Source of the DNA: a virus
IMG/VR virus record: IMGVR_UViG_3300034418_007345
Span: 1-40,856 of that record
Length of the DNA: 40,856 nt
Strand: one strand, 5' to 3'
Position numbers and translations under genes: made by a program. The notes under the pieces were generated by a model. The model saw only the letters and a list, made by a program, of their open reading frames with translations. It made no database searches and was not told the origin of the DNA. Positions within the stretch are counted from its first letter, which is position 1. The number at the start of each line of letters is the position of its first letter. Shown one piece after another: positions 1 through 40,856 of this stretch.

Positions 1-173
1 ACAACATAATTAGAACCACCCGGACCAGGACCACCACCGCCTCGTAGCGTGATCGTGCTTGCATCATCCGCATCTAACCATAAAGCTAACCCCGTAAGCT
101 CAGCAGGAGTCCAAGATACGTTTCGCCGACTTTCAATTCCTAATCTTAAATTTAGTTTCAGTCCGAAACTCAT
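1..173 (-). CDS. Tail laminin-G-like protein, N-terminal fragment (second copy)
   Basis: Reads leftward from ATG at 171-173 and runs off the window edge, so only about 57 residues are present. It is the same gene start as the one at 40399: the copies differ at positions 8, 36, 39, 69, 127 and 162. Positions 8 and 127 change amino acids (Tyr/His and Arg/Gln); the other four are silent third-position changes. It contains the WTPAEL..LALWLDADD opening and a Gly/Pro-rich loop (GGGGPGPGG). It is most simply the other end of the closed circle, from a different strain, rather than a second gene. A true tandem duplication cannot be excluded. Confidence 0.75.
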   Translation of the reverse strand, partial: MSFGLKLNLRLGIESRRNVSWTPAELTGLALWLDADDASTITLRGGGGPGPGGSNYV

Positions 174-178
174 TACCT

Positions 179-186
179 TAATTATA
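179..186 (-). promoter_or_regulatory. TATAATTA element before tail gene (left copy)
   Basis: Reading leftward the sequence is CAGTTATAATTAAGGTA followed by ATG. TATAAT occupies 186 down to 181. The same octamer in the same direction precedes other late genes (11529, 18674, 22550, 25575, 40405, 40621). It is so close to the ATG that a transcript starting from it would be almost leaderless, or the element marks something other than the start site. Confidence 0.5.
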
Positions 187-193
187 ACTGAAA

Positions 194-253
194 CCCCACG
201 ATTTCGTGGAGTTTAAAAGGGTGTCGGTATTAGCGACGGTCGCTGACCGATAC
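194..253. repeat. Hairpin block between DUF1353 and tail genes (left version)
   Basis: Two inverted repeats stand side by side. CCACGA/TCGTGG is at 196-201 and 204-209. Around 224-250 a second one has arms TCGGT..GCGAC and GTCGC..ACCGA. On the right end of the window the first palindrome is kept (40639-40654), while the second is replaced by an unrelated iterated block. The position between two leftward genes suggests a transcription barrier or processing site, but no U-run follows. Confidence 0.5.
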
Positions 254-274
254 GGGAATCCCCGTTTCGACTAA

Positions 275-658
275 TCAATTCCAAAATGGATTTTTAATTT
301 TGTTATATTTTACAACCGCTTGATACATTAAGTTGCGGATTAAAAGATTAACTCCATCAAGTTTTAATATCTCTCTAAAAACTTTATGTGTATCTTCTTG
401 TGATCTTTTTTTGTTTTCACAATAAACATCATGTACTAAAACTGCTCTTAATGTATCCCCTTCTAATGGTTCTCCAATAAATCCCTGAGCCCATTTCGGG
501 GTAGAACTCCCATCTGATTTGTACCCTTTAGGAACAATCCATTTTGTTTTATTAGAATCAATGTAAATTAATTCTTCTAAAACTTCAATCGCTTTCCCTT
601 TATTATATTTATTTGGATTAAACTTTATTGAAACTGTTTCTGGTTTAAAAGTTTTCAT
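275..658 (-). CDS. DUF1353 family phage protein
   Basis: 127 residues. The segment KGYKSDGSSTPKW followed by LRAVLVHDVYC is the signature of the DUF1353 family, which is common in tailed phages, often near tail or lysis genes, and has no settled function. The Asp and His residues (SDGSSTP, VHD) could bind metal, but that is inference. It has a strong sigma-70-like promoter of its own (731-759) and a leader of about 66 bases. I see no clear Shine-Dalgarno before the ATG. Downstream lie the hairpin block and the tail genes read in the same direction. A second, truncated copy of its 3' end closes the window at 40776-40856. Confidence 0.75.
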   Translation of the reverse strand: MKTFKPETVSIKFNPNKYNKGKAIEVLEELIYIDSNKTKWIVPKGYKSDGSSTPKWAQGFIGEPLEGDTLRAVLVHDVYCENKKRSQEDTHKVFREILKLDGVNLLIRNLMYQAVVKYNKIKNPFWN

Positions 659-730
659 ATATTAATTTTACATTTTTAAAAGATTTTAAAACAGTTAAAC
701 ATTAAATATATTTTATCCAGTTTAATTTCA

Positions 731-759
731 ACTATATCAAGCTTTGATAGTCTTGTCAA
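731..759 (-). promoter_or_regulatory. Strong sigma-70-type promoter for DUF1353 gene
   Basis: Reading leftward: TTGACA (759-754), a 17-base spacer ending in TTGA, then TATAGT (736-731). This is a perfect -35, a one-mismatch -10 and an extended TGn. The predicted start near 724 leaves about 66 bases of leader. The match to the host-type consensus suggests expression before the phage sigma factor is made. Confidence 0.7.
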
Positions 760-788
760 GTATGGGTTTTAAGAGATTTTATATACCT

Positions 789-851
789 CCTACTAGGACG
801 ACCCAGATTAATAACCCTACTAGGATATTTATTCCTGATATGTGATATAGT
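789..851 (+). promoter_or_regulatory. Twin CCTACTAGG operators and promoter of the replication operon
   Basis: CCTACTAGG is an odd-centred inverted repeat (CCTA-C-TAGG). It occurs at 789-797 and 816-824, 27 bases apart. A TATAGT at 846-851 preceded by TGTGA would start a transcript at about 858. The pair sits in the divergent gap between the DUF1353 promoter and the replication operon, where a dimeric repressor could control one or both directions. Confidence 0.5.
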
Positions 852-857
852 ATATTT

Positions 858-1583
858 ATGGAGCGAGTCCAAAATGTATATTCTTTTAAAGGAGGAAAAG
901 CAGTAGCCATGACAATGGAAATAATTAATTACATAGCAAGCCCTTATGTAAATACAACGCACAGGACTGTAATAGGTGCTTTACTTAGGGCAGGGGTTTA
1001 TGATAGAGGTAGTGCTTTGGGTATTGATGAAATAACTGAACTTGCGGCATATTCAGACAGGGATTATGTAGGTAAAGCTTTAGGTTCTTTAACTGTTTCG
1101 CAGTTGGTTATTCAGTTTAGATCAAAAGATAGGAAGAAAAAGTTTTACTTAAATCGAGATTTTGCAAGTCCAATTGGTAAAACGGTATTACCAGAAAGTC
1201 AAATTGTCAAGCAAGAACCTAGCATAAAGAAAGAGAAAAAACTTACCCCACCAAAGAAACCAAGTGGAGATTTGCAGAAACTCTTAGAGTATACAGAGCA
1301 ATACGTTGGGAAAGTTAAACTATCTCAAGGTTTATGTATAAATTTAAACAAATGTATAAAAGATTTTGGTTTAGAAAAATGTAAACAGTTTGCAGATATT
1401 GCGGCTAAAGATAGTTTTTGGAATGCTCCAGAGAGGTTTTCTTTAAATTCAATTTATTGTGCTAAAAATATCGACAAATGGCAGGTAGTAGCGAACAGGC
1501 AAGAAAAATTTAAGGCAGAGGAAAAGAAAGTAAACGCCACCCCTAGAAATATTAGTGATGCAGAGATGAACTTTTTGGAGTAA
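858..1583 (+). CDS. Winged-helix replication initiator / replisome organizer
   Basis: 241 residues. The N-terminal half (about 30-105) looks like a winged helix: HRTVIGALLRAG, then IDEITELAAYSDRDYVGKAL, then a basic beta wing ending at FYLN. A lysine- and proline-rich linker follows (about 125-145). The C-terminal helical half (KCIKDFGLEKCKQFADIAA..FWNAPERFSLNSIY) resembles the DnaD / lambda O-type domain that recruits the helicase. It lies 2 bases before the DnaB-type helicase gene, the usual pairing of initiator and helicase. Start choice is uncertain. ATG 858 would be nearly leaderless given the TATAGT at 846. ATG 909 has AAAGGAGG upstream but with a long spacing of about 14 bases. Confidence 0.7.
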   Translation: MERVQNVYSFKGGKAVAMTMEIINYIASPYVNTTHRTVIGALLRAGVYDRGSALGIDEITELAAYSDRDYVGKALGSLTVSQLVIQFRSKDRKKKFYLNRDFASPIGKTVLPESQIVKQEPSIKKEKKLTPPKKPSGDLQKLLEYTEQYVGKVKLSQGLCINLNKCIKDFGLEKCKQFADIAAKDSFWNAPERFSLNSIYCAKNIDKWQVVANRQEKFKAEEKKVNATPRNISDAEMNFLE

Positions 1584-1585
1584 AA

Positions 1586-2857
1586 ATGAAACACACAGTA
1601 CAAGATTTAGAACAAGAGATACTCTCTCTTGCGATTAAGAATGAACATTATTTAATTGAGCTTCTATGTGAAAGAGCGGATAACCCTATATTCCCAAATT
1701 CAATGTTTAATGATGTCCTTGATATTGCAGAAGGGTTAATACAAGAAGACAGGAAAGCGACTAGGGGCACTCTCTTAGTGCAGACTAAAAACTTACCCCA
1801 CCTAAAAGATTACATTAAATCCCTTAAAGATTACTCTATTGATTCCGATTGGAAGTATTACAAAGATAAACTCTTAGATCACTATAGAGTCGAAAGAGTC
1901 AAAAAGATTGCAAACAAGATTAGTGAACTAAATAACATAGATAAAATACAAGGAGCATTTGAAGAGATGGAAAATACTTTAACCCAAAGGAAGTCAATAG
2001 GACTAATTCATGTAAGTGAGATTGTCGACCAGGTTTACAATAATCTTACAAAACCAGAAGATACAAGGGAGCAGTATTTACAAACTGGATTCCCGACTAT
2101 TGACGAGTATGTTCTTGGAATAGCTCTTGGTTCATTAATTGTTATAGCAGCTAGACCTTCTAAGGGGAAATCTTCTTTAGCCCTGTCCTTATTGAACCGA
2201 ATGTCTAAAATGTATGACTGCGTTTTATTCTCCATTGAAATGACAAATACAGAAGTTACAACTAACCTTCTAGCAGGTACAACAGGGCAAAACTTAGGAA
2301 GAGCTAGAGCTAAAGGTTTAACGTCTAAGCACTCTATTGATTTACTCAATTCAGGGAAAAGTGAACTTGCAAGGAGAAATATAAAGGTTTGTGATTCAGC
2401 AGATATTAATATCTATAGACTTCATCAAATTATTAAACATGAAAAAATGAAGAACCCTAACCTTAAATGTATCTTTGTTGATTACATTGGCATCATGCCT
2501 TATAGTTCCGCTAACCAGACAGAGTATCAAGCGTTATCTGAGATCACCAAGACACTTAAACAGATTGCCATTAAATACAATATTGTCATATTCGCTCTAG
2601 CTCAATTAAATAGAAAGGTAGAAGACACTGCAACTAAAGTGCCAAATCTTGCAAGCCTTAGAGGTTCAGGGTCAATAGAGCAAGACGCTAACCAAGTATG
2701 GTTTATCCATCACCCGAATGAGGAAGAAGATAAAGAAGAAAATAGATTGGTTATTGATACAGATATTATAATCGCCAAGAACAGAGGAGGTAGAACTGGT
2801 ACAGTCGGACTAGCGTTTGATAAAGGAGCAACAAAATTTTATGACAAACAAGACTGA
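1586..2857 (+). CDS. dnaB: DnaB-type replicative DNA helicase
   Basis: 423 residues, near the usual length of phage DnaB-like helicases. An N-terminal helical domain (about 1-110) and linker precede the RecA-like domain. Walker A is ARPSKGKS (189-196), followed by LFSIEMT (the SxEM motif). Walker B is CIFVDYIG (about 295-302). A later LAQLNRKVE and LRGSGSIEQDANQVWFI match the helicase H3/H4 region, and AKNRGGRTGTV ends the core. It unwinds DNA at the fork as a hexamer. With no phage polymerase or primase visible, it probably loads the host replisome. Three codons' worth of spacing or less from the initiator suggests coupled translation. Confidence 0.9.
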   Translation: MKHTVQDLEQEILSLAIKNEHYLIELLCERADNPIFPNSMFNDVLDIAEGLIQEDRKATRGTLLVQTKNLPHLKDYIKSLKDYSIDSDWKYYKDKLLDHYRVERVKKIANKISELNNIDKIQGAFEEMENTLTQRKSIGLIHVSEIVDQVYNNLTKPEDTREQYLQTGFPTIDEYVLGIALGSLIVIAARPSKGKSSLALSLLNRMSKMYDCVLFSIEMTNTEVTTNLLAGTTGQNLGRARAKGLTSKHSIDLLNSGKSELARRNIKVCDSADINIYRLHQIIKHEKMKNPNLKCIFVDYIGIMPYSSANQTEYQALSEITKTLKQIAIKYNIVIFALAQLNRKVEDTATKVPNLASLRGSGSIEQDANQVWFIHHPNEEEDKEENRLVIDTDIIIAKNRGGRTGTVGLAFDKGATKFYDKQD

Positions 2858-3026
2858 GATTTTAGATAAAGCAATTGAAAAGAAAGTTCGTTTAGATTTA
2901 CTTGTAACTTCTTCAATCATTAATAAGGTTTGTGATTACCTTGGTATGACAAAAGAAGAACTTTTAAATGAAATAGAATTTACAGATCAAGAAATAGAGA
3001 AAATAGTTACAGCTGTACAGCTGTAA
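2841..3026 (+). CDS. Small helical protein of unknown function
   Basis: 61 residues from ATG 2841, which overlaps the end of the helicase gene. A TTG at 2817 in the same frame is less likely. An AAAGGAG lies about 13 bases upstream. The protein is charged and probably all-helical (KAIEKKVRLDLLVTSSII, YLGMTKEELLNEI). Its last codons lie in a perfect 16-base palindrome (3009-3024, ACAGCTGT twice) followed by eight A. I recognise no family. By position it may be a helicase-associated accessory factor, but that is only inference. Confidence 0.55.
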   Translation: MTNKTEILDKAIEKKVRLDLLVTSSIINKVCDYLGMTKEELLNEIEFTDQEIEKIVTAVQL

Positions 3027-3041
3027 AAAAAAGGAGAAAAA

Positions 3042-3209
3042 ATGATACCAGTAAATCAATTATTCCAATTTGTAAGATATATTAATAAATTGGTTAAATT
3101 TGGAAGGAAGACAGATGTAAAATACTACCCACAGCTTGCTAGATATTACGCTAAGCGTGAAGAAATACTTGCAAAAGCTAAAGAAAAATATCGAAAGAAT
3201 AAATTATAA
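3042..3209 (+). CDS. Small basic protein of unknown function
   Basis: 55 residues (MIPVNQLFQFVRYINKL.. to ..YRKNKL). AAAAGGAGAAAAA gives a good ribosome site for ATG 3042. Rich in Lys, Arg and Tyr, with a helical C-terminal third (YYAKREEILAKAKEKYRK). The stop codon overlaps the start of the AAAGTATTACTTT operator at 3208. No family recognised. A nucleic-acid-binding role would fit the charge but is not shown. Confidence 0.5.
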   Translation: MIPVNQLFQFVRYINKLVKFGRKTDVKYYPQLARYYAKREEILAKAKEKYRKNKL

Positions 3210-3230
3210 AGTATTACTTTGTGGTACAAT
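3208..3230 (+). promoter_or_regulatory. Operator-promoter unit, copy 1
   Basis: AAAGTATTACTTT (3208-3220) is a perfect odd-centred inverted repeat. It is followed at once by GTGGTACAAT, an extended -10 (TGG-TACAAT, -10 at 3225-3230). The same unit occurs at 33467-33489 with the same spacing and one base difference at the centre of the palindrome. It drives the gene at 3251. A repressor binding the palindrome would cover the -10/-35 spacer. Confidence 0.65.
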
Positions 3231-3250
3231 GTAACTGAAAAGAGAAAAAT

Positions 3251-3394
3251 ATGGATCCAGGAGAAATAGCAGAAGAGGTAGCAAGTACTTTTATAGATAA
3301 AATTAACAGTATATTGGCTGAAATATACAAAGAAGAAGCACTACAATCAAAATACACTTTCGAAGAGTTTAATAAAAAATACGGAATCAACTAA
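3251..3394 (+). CDS. Small acidic protein of unknown function
   Basis: 47 residues (MDPGEIAEEVASTFIDKI.. to ..NKKYGIN), acidic and probably helical. It is the first gene after the operator-promoter unit at 3208. AAAGAGAAAAAT precedes the ATG. Its TAA shares a base with the next ATG (TAATG, 3392-3396), so the two genes are probably coupled. No family recognised. Confidence 0.5.
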   Translation: MDPGEIAEEVASTFIDKINSILAEIYKEEALQSKYTFEEFNKKYGIN

Positions 3395-3591
3395 TGGAAA
3401 ACACAAGTATTAGATTGACGAGGGAGCAGCATATACAAATTGAACACATGCTTGCTCTTGAGTCAAAAAAAAATAAGGTAGAAAGGCTAACAAAGAATAA
3501 GCTTATCAATATGGCGATTAATGATTTTTACTTGAATCGTTATTTATCTAAGCTTAAACCGAGTGATTTAATAGAGGAAAAAGATGATTAG
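3394..3591 (+). CDS. Small ribbon-helix-helix-like DNA-binding protein
   Basis: 65 residues. The pattern is TSIRLTREQHIQIEHML (short strand then helix), a polar turn, then LTKNKLINMAINDFYLN (second helix). This fits the ribbon-helix-helix repressor fold. Such a protein would bind short palindromes as a dimer, so the nearby AAAGTAnTACTTT operator is a plausible but unproven target. Coupled to the gene before it by TAATG, and overlapping the next gene by 8 bases. Confidence 0.5.
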   Translation: MENTSIRLTREQHIQIEHMLALESKKNKVERLTKNKLINMAINDFYLNRYLSKLKPSDLIEEKDD

Positions 3592-4645
3592 AATATTATT
3601 ACTATTAGTTATGGTTATGATGACCACAACTGCAAAAGCAGAAAACTTACTTTACTCAAATCGTGGAGAGTATTTCTATAGGGGAGACCCAACAATAACT
3701 AAAGTAGAAATTGACTCTACTTACTCTACAGAGTTTCAAGAGTTAATCAAAGAACAGATTGGTTTATATTTAGATGAGCCTGAATTTACAATTAAGTCTT
3801 TAAATTCAACTGACACTAGGCAAAGTGGAGTTTTAAGATTTGTAAATTTTAATGATGAAGATTTTTCTTACTGTAATTGCGGTGGTTATTTTTCGACTGG
3901 GTCGTGGTATAGACAGGTCAATAACACTTTATTCGCAACTGCACCAATTATTGTTACTCCAGAGAATAAGGGTACACTAATCCATGAAATAGGACATTTC
4001 TTAGGCTTAGCGCACGAAAGTCCAAAGACTACTTACATTCTTAAAAAGAGAAAGAATAAGAAAAATCTTTGGTTGGTTAATCAAGATGCCAACTTTAAAG
4101 ATCAAATCCTTGGAGCGGATCAGATGATGTCTTATGGAGCAAGACCAACGACATACGACCTTAGACCAAACTACTCAGATTTATTTTACTTTAATGTTCA
4201 AGCATTTAAAGAAAGAGATTTCCATGTTATCTACTCTGATAATCTATTTAGGTACAATGGTGCAGACTTACTTTTTGTATCAAAAGACCAGAAAATTCCA
4301 GCAGTTATTAATGGAGATTTCAAAGAAACTAGAGATGGTTATGTAACAGCAGTCGGCTATCTTGTACAAGATTTAGGGTTTATAACTTTACCAAGAACAA
4401 AGGATACTTATAAAATTTATGCAGTGCCACAATCAAGTAAAAACAATTTACCAAACCCAGAAGATGTTTCAGGTCTAACAAAGCCAAAGTTACTTGGCAG
4501 AGTGTCCATCAAGGGAGATCAGGTAAAGTTCGACAAAAAAGCAAGAAATAATGGTTTTGAACTATTACTTTCTTCTAAGCAGACACTTAAAGTTTTAAAG
4601 CAAAGTAATGAGTTAGTAACAGAACAAGACTTTATAGTTAAATAA
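3584..4645 (+). CDS. Secreted metzincin zinc metalloprotease
   Basis: 353 residues. The N-terminus is a Sec signal peptide (hydrophobic IRILLLLVMVMM, likely cleavage after AKA at 19), so the enzyme goes to the periplasm or outside. The zinc site HEIGHFLGLAH is at 134-144, matching HExxHxxGxxH, with E145 next. The Met-turn follows as QMMSYG at about 180-185. This is the metzincin signature (matrixin/astacin-like). CNC at 97-99 precedes the active site; whether it could act as a latency cysteine is speculation. The C-terminal 150 residues are beta-rich and unassigned. The lysozyme gene begins 10 bases after its stop, so a role in lysis or envelope breakdown is likely. A virion or host-targeting role is possible. 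Confidence 0.85.
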   Translation: MIRILLLLVMVMMTTTAKAENLLYSNRGEYFYRGDPTITKVEIDSTYSTEFQELIKEQIGLYLDEPEFTIKSLNSTDTRQSGVLRFVNFNDEDFSYCNCGGYFSTGSWYRQVNNTLFATAPIIVTPENKGTLIHEIGHFLGLAHESPKTTYILKKRKNKKNLWLVNQDANFKDQILGADQMMSYGARPTTYDLRPNYSDLFYFNVQAFKERDFHVIYSDNLFRYNGADLLFVSKDQKIPAVINGDFKETRDGYVTAVGYLVQDLGFITLPRTKDTYKIYAVPQSSKNNLPNPEDVSGLTKPKLLGRVSIKGDQVKFDKKARNNGFELLLSSKQTLKVLKQSNELVTEQDFIVK

Positions 4646-4655
4646 GGAGATATAA

Positions 4656-5210
4656 ATGTTTAAGAAGATATTTGGATGGCTTGGAGATGCACTACTTAAT
4701 ATGTTAGATGATGAACCTGCAAGTAAAGGGCATGAAGTAAGCCCACAGTTAGTAGAAATGATTAAGCACTTTGAAGGTTTTAGAAAGCACCCTTATAGAT
4801 GTTCAGCAGGGGTTTGGACTATTGGATATGGAACAACAACTTATCCAAATGGAAAGCAAGTTACTTTATCCGATCAAAACATTGGTGAAGAGTATGCAGA
4901 GAAACTCTTAATAAGTAAACTTAGACAACACTTTGTACCAGTAGTTAATGATTACGTTAAGAAGCCATTAAAGCAACATCAGTTTGATGCACTTGTAAGC
5001 TTTGTTTATAACATTGGGGCAGAAGCTTTTGCAAAGTCTGCATTACTTAGAAAGTTGAATGGATCATTCCATAAAGATGTAGTTGCAGAAGAGTTTCTAA
5101 GATGGAACAAAGCAAGGAATCCAGAGAGTGGAGAGCTTGAACCTTTAGAGGGTTTAACTATTAGAAGGAAAGCAGAAGCTGAACTTTATAAGACTGGGAG
5201 ATATCCCTAA
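4656..5210 (+). CDS. Endolysin, T4-type lysozyme (GH24)
   Basis: 184 residues. The catalytic pattern E40-(8)-C49-(5)-T55 (in HFEGF, YRCSAG, WTIGYGTT) reproduces the spacing of the T4 lysozyme Glu-Asp-Thr triad, with Cys in the Asp place as in many phage lysozymes. QHQFDALVSFVYNIG and IRRKAEAELY are further family hallmarks. It cleaves the glycan chains of peptidoglycan. The first 20 residues (FKKIFGWLGDALLNMLDD) are amphipathic to weakly hydrophobic and could be a signal-anchor, but they are not a clear Sec signal. AAGGAGATATAA gives the ribosome site. It lies directly after the metalloprotease. Confidence 0.9.
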   Translation: MFKKIFGWLGDALLNMLDDEPASKGHEVSPQLVEMIKHFEGFRKHPYRCSAGVWTIGYGTTTYPNGKQVTLSDQNIGEEYAEKLLISKLRQHFVPVVNDYVKKPLKQHQFDALVSFVYNIGAEAFAKSALLRKLNGSFHKDVVAEEFLRWNKARNPESGELEPLEGLTIRRKAEAELYKTGRYP

Positions 5211-5252
5211 AACACTAAGCATGGGGGTATTAAGATTAATGGAGGATGAAGA

Positions 5253-5504
5253 ATGAAAAAAAAATACTTTCCTACTACACATTTTAAGAGGAGGTTTAAA
5301 GAAAGAATGGATAGAGATTTAGAAGTTGCTGACATCTTATACATAGCAAACAAACTTAATAAAAGACAGTATAAAGTAGCAGATATAAATACAGCAAACA
5401 AGCATAAAGGTGCTACATACCTTATCAACTTTAAGGGACAGGACATCATGATAGCTATCGATAGACAACAAGGCAGATTAGTAACTATTATGCCAGCAGA
5501 TTAA
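5253..5504 (+). CDS. Small basic protein, possible RelE/DUF4258-like fold
   Basis: 83 residues with ATGGAGGATGAAGA upstream of the ATG. It starts with HFKRRFKERM, then a helix and beta strands (YKVADINT, GATYLINFKGQDIMIAID, GRLVTIMP). The order, basic helix then a small antiparallel sheet, recalls small RelE-like or DUF4258 proteins. No catalytic residues can be assigned, and no antitoxin-like partner is evident. Function unknown. Confidence 0.5.
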   Translation: MKKKYFPTTHFKRRFKERMDRDLEVADILYIANKLNKRQYKVADINTANKHKGATYLINFKGQDIMIAIDRQQGRLVTIMPAD

Positions 5505-5525
5505 ATAAATAATGGAGAAAAATAA

Positions 5526-5711
5526 ATGTTAAGTAGAGAAGATCAAGCGCAGTTATATTCAGATGCTTTAGCAGGAGCTTTAGAAAAAACAGTTAAAGAA
5601 GTTATTTCAACAGCAGCAAGTAAAAATGTAGATATAAGTTTATTTAACATGAAGCCAATAACCTTTGGGGTTTTGGGTTCGACTTATGAGTTAAAGAAGG
5701 TGAGTAAATGA
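5526..5711 (+). CDS. Small protein of unknown function
   Basis: 61 residues. AATGGAGAAAAATAA precedes the ATG. The first 35 residues look helical (REDQAQLYSDALAGALEKTVKEVIS) and the end is beta-like. It overlaps the next gene by 4 bases (ATGA). No family recognised. Confidence 0.45.
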   Translation: MLSREDQAQLYSDALAGALEKTVKEVISTAASKNVDISLFNMKPITFGVLGSTYELKKVSK

Positions 5712-5914
5712 TTAAAAAAATATTACTAGAGGAATTAGAAAATTTAAAGCTTGTTTTATCCGCAGGTCATAAAGATTTTGTTGAAGGTGATTACAATTGC
5801 TTTCTAAGATTAGCGGAAGCTGTAGAAAAACATTTAGAAGATATCGAATTGAAACTTACGAAGTTAGAAGCAGCAAATACAATAGATCAATTAATAGAAG
5901 AGGGAGATTTATGA
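5708..5914 (+). CDS. Small acidic coiled-coil-like protein
   Basis: 68 residues, strongly helical with leucines at heptad-like spacing (LLEELENLKLVL, LRLAEAVEKHLEDIELKLTKLEAA). It is coupled to the gene before by ATGA and to the next by an ATGATGA overlap. No family recognised. It may be an oligomeric adaptor, but nothing shows a partner. Confidence 0.45.
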   Translation: MIKKILLEELENLKLVLSAGHKDFVEGDYNCFLRLAEAVEKHLEDIELKLTKLEAANTIDQLIEEGDL

Positions 5915-6027
5915 TGAAATACACAGAAAGATCATTTGCGCAAAAGAAAAGGTTACACAGGCAAACCTTAAAACAGAAACTTAAACTTATCAAATATAAA
6001 ACAAACAAAAGGAAGATGAAATACTAA
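5911..6027 (+). CDS. Very small, highly basic protein
   Basis: 38 residues (MMKYTERSFAQKKRLHRQ.. to ..NKRKMKY), more than a third Lys or Arg. GAGGGAGATTT precedes two possible ATG codons (5911, 5914). It sits tightly between two genes: it overlaps the previous stop, and its TAA shares a base with the ATG of the resolvase (TAATG). A nucleic-acid-binding helper for the resolvase is a guess from charge and position. Confidence 0.45.
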   Translation: MMKYTERSFAQKKRLHRQTLKQKLKLIKYKTNKRKMKY

Positions 6028-6587
6028 TGAAAATACTAGGAATTGATCCAGGGGTTAAAGGGGGTTTATGTTTCTTTGATGTAGACAAAGGAGAGTTTCA
6101 ACTTTATCCAATGCCTTTAATCCAAGTGCCAACAAAAACGAAAATTAAAGTTAGTAAATTAACTAAGAAGCAGAAGCAACATAGAAAGGAAACAGGAGAA
6201 GATTTCTATAAAACAGAAGCGGAAATTCATACTAACTATATTGCTAACTTGATGAGGATTGAACAACCAACTTTAACAATCTTAGAAAAAGCTTTTTATC
6301 CATTAGGGCAAAATAACTATAAAACCGCAGAGAGATATGGAGAGCTTAGAGCGTTAATTAAACAGCATTGGCTTACAAAAGATTATGCAGTTATTAGACC
6401 ACAGACTTGGAAAGCACACTTTGGTATTGGATCAGATAAAAATGAAGCAATCGCTTTAGCAGAAAAGCTAAATTCAACCATTGACCTTAGACCAACCCCA
6501 AAGAGTAAACCATCTGATGGGTTAGCAGAAGCGTTTTTAATGGCAATATATGGTAAAGAAAACTACAACCAATTAACAATTTTTTAA
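6027..6587 (+). CDS. RuvC-like Holliday junction resolvase
   Basis: 186 residues with an RNase H fold. ILGIDPGVKGG carries the first acidic residue D7, ILEKAF carries E87, and KPSDGLAEAFLMAIYG carries D164 and E168. VIRPQTWKAHFGI matches the V.P..WK motif of RuvC-type enzymes. A lysine-rich stretch (about 35-55) is inserted between the first two strands. It would resolve branched DNA made by Rad52-type recombination before packaging. Shares TAATG with the gene upstream. Confident of family, less so of exact substrate. Confidence 0.85.
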   Translation: MKILGIDPGVKGGLCFFDVDKGEFQLYPMPLIQVPTKTKIKVSKLTKKQKQHRKETGEDFYKTEAEIHTNYIANLMRIEQPTLTILEKAFYPLGQNNYKTAERYGELRALIKQHWLTKDYAVIRPQTWKAHFGIGSDKNEAIALAEKLNSTIDLRPTPKSKPSDGLAEAFLMAIYGKENYNQLTIF

Positions 6588-6623
6588 TAAAATAATAATA
6601 TGGAACACTCCGGAGATGATTAT

Positions 6624-7532
6624 ATGGTAGAACCAGAATTACAGGAATTAGAAGAACTTGAAGAAGAAAGGGAACTTGACCTTAAACCAAGGGGATATAC
6701 TTGCGATGCAGTTAAAGATTACCTACAAAGGATATCAAAGATACCTTTATTAGATGTAGATGAAGAACTAGAGCTTGCAAGAAACTATATAAAAGCTACG
6801 ACTAAAACAAAAAAACTTTTTTATAAAAATAAAATGGTGCAGCATAACTTACGTTTAGTTGTTTCCATCGCAAAGAAATATTTACATCGAGGGTTACCAT
6901 TTCTTGATCTTATCCAAGAAGGGAACTTAGGGCTTATTAGAGGGGTTGAAAAGTTTGATCCATCTAAAGGTTACAAGTTTAGTACATACGCCCATTGGTG
7001 GATAAGACAAGGGGTTATGAGAGCGATTGCAGATAAGTCAAGAGTGATTAGAATTCCAGTGCATGTGGGAGAGAAAATCCAAAAGTTAAGAAAGTGTGCA
7101 GCTTTATTTCATCAACAGAAAGGAGAGCAACCAACTTTAGAACAACTTGCAGAAATATTAGATTATCCTCTTGAAAAGGTTGAAGAATTACAGAAGCTTA
7201 TAAGTTTTTATGATTGTGAAAATAGTATATATTCTTTAGACTATGAAATAACGCAAGATGCTAAAAGGAAAGAATGTCTATATGCAGCAGTTGGTTTAGA
7301 AGATGAACAAATGGAGCATATCGAAAATAAACTTACTTTAAAACAACTCTTTGATGGAGCAAACCTTACAGAAAGGGAAAGGGATATATTAATCGAAAAT
7401 CTACTTGAACAAACTTCTTTACAGAACCTTGGTAACAAGCATGGAATAACAAGAGAAAGAGCAAGACAAATTAGACTTGTTGCCGAAGAGAAGATGAGAA
7501 AGACTTATGAGTCTGGATATCTTAATGGTTGA
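6624..7532 (+). CDS. Phage sigma-70-family RNA polymerase sigma factor
   Basis: 302 residues from ATG 6624, chosen because CCGGAG lies 8 bases upstream. ATG 6600 in frame has no ribosome site. An acidic N-terminus leads to region 1.2 ([16 protein letters not shown]). Regions 2.1-2.4 follow (about 60-145), including [33 protein letters not shown] and [18 protein letters not shown], then region 3, then region 4 (about 240-295), where [11 protein letters not shown] is the -35 recognition helix. The -35 contact residues match E. coli RpoD. In region 2.4 the position of RpoD T440, a -10 contact, is Met (M132). It should redirect host RNA polymerase, probably to the leftward virion genes. It is the last gene of the operon, and its TGA abuts the convergent stop codon at 7533. 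Confidence 0.93.
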
Positions 7533-7850
7533 TTACCAAGGAGTTATAACTAAATCACCAGCAGCATCTACTTTGATTAGTTCACCTTTATTTAAGTAGA
7601 TCGGTAAAATAGTACCTGATGGGATTAATTGACCAACATTAACACCAGTTGCAGCTACAGTTGCAGCATCCGCTAAAGCTTGTGTTCCAAATTTACGAAT
7701 ATAAGTATCCGCTCTTGCAGCAATCCAATAGCCTTTATTGTGTGATGGCGAAGGAGTTGAAGTTAAATTACCAGAGCCTAACTCTTCCCCTGCTTGGGTT
7801 GCGATTGTTCCTATTTGTATTACGTTACCATTTGTATCTCTTGCTGTCAT
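7533..7850 (-). CDS. Small virion-associated protein, beta-rich
   Basis: 105 residues, last gene of the virion operon. Small, low in charge and beta-like (NVIQIGTIATQAGEELGSG, NVGQLIPSGTILPIYLNKGELIKV), similar in composition to decoration or tail-accessory proteins. No family recognised. AAAAGGGTAAATT precedes the ATG. Its stop codon directly abuts the sigma factor stop on the other strand, so no space is left for a terminator between convergent genes. Confidence 0.55.
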   Translation of the reverse strand: MTARDTNGNVIQIGTIATQAGEELGSGNLTSTPSPSHNKGYWIAARADTYIRKFGTQALADAATVAATGVNVGQLIPSGTILPIYLNKGELIKVDAAGDLVITPW

Positions 7851-7861
7851 AATTTACCCTT

Positions 7862-9727
7862 TTAGTCTTGATGTAAAACCACTGTACAATTAGTTGTATA
7901 ACTTGTGCTACTTGAATCTATTTCTACCTTAACCCCACCACTGTAAGGGATATCACAATGCCATGTAACTGATTCGTTAGCACTATGTCCACGTAATGGA
8001 TTAGCGTTTAAGCTACCAAATAAAACTTCTTCTACTCCATTGATGGTAAGTTTTAAAGCAACTGCTGCTGAACTATTAGAACTTGAACAAGTTATGCTCT
8101 TAAGTGCCCCAGAACCACCTTGATCTACAATAGTAGTGTAAGTTCCACTTGCTGTATTGTCAGAGCCAGTGAAAGATTTAACTACCCTTCCCTCTCCAAT
8201 AGTAAGTTTTTTAATTTCAGAAAGTAAACCTACTATTGTAGAAGTTATTGCTTGTGTTGCAGATATTGCCAAGCCATAGAAATCACTTGTAATATTCGTT
8301 GTTAATCCACCAAGTGCATTTATGTAATATTCTTGCCCTGGAATTAAACCAGTTAAGTTCTTAATTAAAACACCCTTGTACTTATCAAGTAATCTATATT
8401 TACCTAATTGACCAGTAGTTTTAGTATCTATTGCTACACCGATTAACTTATCTTGGTCTGGGATAAAATCTACTAGCTCATCATTTGAATCTAATCTTCC
8501 AATACCCATATTCCACTCGTAACCAGCAGCAGGTTCTCTAAAAACCAAAACAACCGCTTGATAGGATTCATCATAGAATAAATTTGTACAAGATCCTGAA
8601 CTTGTAGTAACAGTTGTAAACTCAGTCTCATTATCTAAACTTAAAACACCAGAGGATAAAGTTAAAACTTTACATTGGTTTGTTCCATCTGGGTCTTGAG
8701 AGCTTAATAAATATTTACCACTAATCCCATCATAAACAAGTTGATGCCCATAAGTAGTGGATGCTTGTATTGTAGATGTTGCTAAGTCCGTAACAGAAGA
8801 GATTACTGGGTTTGCACCAGAGCAATCAACTGTTACATATCTAATGGCATTAGCACTAGTTTGTTTCCCAGCTACTAAAAAAGTAGAGCTAATTGGGTCA
8901 AACTCTATGTCAAAAGAATTGTCTTGCCAATCTACGGTCTCAGTATCAACGCTAGATAAAGTTGGAGTTACACCAACATAGGTTACGCTATAGCAATTAA
9001 AACTATCCCCCGTTTCCCATAAATAAGCAAGTAACCCCTTGTCGTTTGTTGAATCCCATTTAGCAGCAAATGTGCCACCATTATACGCTGCATTGACTTG
9101 AGTGGAATTAACAGTTAATGCGCCTGAAACATAACCCACTGAAACTACATAACCCCCTCCAGGGTTTACTAGTCCACCGAAAACAGCAACATCTCCCCCT
9201 GCGCTATTTTGCATTAAAGCACCCTGACGTATTTGGAGGATATTTTGACCACTGAAAGTTTGACTTTGGTCTAAAGTTAAAACCCCATTTGTATAAGTAT
9301 AAGCAAAAGCTTCATAGATGCTATTTCTAGACTGTAAAACAATAAGCTTATTTTCATTTTCAAGAAAACACATAGCCGTAATACCTTCAACGCCTGTCAA
9401 AGCAAACTCACTACGAGTAACTGTATCTGTTAAAGAGTTTCTTTCAATAACTACTAGTTGTTCATCCCCACTTTGGTTTGCAGTAGCAATAAAAAATAAT
9501 GACCTGTTCTTTGCGTAAGCGGTACATTGGTATTCAAATGCAGTACCAGTAAAGCTAGATTTAACCTGTCCTACAGTTAAACTTGCTCCAAATTCACCTG
9601 CGCCCCATTTGGCTAATTGACCGCTAGAATTAAGCTTTACATTATCCCCTGCGCTTATATTCTCTGCATAAGTTGCAGTTGCTTGGGTTGTAATGTTTTG
9701 TCCAGTTAAGTCAGTTAGTCTAGGCAT
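7862..9727 (-). CDS. Large tail adhesin, propeller-like repeats
   Basis: 621 residues, low in charge, rich in Ser, Thr, Gly and beta strands. The N-terminus (LTDLTGQNITTQAT..ENISAGDNVKLNSSGQ) resembles the attachment segment of virion surface proteins. The middle (about 60-410) has repeated strands of the form GKYLLSSQDPDG, NKLIVLQSRNS, DKGLLAYLWETG, spaced like propeller blades. The C-terminal 120 residues form a separate beta domain. It overlaps the T7-like fibre gene by 8 bases, so it is probably attached to or assembled with that fibre. Receptor binding is inferred from position and composition. Confidence 0.6.
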   Translation of the reverse strand: MPRLTDLTGQNITTQATATYAENISAGDNVKLNSSGQLAKWGAGEFGASLTVGQVKSSFTGTAFEYQCTAYAKNRSLFFIATANQSGDEQLVVIERNSLTDTVTRSEFALTGVEGITAMCFLENENKLIVLQSRNSIYEAFAYTYTNGVLTLDQSQTFSGQNILQIRQGALMQNSAGGDVAVFGGLVNPGGGYVVSVGYVSGALTVNSTQVNAAYNGGTFAAKWDSTNDKGLLAYLWETGDSFNCYSVTYVGVTPTLSSVDTETVDWQDNSFDIEFDPISSTFLVAGKQTSANAIRYVTVDCSGANPVISSVTDLATSTIQASTTYGHQLVYDGISGKYLLSSQDPDGTNQCKVLTLSSGVLSLDNETEFTTVTTSSGSCTNLFYDESYQAVVLVFREPAAGYEWNMGIGRLDSNDELVDFIPDQDKLIGVAIDTKTTGQLGKYRLLDKYKGVLIKNLTGLIPGQEYYINALGGLTTNITSDFYGLAISATQAITSTIVGLLSEIKKLTIGEGRVVKSFTGSDNTASGTYTTIVDQGGSGALKSITCSSSNSSAAVALKLTINGVEEVLFGSLNANPLRGHSANESVTWHCDIPYSGGVKVEIDSSSTSYTTNCTVVLHQD

Positions 9728-11180
9728 TTTGGTGTGAAACTCCTGTTAATTCTACTTGTATTGTAGTACCATCATCTGAATACAGCTTTATCGTACCATT
9801 ATCATCAAAAACATAATCTTCTGCAAAACCAAAGAAGGTATTAACTCCATTATAAGAAATGGTTGCAGGGGTACTTAATAAATCTTGATCTGCTTTTGGT
9901 TGAAAATAAATCTCCATTCCAGCTACTACAGAGTTTAAAGTTATTGTTGCACCTTCATCTATTAAGTATTTACCGCCATTATAAGCAGTAAAGTTACCAG
10001 TGGTATCAGCAAATCTACCATCTGCTTGTAAGAGATATTCGATTTCATAACCATCTGTAGCACCTTTCCAAATAATCCTAAAAGGATTTCTACCAGATAC
10101 AGTAAAGTTTCCTGCTGCGCCATTTATGTTATTTCCATTAGGGTTAATAGTCCATGGATGTAAAGCCCAATTGACATTATCCGCTTCGGTAAAGTTATAT
10201 TCAGTATCACCATCAGGGGTACTAGCTAAACTAATAACTGTTGAATCATCAGAAGAATCAACTCTTAATCTTGCACCTTTACTTGGAGAACCTGAGCCAG
10301 TTTGAGTAGTCCATGATAAAAGATCACCAGTTAAAGTACCAATAAGTGCATCTTTTTGCTCTTCTGCTTTTTGCGCCCAGTGTAAAGCACTAAATTGATC
10401 TGGACCAGTCTCTACAGGATCATCTTCTGCTTTTGTAGCCCATTCCTGCGCTTTATCTCTTGCTGCTTCACTTGCTGTTTGCGCTGCTTCTGCATTTGTT
10501 TCTGCTGTTTCTGCATTTGTTTCTGCAAGTTGAGCTGCTGCTACATTAGCGTTAGTTGTTACTACATCAGCGTTTGTAGCAACTACATCAGCATTGGTTA
10601 AAACTACATCAGCGTTTGTGCTTACCACGTCAGCGTTAGTGCTTATTACATCTGCTGCGGTCAAAGCTGCATTAGCCACTGTTTCATCTCGATAACCCTC
10701 AGCTTCATCAACTAAAGGTTGAATGTTTGCCTGAACTAAAGGCGTAGCTGCTGAGACAGTTAATGGAGTCGCTGCACTTACAACTTCTTCAACACCAATA
10801 GTTACAACTTCATCTGCTTTTTGTTTTGCATCTTGCACCATTAAAGCATGTGTATCTAATATTGGTTCGATTGCATTTGGATCAAAAGTATTTAAGCTTG
10901 AAAAATCTAAAGTTTGTTGAGCTACTGTTCTTCTAGTAACTCTTATTGCAGCATCAACAGCAGGGGCTACAGTAAATGTTATATTCGCCCCTGTGTTATG
11001 CCCGTCTTGTGTACCAGTAGAAGCTACTGCGTAATCTACAGTTAATGTCTTAGTAATCCCATTAACAGTTACAACTAATTCAGAAGCTTGGTTATATGGT
11101 TCAGAATAAGAAAATGGACCAGTTGTTCCATTCCCTGTAAATGTCGCTAAACCTAAATTACCCTCTCCCGATATTACCAT
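9720..11180 (-). CDS. T7-type tail fibre protein
   Basis: 486 residues. The first 115 match the phage T7 gp17-like N-terminal tail-attachment domain: YNQASELVVTVNGITKTLTVDYAV, NITFTVAPAVDAAIRVTRRT, FDPNAIEPILDTHALMVQDAKQKADE. A long trimeric coiled coil follows, with seven-residue repeats (NADVVxT, then NAEAA, ARDKA) and the usual FSALHWAQKAEEQ end. The rest (about 265-486) is a beta-rich distal domain. It binds the tail tube and carries the receptor-binding function. It overlaps the downstream adhesin and abuts the upstream 110-residue gene. Confidence 0.85.
   Translation of the reverse strand: MVISGEGNLGLATFTGNGTTGPFSYSEPYNQASELVVTVNGITKTLTVDYAVASTGTQDGHNTGANITFTVAPAVDAAIRVTRRTVAQQTLDFSSLNTFDPNAIEPILDTHALMVQDAKQKADEVVTIGVEEVVSAATPLTVSAATPLVQANIQPLVDEAEGYRDETVANAALTAADVISTNADVVSTNADVVLTNADVVATNADVVTTNANVAAAQLAETNAETAETNAEAAQTASEAARDKAQEWATKAEDDPVETGPDQFSALHWAQKAEEQKDALIGTLTGDLLSWTTQTGSGSPSKGARLRVDSSDDSTVISLASTPDGDTEYNFTEADNVNWALHPWTINPNGNNINGAAGNFTVSGRNPFRIIWKGATDGYEIEYLLQADGRFADTTGNFTAYNGGKYLIDEGATITLNSVVAGMEIYFQPKADQDLLSTPATISYNGVNTFFGFAEDYVFDDNGTIKLYSDDGTTIQVELTGVSHQNA
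10549..10653 (-). repeat. 21-bp tandem repeats encoding fibre heptads
   Basis: Five adjoining 21-base units, each beginning GCnTT and ending ACATCA or a close variant, encode heptads of the form NADVVxT. Shorter 18-base repeats flank them (about 10480-10530). Such arrays change length easily by slippage and would alter the fibre shaft in whole heptads. Confidence 0.75.
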
Positions 11181-11512
11181 TACTTACCTTCATCACCTTT
11201 TGGTTTTACTGCTGGTTTTGGTTCTGTCTTTGGCTTGCCTAAACCTTCTATTTTCTTATACTCTTCTTTCGTGAATAAAAGAATTTCTACTAAATCATAT
11301 AAACCTGTCTTTCTTTTTACAGGTGGTAATTTCGTAAAACTATGAACTACATGCTCTTTACCTTCAAATAAGCAAGTTCTTTTAACAGGATCATACTTTT
11401 CCAAGATATCTTCAATTTTAGTTTGGTCTGGCAACCTGTCTAAAATCTTTACATAAGCCTCTACAGACTCACCCTTAAATGTAAATTTTCTTTCCTCTGT
11501 TCTACTTCTCAT
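11180..11512 (-). CDS. Small protein upstream of tail fibre, unknown
   Basis: 110 residues. The body is mixed alpha/beta (RKFTFKGESVEAYVKIL, GLYDLVEILLFTKEEYKKI). The last 25 residues are a Lys/Pro-rich tail. AAAAAGGAGACACGACC gives a strong ribosome site. The TATAATTA element at 11529-11536 lies just upstream. Its stop codon overlaps the fibre start. No family recognised. By position it could be a fibre assembly or connector protein. Confidence 0.5.
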   Translation of the reverse strand: MRSRTEERKFTFKGESVEAYVKILDRLPDQTKIEDILEKYDPVKRTCLFEGKEHVVHSFTKLPPVKRKTGLYDLVEILLFTKEEYKKIEGLGKPKTEPKPAVKPKGDEGK

Positions 11513-11528
11513 GGTCGTGTCTCCTTTT

Positions 11529-11536
11529 TAATTATA
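11529..11536 (-). promoter_or_regulatory. TATAATTA element before fibre genes
   Basis: Leftward reading GAGTTATAATTAAAAAGGAG. The TAA inside TATAAT is the stop codon of the upstream ejection-protein gene, so the element overlaps a gene end. The Shine-Dalgarno of the 110-residue gene follows within 5 bases. No -35 consensus is seen 17 bases upstream. One of seven copies of this octamer. Confidence 0.45.
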
Positions 11537-14126
11537 ACTCAATTCGCTCAGAGCCTTTTTCTTTTGCGTATTTCTCTTTCCGTTTTTCATAATCTTTATC
11601 AAGTAAAGAATATAAACCTTCCATCGCATGTGCAGTAAATGCTTTCTGAACTCCACCAAAGAGTAAAGGTCTAATAACTGGTGCGCCTAAAACCCCTTGC
11701 ACTGCTTGCCTAGTAACCTCATCCCCTTTACCAGAAGCAATCTTTCCAGGTGCTAAAGCTATGTTTGTACCTGTTTGAATTGCCATTTGATTCACCGGAC
11801 CAGCTAAAGCTATAAAGTCATAACTACTTAAAGGTTTTCCTTCTGCAATTCTTGGAATAATTCTATCTAATACAGGCATACCCATAGATGAAGCAACTAA
11901 ACCAGACCAGTTTCTAACAGCGACATCAGGGTCATCAGAGAAGTAATCTCTAGGAGTATCTCCATTAACAACATCACCTAACCAGTTACGCATTATAAAA
12001 CCAGCCATAGTTACACCCATAAAAGCAGTACCGATAGCAATGTCCCCTGCACTTGCTCTGTGAACCATTGGGCTTATTAGTCTATACCAAAGTTCTAAAG
12101 GGAAAGACTTATATTGCGCAAAGTTTCTTCTTAATTCACCATAGCCCGTACCCCTTTGAGATTGCCCAACTAACATAGAGCGAGTGTTAGTACCAGGTAG
12201 CATAACCCTTCTTTTAACTTCCTCAGCCCATCTTGCCCTAAATTCTAAAGCTATCTTTTGTCTACCCTGCTCTAAACCAAACTCAGTTAATTCTTTTCTT
12301 CCTAGTATTTTTGCTACTTCATCTGCGTTTAAATTATCTGCTGCATTTTTAGGTAAATAGGTTAAGCCACTAGTTTCATTGGTAACGACTTTATGCCTTA
12401 TGACATCCCACATATCTTTTAAGCCAGCCTCTTCAATAAAAGCTTTACCTGCTTTTGATAAACTTGCAAAGTTTTTATTCGCAAAGCCACCAAAGTCAGC
12501 AGCTACAGAAGGAGCTATTTTTGCTTGTCTACCCTTAGTCCATGTCTCTAATAGGTTTAATTTTCTTAATTGATCGTGAGCATGATCTATAGCGTTCATT
12601 GCTTTATAAGCTGGGGTATGGTTTAACCTTCCATCTAATGTGGGGTTTGTTAAGTCCATATGGTCACCAAAGGCAGCATGCTTAGTAAAATCATCCATTA
12701 GAACGTCTAGCTCTTCCCTTGCAACTTTTGCTATATGTCTAGCAGTTTCATCATCATAAGCTTCAAACATACGAGCAAAGCCTTTAATAAACTCATCTTG
12801 GAATGTATAAAGCCCTGAAAGTGGACTATCTGCTGCATTTATAAATGCACGTCTTAAAGAACCAGTAGCGATATCACTTACAAATGAAGTAGCAACAACA
12901 AAACCTAACTGTGAAGCTGCTGCAAACTTTCGAGTAGAACTACCAAATTTAGCTAAAAATGTATCTACAGCTACATCGTTACTACCCATTAGATTAACTA
13001 TCTTGTCTTGCATTTTAGGATCATTAACCCATGCTTTTAAATCTGGGTTTCGTCTCTTGTATGAGTCTAAAGCTCTTTCTAATATCGCTTGTGGATTCTG
13101 TCCTAATGTTTGAGTATCACTTAAACCTCTTGCGGTTAGTGATATTTCTCTATGGAACTGATCGTAAACATCACCATAACCATAAGTAGTAGCATACTCA
13201 TGGTAAAACTCAGGTTTAATATCAATACTCCTAGACTTGCTTGCTTGACTTAATAAAGAACCACCACCTTTACTTTTCAAGTTTCCTCTCAGTGAATCCT
13301 TAACTAAAGAATCAAGAAGAAAATCATCAGTAGATTGTAAAGTTGAGAAATCACCAGAAATTAACCTATTCTGAAAATCATCTATATAAGCAGCAACATT
13401 TCCTTCGTAAACTTTATTTAAAATAGACTTTTCATCAGCGAGTGGTTTAGACCAGTCTACAGCTTTTAGTAAAAACTCTTTATGCCCTGCTCTATCTGCT
13501 GCTACTAAGTCAGGGTTATGAAACTGTTGAGTAATCCTTCCCTCTAAATCTGCAACTGCAAGCCCAGCTTTGTTTTTAAGCTCTCTAATCTTCTTCATTG
13601 CGCCATTCATTATTTGAGCTGTTTTATATGCTGCCCTGTCTGCTTCTGGTAAAGACTCTAAAGTTCTTGGTATTGCCCCATCCATTGCAAGCTCATTCAT
13701 AAACATTGTTACCTTTTCTGGGTCTTTTTGTTGCTTAAAGAACTCAAGCACCTCTGCTTCCTTTAAGGGTTTAAAGAATGTACTTCTAATCCCTGCAAGT
13801 GTTTCTTCCCTTGCTGTTGAAACATAGCTAACTGTATCTGCTACAAACTTAGTGAAAGCAAACTTACTATCTGTTGGAGCTTTTTTAACTAACTCAAAAG
13901 TAGCGATAGCAGATTTATAAGCACCTAATTTCTTTCTTGCTAAAAATCCTGCTGCTTCTGCAAAGTCTTTCGCTTCTCTTTCAACTAAATCACCATAACC
14001 AAAGTCTGCACCACTCTTTTCTGCAATCTCTTTTTCAAACTCAACAATCGTGTCTTCAATGGTCTTCTTGTCCGCCTTGTCAGTTATCCCAAGTTCTTCT
14101 GTTATCTTCTTAAAACAATCAACCAT
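11532..14126 (-). CDS. Internal virion / DNA ejection protein, gp16-like part
   Basis: 864 residues, largely helical. It is in the place of the distal part of T7 gp16 and is followed by the fibre genes, as in T7-like phages. It has amphipathic and hydrophobic segments (FVVATSFVSDIATG, AIGTAFMGVTMAGFIMRNWLGDVV) that could insert in the host envelope. RRNFAQYKSFPLELWYRL is the kind of segment seen in large ejection proteins. I see no lytic transglycosylase motif. It overlaps the 628-residue gene by 8 bases, so the two may make up one functional gp16 split in two. Ejected with DNA to form a channel: inference from family. Confidence 0.6.
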   Translation of the reverse strand: MVDCFKKITEELGITDKADKKTIEDTIVEFEKEIAEKSGADFGYGDLVEREAKDFAEAAGFLARKKLGAYKSAIATFELVKKAPTDSKFAFTKFVADTVSYVSTAREETLAGIRSTFFKPLKEAEVLEFFKQQKDPEKVTMFMNELAMDGAIPRTLESLPEADRAAYKTAQIMNGAMKKIRELKNKAGLAVADLEGRITQQFHNPDLVAADRAGHKEFLLKAVDWSKPLADEKSILNKVYEGNVAAYIDDFQNRLISGDFSTLQSTDDFLLDSLVKDSLRGNLKSKGGGSLLSQASKSRSIDIKPEFYHEYATTYGYGDVYDQFHREISLTARGLSDTQTLGQNPQAILERALDSYKRRNPDLKAWVNDPKMQDKIVNLMGSNDVAVDTFLAKFGSSTRKFAAASQLGFVVATSFVSDIATGSLRRAFINAADSPLSGLYTFQDEFIKGFARMFEAYDDETARHIAKVAREELDVLMDDFTKHAAFGDHMDLTNPTLDGRLNHTPAYKAMNAIDHAHDQLRKLNLLETWTKGRQAKIAPSVAADFGGFANKNFASLSKAGKAFIEEAGLKDMWDVIRHKVVTNETSGLTYLPKNAADNLNADEVAKILGRKELTEFGLEQGRQKIALEFRARWAEEVKRRVMLPGTNTRSMLVGQSQRGTGYGELRRNFAQYKSFPLELWYRLISPMVHRASAGDIAIGTAFMGVTMAGFIMRNWLGDVVNGDTPRDYFSDDPDVAVRNWSGLVASSMGMPVLDRIIPRIAEGKPLSSYDFIALAGPVNQMAIQTGTNIALAPGKIASGKGDEVTRQAVQGVLGAPVIRPLLFGGVQKAFTAHAMEGLYSLLDKDYEKRKEKYAKEKGSERIEL

Positions 14127-16005
14127 TTAATAAACACTCCGCTATTTTAACTCTAAAATCTTGTTCTTTTAAAGCTTGATCTGCTATTCGTACATCTTCC
14201 AAAGATTCTTCTGGAAAGTATTGACGTAACTCTTCTCCATACTGCTCTTCAAAACTTCTAACCTCTGCTTCTTCTGGGCTAAGTTTCTTTTCCTCTAACC
14301 CTAGCTCATCTAATAATCTCTTCTGTGAGCCTTCTATATCTACGTTAAGCTCTTCTGCGGTTTTTGTTGGTTCTTGCAATCTCTGCTCAATATTGGCAAC
14401 CGCTTCTTCTTGTGCTATTTTAATCTTCTCATCAGGGTTATATATCCCTTTTTTCATTACATCTAAAGCCTCTTTTGAGCTGTCAAATAAACTCTCAACT
14501 TCTTGTGTGTACTTATGTCTATGGAAAGCAGTTAAAATATCATCATCATCGAAAAGCTTATGCAAATTAATCAACTCATCATAACTAAACATTTTCTCAG
14601 TGTCTGGGTTTAGCATATAATAAAGTTTTGCGATATCTTCTTTAGTTTTGCTTTTAAGGTTAAAGAAATTTTTAATAGGGGTATCTTCGTTTACTATTGG
14701 GTCTTGTACTATTCGCTTACCTTTAAGGGATTTTTGGATTCTTAAAACCTCTTCTCTAAACGCTCTAAAATCAAAATCCCCAATATTGAAATCTTTAACA
14801 CCTCTATCGAAAATATTCTCTAACTGAAAAGCTTCAGTAGGATTTAAACCTTCTGGTATTGCATCTTCAACCATTTTTGCAAAGTTATATTTAGGGATTG
14901 CTTTAGTTAATTCTTTTTCCGATAAACCCCTAACATAATCTCTACTAGGGATAACCCCATCATAAGCACCACCATCAACTGCTTTCATAAACGGTTTATG
15001 TAGTGTTATTAAATTATCTGCATAAAGCATTGCGTTCATACCAGAAAGGTCAGCTACTCTCATTTGATTGAAATCTTCCATTGATTTCATTATCAAGTTC
15101 ATTTCACCTTGTAAAGAAATACGCCTAGTCTCAAATATGTCAGAATAAACTCTTGCATTATAGGCTAACCAGTTTTCAGTTTCTTGTAAACTCTTACCTA
15201 TATCATCAAAAAAACTAACAAAATCCCTACCCATCTTACGTCCCTTAATGACGTTATCCACGATAGGAGCTTCTGCACCGATTGCACCAAATAAACCACC
15301 AAACAAACCAGCAAACCCAATAGTGAAAACAGTCTCTGCTAAAGTTCGATCAATACCAATATTATCAGCATCAACTTGTAACATCATTTCTGTAGCTAAA
15401 GCACTAACCATATTATCAGCACCATTTCTAAATATACGAGTGCTTCGTTCGCCTAACTTACCCCACTTTTCACCAAAAGCAATAGTGTCCATCTTACTTG
15501 CCATTTTCTGAAAAGCATTAAACTTTTTAAGCTGCTTAGTTCTAGCTAGATAGTTCATTCCTTTACCAGCTAAACCAAAAACACCAGCAAATGCAAGAGG
15601 GGTATCACCTAAAGCTGCACCTGCGAACATAAAAGCAGCATGCCCGATATGGTCATACCATTGATCGTTTTGACTTGATTTGTCTAAAAGATAATCCATT
15701 TCAAGCTTTCGATCATGTCTTTCTCTTCTAAGCCTTGCTAAAGATTCATAAGTTCCTTCTTCAAACTGTAAGCCCTCAGTACCATACTTTGCGTTTAACT
15801 CTTCTTTACTAAGTTGTTTATCTTGTGGGTTAAATAAAGCTCCAGCTTTATAAAGTGTCTCTTGCCCGAAATGATATACAGGTGCAAGAAAAGCATCTCC
15901 GAATCCTCTTTGCGCTAAACGAAATCGTTGTTCGTTATCATCTATTCTAAAGAGTCCTCTAGCAGATTGAAGATCATAGTTAGTGTATCTTTTTATTCCA
16001 CTCAT
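14119..16005 (-). CDS. Internal virion / DNA ejection protein with membrane segments
   Basis: 628 residues. Hydrophobic glycine/alanine-rich stretches (HAAFMFAGAALGDTPLAFAGVFGLAG at about 119-144, and TIGFAGLFGGLFGAIGA) could form trans-envelope helices. The rest is charged and helical, with an acidic C-terminus. It lies between the gp15-like and the 864-residue gene, overlapping both by a few bases (4 and 8). This suggests translational coupling and fixed stoichiometry. Equivalent to one part of T7 gp16 by order and composition. No peptidoglycan hydrolase motif recognised. Confidence 0.55.
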   Translation of the reverse strand: MSGIKRYTNYDLQSARGLFRIDDNEQRFRLAQRGFGDAFLAPVYHFGQETLYKAGALFNPQDKQLSKEELNAKYGTEGLQFEEGTYESLARLRRERHDRKLEMDYLLDKSSQNDQWYDHIGHAAFMFAGAALGDTPLAFAGVFGLAGKGMNYLARTKQLKKFNAFQKMASKMDTIAFGEKWGKLGERSTRIFRNGADNMVSALATEMMLQVDADNIGIDRTLAETVFTIGFAGLFGGLFGAIGAEAPIVDNVIKGRKMGRDFVSFFDDIGKSLQETENWLAYNARVYSDIFETRRISLQGEMNLIMKSMEDFNQMRVADLSGMNAMLYADNLITLHKPFMKAVDGGAYDGVIPSRDYVRGLSEKELTKAIPKYNFAKMVEDAIPEGLNPTEAFQLENIFDRGVKDFNIGDFDFRAFREEVLRIQKSLKGKRIVQDPIVNEDTPIKNFFNLKSKTKEDIAKLYYMLNPDTEKMFSYDELINLHKLFDDDDILTAFHRHKYTQEVESLFDSSKEALDVMKKGIYNPDEKIKIAQEEAVANIEQRLQEPTKTAEELNVDIEGSQKRLLDELGLEEKKLSPEEAEVRSFEEQYGEELRQYFPEESLEDVRIADQALKEQDFRVKIAECLLNG

Positions 16006-18224
16006 CTATAACCTGCCCCACTAATTACACCGCCAAAAGTAGTCTCTCTTCCCATCTCAGGTGGTTCACCCCTACCAAAGCCAATAAATGGATCAAGGTT
16101 TCTGTATAACATTGGACTTCTTTGTTTTAATAGATAACCACCTAAATGTTTATCTAAACGTCCAGTCTCAAACTCCCCTGCGTCAATATCAATATACTCA
16201 CCATTTCTAAGCATTACAGGCATGTTTCCAGTTAGTCCGTCCACTTGATGGGTTGCATATAACCTAAGCTTACTACCACCCTCCACTGGAACAAACACCC
16301 CAGTGTTGATAATATTTCTCTTCTCTACTCCCATTGCTGTACCAAAAGAAGTGTTAAATATTTCCCCTGCATCTGGTAATAATTCTTGAATTTCTGGTTG
16401 ATTGATCTTGTCTCTAATAAAACTCTTTTGCGCTTGAGTTTCTTTTAGGAAAGCATTGTACTTATCTGATACCTGAATGTTAGTCGGTACTAAATTTGCT
16501 TGACCTTTAGTATTTGTAACTACATTAAACTTCTTGCCAATGGTCATATCAATAGCATCTTTAACTGCATCTGCTGGGCTTGAATGTCCTATCTGCACCA
16601 ATCCTTTAGCTAAATCTGCTATCCCTTTTTCATGTCTAATAATAATATTTGTATCATCATAAACTACATCACTTGTAGTGTCTAAAGCATCTCTATACTT
16701 TTGTAATCCACTGTTAATTTCAGCGTTTAAATTCTTTTTGCTAAGTTCATCTGCTGTAGTTACTGCTGTACCTAATTCTGCACTTAAAGCGTTTGATATC
16801 AAAGCACCATGTACTGGACTATCTGCATACTCAAACAACATTGCAGCTTTAGAATTTAAGCCACTTGTGCTAAGAATTTGATCTCTAACATACTCATACG
16901 CCATCTTCCCATTAGGAGAGCCTGTTATATGAAAGTTATAATCTCGCTTAATACTTCCTATCGCTTCTTGTATAAGGTTTGGATTTGCTGAATTTAATGC
17001 TTGAACGTACTGTGAAGCTTTAGCTGAACCTAATAACTTAAACTCAGCTTCAGGAACAACACCAGTACCCATTCTCCATAATGCGTTTGCATGTCCTTCA
17101 AGATTTCCAGCATCTTCATAATTCTGTATCTCTGCGTTCATTGCTAAAGCATCTGGTAAATTCTTAACCATCTCGCTTCTTTTTTTTGCAATCGCACCAG
17201 TTGCAGCATCCATTTTACGCTGGATAGCTTCTACCTTTTTATAATCATCTTTACTTCTAGCTTGATTTAATTCTTGAGCTAATTGAGCTACTTGCCTATC
17301 TGCTTGACCTGGTAATCCTGCAACTATTGAAGATGAAATGTTGCTAGAAATATCTGCAACCTCTAAATCATCTTGTGTAACAATGTTCGCATCTAATAAT
17401 TGTTGTTCAAATAAAGGGTCTTTGGTAGTTCTACCACTAGCGTATAAATCTAAATAACTCGAACCATTCCCTAAAAGTGCATTGTAATTAGCTTTACGCA
17501 ATTCTTTAGAAATTGATGCGCTTCTGTCATTGTATTTTAAAAACAGATTCTCTCTAGCTTCTGCTGAGAAATACATATCTGTATTCTTTATCTTAGAAAG
17601 AACTTGTGTTTCCATGAGCGTTTTATATTGCTCTGGAGTTGCTATCTTTCCTTCTGCAAACTGCCTATCTAAACTACTTGCAATAATATCAACGTAAGCT
17701 GAATTGTATTTACTAACTCCGTCATTTAAGTAAGCTTTTCTATTACTATCAGGGAAGTTCTTATACGTCTCTTGTATTTGAGCTAAACCATCAATATAGT
17801 TTTCTTCCGTTGGATTCCCTGCAAGTTTACCGATTAAGAATGAACGATTTTCAGCAAGTAAGGTTTGTTGATACTCTCTCTCTGCTTCAACCTGAAACTT
17901 TAAAGTATGTGTATTATAATTCCCTTGATAGTTTTCGACTTGCTTTTCAAACTGTCTGCGAACTCTGTCATTTGTTATTGTTGATAATTTTTCACCAATC
18001 GCTGCTTCAAACTTCTCTTTCTGTCTTTCAGCGAAATCACCACTATTATTATAATTCTGTTCAGATTCAAGAAGGTCTGCTTCCCTTTCCATTCTGAAAT
18101 CATTTAAAAGGTTAGCTGCTTCTAATGCCTCTTTTTGCTGAACGATCTCTTGTGCTTCTTGTAAGCTACTTCTAGCAACTTGATCTAACCCTTGTGAAAA
18201 ACTTGATAAAAATTCAGAAGCCAT
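16002..18224 (-). CDS. Internal virion protein, gp15-like
   Basis: 740 residues, close to the length of T7 gp15 (747). Highly helical, Gln/Asn-rich (LDQVARSSLQEAQEIVQQKEAL, FEAAIGEKLSTITNDRVRRQFEKQVE) with long charged helices. T7 gp15 forms the part of the ejection tunnel that spans the periplasm; that role is inferred here from length, composition and position between the gp14-like and gp16-like genes. The stop and start codons overlap the downstream gene by 4 bases (ATGA). AGGGGGTAATTAAT is the ribosome site. Confidence 0.65.
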   Translation of the reverse strand: MASEFLSSFSQGLDQVARSSLQEAQEIVQQKEALEAANLLNDFRMEREADLLESEQNYNNSGDFAERQKEKFEAAIGEKLSTITNDRVRRQFEKQVENYQGNYNTHTLKFQVEAEREYQQTLLAENRSFLIGKLAGNPTEENYIDGLAQIQETYKNFPDSNRKAYLNDGVSKYNSAYVDIIASSLDRQFAEGKIATPEQYKTLMETQVLSKIKNTDMYFSAEARENLFLKYNDRSASISKELRKANYNALLGNGSSYLDLYASGRTTKDPLFEQQLLDANIVTQDDLEVADISSNISSSIVAGLPGQADRQVAQLAQELNQARSKDDYKKVEAIQRKMDAATGAIAKKRSEMVKNLPDALAMNAEIQNYEDAGNLEGHANALWRMGTGVVPEAEFKLLGSAKASQYVQALNSANPNLIQEAIGSIKRDYNFHITGSPNGKMAYEYVRDQILSTSGLNSKAAMLFEYADSPVHGALISNALSAELGTAVTTADELSKKNLNAEINSGLQKYRDALDTTSDVVYDDTNIIIRHEKGIADLAKGLVQIGHSSPADAVKDAIDMTIGKKFNVVTNTKGQANLVPTNIQVSDKYNAFLKETQAQKSFIRDKINQPEIQELLPDAGEIFNTSFGTAMGVEKRNIINTGVFVPVEGGSKLRLYATHQVDGLTGNMPVMLRNGEYIDIDAGEFETGRLDKHLGGYLLKQRSPMLYRNLDPFIGFGRGEPPEMGRETTFGGVISGAGYR

Positions 18225-18225
18225 A

Positions 18226-18669
18226 TTAATTACCCCCTAAAGCTGCATTTCTTGCTTGAATACTTGATATTTCTTTACCCGTAGCAAGCCCTCCACCTAA
18301 AGCTGCACCAAACCCTTTAGCTAAAGACTCTTCTGCTTGAGCTGCTGCCGTCATTTTAGCCTGCAAAGCTCTATTCCACAAATCTTGCTGTTGTGAAACT
18401 TTGGATAAAGCATTATCAAAAAGATTATCCATTAAAACATCAGAAGATAAAGTTGTTCCTCTTGCGCCAGCAGCAGAGATTAAAGCACCTGTTTCTTTTC
18501 TTTGTTTACGCTTACCAAAGAAACCAACAATACGGGCTTGCTCATTATACATATCTTCAAAGAAAGCACCACGCCTTTTCGCCCTTATTGCACCAAGAAC
18601 CCCAGCTGCCATCTTCCCGATAGAAGAAGCACCACCTGCAATCGCTGCCATTGTAATTGGTTCAACCAT
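18226..18669 (-). CDS. Internal virion protein, gp14-like
   Basis: 147 residues. It starts with a hydrophobic Gly/Ala stretch (ITMAAIAGGASSIGKMAAGVLGAI), then basic RAKRRG, then helices. It ends with a second Gly-rich run (AKGFGAALGGGLATGK). Short length, two membrane-like segments and position after tail tube B fit T7 gp14, which forms a pore in the outer membrane during DNA entry. TAAGGT precedes the ATG, and the TATAATTA element (18674-18681) lies directly before it. Confidence 0.65.
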   Translation of the reverse strand: MVEPITMAAIAGGASSIGKMAAGVLGAIRAKRRGAFFEDMYNEQARIVGFFGKRKQRKETGALISAAGARGTTLSSDVLMDNLFDNALSKVSQQQDLWNRALQAKMTAAAQAEESLAKGFGAALGGGLATGKEISSIQARNAALGGN

Positions 18670-18673
18670 ACCT

Positions 18674-18681
18674 TAATTATA
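18674..18681 (-). promoter_or_regulatory. TATAATTA element before ejection-protein genes
   Basis: Leftward reading AACGCTATAATTAAGGTATG. It lies in the 69-base gap between the tail tube B gene and the gp14-like gene. TAAGGT serves as the ribosome site 4 bases before ATG, so a transcript starting here would have almost no leader. The gap otherwise holds only AT-rich DNA and a weak hairpin (TTTTCGTGAAAA). Confidence 0.5.
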
Positions 18682-18738
18682 GCGTTTTTCACGAAAATTA
18701 ATAAATTTAATATTTAACAGTGGTTTTAATTTTTAATT

Positions 18739-20865
18739 TTACTGATTTTCATTAATATCAACGTCATAACTTATTGAGTTAATCTGAAAAGGTACAGGCA
18801 TGTCTTGAGTTAATTCTAATTGACAGAACCTCTTACCATCATTTCGCAAAGAGTCTAATTCTTTAATACCTGTAAATAAAGCAGGTGGTTCATCTAATGG
18901 ATCACTTGTTCTCCTAAAAGTTACATTAGTCCACTTCCCATCTTCTCTAAAAGTATCTCTAACTTTAAAGTCTGCTGTTTTCTTTAAATTAAAGAACACC
19001 CTAGTTAAGTTTTTATTATCCTTTAAACTAGATACTTGACTTTGTACGATATCGACTAAGTTAAATTTAATGTAAATATAGAAAGGTTCACCAACTTCAT
19101 AATCATTATCTGGGGTAACTACCTTTGTAACATCTGAATAATTCCAAACTTTATAGGTTTGCTTGTCTAAAACTACATTACCTGAACCAATAGTATTTAA
19201 GTCTATTGGAGTTCCACCACTATACTCTGTTGTATTAAAAAGATTGTATTCTTCAATATCTTCTACAGTAAAAGTTCCATTGCCAAGTGGATAGGATCTA
19301 ACAACACCTTCTGTAAAGCCTATTGTTCCAATTCTATAAAGCTCACTTGTGCCAGAAATACCAAAAGCTCCATTATATCTAATTCTGAAATAAAGAACAT
19401 CTCTAACACCATCAAGTGTTTCTTCTTTTCCTTTAACTAGACTGCTAATATATTTATTAGTATAGACAATCTTAGTCCACGCCCATTCTTGTTCATTTTC
19501 GTCTGCTGTTCCAACAACAATAGAACCATCTGATAAAGAAAGCCACATCATCTTCCATGGGTCAGAAATGATAACAAAGTCTGTAATCGAAGCATTAATT
19601 GTTGAAAATATCTCTCTGTTATTTCTATTAATATAAGAAGGTACAAAGCCCTGATTTGCCCACTGGTACTCTAAACGATAAACCTTTGTGTTGCTTGCGT
19701 CTACATAATAAAGAAAAGTCCCAATCTCTGGTTTAATACTAGAAGCACCAACTTTATTTTGCTCTAAGAACGTAGCGTTTGCTGGGGTAATATTATCAAA
19801 GAAGTTACCACCTTGAATAACATTAGTACCCCTATCTGTACCTAAATGTAAAACTCTATGGCTTACAGCCCACTGTGGAGTAGAAGCTACAGTCTCAATA
19901 CCTTGCATTGCTACTGCTGCATCATCTGTCGCTATCCAGTCTGAATTATCATTATTTGGTAAAGTTGGAGACATTGCAGAGAAATCACCAGAAACAGTAG
20001 CCCATCTCCATTGATCCCTAAAAAACCATAATCTATCTTGATGAACTGCTACCTTCTCTGGATAATTGTTAGCGTACCAAGCAGATAAACGCCAGTTCTT
20101 ACTATGTGAACCTAGACCATCTGCAAGTAAAGGATATTCAGCATCTACAGAAACAACAAACTCAGCGTTTACGCTATATGGTGGGCTAGTTGTATCAATG
20201 ATTTGGATATTAGCCTCAGTAACTTCACCACTATTCGTCTGCCTTAATCTGATTTTTCTTTGTTGAGTTCTCCACTCATCAGGGAACCAACTTTTTGGAT
20301 TATCAGCTTTATCTACTGCTTTGATCGAGCCATTGCCGCTAAGACCATCAGGAGTAGAGCTAAACCCAGCAGTTGGTCTAATCTTTAATTTGTTATCTAA
20401 GTTTAATTCTTCCCATGGACCATCTTTAATTTCTAAATCTGCTATAGACCAAGTACCATTACTTGCTCTCTTAAGTTCTTTAGGGAAGAAAGAGCGATCA
20501 ACAATGATTAAGCTATCTCTAACTTGTACTGTATCAAAAGTAGTTACTGTGATTCCAGATGAATTAATAGTTTGTCTACCACTATCAGGGTCTTCTATAA
20601 TAATTGTTTCACTACTAGGGTTAAAAGTTATAATCGCAGAGCTTATACTAGATACAGAAAAGCTTACATCTTTAGCTAAATTATCATCTCCACTTCTAGT
20701 AAGCTTACAGCCTGGGGCTTTAATAATTGCACCTTCTGGGGTTACAAGTCCATTGGTTATAGTATCGCAACCTAAACGATACTCTTCACTGTCATATTTA
20801 CCTGCAAACTCCGCAGAATACTGCCCCTTTTCAAAACTAGTTTGGTTTATTCCTTGCCTAACCAT
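18739..20865 (-). CDS. Tail tubular protein B (gp12-like)
   Basis: 708 residues, within the usual range for T7 gp12 relatives. The N-terminus (NQTSFEKGQYSAEFAGKYDSEEYRLGCDTITNGLVTPEGAI) is the classic start of the family, in which the protein forms the tail nozzle. KVAVHQDRLWFF and VASTPQWAVSHRVLHLGTDRG, common in this family, are also present. It follows tail tube A with an 8-base overlap. Confidence 0.85.
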   Translation of the reverse strand: MVRQGINQTSFEKGQYSAEFAGKYDSEEYRLGCDTITNGLVTPEGAIIKAPGCKLTRSGDDNLAKDVSFSVSSISSAIITFNPSSETIIIEDPDSGRQTINSSGITVTTFDTVQVRDSLIIVDRSFFPKELKRASNGTWSIADLEIKDGPWEELNLDNKLKIRPTAGFSSTPDGLSGNGSIKAVDKADNPKSWFPDEWRTQQRKIRLRQTNSGEVTEANIQIIDTTSPPYSVNAEFVVSVDAEYPLLADGLGSHSKNWRLSAWYANNYPEKVAVHQDRLWFFRDQWRWATVSGDFSAMSPTLPNNDNSDWIATDDAAVAMQGIETVASTPQWAVSHRVLHLGTDRGTNVIQGGNFFDNITPANATFLEQNKVGASSIKPEIGTFLYYVDASNTKVYRLEYQWANQGFVPSYINRNNREIFSTINASITDFVIISDPWKMMWLSLSDGSIVVGTADENEQEWAWTKIVYTNKYISSLVKGKEETLDGVRDVLYFRIRYNGAFGISGTSELYRIGTIGFTEGVVRSYPLGNGTFTVEDIEEYNLFNTTEYSGGTPIDLNTIGSGNVVLDKQTYKVWNYSDVTKVVTPDNDYEVGEPFYIYIKFNLVDIVQSQVSSLKDNKNLTRVFFNLKKTADFKVRDTFREDGKWTNVTFRRTSDPLDEPPALFTGIKELDSLRNDGKRFCQLELTQDMPVPFQINSISYDVDINENQ

Positions 20866-21451
20866 TTAATCCTCTGCTTGATAACCACCCACTATTAAAC
20901 TTGTATTCTGGTGGTACTTGCACATTTGCTGAACTAGCTGATTTTGCTTGAGCGAAACTTGCTTTATTTTGTAATGCAGAAGTTCTTGAGTCAGAATTTA
21001 AAATCTCCATTGAAACTTCTTCTGCTAGACGAGCAACTAAATGATCGATAAAAAGACTTGGGAACAGACTAACATCATCTGTAAAATATGTGTACTCAAC
21101 ATTTGTAACTTCTTTGTTAGTGTAAATACCTTCACTTGTTGATTTGTACTCTATTGGGTCTTGTGGGTCAGTAGTATAAACAGACCAGATTCGTAAACAG
21201 TCAGAAGGTTTAGCGAATAAATATCCAAATTTTGTCAAGTTACTTGCACTAGAGATTAGGGATAATGTTACATTTTTAGTAACAAAATCCCATTGATGTT
21301 CCTCTAGTGAAGAACGAAGAACGGAGTCATACGCAGTTCTTAGCGCAGCTCCGTTATCCGTATCTTGATGTTCACTCGATAACTTAGTTCCAACCCCTAA
21401 TAACTGAAGGGCACGATTAAAGATTGTAAGCTTAGTTATCTGAGCAACCAT
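20858..21451 (-). CDS. Tail tubular protein A (gp11-like)
   Basis: 197 residues, matching T7 gp11 (196). TKLTIFNRALQLLGVG, SVLRSSLEEHQWDFVTKNVTL and FIDHLVARLAEEVSMEI are the typical segments. It forms the ring between portal and nozzle. Its start codon shares bases with the stop of the capsid gene. Confidence 0.85.
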   Translation of the reverse strand: MVAQITKLTIFNRALQLLGVGTKLSSEHQDTDNGAALRTAYDSVLRSSLEEHQWDFVTKNVTLSLISSASNLTKFGYLFAKPSDCLRIWSVYTTDPQDPIEYKSTSEGIYTNKEVTNVEYTYFTDDVSLFPSLFIDHLVARLAEEVSMEILNSDSRTSALQNKASFAQAKSASSANVQVPPEYKFNSGWLSSRGLNG

Positions 21452-22452
21452 TATGCAGCGTCTCCACCTGCCATGCCTGATGCAGTTCTGATTTCAACAA
21501 CTTTCTCTTCTTCAAGTCTTACAGCACCAAGTGAGAATTGAGAGTTGATAGTAAGAGCCATGTTTCTCTCTGGGTTCTCCATTGCCTTGATTACTTGACC
21601 GCCAACTTTTCTAAGCTTCATAGCTCCACTTGTGAACATGAAGTTTGATCTGTATTGGTTATTTGCACCTGCTGGGTCAGTTACTGCTAATCTGTTAGAG
21701 CATAAGAAGTGAACACCTAACCAGTTACCAATATAACCATTAGGATCAATTCCCATGTCATAAGGCATGATCTTAGAGAAATCACTTGACTTGTATTCAG
21801 GGATTTTCATTAAATCAACGTGCTCTCTAGGTCCGATTACACAGTAGACTTCTTCACCTGATTGGATTGCATTGTTTTCTTCTAAGATTGATCTAGCGAC
21901 TAACAATTTCTCTAAAGTTAATCCCCAATCTCCAGTACCATAAGTATCACTTGATGAACCATTACCATCACCAACTGCATCACCTGCTGTAAAGTCAGCA
22001 GCGATTACTTGGTTTGCAGTATCAAATGCAACTGAACTGAAAGTATCGTTTACACCTTTACCTTCATCTGCTGCTGCTAAGAAAGCTGCAATGATAATAT
22101 CATCAATCGTTCTATGGTAATCTGCTACTAGTTGCTTAGAGTAAGCTCCTAAAATAGAAGATTCGCCTCTACCCATTCTCTTAACATCTCTATCATCAAT
22201 ATATAGATTAAGAGTTTTGTCAGTGAATGTAACTTGTCTTTTAGTGTGGGTTACATCTGCAAAAGCTGTCGCTTGATTTGAAGTAGTTTTTGCTATGTGA
22301 GTAACAGGAGCAATTCTATCTTCAAAGATGTATTCCCCTTCTTCTGCGGTAACTGTTACAGTGTTACCCAAAACTGGATTTCTTTGTTGAACAAGAAGCC
22401 TAATCTCGTTTTCAAAGGCTTGTGTCCACATTTCGCTAACTGAATAAGCCAT
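21451..22452 (-). CDS. Major capsid protein
   Basis: 333 residues, HK97-fold type by size, position after the scaffold gene, and sequence style. RQVTFTDKTLNLYIDDRDVKR and VYCVIGPREHVDLMK are typical of capsid proteins of this podovirus group; AMENPERNMALTINSQFSLGAVRLEEE forms the end. Codon use is richer in frequent codons than in neighbours, as expected for an abundant protein. AAAAGGACATATC gives the ribosome site. A long leader with its own TATAATTA element lies upstream. Confidence 0.85.
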   Translation of the reverse strand: MAYSVSEMWTQAFENEIRLLVQQRNPVLGNTVTVTAEEGEYIFEDRIAPVTHIAKTTSNQATAFADVTHTKRQVTFTDKTLNLYIDDRDVKRMGRGESSILGAYSKQLVADYHRTIDDIIIAAFLAAADEGKGVNDTFSSVAFDTANQVIAADFTAGDAVGDGNGSSSDTYGTGDWGLTLEKLLVARSILEENNAIQSGEEVYCVIGPREHVDLMKIPEYKSSDFSKIMPYDMGIDPNGYIGNWLGVHFLCSNRLAVTDPAGANNQYRSNFMFTSGAMKLRKVGGQVIKAMENPERNMALTINSQFSLGAVRLEEEKVVEIRTASGMAGGDAA

Positions 22453-22574
22453 GATATGTCCTTTTGTATATAAATAAAAACTAAAACTGTTTGCGAGCTA
22501 CCCGATAACGGACTCAATTAATAAGGCTACCCAAGTTGGACCTTACCATTAATTATACACAAAAGGTATTTATA
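22453..22574 (-). promoter_or_regulatory. Capsid gene leader with TATAATTA element
   Basis: The 122-base gap between scaffold and capsid genes. TATAATTA is at 22557-22550 (reading TTGTGTATAATTAATGG), giving a leader of about 90 bases. Within it GGGTAGC occurs twice, in TTGGGTAGCC and ATCGGGTAGCTCGC, and the middle can fold. It ends in an AT-rich stretch and AAGGACATATC before the capsid ATG. The extra promoter would boost capsid output. A stabilising mRNA 5' structure is possible. Confidence 0.5.
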
Positions 22575-23363
22575 TTAGCCGAACTTTTCTTTAAGCTGTT
22601 GCTCTCTAAGATCATTCCAAAGTTTAACTGCCTCTGGTTCACCTCTGTCATACCTTATGAAGAAATCTCTATCTTTAGTTAATTCGTCAATACGCTCGGT
22701 TGCGGATTTTTGATACCCTGTTCCATTCCCAAATTGTGCGCCATCTCTTGGGTTATTCCCTTGCGCTTGCTTTGCAAAGTAATCATATAACTTTGAATTG
22801 CGTTCAAGTTCAGACTTGATATTATCAAACTCATCACCAAATTGATCTTTTACATAATCACCAACTAAATTTTCAATTTGTTCTAGCTTCTCGCCATAAG
22901 TCTTTTCTTTATACTCTTTAGTTGCGTTAAGAGCTTCTTCTTCCGCTTTCTGTAAGTTTGCAAACTCAGACTTAGAAATGTCAATAACTGATTCTTCTAA
23001 GAATCCTTGTAACTGTTTAGGGGTTAATCCATGCTTATGTGCTGCTTGCTTAATCTTGTTTGCTGATTCATCTTGTAAATCATAGCCTTCAAACTGCAAA
23101 TTGTATTCGCTAGGGTCTTTTGGTCTACCTAACTTGTCGTAAACTTTGTCCCATGGTTCTTCACCCTCTGGTAAAAATACAGCTTTACCAAATTGCTTCT
23201 GAGCATGAACATAACCTTTTAATGCGCCATCTATATCTTTAACGCTGTCTAACGTCTTACGATAAGATTCTCTTTCCGTTTCTGAAACATTACTTAAAAA
23301 CTTTTCTTTATAATCTGAAAAGTTAAATTCATTACTCGCTTGGTTGTTGTTTTGTTCTTCCAT
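22575..23363 (-). CDS. Capsid assembly scaffolding protein
   Basis: 262 residues, strongly charged and helical (about 90-185 coiled-coil-like: GLTPKQLQGFLEESVID, LNATKEYKEKTYGEKLEQI), low in hydrophobic core. The basic end includes LREQQLKEKFG. PEGEEPWDKVYDKLGRPKDPSEYNL is a typical phage scaffold motif. GGAGGGCAAAGACA gives a strong ribosome site. Sits directly upstream of the capsid gene and overlaps the 100-residue gene by 32 bases. It should be lost from mature heads. Confidence 0.8.
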   Translation of the reverse strand: MEEQNNNQASNEFNFSDYKEKFLSNVSETERESYRKTLDSVKDIDGALKGYVHAQKQFGKAVFLPEGEEPWDKVYDKLGRPKDPSEYNLQFEGYDLQDESANKIKQAAHKHGLTPKQLQGFLEESVIDISKSEFANLQKAEEEALNATKEYKEKTYGEKLEQIENLVGDYVKDQFGDEFDNIKSELERNSKLYDYFAKQAQGNNPRDGAQFGNGTGYQKSATERIDELTKDRDFFIRYDRGEPEAVKLWNDLREQQLKEKFG

Positions 23364-23634
23364 TGTCTTTGCCCTCCAATTTTTGTGAACTTGTTTCTAA
23401 CATGTGGCGAAAGTGATAAGCAATAGCTCTTGCACCTTCCACATATGCTAATTTGTTTGAATCAACTAAATCTTGTCTAGCGAAATCACAAGCTGCTTGC
23501 TCTAATAAATCTGCAAGGATTAACTCCCCCCATGATTCTTTTGATAAATAAAAATAAGCATCTCTAACAGCATTTTTTTTTGCTTCTACGTTAGTACCAA
23601 ACTTATCTGAAAAAAACTTTCTTAAACTAAGCAC
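23332..23634 (-). CDS. Bbp19-like small structural protein
   Basis: 100 residues starting at GTG 23634. The start lies inside the portal gene end, and the gene end overlaps the scaffold start by 32 bases. The core WGELILADLLEQAACDF..LAYVEGARAIAYHFRHML fits the Bbp19-type phage domain, named from Bordetella phage BPP-1 and found between portal and scaffold genes. Function not established. The match is by pattern only. Confidence 0.5.
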   Translation of the reverse strand: MLSLRKFFSDKFGTNVEAKKNAVRDAYFYLSKESWGELILADLLEQAACDFARQDLVDSNKLAYVEGARAIAYHFRHMLETSSQKLEGKDNGRTKQQPSE

Positions 23635-25261
23635 CTAATGCACCCCCAAATGCTTGGCTTAACTGATTAACTGCTTGCGCTTGGCTTGCCGCTGCTTGAC
23701 TTTGCTCTAACTGTGCAGCTTGCTCTCTCTTTTCATCTGCTACTGCTGGGTCTTCCAAGACAGACATATCTGCACCTGCATGTTCAAATACGTACTCTAA
23801 CAATTTCTCAGGGTTAAAGTTAGGTGATAACTCTGGTGGTATTCCTTTCAGATTAGCAAGTGCTTGTGTTGCTCTTTCTAATAATTGAAGTTTACCCATA
23901 GTGTAAGACTCATAAAGCCCTGATCTAAAGCTAACCATGACATCTTTATCTTTAATTGAGCTACTCATCTTAATAATGCCCCAATCAGACAAATAACCGA
24001 AAGTAAATACGAAAGCTCTATCTAAGTTTTCAGCTTCATATCGAGCAAGTGGACCAGACATCTTTCTACTTCTTGCTGTTTCTCTAACTTGGCTCTCTGT
24101 TGCTGACATTTCAGCATTTTTAAACTCTTGCAGTAAATCTGAATAGAATATCTGTGATATCTGCTGTCTTCTAAACATTTCCATTTCCATTGGGAAGGAA
24201 AGGTCTTTAACAATATGTAAAGCCTCTGGTTTAACTATTCCTGTAGATGTCATTGCATCTGAAATTGAATAAAGATTATTTGCCCCTGGAGATAAATCTA
24301 AAACACCAGACTGGACCATCTCATATGGAGTCCACATAGAAGGTTGAACCATTAATTGACCACCAGTAAGGTTGGTCTTAATCATAGCGTTAAGAGTGTC
24401 AATCTCAGGTAAAGCTTTATGCCCTGGACCTCTACCATATGGACTCTTTGATTTTCTAGTCCAACTTGGAGCTAAAACAGGAAATCTTTTTAAGAAATCA
24501 ACATGCAAAACTCTTTTCTTGTCAATATCTGCAAAGACTTGTACCCATGGTCTATTATCCTGATATGGAACACCGATCGCTTTTGCTTCTTCTTTAGAGA
24601 TAATAGCGTGAACTAAGCAGTTTTCTTTTGTTGGGTCTTTCTGAATACACTCTTTAATATATCTCTTATCTTCACTTGAATATTGACAATACTTAGAGTC
24701 AAAAAATGTATTCATAACCTCAAGTGGGGTCATTACAAGTTCTCTATACCAAGCAGTTAAATCACCATAAGCATCACGCTGGGCATAACATTCTTGTGTT
24801 GGAATGTTTGCAAAACGAACTACTTTCTTAGCAGTATCAGGGTACATATAAGTATATCCCTGCCCGTAAACAGCAAAGTCAAATAAACAATCTGCTTGAG
24901 AGTTATAAAAGTTCGTAACAGGTCTTGCTAAATGCGCTAGGACTTTTTTAGTCGCCACCTGTAAATCTTTCTTAATATCTCTGGTTTGTTCTACTTCTGG
25001 GTTCTCTAAAGTTAAAACACCCCACTGCTTGTTAGGCATTGCAAGCATTGACATTAAAGAACTTGTTAAATCATCAACTGATCTTTCTGGAGTTGAATCA
25101 TAAATCTTTCTTCTTGAAACGTAGCCATTTGTGTTCGTTACTGTAAACGCTCTTGATTCTGGGTCAAGAACTTCACTGATCTTTTGCCATTCCGTTTCAT
25201 AGTTATAGCGTACACTTTTTACACTATCAAACTGTCTGATGATTTGTGGATCGCCTACCAT
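23627..25261 (-). CDS. Portal protein (T7 gp8-like head-tail connector)
   Basis: 544 residues, near T7 gp8 (536). SRRKIYDSTPERSVDDLTSSLMSMLAMPNKQW, FFDFAVYGQGYTYMYPD-like core, and PGHKALPEIDTLNAMIKTNL are the diagnostic segments. FRRQQISQIFYSDLLQEF and EMSATESQVRETARSRKMSGPLARYE follow. The Ala/Gln-rich C-terminus is usual. It forms the dodecameric vertex through which DNA is packed. The start codon shares bases with the stop of the 98-residue gene upstream. Confidence 0.9.
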   Translation of the reverse strand: MVGDPQIIRQFDSVKSVRYNYETEWQKISEVLDPESRAFTVTNTNGYVSRRKIYDSTPERSVDDLTSSLMSMLAMPNKQWGVLTLENPEVEQTRDIKKDLQVATKKVLAHLARPVTNFYNSQADCLFDFAVYGQGYTYMYPDTAKKVVRFANIPTQECYAQRDAYGDLTAWYRELVMTPLEVMNTFFDSKYCQYSSEDKRYIKECIQKDPTKENCLVHAIISKEEAKAIGVPYQDNRPWVQVFADIDKKRVLHVDFLKRFPVLAPSWTRKSKSPYGRGPGHKALPEIDTLNAMIKTNLTGGQLMVQPSMWTPYEMVQSGVLDLSPGANNLYSISDAMTSTGIVKPEALHIVKDLSFPMEMEMFRRQQISQIFYSDLLQEFKNAEMSATESQVRETARSRKMSGPLARYEAENLDRAFVFTFGYLSDWGIIKMSSSIKDKDVMVSFRSGLYESYTMGKLQLLERATQALANLKGIPPELSPNFNPEKLLEYVFEHAGADMSVLEDPAVADEKREQAAQLEQSQAAASQAQAVNQLSQAFGGALGA

Positions 25262-25557
25262 TAGAGCCCTAAAAATCCTTTATCTTTTGGTCTAAGTTTC
25301 TGTTGATTCTCAACTATCCCAAAACTTTCATTCCTTTGTTTGCGTGGTAACAATATCCCTTTCTTTCTTGCCTTCTCTTCTTTTTGTCTTTGTCTTAACT
25401 GATCCATTGAAGTAGTTTCACTCACATCAAAGTCTGCGATACCTACTCTTTCTGAAAGCATTTCTAAACCTCTTAAAGCTTGCTTTCTTGCAACTCTTCT
25501 AAGAAAAGCTAAACTTAAATTCTGTGGTAAATCTTCTGGCACTCCACCAAATAGCAT
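25261..25557 (-). CDS. Small basic protein between terminase and portal
   Basis: 98 residues, basic (LRRVARKQALRGLEML, RQRQKEEKARKKGILLPRKQR). A small gene at this place is frequent in T7-like virion clusters. It follows a gap holding the TATAATTA element (25575-25582) and a GGAGAGAGG ribosome site about 10 bases before ATG. Function unknown. A nucleic-acid or terminase-docking role is a guess from its charge. Confidence 0.55.
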   Translation of the reverse strand: MLFGGVPEDLPQNLSLAFLRRVARKQALRGLEMLSERVGIADFDVSETTSMDQLRQRQKEEKARKKGILLPRKQRNESFGIVENQQKLRPKDKGFLGL

Positions 25558-25573
25558 ATTTGTAACCTCTCTC

Positions 25574-26398
25574 CTAATTATAACCCAAATTGCATATTGT
25601 CTTAGCAGTTATACTTTTTATCTTCTCTCTCAGGCTTGAACCACCATGTTTAGGAATGATTTTACGATCCCATGCAAGCCCAAGAGTTCTAAAAGCTGCT
25701 GCTGCATGTGTATGTTGATCTCTTGCCTCTGTATTCGTGTATACACCTGTAGATTGATTCTTTTTCTTCTTATAGTTTCTTAAATGGTTAATTAGTTTTT
25801 TACATTTACCTTCATCGAACCAGCAATAATTCATTAAGCGCATACAGATTTCAACATCATCTGCTACATTTTTCCCTCTATCAACCTTAATAATATTAAT
25901 ACCTTTTTCTTTTTTTAGTTTATTAACCCTGCTAGTGGACTCTGTAACATAATCTTGTGTATGCCCACCATCCCATGGTAAAAAATGAATAGGTACTGTA
26001 TGTTTAGACGTAACAGTGTCAATGAACTCACCAGAGCTACAGCCTTGCATTTCAAAATAATCAATGATTTTAACCTTTTCATCTTTAGGAAATTGCGCAA
26101 GGATACAAGTATAAAGGTCAATCCCACCTTGTGCTAAGTCATAAAAGCCGTATGTAGGTATCATTATATCTTGTGGGACAAAGGTTATTCTTTCTTCATC
26201 ATCAACTTTTTTCATTGAATGTTTAAACCATGCTCCAGAAGCAGAAGCTTTAAAAGAACAGTAATACTCTTGCTGTATTGTTTCTGGGTCTGCACCTTTT
26301 TCTAACTGTTCCTCAACAAACTCTTTATTAATAATTGGAGTACCATCATTGTAATAGGTATCTTCTATAGTTAGTAACCATGCTGCGTATCTACCCAT
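25574..26398 (-). CDS. Terminase large subunit, nuclease half (separate cistron)
   Basis: 274 residues. RNase H-like nuclease domain: YGFYDLAQ (D87), FLPWDGG (D143) and RDQHTHAAAAFRTLG (D227, H229) supply the acidic metal-binding residues. It begins at ATG 26398 in the overlap TAATG with the ATPase gene, in the -1 frame relative to it. GGAGGAAGG lies 7 bases upstream, so it has its own ribosome site. In most phages this domain is fused to the ATPase. Here the two must assemble from separate chains. It cuts concatemeric DNA during packaging. Confidence 0.8.
   Translation of the reverse strand: MGRYAAWLLTIEDTYYNDGTPIINKEFVEEQLEKGADPETIQQEYYCSFKASASGAWFKHSMKKVDDEERITFVPQDIMIPTYGFYDLAQGGIDLYTCILAQFPKDEKVKIIDYFEMQGCSSGEFIDTVTSKHTVPIHFLPWDGGHTQDYVTESTSRVNKLKKEKGINIIKVDRGKNVADDVEICMRLMNYCWFDEGKCKKLINHLRNYKKKKNQSTGVYTNTEARDQHTHAAAAFRTLGLAWDRKIIPKHGGSSLREKIKSITAKTICNLGYN
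25575..25582 (-). promoter_or_regulatory. TATAATTA element before portal region
   Basis: Leftward reading TTGGGTTATAATTAGGAGAG. It overlaps the TAG stop codon of the terminase nuclease gene, just ahead of the 98-residue and portal genes. As at 11529, the element lies across a gene end with the ribosome site directly downstream. No -35 consensus seen. Confidence 0.45.
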
Positions 26399-27162
26399 TA
26401 AACACCTTCCTCCATTTTTCTTTTAGCGTAAAGGTATTCTTCAAAAAAGTGATTTTCCCCTTTCGGAGTACCAACTTTAAAGCAGAAACCTCCATTTTGT
26501 GCAAAGATCGGTGCAAAGATTTCATCTATAACATTTGCGTGCCAGTCGCCGAACTCATCAGCTACCAACCCCATTGGGTTTAAACCCCTTAAATGGTTTG
26601 CTGTTCCATCTGTTCCTCGAACCCCTACAATCTGGTAAATCGAACCATTCTTTAGTTCAAGAGACATTGCATGGTTATTCTTCTTCTTCCATAACTCTCT
26701 TGGGAATAATTCTAAATAGTTAATTGCTTGCTCTTCTGGGTTTCTAGTGGTTTTACCGATACCATTCCAAATAGCAGTCCTTCCTTGAGTTAAACTAGGG
26801 AACGCATGTAAATACAACCCTCTTTGCTCCATCATCCACTGTAGGAATATTCCTTTAAGGACACCTACGGATTTACCAAACCTTCGGTGGCAAACAGCAA
26901 CACCTTCTAAGTTTTTAAGAAATTGTCCGTCTGGTCCACGCTGTGTAAAATGCTTAATCCATTCGTATTGATACCTTGTAGGTTCAAAAGAACCCCATAA
27001 ATCCGTATTCTTATCATCTTTTGGGTTAAAGGTTTCAACAATCGAATCATAATCACTTGGATTATAGATATTTGCAGTGGAATTTAAAATTTCCTCTGTT
27101 GATAAATCAGAAGGATCAACCTGTTCCCCTGGGTCTGCTATTTTAATCCTTGCTTTGCTCAA
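26398..27162 (-). CDS. Terminase large subunit, ATPase half (separate cistron)
   Basis: 254 residues. Packaging ATPase domain: CHRRFGKS (91-98) is the Walker A variant of phage terminases, GLVADEF (198-204) the Walker B with D202/E203, and GTPKGENHFF (231-240) the coupling motif. SFEPTRYQYEWIKHF is the adenine-binding region. The chain stops right after the coupling helix (KRKMEEGV). The nuclease domain follows in a different frame from its own ATG. It powers DNA translocation through the portal. Confidence 0.85.
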   Translation of the reverse strand: MSKARIKIADPGEQVDPSDLSTEEILNSTANIYNPSDYDSIVETFNPKDDKNTDLWGSFEPTRYQYEWIKHFTQRGPDGQFLKNLEGVAVCHRRFGKSVGVLKGIFLQWMMEQRGLYLHAFPSLTQGRTAIWNGIGKTTRNPEEQAINYLELFPRELWKKKNNHAMSLELKNGSIYQIVGVRGTDGTANHLRGLNPMGLVADEFGDWHANVIDEIFAPIFAQNGGFCFKVGTPKGENHFFEEYLYAKRKMEEGV

Positions 27163-27493
27163 TTTGCATTACCTTTTTAGGGATTAATTTCCCATTTTCT
27201 TCGACCATTTCAAAACTCGGAATAAAGAAAGTTTTATCCCCTTTCTGTCCCTTGCTTGCTTCTTTGTTTTTAATCCGTATTTCTTCTTCTTTAAAAGCTA
27301 AGTTTTGAATATCCTTTGCTGTTTGCGCTCTAAACTTAAGTAACTCTATTGGATTTTCGATATTTGCAACATCAAACTGTTTAGACTTCTGATAAGTTTC
27401 CACCATTTCTTTTAATGGATCAAACCCCATGTCTCTAAGTTTATCTACAGTTGATCTAAGATCAAACTTCTCTGCTTTCTCTTTGTCCTTCAC
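27143..27493 (-). CDS. Putative small terminase-like protein
   Basis: 116 residues from GTG 27493, inside the end of the coiled-coil gene (31-base overlap), and overlapping the ATPase start by 20 bases. Mostly helical (FDLRSTVDKLRDMGFDPLKEMVETYQKSKQ) with a beta-like C-terminus (TFFIPSFEMVEENGKLIPK). Phage small terminase genes usually stand directly before the large subunit, and the small helical N-terminus fits. No HTH is evident, so this is an inference from position. Confidence 0.45.
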   Translation of the reverse strand: MKDKEKAEKFDLRSTVDKLRDMGFDPLKEMVETYQKSKQFDVANIENPIELLKFRAQTAKDIQNLAFKEEEIRIKNKEASKGQKGDKTFFIPSFEMVEENGKLIPKKVMQIEQSKD

Positions 27494-27734
27494 GTTCTTC
27501 TGCTCTTAATTGAATTTCTTGTGCTTCTTTTGCTATTTTAACGAGTCTTTTAGCGGTTTTAAGTTCATAGTCCTTTGCTTGATACTTTTTAAGTTCTTGG
27601 ATTAACTCTCCGTTTTTATCGTATATCTCTTTTTTTTGCTGGATAAGTTTGTTAGCAAAAGCAGTTTTAGAAGCGAGTAGAGATTTAAGTATTTTAATTT
27701 CCTTCTCATACTCTTGACGCTCTTTATCTTCCAT
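27462..27734 (-). CDS. Coiled-coil protein upstream of terminase
   Basis: 90 residues from ATG 27734, 6 bases after GGAGGG. A TTG at 27740 in frame lies too close to that site. Almost entirely coiled coil (KEIKILKSLLASKTAFANKLIQQKKEI, LKTAKRLVKIAKEAQEIQL). It could help oligomerise packaging components. No family recognised. Confidence 0.5.
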   Translation of the reverse strand: MEDKERQEYEKEIKILKSLLASKTAFANKLIQQKKEIYDKNGELIQELKKYQAKDYELKTAKRLVKIAKEAQEIQLRAEEREGQRESREV

Positions 27735-27897
27735 TGTCAACCCTCCTTTTTTCCATTATATCTAATATGTGCCCTAACAGTGTCTCTGCTTCCTTGTGTA
27801 AGTCCTGATCGTACCCATACATACAAGCATTACAAAGAGTGGCAAGATTATCAAGTTCCCAATCTTTCATTATTTTAAGTGTGTTTAGATGGAGCAT
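27724..27897 (-). CDS. Small acidic protein of unknown function
   Basis: 57 residues (MLHLNTLKIMKDWELDNL.. to ..MEKRRVDNGR). AAGGAAGG lies 6 bases before ATG 27897, better than the in-frame ATG 27870, which has no ribosome site. Two cysteines (LCNACMYG) in the middle. It shares TAATG with the gene upstream and overlaps the start of the coiled-coil gene. No family recognised. Confidence 0.5.
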   Translation of the reverse strand: MLHLNTLKIMKDWELDNLATLCNACMYGYDQDLHKEAETLLGHILDIMEKRRVDNGR

Positions 27898-28040
27898 TAT
27901 TTACCTTCCTTAAAATCAATGGGGCGGATAGGGAATGGTTTAAATAAACTTAACATGGCGGATTTTTGGCTTTCTTTATCCATGGGAATTTCCACTTTCC
28001 CTTGTTCTATTTTTTCTTTTAACTCTTCAGATTTTTCCAT
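27897..28040 (-). CDS. Small charged protein of unknown function
   Basis: 47 residues (MEKSEELKEKIEQGKVEI.. to ..PIRPIDFKEGK). AAGAAGGAAAAAA precedes the ATG. The start lies inside the wHTH gene end, and the TAA shares a base with the next ATG. Helical N-terminus and a Pro-rich end. No family recognised. Confidence 0.5.
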   Translation of the reverse strand: MEKSEELKEKIEQGKVEIPMDKESQKSAMLSLFKPFPIRPIDFKEGK

Positions 28041-28485
28041 TTTTTTCCTTCTTTTCATTCCATTCACCTAATAAACCATTTTTATTCTTATAAGAACCTG
28101 GTTTATCAATTGACCAAGTACCACAAGTATTTTCTTTAAATTGCTGAATTTCTGTTTTTTCTCTTTCATGTTTAATCTTATCTACAAAAGTTACAGTTCC
28201 TGGATCTTTAACTTTTAAAGCAATGTGAGGGCAAACATAATAAGTTTTAAAAGGTTTTGCTTCCCCATTTGCCTTAGAGGCAGTTTTAAGAAAGCCAACA
28301 GCAACTAAAGCATTTAAATTGTTACGTAAAACTCTATTAAAAGGTAATTTAAAGATTTTTGCTATTTCTTTAACTGTTAAAGCTGACTCTGCCGTAAAGT
28401 AAGAAGAATAAAGAAGATCAAGAGCTAAATCATGCTGCGCTTTAGTTAAATTTCTTAAAGTTTCTAAGATATCCCGACTAATCAA
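28027..28485 (-). CDS. Winged-helix DNA-binding protein heading the virion operon
   Basis: 152 residues from TTG 28485, chosen because GGAGGT lies 7 bases upstream. An in-frame ATG at 28521 has no ribosome site and would be nearly leaderless. LTKAQHDLALDLLY leads into a helix-turn-helix (LTVKEIAKIFKLPFNRVLRNNLNALVAVGFL) and a wing. After about residue 85 a charged tail follows. First gene of the leftward operon, next to an extended -10 promoter. Probably a transcription or packaging-control factor. Small-terminase function is an alternative because of its HTH and place. Confidence 0.6.
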   Translation of the reverse strand: MISRDILETLRNLTKAQHDLALDLLYSSYFTAESALTVKEIAKIFKLPFNRVLRNNLNALVAVGFLKTASKANGEAKPFKTYYVCPHIALKVKDPGTVTFVDKIKHEREKTEIQQFKENTCGTWSIDKPGSYKNKNGLLGEWNEKKEKNGKI

Positions 28486-28534
28486 AAAACCTACCTCCAC
28501 ATCTCGCAATTTTCGTATCATTCATACTGTCTTT

Positions 28535-28543
28535 ATTGTAACA
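28535..28543 (-). promoter_or_regulatory. Extended -10 promoter for virion operon head
   Basis: Leftward reading TGTTACAATAAAG: TG-T-TACAAT with the -10 at 28540-28535. The predicted start near 28528 gives a leader of about 43 bases to the TTG start. No convincing -35 at 17 bases; a TTGATA is 29 bases away. Confidence 0.5.
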
Positions 28544-29468
28544 TATTAATTCATTTAATACATTAAGTATCAATGAAATATTAAGATTTCACCATTTTTC
28601 TTTATATTTCATACTAAGTGTAGTAAAACACTGCATTTACACCCTTAAAAAACCTTGTCATTCCTTACTAGTTCTTGCTATTATTAAAAACATCAAGGTG
28701 GTAAAAAGTAAATAAATATTAGACACCTTTAAACAGTTCTTTTAATTAATAAAACGTAGCCTGCCAAGGATACACCCCAACAGTCCATAAATAATCAGTT
28801 AAATGATACATTCTAGTGTACATGGAATAATCATTGGAAAGGCAGGAATTGATTGATAATTTTGCTAACGCAAAATCTTAATGCCTCAGACTTCTTACTC
28901 AGGATAGCGAGCGAAGCGAGCAATAACATAACCAGTACCAGCTTCGCCCTAAAGGGAGGATTACCATCTACATCGCTTCTCTGCTTAACTCTATCACAGA
29001 ACCTTTCAGGCTACGCCTTCAAGAACCGTGTGATTTGACGAGTACGCGCCGAAGACGATTACGATGGATAGAAACCCTGCAAGCAGAATTTCTATAGAAT
29101 AGCTAAAGCCCCTAAAGGGAAGAAACCCTTAAATAAATTAACTAACTTGTATTGATGAGTTGGAATGGCTTGATTTTACTGAAATGCGTGAGGGGGAATG
29201 AATACAAGCGAGCGTTTCCAAAAAATCCCCCCTAGCCCTATTGATTCTGAAGCACTAAAACACACAGGATTCTAGATAATATAGAGTTATCTTGATAGAC
29301 TCGTGTAGACTAGGAGCGGATATCGAGAGATTAGTGTAATAATTACTCACTCATTCTCAATAAGAGAGCTAATAATAAGGGTAGTCGCATGAGTATGTAT
29401 ATAAGGTGTACTAATGGAATGTAGCTAACTGATTAGTTAAACTAATGGGCTAGTGTGTGAATGGGATG
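28544..29468. other. Gene-free control region with structured segment
   Basis: No convincing gene on either strand. The first 300 bases are AT-rich. From about 28750 to 29260 GC rises and inverted repeats abound. TTTTGC/GCAAAA forms a hairpin at 28860-28874. CCTGCC (28760) pairs with GGCAGG (28841). GCGAAGC (28910) pairs with GCTTCGC (28941). CCCTAAAGGG occurs near 28947 and CCCTAAAGGG again near 29110. GCGAGCGAAGCGAGC is strongly self-complementary. This may be a structured non-coding RNA, a replication origin or a remnant element. I cannot decide between them. Confidence 0.5.
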
Positions 29469-29530
29469 CATCACAACAATATCTACAACAACAACATCAA
29501 CATCACTACCACACATAACCACAACAAAAT
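29469..29530 (+). other. 62-base G-free CA-rich tract
   Basis: From 29469 to 29530 the top strand has no G at all and is built of ACA, TCA and CCA triplets (for example ACAACAACATCAACATCAC). Such a tract cannot fold on itself and the other strand is equally C-free. It may be an unstructured landing site in an origin or an RNA leader. Confidence 0.6.
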
Positions 29531-29611
29531 GATTTATAACTAATTAACTGATAACCTGTTAATCTATTTAGAGGTATAAAGACTAGCAAGAGTTGATTTA
29601 AATGCTTAAGC

Positions 29612-29674
29612 CGATAAGTAAGATCATTCATAATCGAAGCTTCGATAAGTAAGATCATTTATGGATATATCCAT
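29612..29674. promoter_or_regulatory. Operator-like repeat and palindrome cluster
   Basis: CGATAAGTAAGATCATTCAT (29612-29631) is repeated with one change at 29643-29662, period 31. Between them lies the palindrome TCGAAGCTTCGA (29634-29645), and right after is ATGGATATATCCAT (29661-29674). All lie 55-120 bases upstream of the early promoter at 29730. Three full helical turns between copies would put bound proteins on one face. Confidence 0.6.
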
Positions 29675-29729
29675 TCTACGCATATCCCTAACTGAAAATA
29701 AAAGATTAGTAATATTCCACAATTTTTAA

Positions 29730-29757
29730 TTGACTTTTAACTTATATGTGGTATTAT
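29730..29757 (+). promoter_or_regulatory. Main early promoter (rightward)
   Basis: TTGACT (29730-29735), 16 bases, then TATTAT (29752-29757) preceded by TGG, an extended -10. It resembles the host sigma-70 consensus and stands about 50 bases before the first early gene. It should drive 29808-35522, which has no other long gap except at 33455. Confidence 0.7.
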
Positions 29758-29807
29758 ACTAATATAAGGTTAATTACTTAACTGAAAAAAAAATAAAGGG
29801 AAAGACA

Positions 29808-29966
29808 ATGAAAAATAAAAAGCTTATCACTAAACACAATTTAACTCAAGTAGATGTTGAAATGCTTGAAGATTACCTTGAGTATGGCAACTGTTGGAGT
29901 GAGCTAGAAGCTAGATTTAGCTTCAATGCTCTTGAAGAGTTATTGGATGAATGGGTTATGAGCTAG
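29808..29966 (+). CDS. Small acidic early protein
   Basis: 52 residues (MKNKKLITKHNLTQVDVE.. to ..LDEWVMS), first gene after the main early promoter. AAAGGGAAAGACA precedes the ATG. Highly acidic and helical from residue 15 on. The stop codon lies in a hairpin. Acidic tiny first-expressed proteins often bind host factors, but no target is visible. Confidence 0.55.
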   Translation: MKNKKLITKHNLTQVDVEMLEDYLEYGNCWSELEARFSFNALEELLDEWVMS

Positions 29967-30023
29967 GTCAATCCTAGCTTACTGGTATCATTTAAGCGAT
30001 ATCTGTAAGCTGAGATTACAGCA
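29961..30023 (+). other. Two hairpins in an early intergenic gap
   Basis: AGCTAGG/CCTAGCT (29961-29979, loop TCAAT) includes the stop codon of the previous gene. CTGTAA/TTACAG (about 30005-30023) follows. Neither has a U-run, so they are not intrinsic terminators. mRNA processing or stability is possible. Confidence 0.4.
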
Positions 30024-30048
30024 TAACAATAAAGGGAAAATAAGAAAA

Positions 30049-30336
30049 ATGGAAATACCAGAAAGAAATACAATAGCAAATAAACAACAATTAAATAATT
30101 TTCAAGATATGTATTACATTATGCCATTATCTAATACTTGTGCTTGCGATATTAGAGTATATGCAATCCATAAAAAAGAAAATAGACTAGTAAATATAAC
30201 GGGTTATATAAGTGAGTTGTGGGGATATGGCTGGCAACCTAGATACTTAAAATGCCGTTACAGTGCACATTGGGGAAATCTAGGGAAGTCTTTAAGTGAA
30301 TTATTAGAAAGAGATATTATAAGTAATTGGCTCTAA
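30049..30336 (+). CDS. Early protein of unknown function
   Basis: 95 residues. Rich in aromatic residues and cysteine (MYYIMPLSNTCACDIRVYAI, LWGYGWQPRYLKCRY). The spacing C-x-C followed by a later Cys could bind metal, but the set is incomplete. AATAAAGGGAAAATAAGAAAA precedes the ATG. No family recognised. Helical C-terminus (LGKSLSELLERDIISNWL). Confidence 0.5.
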   Translation: MEIPERNTIANKQQLNNFQDMYYIMPLSNTCACDIRVYAIHKKENRLVNITGYISELWGYGWQPRYLKCRYSAHWGNLGKSLSELLERDIISNWL

Positions 30337-30363
30337 TAGGACTAAAATAAAGGAAAAAAGACA

Positions 30364-30714
30364 ATGAAAAATAAACTAATAACACTGGGATTAGGGCTGC
30401 TACTTAGCAGTCCAGTATCAGCAGGAGGAATCTATAGATACCATGACGAGGACGCCTATAAAGCTTATAGAGCACAAGAGGCATACAACAATGCCAAGAA
30501 GCAATATAAACTGATGCAAAAGAGAGCAACAGAGTATAAACGCCTTTCTACATACCATAGGAAAGCTACAAAATACTCTAGGGCTTATGAACGTCAAGAT
30601 AGCAAAACTTTTGATGCTGAGGCTCAGGTATGGGATTCTGGAGTTAATGTCCCTGCTTTATACAGACCTGGACTAGATTTTAAGCAGACATCAATAAAAT
30701 TAAGAAGATATTAA
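30364..30714 (+). CDS. Early exported protein
   Basis: 116 residues with a typical Sec signal peptide (KNKLITLGLGLLLSSPVSA, cleavage likely after A20). The mature part is basic and Tyr-rich with a helical stretch (AYKAYRAQEAYNNAKKQYKLM). It is made early and sent to the periplasm or outer membrane, where superinfection exclusion or receptor masking would be plausible jobs. No family recognised. AAAGGAAAAAAGACA precedes ATG, matching the start region of the gene at 29808. Confidence 0.55.
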   Translation: MKNKLITLGLGLLLSSPVSAGGIYRYHDEDAYKAYRAQEAYNNAKKQYKLMQKRATEYKRLSTYHRKATKYSRAYERQDSKTFDAEAQVWDSGVNVPALYRPGLDFKQTSIKLRRY

Positions 30715-30727
30715 CGGAGGGTTACGA
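30714..30727 (+). repeat. Repeated translation-start element, copy 1
   Basis: ACGGAGGGTTACGA appears identically at 30714-30727, 31468-31481 and 32495-32508. Each time the start ATG of an early gene follows 1-2 bases later. It includes GGAGG. Confidence 0.7.
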
Positions 30728-30728
30728 A

Positions 30729-31103
30729 ATGGAAACAAATAACAGAGAAACAACAATAACATTTTATGCAAATTCAGATGATAATATTACGTGGGAACGT
30801 GCATATTGGGATAAAAACACTGAAAACGAAATAAATCAATTCACGGTCAATCAATTCTCAGAATCTCCAGTAATATATATCATTGCTAATAATACGGTTG
30901 CTTACTTTGAATTGACAATGGCAGGCTGGAAAGTAAGAACAGTAGAAAAAGGCGATCATTTCGTTAGCAAATCCAATGAAGGTCAAGGCAATCAAGCCAA
31001 ACTGGAGCTTTCTATTTGCAAGGGTAACAAAATTAAAATCTGGTCTAGGCAGTGTGTGGATAAGCGCACCAATAAACCAAAGGAATTTTACATAGAATTA
31101 TAA
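30729..31103 (+). CDS. Early protein of unknown function, beta-rich
   Basis: 124 residues. Alternating strands (ITFYANSDDNITWERAYWD, VIYIIANNTVAYFELTMAGWKVRTVEKGD) suggest a small beta sandwich or barrel with a lysine-rich end (GNKIKIWSRQCVDKRTNKPKE). Starts after the repeated ACGGAGGGTTACGA element. No family recognised. Confidence 0.5.
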   Translation: METNNRETTITFYANSDDNITWERAYWDKNTENEINQFTVNQFSESPVIYIIANNTVAYFELTMAGWKVRTVEKGDHFVSKSNEGQGNQAKLELSICKGNKIKIWSRQCVDKRTNKPKEFYIEL

Positions 31104-31116
31104 AGGAAGTTTAAAA

Positions 31117-31302
31117 ATGGAATATAAAAAAAAAGAAAGACTATTAGTTACTAAAACATTTAATGAAGATATCGAAGAAATTAAAAAGAAATTAGATAAT
31201 AATGTACAAATTAACGAAATCAAATCTAATCTAAATGACCTAAAAACAGAATTTAAAAATACTATTGACTGGTTATGGGATTATGACAACGAATTAAGTT
31301 AA
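31117..31302 (+). CDS. Small coiled-coil early protein
   Basis: 61 residues, nearly all helical (FNEDIEEIKKKLDNNVQINEIKSNLNDL) with heptad-like spacing, ending in IDWLWDYDNELS. AAGGAAGTTTAAAA precedes the ATG. No family recognised. Confidence 0.5.
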   Translation: MEYKKKERLLVTKTFNEDIEEIKKKLDNNVQINEIKSNLNDLKTEFKNTIDWLWDYDNELS

Positions 31303-31329
31303 GAAGATAATAAAAAGGAAAAAAGAAAA

Positions 31330-31494
31330 ATGAAATATAGAATATATGAAATGAACGAAGAAGGCAAGACTAACTACTGTATCTATGCAATAGGGGACTG
31401 GAAGGAGTCTTATACAGGACTCAGATTCCCTACTAGATTAGAAGCAGAGGAAAGATTAAATAAACTTACGGAGGGTTACGAAAATGGAAACTAA
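31330..31494 (+). CDS. Small early protein of unknown function
   Basis: 54 residues (MKYRIYEMNEEGKTNYCI.. to ..LTEGYENGN). Two strands then a helix (RLEAEERLNKLTEG). Its last 27 bases contain the repeated ACGGAGGGTTACGA element, which is the ribosome site of the next gene. AAAAAGGAAAAAAGAAAA precedes its own ATG. No family recognised. Confidence 0.5.
   Translation: MKYRIYEMNEEGKTNYCIYAIGDWKESYTGLRFPTRLEAEERLNKLTEGYENGN
31468..31481 (+). repeat. Repeated translation-start element, copy 2
   Basis: Identical to 30714-30727. It lies within the end of the previous gene and 2 bases before the ATG at 31484. Confidence 0.7.
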
Positions 31495-31642
31495 ATTAAA
31501 AACAATACTAATTACTATGGCGTTCACGATAGCATTTCCGATACTTATATATTTATTATTAGGAGTGATATTGGGCTGGTGGAACGCTGGAGCTAGCATT
31601 AATGAATCAGGAATAGTCTTTGAATGGGGGGTAACACAATGA
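31484..31642 (+). CDS. Small single-pass membrane protein
   Basis: 52 residues (METKLKTILITMAFTIAF.. to ..VFEWGVTQ). A clear membrane segment at about 8-32 (ILITMAFTIAFPILIYLLLGVILG) with a basic N-terminus, so probably N-in. Starts after the repeated ACGGAGGGTTACGA element and overlaps the next gene by ATGA. Could be an early host-membrane effector or a holin. No family recognised. Confidence 0.6.
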   Translation: METKLKTILITMAFTIAFPILIYLLLGVILGWWNAGASINESGIVFEWGVTQ

Positions 31643-32019
31643 TTAAGTACGAAACAACAATAGAAGAAGCGAAGAAAATTAAAGAACTAGGCTATGATTT
31701 TAGTTTTGCTTGCAGAAAATTTTATTCGTTTGCAGACAAAAAATATTACTATTTTGACGAAAATCACGGTGATATATTAACTACTGACAGATTCTGGTTA
31801 GATGGCGATATTGAAACTTTTGCAGAAATTATAGAATATCATGGATTTATAGATACTTATGATTTTGTCCCAATAATCCCATACCCAATACTGGAAGCTT
31901 GTTGTTTTCGTTATTGCACCACAAAAAGCAGCTCTTATGAAGATTTTGTTTACTGTGCCGAAAACTACCCAGATAAAACTAGAGAAAAATTTGAAGAATT
32001 AAAAAAGGAGTATGAATAA
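31639..32019 (+). CDS. Early acidic protein of unknown function
   Basis: 126 residues from ATG 31639, preceded by GGGGGGT. An in-frame ATG at 31624 lies before that site. Rich in Tyr, Phe, Asp and Glu (FSFACRKFYSFADKKYYYFDE, FAEIIEYHGFIDTYDF). Strong negative charge suggests DNA mimicry as one possibility. Coupled to the genes before (ATGA) and after (TAATG). No family recognised. Confidence 0.55.
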   Translation: MIKYETTIEEAKKIKELGYDFSFACRKFYSFADKKYYYFDENHGDILTTDRFWLDGDIETFAEIIEYHGFIDTYDFVPIIPYPILEACCFRYCTTKSSSYEDFVYCAENYPDKTREKFEELKKEYE

Positions 32020-32084
32020 TGGCTTTAATTGCTTGTTTGATAACTATTTTAGTTCACTGGTTAATACTAAAGGAGCGTAAATAA
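32019..32084 (+). CDS. Tiny membrane peptide
   Basis: 21 residues (MALIACLITILVHWLILKERK): one hydrophobic helix with a basic end. AAAAAGGAGTATGAATA precedes the ATG, and TAATG joins both borders. Real because of the ribosome site and perfect packing between neighbours, although very short. Function unknown. Confidence 0.5.
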   Translation: MALIACLITILVHWLILKERK

Positions 32085-32212
32085 TGTATTTATGTGTTGC
32101 AAGAAGTGGCGAAATGAAAATAATGCCATTTATTCCTGAAATGTTAGAAAAATCAGAAAACTATAAGTTTTTTGAATTAAAAGAAGTTAAGAAAGGAGAA
32201 AACAATGAATGA
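32084..32212 (+). CDS. Small early protein of unknown function
   Basis: 42 residues (MYLCVARSGEMKIMPFIP.. to ..EVKKGENNE). AAAGGAGCGTAAATA precedes the ATG, which shares a base with the stop codon before it. Ends by overlapping the next gene (ATGAATGA). No family recognised. Confidence 0.5.
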   Translation: MYLCVARSGEMKIMPFIPEMLEKSENYKFFELKEVKKGENNE

Positions 32213-32294
32213 AATATATTTTATTGGGATTTGGCTTTTAACCCTTGTATTCATGGGTTTAATTGGGACGATACTGGAGGATAAAAATGTATAA
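32205..32294 (+). CDS. Tiny membrane peptide
   Basis: 29 residues (MNEIYFIGIWLLTLVFMG.. to ..LEDKNV): one hydrophobic helix (about 4-24) with an acidic end. AAAGGAGAAAACA gives a strong ribosome site. It overlaps the LuxR-type gene by 8 bases. With the genes at 31484 and 32019 it makes three membrane miniproteins within 0.8 kb. Confidence 0.5.
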   Translation: MNEIYFIGIWLLTLVFMGLIGTILEDKNV

Positions 32295-32520
32295 CTTTAC
32301 AAAAAAAGAAATAGAAACACTAGAGCTAATTTCTCATGGTTTAACTAACTATGATATTGCAGCTTACTTGCATCTATCAGTTAGAACAATAGAGATGAGG
32401 CTATCTAACATCAAAGAGAAGATAGTTAATGTTACTAATGAACCATTAACACATCGATCATTAGCAATCTTTGCCTATAAATACATTCAAAGTAACGGAG
32501 GGTTACGAGATGAAGATTAA
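32287..32520 (+). CDS. LuxR/GerE-type HTH regulator, DNA-binding domain only
   Basis: 77 residues from ATG 32287, with GGAGG 6 bases upstream. FTKKEIETLELISHGLTNYDIAAYLHLSVRTIEMRLSNI matches the four-helix LuxR C-terminal domain (scanning helix and recognition helix VRTIEMRLSNI). No receiver or ligand domain exists, as in GerE. Likely a phage transcription regulator of the early region or the early-to-middle switch. Its stop codon overlaps the next gene. Confidence 0.75.
   Translation: MYNFTKKEIETLELISHGLTNYDIAAYLHLSVRTIEMRLSNIKEKIVNVTNEPLTHRSLAIFAYKYIQSNGGLRDED
32495..32508 (+). repeat. Repeated translation-start element, copy 3
   Basis: Identical to 30714-30727. It lies in the end of the LuxR-type gene and 1 base before ATG 32510. 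Confidence 0.7.
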
Positions 32521-32671
32521 AGACATTAAGAAGCACCTAGAAGAGCTTTTAAGGGTAGATTCTAAGTATTTAGAGAATAGTAGAGCAGATAACGCAAAAC
32601 TATTCTTAGAAGGACGTACAACCGCCTTAAAAGATTTACTTGAATTTATTAAAAAGGATGATAAGAAGTAG
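32510..32671 (+). CDS. Small helical early protein
   Basis: 53 residues (MKIKDIKKHLEELLRVDS.. to ..LEFIKKDDKK), starting after the third ACGGAGGGTTACGA element. Amphipathic helices with high charge. Seven bases after it the PP-loop enzyme begins. No family recognised. Confidence 0.5.
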   Translation: MKIKDIKKHLEELLRVDSKYLENSRADNAKLFLEGRTTALKDLLEFIKKDDKK

Positions 32672-32677
32672 GGAGAT

Positions 32678-33454
32678 ATGGATTATATAGTTAGCTATTC
32701 AGGCGGTTTAGGATCATTCCTTGCCGCTCATAAATTAAAACAAGAAAAACCTAATGCGAGGGTTAGGTTAGTATTTTGTGATACTTTAATTGAAGATGAA
32801 GACTTATACAGATTCTTAGATGAGAGTGCCAAAGCTCTTGACCTTGAACTAATCAAGATAGCAGATGGTAGAACTCCATGGGAATTATTTAATGATATGG
32901 GATTTCAAGGAAACTCAAGAATTGCACCTTGTAGCTCACAATTAAAAAGAAAAGTCTTTAATTCTTGGTTAGCAGATAACTACCCTGATAGAGATTTTAT
33001 TGTTGTCATGGGTATAGGTCATGAAGAAGCTGAAAGACTTGAGCGTGCAAGAAAGAATAATAAGTATGAGATTATTGCGCCTTTATGTGAAAAACCTTAC
33101 TACTTTAAGGAAGATCAAGAAAAAATACTTAAACAGTACAGTTTGAAAAAACCTAGACTGTATGATTTAGGCTTCCCACACAATAATTGTGGAGGATTTT
33201 GTGTAAGAACAGGTTTAGCACAATTTGAGTTACTTTATAAGACATTTCCTGAGCGTTTTAAGTTCCATGAAGAGCAACAGGAAAAGTTAATAAGAGAAGT
33301 GCCAAAAGCAAATAAACCCTTTTTAAGAAAAAGAATTAATAATCAACTGCAATATATAACCCTTAAAGAGTTTAGGATAAAATATTTAAACTTATCTCAA
33401 CTAGAATTATTTGACTTTGGGGGCTGTGGTTGTTTTGTTGATGATGAAATATAA
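32678..33454 (+). CDS. PAPS-reductase-like PP-loop ATP pyrophosphatase
   Basis: 258 residues. The PP-loop SYSGGLGSF (6-14) binds ATP in adenine nucleotide alpha-hydrolase enzymes. LVFCDTLIEDEDLYRFL and IVVMGIGHEEAERLERA are further conserved strands. Cysteines lie in APCSSQLKRK, NNCGGFCVR and GGCGCF and could hold a metal or a thiolation site. Relatives include PAPS reductase, tRNA-thiolating enzymes and DndC. Here base modification of nucleic acid or interference with host sulfur or defence chemistry is more likely than sulfate assimilation, because no partner genes exist. The substrate is not deducible from the sequence. Confidence 0.8.
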   Translation: MDYIVSYSGGLGSFLAAHKLKQEKPNARVRLVFCDTLIEDEDLYRFLDESAKALDLELIKIADGRTPWELFNDMGFQGNSRIAPCSSQLKRKVFNSWLADNYPDRDFIVVMGIGHEEAERLERARKNNKYEIIAPLCEKPYYFKEDQEKILKQYSLKKPRLYDLGFPHNNCGGFCVRTGLAQFELLYKTFPERFKFHEEQQEKLIREVPKANKPFLRKRINNQLQYITLKEFRIKYLNLSQLELFDFGGCGCFVDDEI

Positions 33455-33466
33455 AAAAGATGACAG

Positions 33467-33489
33467 AAAGTAATACTTTGTGGTACAAT
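33467..33489 (+). promoter_or_regulatory. Operator-promoter unit, copy 2
   Basis: AAAGTAATACTTT (33467-33479), then GTGGTACAAT, with the -10 TACAAT at 33484-33489 and TGG extension. Spacing is identical to copy 1 at 3208-3230, and the following bases up to the ATG are also alike (GAAAAGGAAAAATATG). It starts the recombination gene set at 33509. Confidence 0.65.
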
Positions 33490-33508
33490 ACTATAGAAAA
33501 GGAAAAAT

Positions 33509-33778
33509 ATGAGAATGAATTTACAAGAAATTAGAAAGGGAATTATTAGGCAATATCTGCTTGATATTGATAGAAAAGATGAAATCTTTAAGGCTTTAAG
33601 CCAAGAAGTTACTCAAAGGATTGATGATGATTATATAACTATGAGATCAGTTGATCCTAACTTTAGTCAAGAAGAACATAAGGTGATAATTAGGTTCTTG
33701 TATGAGCTAGCTGATTCTGTGGATAGCAGGCTAGATCACAATAGAGACTATAAGTTAGCAGTGAAGGGAGATGAATAA
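33509..33778 (+). CDS. Helical protein of recombination operon, unknown
   Basis: 89 residues, helical (LQEIRKGIIRQYLLDIDRKDEIFKAL, EEHKVIIRFLYELADSVDSRL). First gene after the second operator-promoter unit. AAAAGGAAAAAT precedes the ATG. Shares TAATG-type overlap with the next gene. No family recognised. Its place suggests a part in recombination or single-strand DNA handling. Confidence 0.55.
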   Translation: MRMNLQEIRKGIIRQYLLDIDRKDEIFKALSQEVTQRIDDDYITMRSVDPNFSQEEHKVIIRFLYELADSVDSRLDHNRDYKLAVKGDE

Positions 33779-34200
33779 TGGATATTTTCAACTTAAAAAC
33801 AAATGATATAACGATCGAGGCAGCAAATGCCTTGATCGCTAGAATGAAAACTTTATTAATTTACAATAAAGAGACTTTTACTAGGATTGATGCAGAAAGA
33901 AAAGCTTTACTTAAAGCTGAAAAAGATGAAGAAGCTGCAAGGTTACTTAAAATCTGTAAAGAAAAAGCCAACCAAGGGGCTTTAATTACAATATTATGGA
34001 ATAGTGCTAAGCTACTTAAAACTTCATCTATTGAAATCGAATGTATGGCTTGTGAATATAACTATATCCAGAAGAAGGGAAAGGAAATGTTTGATTTAGT
34101 GCAGAAATTAAACGCTACATGCCCTTTAAATGATGATATTGACCTTGCTTATGCAGATTATGTAATTGCAGAGACAGAGGGAGGCTTAGATAAAGCATGA
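33778..34200 (+). CDS. Helical protein of recombination operon, unknown
   Basis: 140 residues, mostly helical (TIEAANALIARMKTLLIYNKETF, AERKALLKAEKDEEAARLLKI). Two cysteines in ECMACEYNY. Begins in the stop codon of the gene before and overlaps the next by 4 bases (ATGA), so it is firmly part of this operon. No family recognised. Confidence 0.55.
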   Translation: MDIFNLKTNDITIEAANALIARMKTLLIYNKETFTRIDAERKALLKAEKDEEAARLLKICKEKANQGALITILWNSAKLLKTSSIEIECMACEYNYIQKKGKEMFDLVQKLNATCPLNDDIDLAYADYVIAETEGGLDKA

Positions 34201-34391
34201 ATGAAGGAGAAATTAACTTAGAAGCCCCTAGAAGGGACTGTAAAGAACTTTTAAGAGCTTTAGAGATGTCTAGTAAGTTTGCTTTCAAGAATGACACTGA
34301 ACAGTCAAAATATGCCAAGTCTTTAAGCATCTTTTTAGATCAATACACAGAACTAGAAAAAGAATATTTTAATTTAAAGGAGAATAAATGA
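34197..34391 (+). CDS. Small helical protein before annealase
   Basis: 64 residues, acidic and helical (CKELLRALEMSSKFAFKNDTEQSKY, FLDQYTELEKEYFNL). Overlaps both neighbours by 4 bases. TTTAAAGGAG inside its end is the ribosome site of the annealase. No family recognised. Confidence 0.5.
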   Translation: MNEGEINLEAPRRDCKELLRALEMSSKFAFKNDTEQSKYAKSLSIFLDQYTELEKEYFNLKENK

Positions 34392-35140
34392 AATTAGAAG
34401 ATTTAAAAAAACCATTTCCAGTAGAAAAGATATCTTGGAGAGTTGGTTCAACTAATGAGAAAAAAGATTATCAAACAAAAAAGGTAATTCAAAAAGCCAC
34501 TAAAGGCATAGCTCTAGCTTACATTGATGCTAGAGATGTAATGGATAGACTTGATGAAGTTGTCGGAGCTTCTAACTGGCAATGCAAATACGAATCCGTT
34601 AATGGGGTTATGATGTGTTCTATCGGCATAAGAGTTAAAAGAGAAGATCAAACAATGAATCCTTTAGATGTTGATACTGCTTGGGTTTGGAAATGTAACG
34701 GAGCTGGTGAAACTGCTGTAGAAGGTGAAAAAGGTGCTTGCTCTGACGCTTTTAAGCGTGCTGCTGTCTTATGGGGTATTGGTAGATACTTATATGAAGT
34801 GGAAAATGTTTGGTTAGACTTGAATGAGTACAAAAAGTTCAAGAACCCAAATGATCCTAAACTTAAAGCGGCTTTACTAAAAGCAAGTGGGTTAAGCTCT
34901 ACCACGACTGAAAATAAAACCAAGCCAGTGGAAAGGAAAGCCCCAGTTAAACAGAAAGATATCCTAACCGATGAAGAGTTAATGTCTAAGATCAGAGCGA
35001 TGAAGAAGCAGGAAACGCTTGAAGGCTTAGAAAAGATAAGACTTGAAATTAAGGACGAGTATGAACTTAATGCCAAGCAGAAAACAGCACTCATCGCTTG
35101 TTATAAAGAAGTTGCAGAGAAAATTAAGGAGAAACAATAA
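34388..35140 (+). CDS. Rad52/Rad22-type single-strand annealing protein
   Basis: 250 residues. The N-terminal 140 residues are the Rad52 annealing domain: YIDARDVMDRLDEVVGASNWQ, then EGEKGACSDAFKRAAVLWGI-GRYLY at about 112-136, the hallmark helix of the family. The C-terminal 90 residues are a charged tail with KQKDILTDEELMSKI. It anneals complementary strands during recombination-dependent replication. It is paired here with an SSB-like gene directly downstream and, elsewhere in the genome, a RuvC-like resolvase. Confidence 0.88.
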   Translation: MKLEDLKKPFPVEKISWRVGSTNEKKDYQTKKVIQKATKGIALAYIDARDVMDRLDEVVGASNWQCKYESVNGVMMCSIGIRVKREDQTMNPLDVDTAWVWKCNGAGETAVEGEKGACSDAFKRAAVLWGIGRYLYEVENVWLDLNEYKKFKNPNDPKLKAALLKASGLSSTTTENKTKPVERKAPVKQKDILTDEELMSKIRAMKKQETLEGLEKIRLEIKDEYELNAKQKTALIACYKEVAEKIKEKQ

Positions 35141-35141
35141 T

Positions 35142-35522
35142 ATGGAAATTGCATACGAATCAAGTAAATGGAAAAAAGAAGACGTTGAGAAATACACCAT
35201 CTACAAGAAAAAGTTAAAGTTTGGAGAGTTTAAATTCGTTAAAGATGGAAAAGCTAACTATTCAGCGAAAATCAACTTTTCTAAAAAAAGAGAAGATGGA
35301 ACTTATAAAAATGCCAACGTAAAACTTATTTTATGGGATAAAGCTGCTGAAGATTTTGTTGATTTCATTGGTGGGGAAGATAAAGATGTAACTATCTCGA
35401 CTAAAGGTGGTAGCTTCAACTGGAGATTTTATATAAGCAACAAAGGAGAAGAAACAGAAGAATACTCTTTGACTAATCCAAGTGCAATTTACGTGGAACA
35501 ATTTGAAGAAACACCATTTTAA
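35142..35522 (+). CDS. SSB-like single-stranded DNA-binding protein
   Basis: 126 residues. Beta-rich body of OB-fold type (LKFGEFKFVKDGKANYSAKINF, NANVKLILWDKAAEDFVDFIGG, VTISTKGGSFNWRFYIS). The last residues are FEETPF, which imitates the acidic-Pro-Phe tip (DDIPF) by which bacterial SSB recruits replication proteins. It starts one base after the annealase stop, with AAGGAGAAACAATA upstream. It probably coats ssDNA and contacts host enzymes. The OB fold is inferred, not proven. Confidence 0.65.
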   Translation: MEIAYESSKWKKEDVEKYTIYKKKLKFGEFKFVKDGKANYSAKINFSKKREDGTYKNANVKLILWDKAAEDFVDFIGGEDKDVTISTKGGSFNWRFYISNKGEETEEYSLTNPSAIYVEQFEETPF

Positions 35523-35531
35523 TGATATAAT
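35503..35531 (+). promoter_or_regulatory. Near-consensus promoter inside the end of the SSB-like gene
   Basis: TTGAAG (35503-35508), exactly 17 bases, then TATAAT (35526-35531) preceded by TGA: perfect extended -10 and a four-of-six -35. It overlaps the last codons of the gene. The predicted start near 35538 is only about 50 bases before a strong terminator. Confidence 0.65.
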
Positions 35532-35537
35532 TTAAAT

Positions 35538-35590
35538 ACGCACACACAATCCAATGACCCCTGCCTGAGCTTCCTTCACAGGGGTTTTTT
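35538..35590 (+). ncRNA. Candidate short RNA 1 (promoter to terminator)
   Basis: About 50 bases from the predicted start to the U-run, without room for a gene. It has a CA-rich single-stranded head (CGCACACACAATCCAATGA) and a terminator hairpin tail, the plan of a bacterial base-pairing sRNA. It could also be a by-product if the promoter mainly reads through. Confidence 0.4.
35557..35590 (+). terminator. Intrinsic terminator of the early operon
   Basis: ACCCCTG (35557-35563) pairs with CAGGGGT (35579-35585), followed by TTTTTT. It ends the rightward early operon 35 bases after the SSB-like stop codon. On the other strand no U-run follows, so it acts one way. Confidence 0.85.
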
Positions 35591-35876
35591 ATTTACATTT
35601 TGTTTTTAAAATTGTGTTGTTTTCTTTAATGGTTTTTAAAATTTCATCGTCTGTTTTTCTGATATATCTCGTATCTTCTACCATGTCCGCTAAGTGATGA
35701 TCTATCTGTCTTGTTGATTCTGCTAAACTTCCAACATGATTGACGAAGATTGGCGTATAAGTGAACAATAGATACAACATTGAACCACCTAAGACCGATA
35801 AAATAACAAAGTTTGACCCTTGGTTGATTAACCATCTGATAATCTCTTTGTCTTTCAACAAATCTTTAGTGTCCAT
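35589..35876 (-). CDS. Small membrane protein with coiled-coil tail (holin or spanin candidate)
   Basis: 95 residues. One membrane helix at about 22-45 (FVILSVLGGSMLYLLFTYTPIFV) is followed by a charged, helical tail (RQIDHHLADMVEDTRYIRK, DEILKTIKENNTILKTK). A single helix plus coiled coil fits an i-spanin or a small holin. No other lysis membrane protein is evident near the lysozyme. No Shine-Dalgarno is visible before the ATG. It stands alone on this strand between two rightward units. Confidence 0.55.
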   Translation of the reverse strand: MDTKDLLKDKEIIRWLINQGSNFVILSVLGGSMLYLLFTYTPIFVNHVGSLAESTRQIDHHLADMVEDTRYIRKTDDEILKTIKENNTILKTKCK

Positions 35877-35960
35877 ATTTACTATTTTAACTTAATTTGA
35901 TAGAATAAGAGAAACCCTGGTTTCTTTATTCCTTTATTGCCCAGGATCATATAATCATCA

Positions 35961-36001
35961 ACCCCTTGGTTTTTATTATTTTTCGCCAGGGGGTTTTTTT
36001 T
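35961..36001 (+). terminator. Intrinsic terminator
   Basis: CCCCTTGG (35962-35969) pairs with CCAGGGGG (35986-35993) with one G-U pair; eight T follow. Loop of 16 T-rich bases. It is 370 bases after the previous terminator with no rightward gene between, so it may stop read-through or end a short RNA. A weaker hairpin GAAACC/GGTTTC lies at about 35912. Confidence 0.7.
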
Positions 36002-36009
36002 GTTATAAT
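36001..36009 (+). promoter_or_regulatory. Extended -10 promoter after terminator
   Basis: TG-T-TATAAT with the -10 at 36004-36009, directly after the U-run of the terminator, continuing TTTAAAT like the promoter at 35526. No clear -35. Predicted start near 36016. Confidence 0.5.
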
Positions 36010-36015
36010 TTTAAA

Positions 36016-36137
36016 TCCAGTCCAGTCGCTGGCTCTGTCGAAGGAGTAGAATAAAAGGAACAAAAGCCTTTTAAAATTCTCATTGACACTAGTGTAGTTA
36101 CTTAGGGGTTAAGGCTGGCTAACCCCATTAATTTTTT
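36016..36137 (+). ncRNA. Candidate short RNA 2 or attenuated leader of HNH gene
   Basis: About 120 bases between the extended -10 and a hairpin with U-run. It starts with the hairpin CCAG-TCG-CTGG (36021-36031 region), contains AAGGAGTAGAATAAAAGG without a start codon, and ends in the terminator. It could be a stand-alone RNA or an attenuator for the HNH gene 43 bases downstream. A perfect TTGACA at 36083 has no matching -10. Confidence 0.35.
36105..36137 (+). terminator. Intrinsic terminator
   Basis: GGGGTTA (36105-36111) pairs with TAACCCC (36120-36126); a run of six T follows after five bases. The gap before the U-run makes it weaker than the one at 35557. Confidence 0.6.
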
Positions 36138-36179
36138 CTAATAAATATTAACTAAATATTAAGATAGAATTAGGGCAAG

Positions 36180-36632
36180 ATGATTCATTACCCTGAGTAT
36201 ATTTCAAAGTTTAACCAAAGTAAAAACAGATTATACCCAAGTGAATCCGAACTTTTAGAAACAAATCCCCATTTAAAGGGAATGTCTGCAAAGAAAAGAA
36301 AAGAGATGCAGAGACATCACATTAATTGTGATCGCCAAGATGGAAGAGCAGAGAATATTCATGTTGTAGATTCTTTAACTCATACCCAGTTACATCAACA
36401 GTTACAGCAGATAATTACTGAGTTAATTAAGAAAAATATTATCGGTTATGATCGCAGGAATCCTCATTATTTTATTAAAGATGAAAAGCTTTTAGAAAAG
36501 TTTGTTAAACCAAAAGTGGTTAAGGATGATTTTAGAGTTGAGAGAGTAGAAAGGGCAATCGGGAACGCTTTAGCTCAGTTTGATCTTAGCCCAACTATCT
36601 ATACATCTTGGGATAAAGCTATAATTGAATAA
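36180..36632 (+). CDS. HNH-type endonuclease-like protein
   Basis: 150 residues. RHHINCDRQDGRAENIHVVD (about 44-63) followed by THTQLHQQ fits the HNH motif (paired His, Asn, Asp and a last His). The rest is helical. GCAAG is a weak ribosome site. It has its own leader and stands alone between other units, pointing into the tail cassette: its last 14 bases overlap the end of the 130-residue gene on the other strand. It may be a free-standing homing nuclease next to the variable tail region. Confidence 0.7.
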   Translation: MIHYPEYISKFNQSKNRLYPSESELLETNPHLKGMSAKKRKEMQRHHINCDRQDGRAENIHVVDSLTHTQLHQQLQQIITELIKKNIIGYDRRNPHYFIKDEKLLEKFVKPKVVKDDFRVERVERAIGNALAQFDLSPTIYTSWDKAIIE

Positions 36633-37011
36633 TTTCTTCTGATTCTGGTAATTCTACAGTTTCAACCTCTGTAAACCCTGTAACATCCGTCATAAACTGT
36701 TCACGTGGCTTTTGGATAAACCATTTGCCGTATACATCTTCTTTAGGGATATCCCAGTCTTCAGTGAAACCTTTATTTTTAACAATTTGACCTTTAGAAA
36801 TGCCAAATAAAGGAAAATCTCTTTTACCATCTGTTCTATTTTTTAACTGCTCATCTGTAAGATCAACTAGCAAATGCTTAGTCCCAGTGTTTACATTTTT
36901 CAATGAACCATCAAAGAAAGGGCTATTAACGATTTCTGCTCGAACAAAATTTACACAAATTTGATCGTTTGCATTTTGTGCTTCTAGCTCTGTGTTAAAT
37001 AGTAAGTACAT
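36619..37011 (-). CDS. Tail-cassette accessory protein, larger paralogue
   Basis: 130 residues. Opens with YLLFNTELEAQNANDQI and later has VYGKWFIQKP. The neighbour at 37045-37272 opens VLIFTNEDAQTLIANQ and has DGRWFLMED in the same order, so the two are probably diverged copies. Small proteins after fibre genes are often assembly chaperones. That role is inference. AAGGAGAAATC precedes the ATG. Confidence 0.55.
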   Translation of the reverse strand: MYLLFNTELEAQNANDQICVNFVRAEIVNSPFFDGSLKNVNTGTKHLLVDLTDEQLKNRTDGKRDFPLFGISKGQIVKNKGFTEDWDIPKEDVYGKWFIQKPREQFMTDVTGFTEVETVELPESEEIIQL

Positions 37012-37044
37012 GATTTCTCCTTAAACTGTTGGTGGTGTTGTATT

Positions 37045-37272
37045 TCAGGGGGTTTCCTCCGATACGGGTAGCAAAGACTGAATGTTTTCAAACGGCTCTA
37101 CTAAATAACTGACGTTCAGTTTATCTTGAAATAAACCAGGGATTTCGGTCAAGACATCTTCCATCAAGAACCAACGCCCGTCTGTTAGTTGCACTGGGGC
37201 AAGGCGATGCTGCCCTGTTTGATTGGCGATTAATGTTTGTGCATCTTCGTTAGTAAAAATTAGTACGTTCAT
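37045..37272 (-). CDS. Tail-cassette accessory protein, smaller paralogue
   Basis: 75 residues, sharing an opening motif and a G[RK]WF motif with the 130-residue gene downstream. It overlaps the end of the adhesin module gene by 4 bases. Low hydrophobicity, no signal peptide. Probably a fibre chaperone or a small tail part. No family recognised. Confidence 0.55.
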   Translation of the reverse strand: MNVLIFTNEDAQTLIANQTGQHRLAPVQLTDGRWFLMEDVLTEIPGLFQDKLNVSYLVEPFENIQSLLPVSEETP

Positions 37273-37943
37273 GGTATTGCTGCTCCTATTGCTGTCATTA
37301 GATTAGACACTCTTGTGTCAAGTTGTGCAAGGTCGAGGGACTCGCCGATGGAGTAAAAGGAAAGTCTGTGAGTGCCGTATATAGATGGTGTGATTCGAGC
37401 AAAAACTCCGATGTTTATGTTTGCTACGCTAGTTGAAGCCAAGACTTGAGCGGTCGTTACAGAGTTTACTCGATAGTTATAACCAGTCGAGGTACTTCTG
37501 CTCCATCCAATAAAGTTGTTATCTGTCGCCACTCCAGAAGTTATTAGGTTGCCTCGGCTCTGTGTAAATAAATTCGCTCCGTTTGTGTATATTTCTGAAT
37601 CATTCGTTCCAATCAAATATCGTACACCAACTGTTGATCCTGTTTCGGTTTTGTATACCGAAAGGTGCATATCGTTTAGAGTTATGCCCTGTTCGTCGTC
37701 CGTTATGTTGCTGTCCAAATACTTCGTAGCGCCGTCGCCCTTCAAACCCGTCTTGCGATCGTAGTCGCCAGAGACAAAGTTGAAGTTGGTTGGTGCATCT
37801 CCTTTCAGTGGAATCAATGCACCGTTTAGACCATCCCACGCTGCCATGACGCAACATGCTTTGATGGGATCCCAGATACCATCGGATTTACAACCCGCAA
37901 TAAATATATCAATAGCATCTACAAGATTTTTTATTTGGCTCAT
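37269..37943 (-). CDS. Tail adhesin module, paralogue of the end of the 568-residue protein
   Basis: 224 residues. It copies the last 230 residues of the upstream protein: FIAGCKSDGIWDPIKACCVMAAW against FVLGCKADGIWDAIKSSAILAG, then a shared NFVSGDYDRKTGLK.DGATKYLDSN, and a final SFYSIGESLDLAQLDTR. DNA identity is also high around 37690-37800 and 38470-38580. The domain is beta-rich, laminin-G-like. The gene starts in the stop codon of its neighbour (ATGA). Probably a second receptor-binding unit born by duplication. Confidence 0.7.
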   Translation of the reverse strand: MSQIKNLVDAIDIFIAGCKSDGIWDPIKACCVMAAWDGLNGALIPLKGDAPTNFNFVSGDYDRKTGLKGDGATKYLDSNITDDEQGITLNDMHLSVYKTETGSTVGVRYLIGTNDSEIYTNGANLFTQSRGNLITSGVATDNNFIGWSRSTSTGYNYRVNSVTTAQVLASTSVANINIGVFARITPSIYGTHRLSFYSIGESLDLAQLDTRVSNLMTAIGAAIP

Positions 37944-39646
37944 GCTAGTGTACCTCCTGCGGCGTATCCGGCATTTACATAGTTGAGTGTGTCAATATTA
38001 TAACTACTTGGATTCAATCCAGTATTGATAGCGAACTGCATTTCAGCCATGAATCTCGTTGTGCGCGTATCAAGAAGTGCAAGGTCGAGTGCTTCCCCAA
38101 TGGAGTAGAAGGCGATACGCCCATCGCTACTCGCTGTCAAATCACGGGTAAATACGCCAATGTTTTGATTCGCTGGTGTTTCAGATGATGTTACTTGCGT
38201 GTCAATCTGACCAGAAGACCTCATCGTGTAATTTGTTGCATTATTACGGTTTGTGCCAAGAAACCCAGTAACAGGTAACGCAGCACCTTGCACAACATCA
38301 AACCCGTTTCGGTTTCTCGCTGAAATAACGCCGAGGCCATTGCTTATATTTGACGCTCCTGTATTAATACCACCCGCACCGATTAACGCCATACCAGGCG
38401 CATTAGACTGTGCTTGTGAAACAAAAACACTTAAGTGATAACTATTTTGTGGATCAGCATCATTGTTCCTGTTGCTATCTAAATACTTCGTAGCGCCGTC
38501 GCTCTTCAAACCCGTCTTGCGATCATAATCACCAGACACAAAGTTGAAGTTGGTCGGAGCAGTACCAGTTAGTGGAATCAATGCACCAGAAAGCGTTCTA
38601 GCTCCAGCTAAGATTGCAGAAGACTTAATTGCATCCCAAATACCATCCGCCTTGCAGCCCAACACAAAGTTGTTGATGGCAGTCCTAACGGAGGCTTCTA
38701 GCGTCTGACCGTCTGCTGTTTCGACTGCGGTGATGTAGGCTTGTGCGTCAGAGTCGTACACAGGTTCACCTATATACGGTGGATATAACTTGTACGGATG
38801 TCCTATTGGTAAATTGCTTTCAAGTCCCCATTTCCAAGCGAGGTAACCTTCCAGTTTTTGACGGTCAGCGGTGGTCATTGTTGAGTGTGTAAGCACAATT
38901 TCGCAAAGTTGTGAGCCTGAAGGCAGTGGGTTTACTCCGCCAAATATACTTGCGCGCTGTGAGTCTGTGTCGCTTGTAACGCCAGCCGTTTGAAATGGTG
39001 CGCTTGTTATGTCTTGCGTTCCATCGGTCCAGTGATTTGCTACACCGTCAGAATATGCCGCCTGACCTACGCGAATCCACTGGTTGCCACGATTTGCAAG
39101 CGAATCGGTAGAGCTAGATACTGTTTGGTACGAATCTGAATCTAAGCGTCTTCCAGCGATTGCATATCTGTTGCCTGTGCTTGCCGATGGATTAGGCGTA
39201 AAAGCAAAACGTGTGCTTTCTGTTATTACGCCTGTACGAATAAATAGTTCGTTCGTATTGCTGGTAAAAGTTAATCCAGATGGATGCACACCGACGATTG
39301 CGCATGTGATGCCGCTGACGTTTCGTCCGAGTGAAGTCGCACCGAGTTCTAAAATGTCGTTTCCGTCTGTTTCGAGCGTAGGCTTTCCATTGAATCCTGT
39401 TGATAAATAGGTGGGTTGTAACGAAGCCGTTGCTTGACTTGCATTTCTATTATTTCCACTCTTATCATCCCACTGACTGACGGTTGAACCGTTAAGTGTA
39501 ATTGAAGCTGTGTCCTCAGCGTCAAGCCACAGAGCAAGATCAGCACCTAACTCATCTGGTCGCCACAGTTTCTTACCGCCCACAGCAGTGCCGTCCCAGC
39601 GATAAGGATGGTCATAAGGTAGTTTGTTTACGAGTTCAAGAACCAT
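37940..39646 (-). CDS. Tail adhesin with two laminin-G-like domains
   Basis: 568 residues. Domain 1 (about 28-280): LALWLDAEDTASITL..VSQWDDKSGNNRNASQAT, ending LEGYLAWKWGLESNLPIGHPYK, which is the concanavalin/laminin-G-like form of many phage tail proteins. Domain 2 (about 310-550) is the module repeated in the next gene. The ATG follows in frame immediately after the TAA of the upstream gene, with GGGGAGG 7 bases upstream. The opening LVNKLPYDHPYRW is what should follow KWG in one continuous protein. So the pair looks like one polypeptide cut in two by a stop-start. Confidence 0.75.
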   Translation of the reverse strand: MVLELVNKLPYDHPYRWDGTAVGGKKLWRPDELGADLALWLDAEDTASITLNGSTVSQWDDKSGNNRNASQATASLQPTYLSTGFNGKPTLETDGNDILELGATSLGRNVSGITCAIVGVHPSGLTFTSNTNELFIRTGVITESTRFAFTPNPSASTGNRYAIAGRRLDSDSYQTVSSSTDSLANRGNQWIRVGQAAYSDGVANHWTDGTQDITSAPFQTAGVTSDTDSQRASIFGGVNPLPSGSQLCEIVLTHSTMTTADRQKLEGYLAWKWGLESNLPIGHPYKLYPPYIGEPVYDSDAQAYITAVETADGQTLEASVRTAINNFVLGCKADGIWDAIKSSAILAGARTLSGALIPLTGTAPTNFNFVSGDYDRKTGLKSDGATKYLDSNRNNDADPQNSYHLSVFVSQAQSNAPGMALIGAGGINTGASNISNGLGVISARNRNGFDVVQGAALPVTGFLGTNRNNATNYTMRSSGQIDTQVTSSETPANQNIGVFTRDLTASSDGRIAFYSIGEALDLALLDTRTTRFMAEMQFAINTGLNPSSYNIDTLNYVNAGYAAGGTLA

Positions 39647-40399
39647 TTATATTCCTCCCCATTTCCATGCAAGATAGCCCTCAACTTTTTGTCGGTCTTC
39701 GGTCGTTACTAAATCGCTCGATGTAATTATTTCAGCAACAGCTCCATCCGTTACCTGCTGCGCACCTGCAAAATCTCGCCCGATCGTGTTTATTGTTAAA
39801 TCTGACGCACCCAGTGTTTGACTGAATGTCGTGACCGTTCCACCGTAAATATTGAGCTTTACCTCATCGTTTGCAGTATCAAGTTGAACGCAACCAAATG
39901 CATATTCTGCCGTAGATCCACCGGCAATTTCAGAGAGAATGGTCTGCGTAGATGCGCTTCGGTATTCAAGACGTTCGCCATTGACATTCCATGTCGGTAT
40001 AAACGAACCGGGATCCGCACCGCTCAACTGCGGGTACGTTGATGAACCTCTATTCGCTAAAATGAAAACTGTAGCAGACGTTGTAAATTCGGGGATCGAA
40101 AAGAAATCATCAATAGCATCAAATTGAATTACACGTCGATTGTTGAGGTCAATTGGATTAGTCGGCTGTGATGTTGCTGTTGCTTGGCTTGCGTTCCTGT
40201 CATTCCCGCTTTTATCATCCCACTGGACAACATGATTAGAACCACCCGGACCAGGACCACCGCCACCTCGTAGCGTGATCGTGCTTGCATCATCTGCATC
40301 TAACCATAAAGCTAACCCCGTAAGCTCAGCAGGAGTCCAAGATACGTTTCGCTGACTTTCAATTCCTAATCTTAAATTTAGTTTCAGCCCGAAACTCAT
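39647..40399 (-). CDS. Tail laminin-G-like protein (N-terminal half of split adhesin)
   Basis: 250 residues. WTPAELTGLALWLDADDAST opens a laminin-G-like domain, and VEGYLAWKWGGI ends it right at TAA. A Gly/Pro-rich loop (GGGGPGPGGS), missing in its paralogue, lies at about 47-56. ATG 40399 is preceded by TAAGGTA and the TATAATTA element. The first 57 codons are present again, with six differences, at 1-173. First gene of the GC-richer tail cassette. Confidence 0.75.
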   Translation of the reverse strand: MSFGLKLNLRLGIESQRNVSWTPAELTGLALWLDADDASTITLRGGGGPGPGGSNHVVQWDDKSGNDRNASQATATSQPTNPIDLNNRRVIQFDAIDDFFSIPEFTTSATVFILANRGSSTYPQLSGADPGSFIPTWNVNGERLEYRSASTQTILSEIAGGSTAEYAFGCVQLDTANDEVKLNIYGGTVTTFSQTLGASDLTINTIGRDFAGAQQVTDGAVAEIITSSDLVTTEDRQKVEGYLAWKWGGI

Positions 40400-40404
40400 T
40401 ACCT

Positions 40405-40412
40405 TAATTATA
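40405..40412 (-). promoter_or_regulatory. TATAATTA element before tail cassette
   Basis: Leftward reading TTTCAGTTATAATTAAGGTA then ATG. Identical to the left-end copy at 179-186. TAAGG doubles as the ribosome site. It is also one of the two direct repeats that border the 218-base insertion. Confidence 0.5.
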
Positions 40413-40417
40413 ACTGA

Positions 40418-40635
40418 AATTTAAAAACCAGCTAACACCTAATCCTTAATCAATCTAGAATCATAAAGAAAACCGCTCCGCAGCTTTATCAGTGTTAGGG
40501 GATATAGTTAATCACTCTATACCAAAAGGAATAGCTACTGGCTATTACAGGGCACTTAATTGATTAGATCAAGTATTGCCTCACGTCCTACGTTTCCTTC
40601 GAGATTTCAGACGTTCTTTTTAATTATATCAGTTA
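40418..40635. other. 218-base insertion present in only one copy of the locus
   Basis: The left end joins ACTGAAA directly to CCCCACGA. Here 218 bases intervene, bordered by TTAATTATAACTGAAA and TTAATTATATCAGTTAAA. Recombination between these two imperfect repeats would give the left-end form exactly. The insert codes for nothing evident. Read leftward it would be a leader of about 200 bases from the TATAATTA at 40621. Confidence 0.6.
40621..40628 (-). promoter_or_regulatory. TATAATTA element, distal copy
   Basis: Leftward reading AACTGATATAATTAAAAAG, with a TGA extension before TATAAT. Of all copies this and 22550 best resemble true promoters with room for a leader (about 215 bases to the tail gene). 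Confidence 0.5.
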
Positions 40636-40638
40636 AAC

Positions 40639-40654
40639 CCCACGAATTCGTGGG
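40639..40654. repeat. 16-base perfect palindrome
   Basis: CCCACGAATTCGTGGG. The left-end version at 196-209 keeps the arms with one change. It stands upstream of the distal TATAATTA, where it could be an operator or an RNA hairpin. Confidence 0.6.
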
Positions 40655-40681
40655 AATTAAAAAGGGTGCGGCAAATTACCG

Positions 40682-40752
40682 ATATAGGTAAATATTTGGA
40701 TATTTTACCGATATACTAGGAATATAGGTAAATATTTAGATATTTTACCGAT
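40682..40752. repeat. Two iterons of 31 bases, period 40
   Basis: 40682-40712 and 40722-40752 are identical except for one base. Each contains the inverted repeat GGTAAATAT..ATATTTTACC. The block replaces the unrelated GC-rich hairpin found at the same place in the left copy (224-251). Iterated palindromes suggest a protein-binding array or origin. Confidence 0.6.
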
Positions 40753-40775
40753 ACGGGGATCCCCGTTTCGACTAA

Positions 40776-40856
40776 TCAATTCCAAAATGGATTTTTAATT
40801 TTGTTATATTTTACAACCGCTTGATACATTAAGTTGCGGATTAAAAGATTAACTCC
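40776..40856 (-). CDS. DUF1353 gene, 3' end (truncated by window edge)
   Basis: Identical to 275-355: the last 26 codons and stop of the DUF1353 gene. It marks the overlap by which the contig closes on itself. Confidence 0.8.
   Translation of the reverse strand, partial: GVNLLIRNLMYQAVVKYNKIKNPFWN

Follow-up and report, generated by a model that had tools for sequence, protein, structure and literature searches.

A secreted metzincin-type protease gene directly ahead of the lysozyme gene of an aquatic phage: a possible, probably optional, helper in lysis

How phages without spanins open the outer membrane of their hosts is an open question, and it is not a rare situation, given that 91 of 677 surveyed Gram-negative phages (about 13%) have no recognisable spanins (PMC6139136), a figure of 13% of phages without identifiable spanins that is repeated elsewhere (PMC12819732, citing PMC6139136). 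The viral record analysed here, from an aquatic phage, raises a related question, namely what a gene for an apparently exported zinc protease does immediately ahead of the endolysin gene. Throughout, the window refers to the whole stretch of DNA analysed, 40,856 bases at 36% GC, and the features of the protease gene within it are as follows.

3584..4645, + strand: secreted metzincin-type zinc protease, 353 aa, recognised by its motifs and signal peptide
3584..3640, + strand: predicted Sec signal peptide MIRILLLLVMVMMTTTAKA, residues 1-19, with an SPase I site between AKA and EN and without a lipobox (by eye, and from the hydrophobic segment 1-19)
3983..4015, + strand: zinc-binding motif HEIGHFLGLAH, residues 134-144 (H134, E135, H138, H144), from the translation, a motif scan and an alignment
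4121..4138, + strand: Met-turn QMMSYG, residues 180-185 (M182, Tyr184), 38 residues past the third zinc His, by direct reading
4229..4642, + strand: C-terminal extension, residues ~216-353, beta-rich in a low-confidence model, with no family match

The preliminary description had named a signal peptide, the motif HEIGHFLGLAH and a Met-turn, and all three can indeed be read in the 353-residue ORF at 3584-4645. Its ATG start codon is preceded by a GAGG Shine-Dalgarno sequence, and the N-terminus reads MIRILLLLVMVMMTTTAKA followed by EN, with cleavage predicted after AKA. A six-frame search of the window finds the pattern HExxHxxGxxH a single time, and 60 first-order Markov-shuffled windows do not contain it at all; the expected count over all long open frames of the window is 1.4e-4. 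The columns of the zinc motif are invariant in alignment A6, the protease included. Both the HExxHxxGxxH/D motif of the metzincin clan and a Met-turn C-terminal to it are present. By its motifs and signal peptide, the protein is predicted to be a catalytically complete, Sec-exported metzincin, its enzymatic activity and its location both being predicted properties.

Within the clan, the protease is best described as a divergent member, assigned to the metzincins by motif. It falls below the curated cut-off of every Pfam and NCBIfam family (matrixin, astacin, reprolysin, serralysin and pappalysin included), with a best Pfam score of 18.3 bits for Peptidase_M10 against a cut-off of 24. The serralysin model scores 19.3 against a cut-off of 500 (E 5e-4), the LegP model covers residues 129-185 (E 0.044), and the M10, M12, M43, serralysin and LegP families all match around the active site alone, below cut-off. 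No family for the protein was found in PHROGs, no relative by tblastn of sequenced phages and plasmids, and no full-length bacterial homologue using GTDB patterns with about 1000 genomes searched; the full-length homologue searches returned near-identical contigs or active-site-only matches, and nothing else. Structure prediction and a fold search had been proposed as a check: a strand-helix-strand order is plausible in the AF2 models (single-sequence and 18-row), yet with pLDDT values of 37 and 52 these are too weak for fold assignment, and Foldseek returned no match for them at E<=0.001. We judged the Foldseek matches of these models to be meaningless, and PDB matrixin matches of profile A6 were set aside as evidence for the protease because that profile is dominated by matrixin-like rows.

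The phage has a T7-like podovirus layout, with a portal (phrog_332), tail tubular proteins, a major capsid protein and an internal virion protein (phrog_684). Its host was probably Gram-negative, since the capsid and portal proteins share 24-29% identity across most of their length with those of Pelagibacter and Alteromonas podoviruses, and more weakly resemble those of Vibrio phages. Several other features of the genome deserve record. The large terminase (25574-27162, minus strand) is split into two adjoining ORFs, an ATPase half and a nuclease half, with a 1-nt overlap; the split recurs in the independent contig L029 (960-2548), so a sequencing error peculiar to this record does not account for it. 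Three consecutive virion-type ORFs with repeated modules (37269-40399, minus strand), within which 37706-37823 and 38470-38587 are 87% identical, diverge strongly in the related contig L004 and are possibly variable receptor-binding genes. An auxiliary metabolic gene at 32678-33454 (plus strand) encodes a PAPS-reductase-like protein (phrog_424, 8.7e-44), and the phage's only other clear predicted secreted product is a 116-aa protein with a signal peptide and no family match (30364-30714, plus strand). The genome appears to be either a circle or a circular permutation with terminal redundancy, because near-identical sequence stands at the record ends (1-205 and 40227-40432) and contigs L002 and L004 span the junction.

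The immediate surroundings of the protease gene comprise the following.

858..7532, + strand: co-directional run of replication and regulation genes (DnaB helicase, small ORFs, protease, lysozyme, RuvC-type resolvase, sigma-70)
3394..3591, + strand: 65-aa ORF of no family, overlapping the protease start by 8 nt (ORF list)
4656..5210, + strand: T4-type lysozyme (endolysin), 184 aa, without a signal peptide and with an amphipathic N-terminus (Pfam, PHROGs)

The lysozyme is clearly identified (Phage_lysozyme PF00959, 134 bits, 4.6e-39; phrog_7 endolysin), and the ORF boundaries (4645 and 4656) bear out the spacing given earlier: exactly 10 bases, with AAGGAG among them, separate the protease from it. 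The 8-nt overlap at the protease start possibly reflects translational coupling, and together with the 10-base spacing it suggests co-translation. Since the two genes lie inside the replication and regulation run, which converges on the virion operon of the opposite strand, they do not form a late lysis cassette. An endolysin gene likewise lies within the replication module of Alteromonas phage ZP6, one gene from the helicase. The run ends with an RpoD/RpoS-like sigma-70 factor comprising regions 1.2 to 4 (6600-7532, plus strand), which faces the late operon.

No spanins, whether an o-spanin lipobox with an i-spanin transmembrane domain or a u-spanin, are recognisable in the window, and the earlier remark that no clear spanin pair is seen holds up under a lipobox scan of all starts in all frames, which gave no lipoprotein candidate. 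The protease itself is not spanin-like, an N-terminal signal peptide being its sole such feature. No ORF of the window could be identified with certainty as a holin; one at 35589-35876 (minus strand) has one apparent membrane segment and no family match.

Conservation in related phages, a mark of an essential lysis gene, breaks down for the protease in one relative. In a close relative, L004 (IMGVR_UViG_3300005613_003727), which is 97-98.6% identical in the helicase, the 65-aa ORF and the start of the lysozyme, most of the gene is gone.

3638..4634, + strand: stretch of 997 bp deleted in L004, whose position 7486 joins window 3637 to 4635

The junction, at which ACTGCAAAA runs directly into TAGTTAAATAAGGAG, has 1 base of microhomology, and leaves a relic in which the first 18 protease codons (most of the signal peptide) are followed at once by the gene's final bases and terminate at TAG. 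As both ends of the gene are kept, the arrangement is most simply explained by loss, and not by ancestral absence. Of the neighbouring lysozyme, 218 bases are present before the contig ends inside it, and these show 98.6% identity, with one replacement in the first 204 coding bases compared. L004 also has extra ORFs, one of 129 aa, a DUF805-like membrane protein, ahead of the relic and another of 65 aa behind it. The contigs L002 and L003, by comparison, carry a protease gene identical to that of the window at all 1062 bases, within mosaic flanks of 0-4% divergence. A selective sweep was considered for this identity and rejected, other 300-bp blocks being identical too. Given the deletion and this mosaic population, the site ahead of the lysozyme is, on the contigs compared, best read as an accessory slot open to recombination. 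At least one relative, represented by a single contig (L004) in which an assembly error is possible, seems able to do without the protease.

We also considered whether metzincins adjoin endolysins in other viruses. A pattern scan of IMG/VR viral contigs (HE[hydrophobic]GH..G..H) gave at least 120 stretches, from which 87 ORFs were examined. Among the matches listed (about 87 viral metzincin ORFs), three loci have an endolysin-type gene at most two genes away (L043, L065 and L056), which amounts to no general endolysin-metzincin enrichment in IMG/VR; viral metzincins among these matches are therefore not generally linked to lysis. One large secreted metzincin family of ~420 aa, A2, is found in at least 95 aquatic viral contigs (L161-L239 and alignment A2); we found no characterised member, and its gene contexts are varied, often behind ribonucleotide-reductase genes. 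In one lineage of A2 (L199, L205, L206, L056/L210), the first base of the metzincin gene is also the final base of a T4-type lysozyme gene, and an M15 peptidase (Pfam, above cut-off) comes next in L199 and the partial L229.

L199:452-2653; L205:122-1848; L206:1338-3046; L056:1-1550; L229: lysozyme-metzincin(-M15) cassette

Five of about 79 A2 contigs are endolysin-paired, a position count that is biased because the endolysin queries were mostly chosen among neighbours (four of the five), and these five contigs probably represent one lineage. At a further locus, L043, the gene of a SleB-type hydrolase with a signal peptide (PF07486, 1.2e-27) shares 4 nt with that of a lipoprotein metzincin. Counting the window, there are at least three unrelated endolysin-metzincin arrangements. 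It is conceivable, though rather unlikely, that aquatic phages of several unrelated lineages have each taken up secreted metzincins on their own as lysis enzymes of a third class. Such enzymes would digest envelope proteins, would be coupled to endolysins of the lysozyme, M15 or SleB type, and would replace or supplement spanins.

The preliminary description had proposed that the protease digests envelope proteins during lysis. Part of that proposal remains plausible in view of a precedent in Listeria, the Mtz-Tim module discussed below, of the pairs elsewhere and of the missing spanin, whereas a required outer-membrane disruptor is opposed by the L004 deletion and the replicative operon. We infer its role in lysis, its timing and its substrate along the following lines. 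Exported by Sec, the protease would reach the periplasm or the surface of the infected cell, probably a Gram-negative one, and would cleave envelope proteins while lysozyme is made; wall and outer membrane might then yield faster, or virions detach more completely, with the enzyme serving as a dispensable adjuvant of lysis or release and not as an essential outer-membrane disruptor. The motifs, the signal peptide, the tight spacing, the lack of any spanin or lipoprotein in any frame, the loss in L004 and the pairs elsewhere speak for such an aid, while the count of three endolysin-linked loci among the listed metzincins, the replication operon and the lack of a Tim-like secreted partner speak against it. 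We give an even chance to this reading, in which a dispensable accessory protease acts on the envelope and assists lysis or the release of virions. Because L004 lost the gene, the protease is probably a helper that the phage can forgo, and this natural loss sets the limit of its role: it may help, and is probably not required.

A first alternative, which we think unlikely, is superinfection exclusion or receptor destruction, in which the exported protease would cut proteins of the host surface or, in the periplasm, those of incoming virions, and so shield the infected cell or stop progeny rebinding to debris. Its replication or middle operon position suggests expression before lysis, the gene is accessory and easily lost, and the slot in L004 holds a membrane protein with a likeness to DUF805 and a weak one to phrog_12855 (moron category); however, the linkage to lysozyme and the pairs in other phages suit lysis better. 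Equally improbable in our judgement is a general moron or auxiliary protease (releasing nutrients, or countering defence by acting on periplasmic or extracellular proteins) that stands beside the lysozyme by chance. The variable slot, the PAPS-reductase-like auxiliary gene elsewhere in the genome and the fact that most viral metzincins among the matches listed are not beside endolysins are consistent with this, but chance placement fits poorly with the tight spacing and overlap, and with endolysin pairing repeated in unrelated lineages. That the phage disrupts the outer membrane solely by digesting outer-membrane or tether proteins, making the protease an essential spanin substitute, draws on the spanin-free window and on the surveyed spanin-less phages, yet we consider it very unlikely because L004 lost the gene and kept the adjacent lysozyme start, unless its 129-aa membrane ORF or 65-aa ORF took over. 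Finally, packaging of the protease in the virion is barely credible for a protein with a cleavable signal peptide, encoded among replication genes on the strand opposite the virion operon.

The proposed aid to lysis can be set against known systems at several levels. The Met-x-Tyr Met-turn is common to the protease, astacin/LegP (M12A) and serralysin (M10B), and a Glu follows the third His as in astacins, features that we take, from established family characters, to be astacin-like, although the protease scores far under the curated cut-offs of the astacin/LegP and serralysin models. The closest cellular sequences, metzincins of Catenovulum and Gayadomonas (L010, L011), share 43% identity over 56 aligned columns round the active site (hhalign 96%), but are lipoproteins of about 250 aa whose Met-turn region fails to align. 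Members of A2 (L039, L056, L199 and others) have comparable features, namely a signal peptide, HEIGHSVGLAH and LMSYG, but they are of 417-450 aa, have another N-terminal region, are reprolysin-like in Pfam and reach an hhalign probability of only 77% with the protease. Spanins and disruptins perform the outer-membrane disruption that the protease would also fill; they are not enzymes, and the protease is without the lipobox, transmembrane domain or amphipathic-peptide architecture that they possess.

The nearest functional parallel comes from listerial prophages, in which Boichis et al. 2021 described Mtz, a secreted metzincin of phage origin paired with the TIMP-like lipoprotein Tim, encoded by an accessory module that often lies downstream of holin-lysin; when mtz-tim was expressed, about 5-fold more virions were released, and the lysis-sensitivity phenotypes depended on active Mtz (PMC8235301). 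Mtz-Tim belongs to a Gram-positive host, acts through cleavage of Tim and sits downstream of the lysin, whereas the protease lies upstream of its lysozyme, in a phage of a presumed Gram-negative host with no Tim-like partner nearby, the window holding no lipoprotein and the protease gene no secreted neighbour. As in Mtz-Tim, an exported metzincin gene, here 10 bp before the lysozyme, adjoins a phage lysin. With its natural deletion variant and its parallels elsewhere, this secreted, endolysin-linked protease is a testable candidate for an enzymatic aid to lysis outside Listeria. The likeness to Mtz, which is one of features and not of compared sequences, lies in Sec export, in HExxHxxGxxH with a Met-turn and in the accessory nature of the gene, and by this analogy the protease may, at most, be like Mtz in its action.
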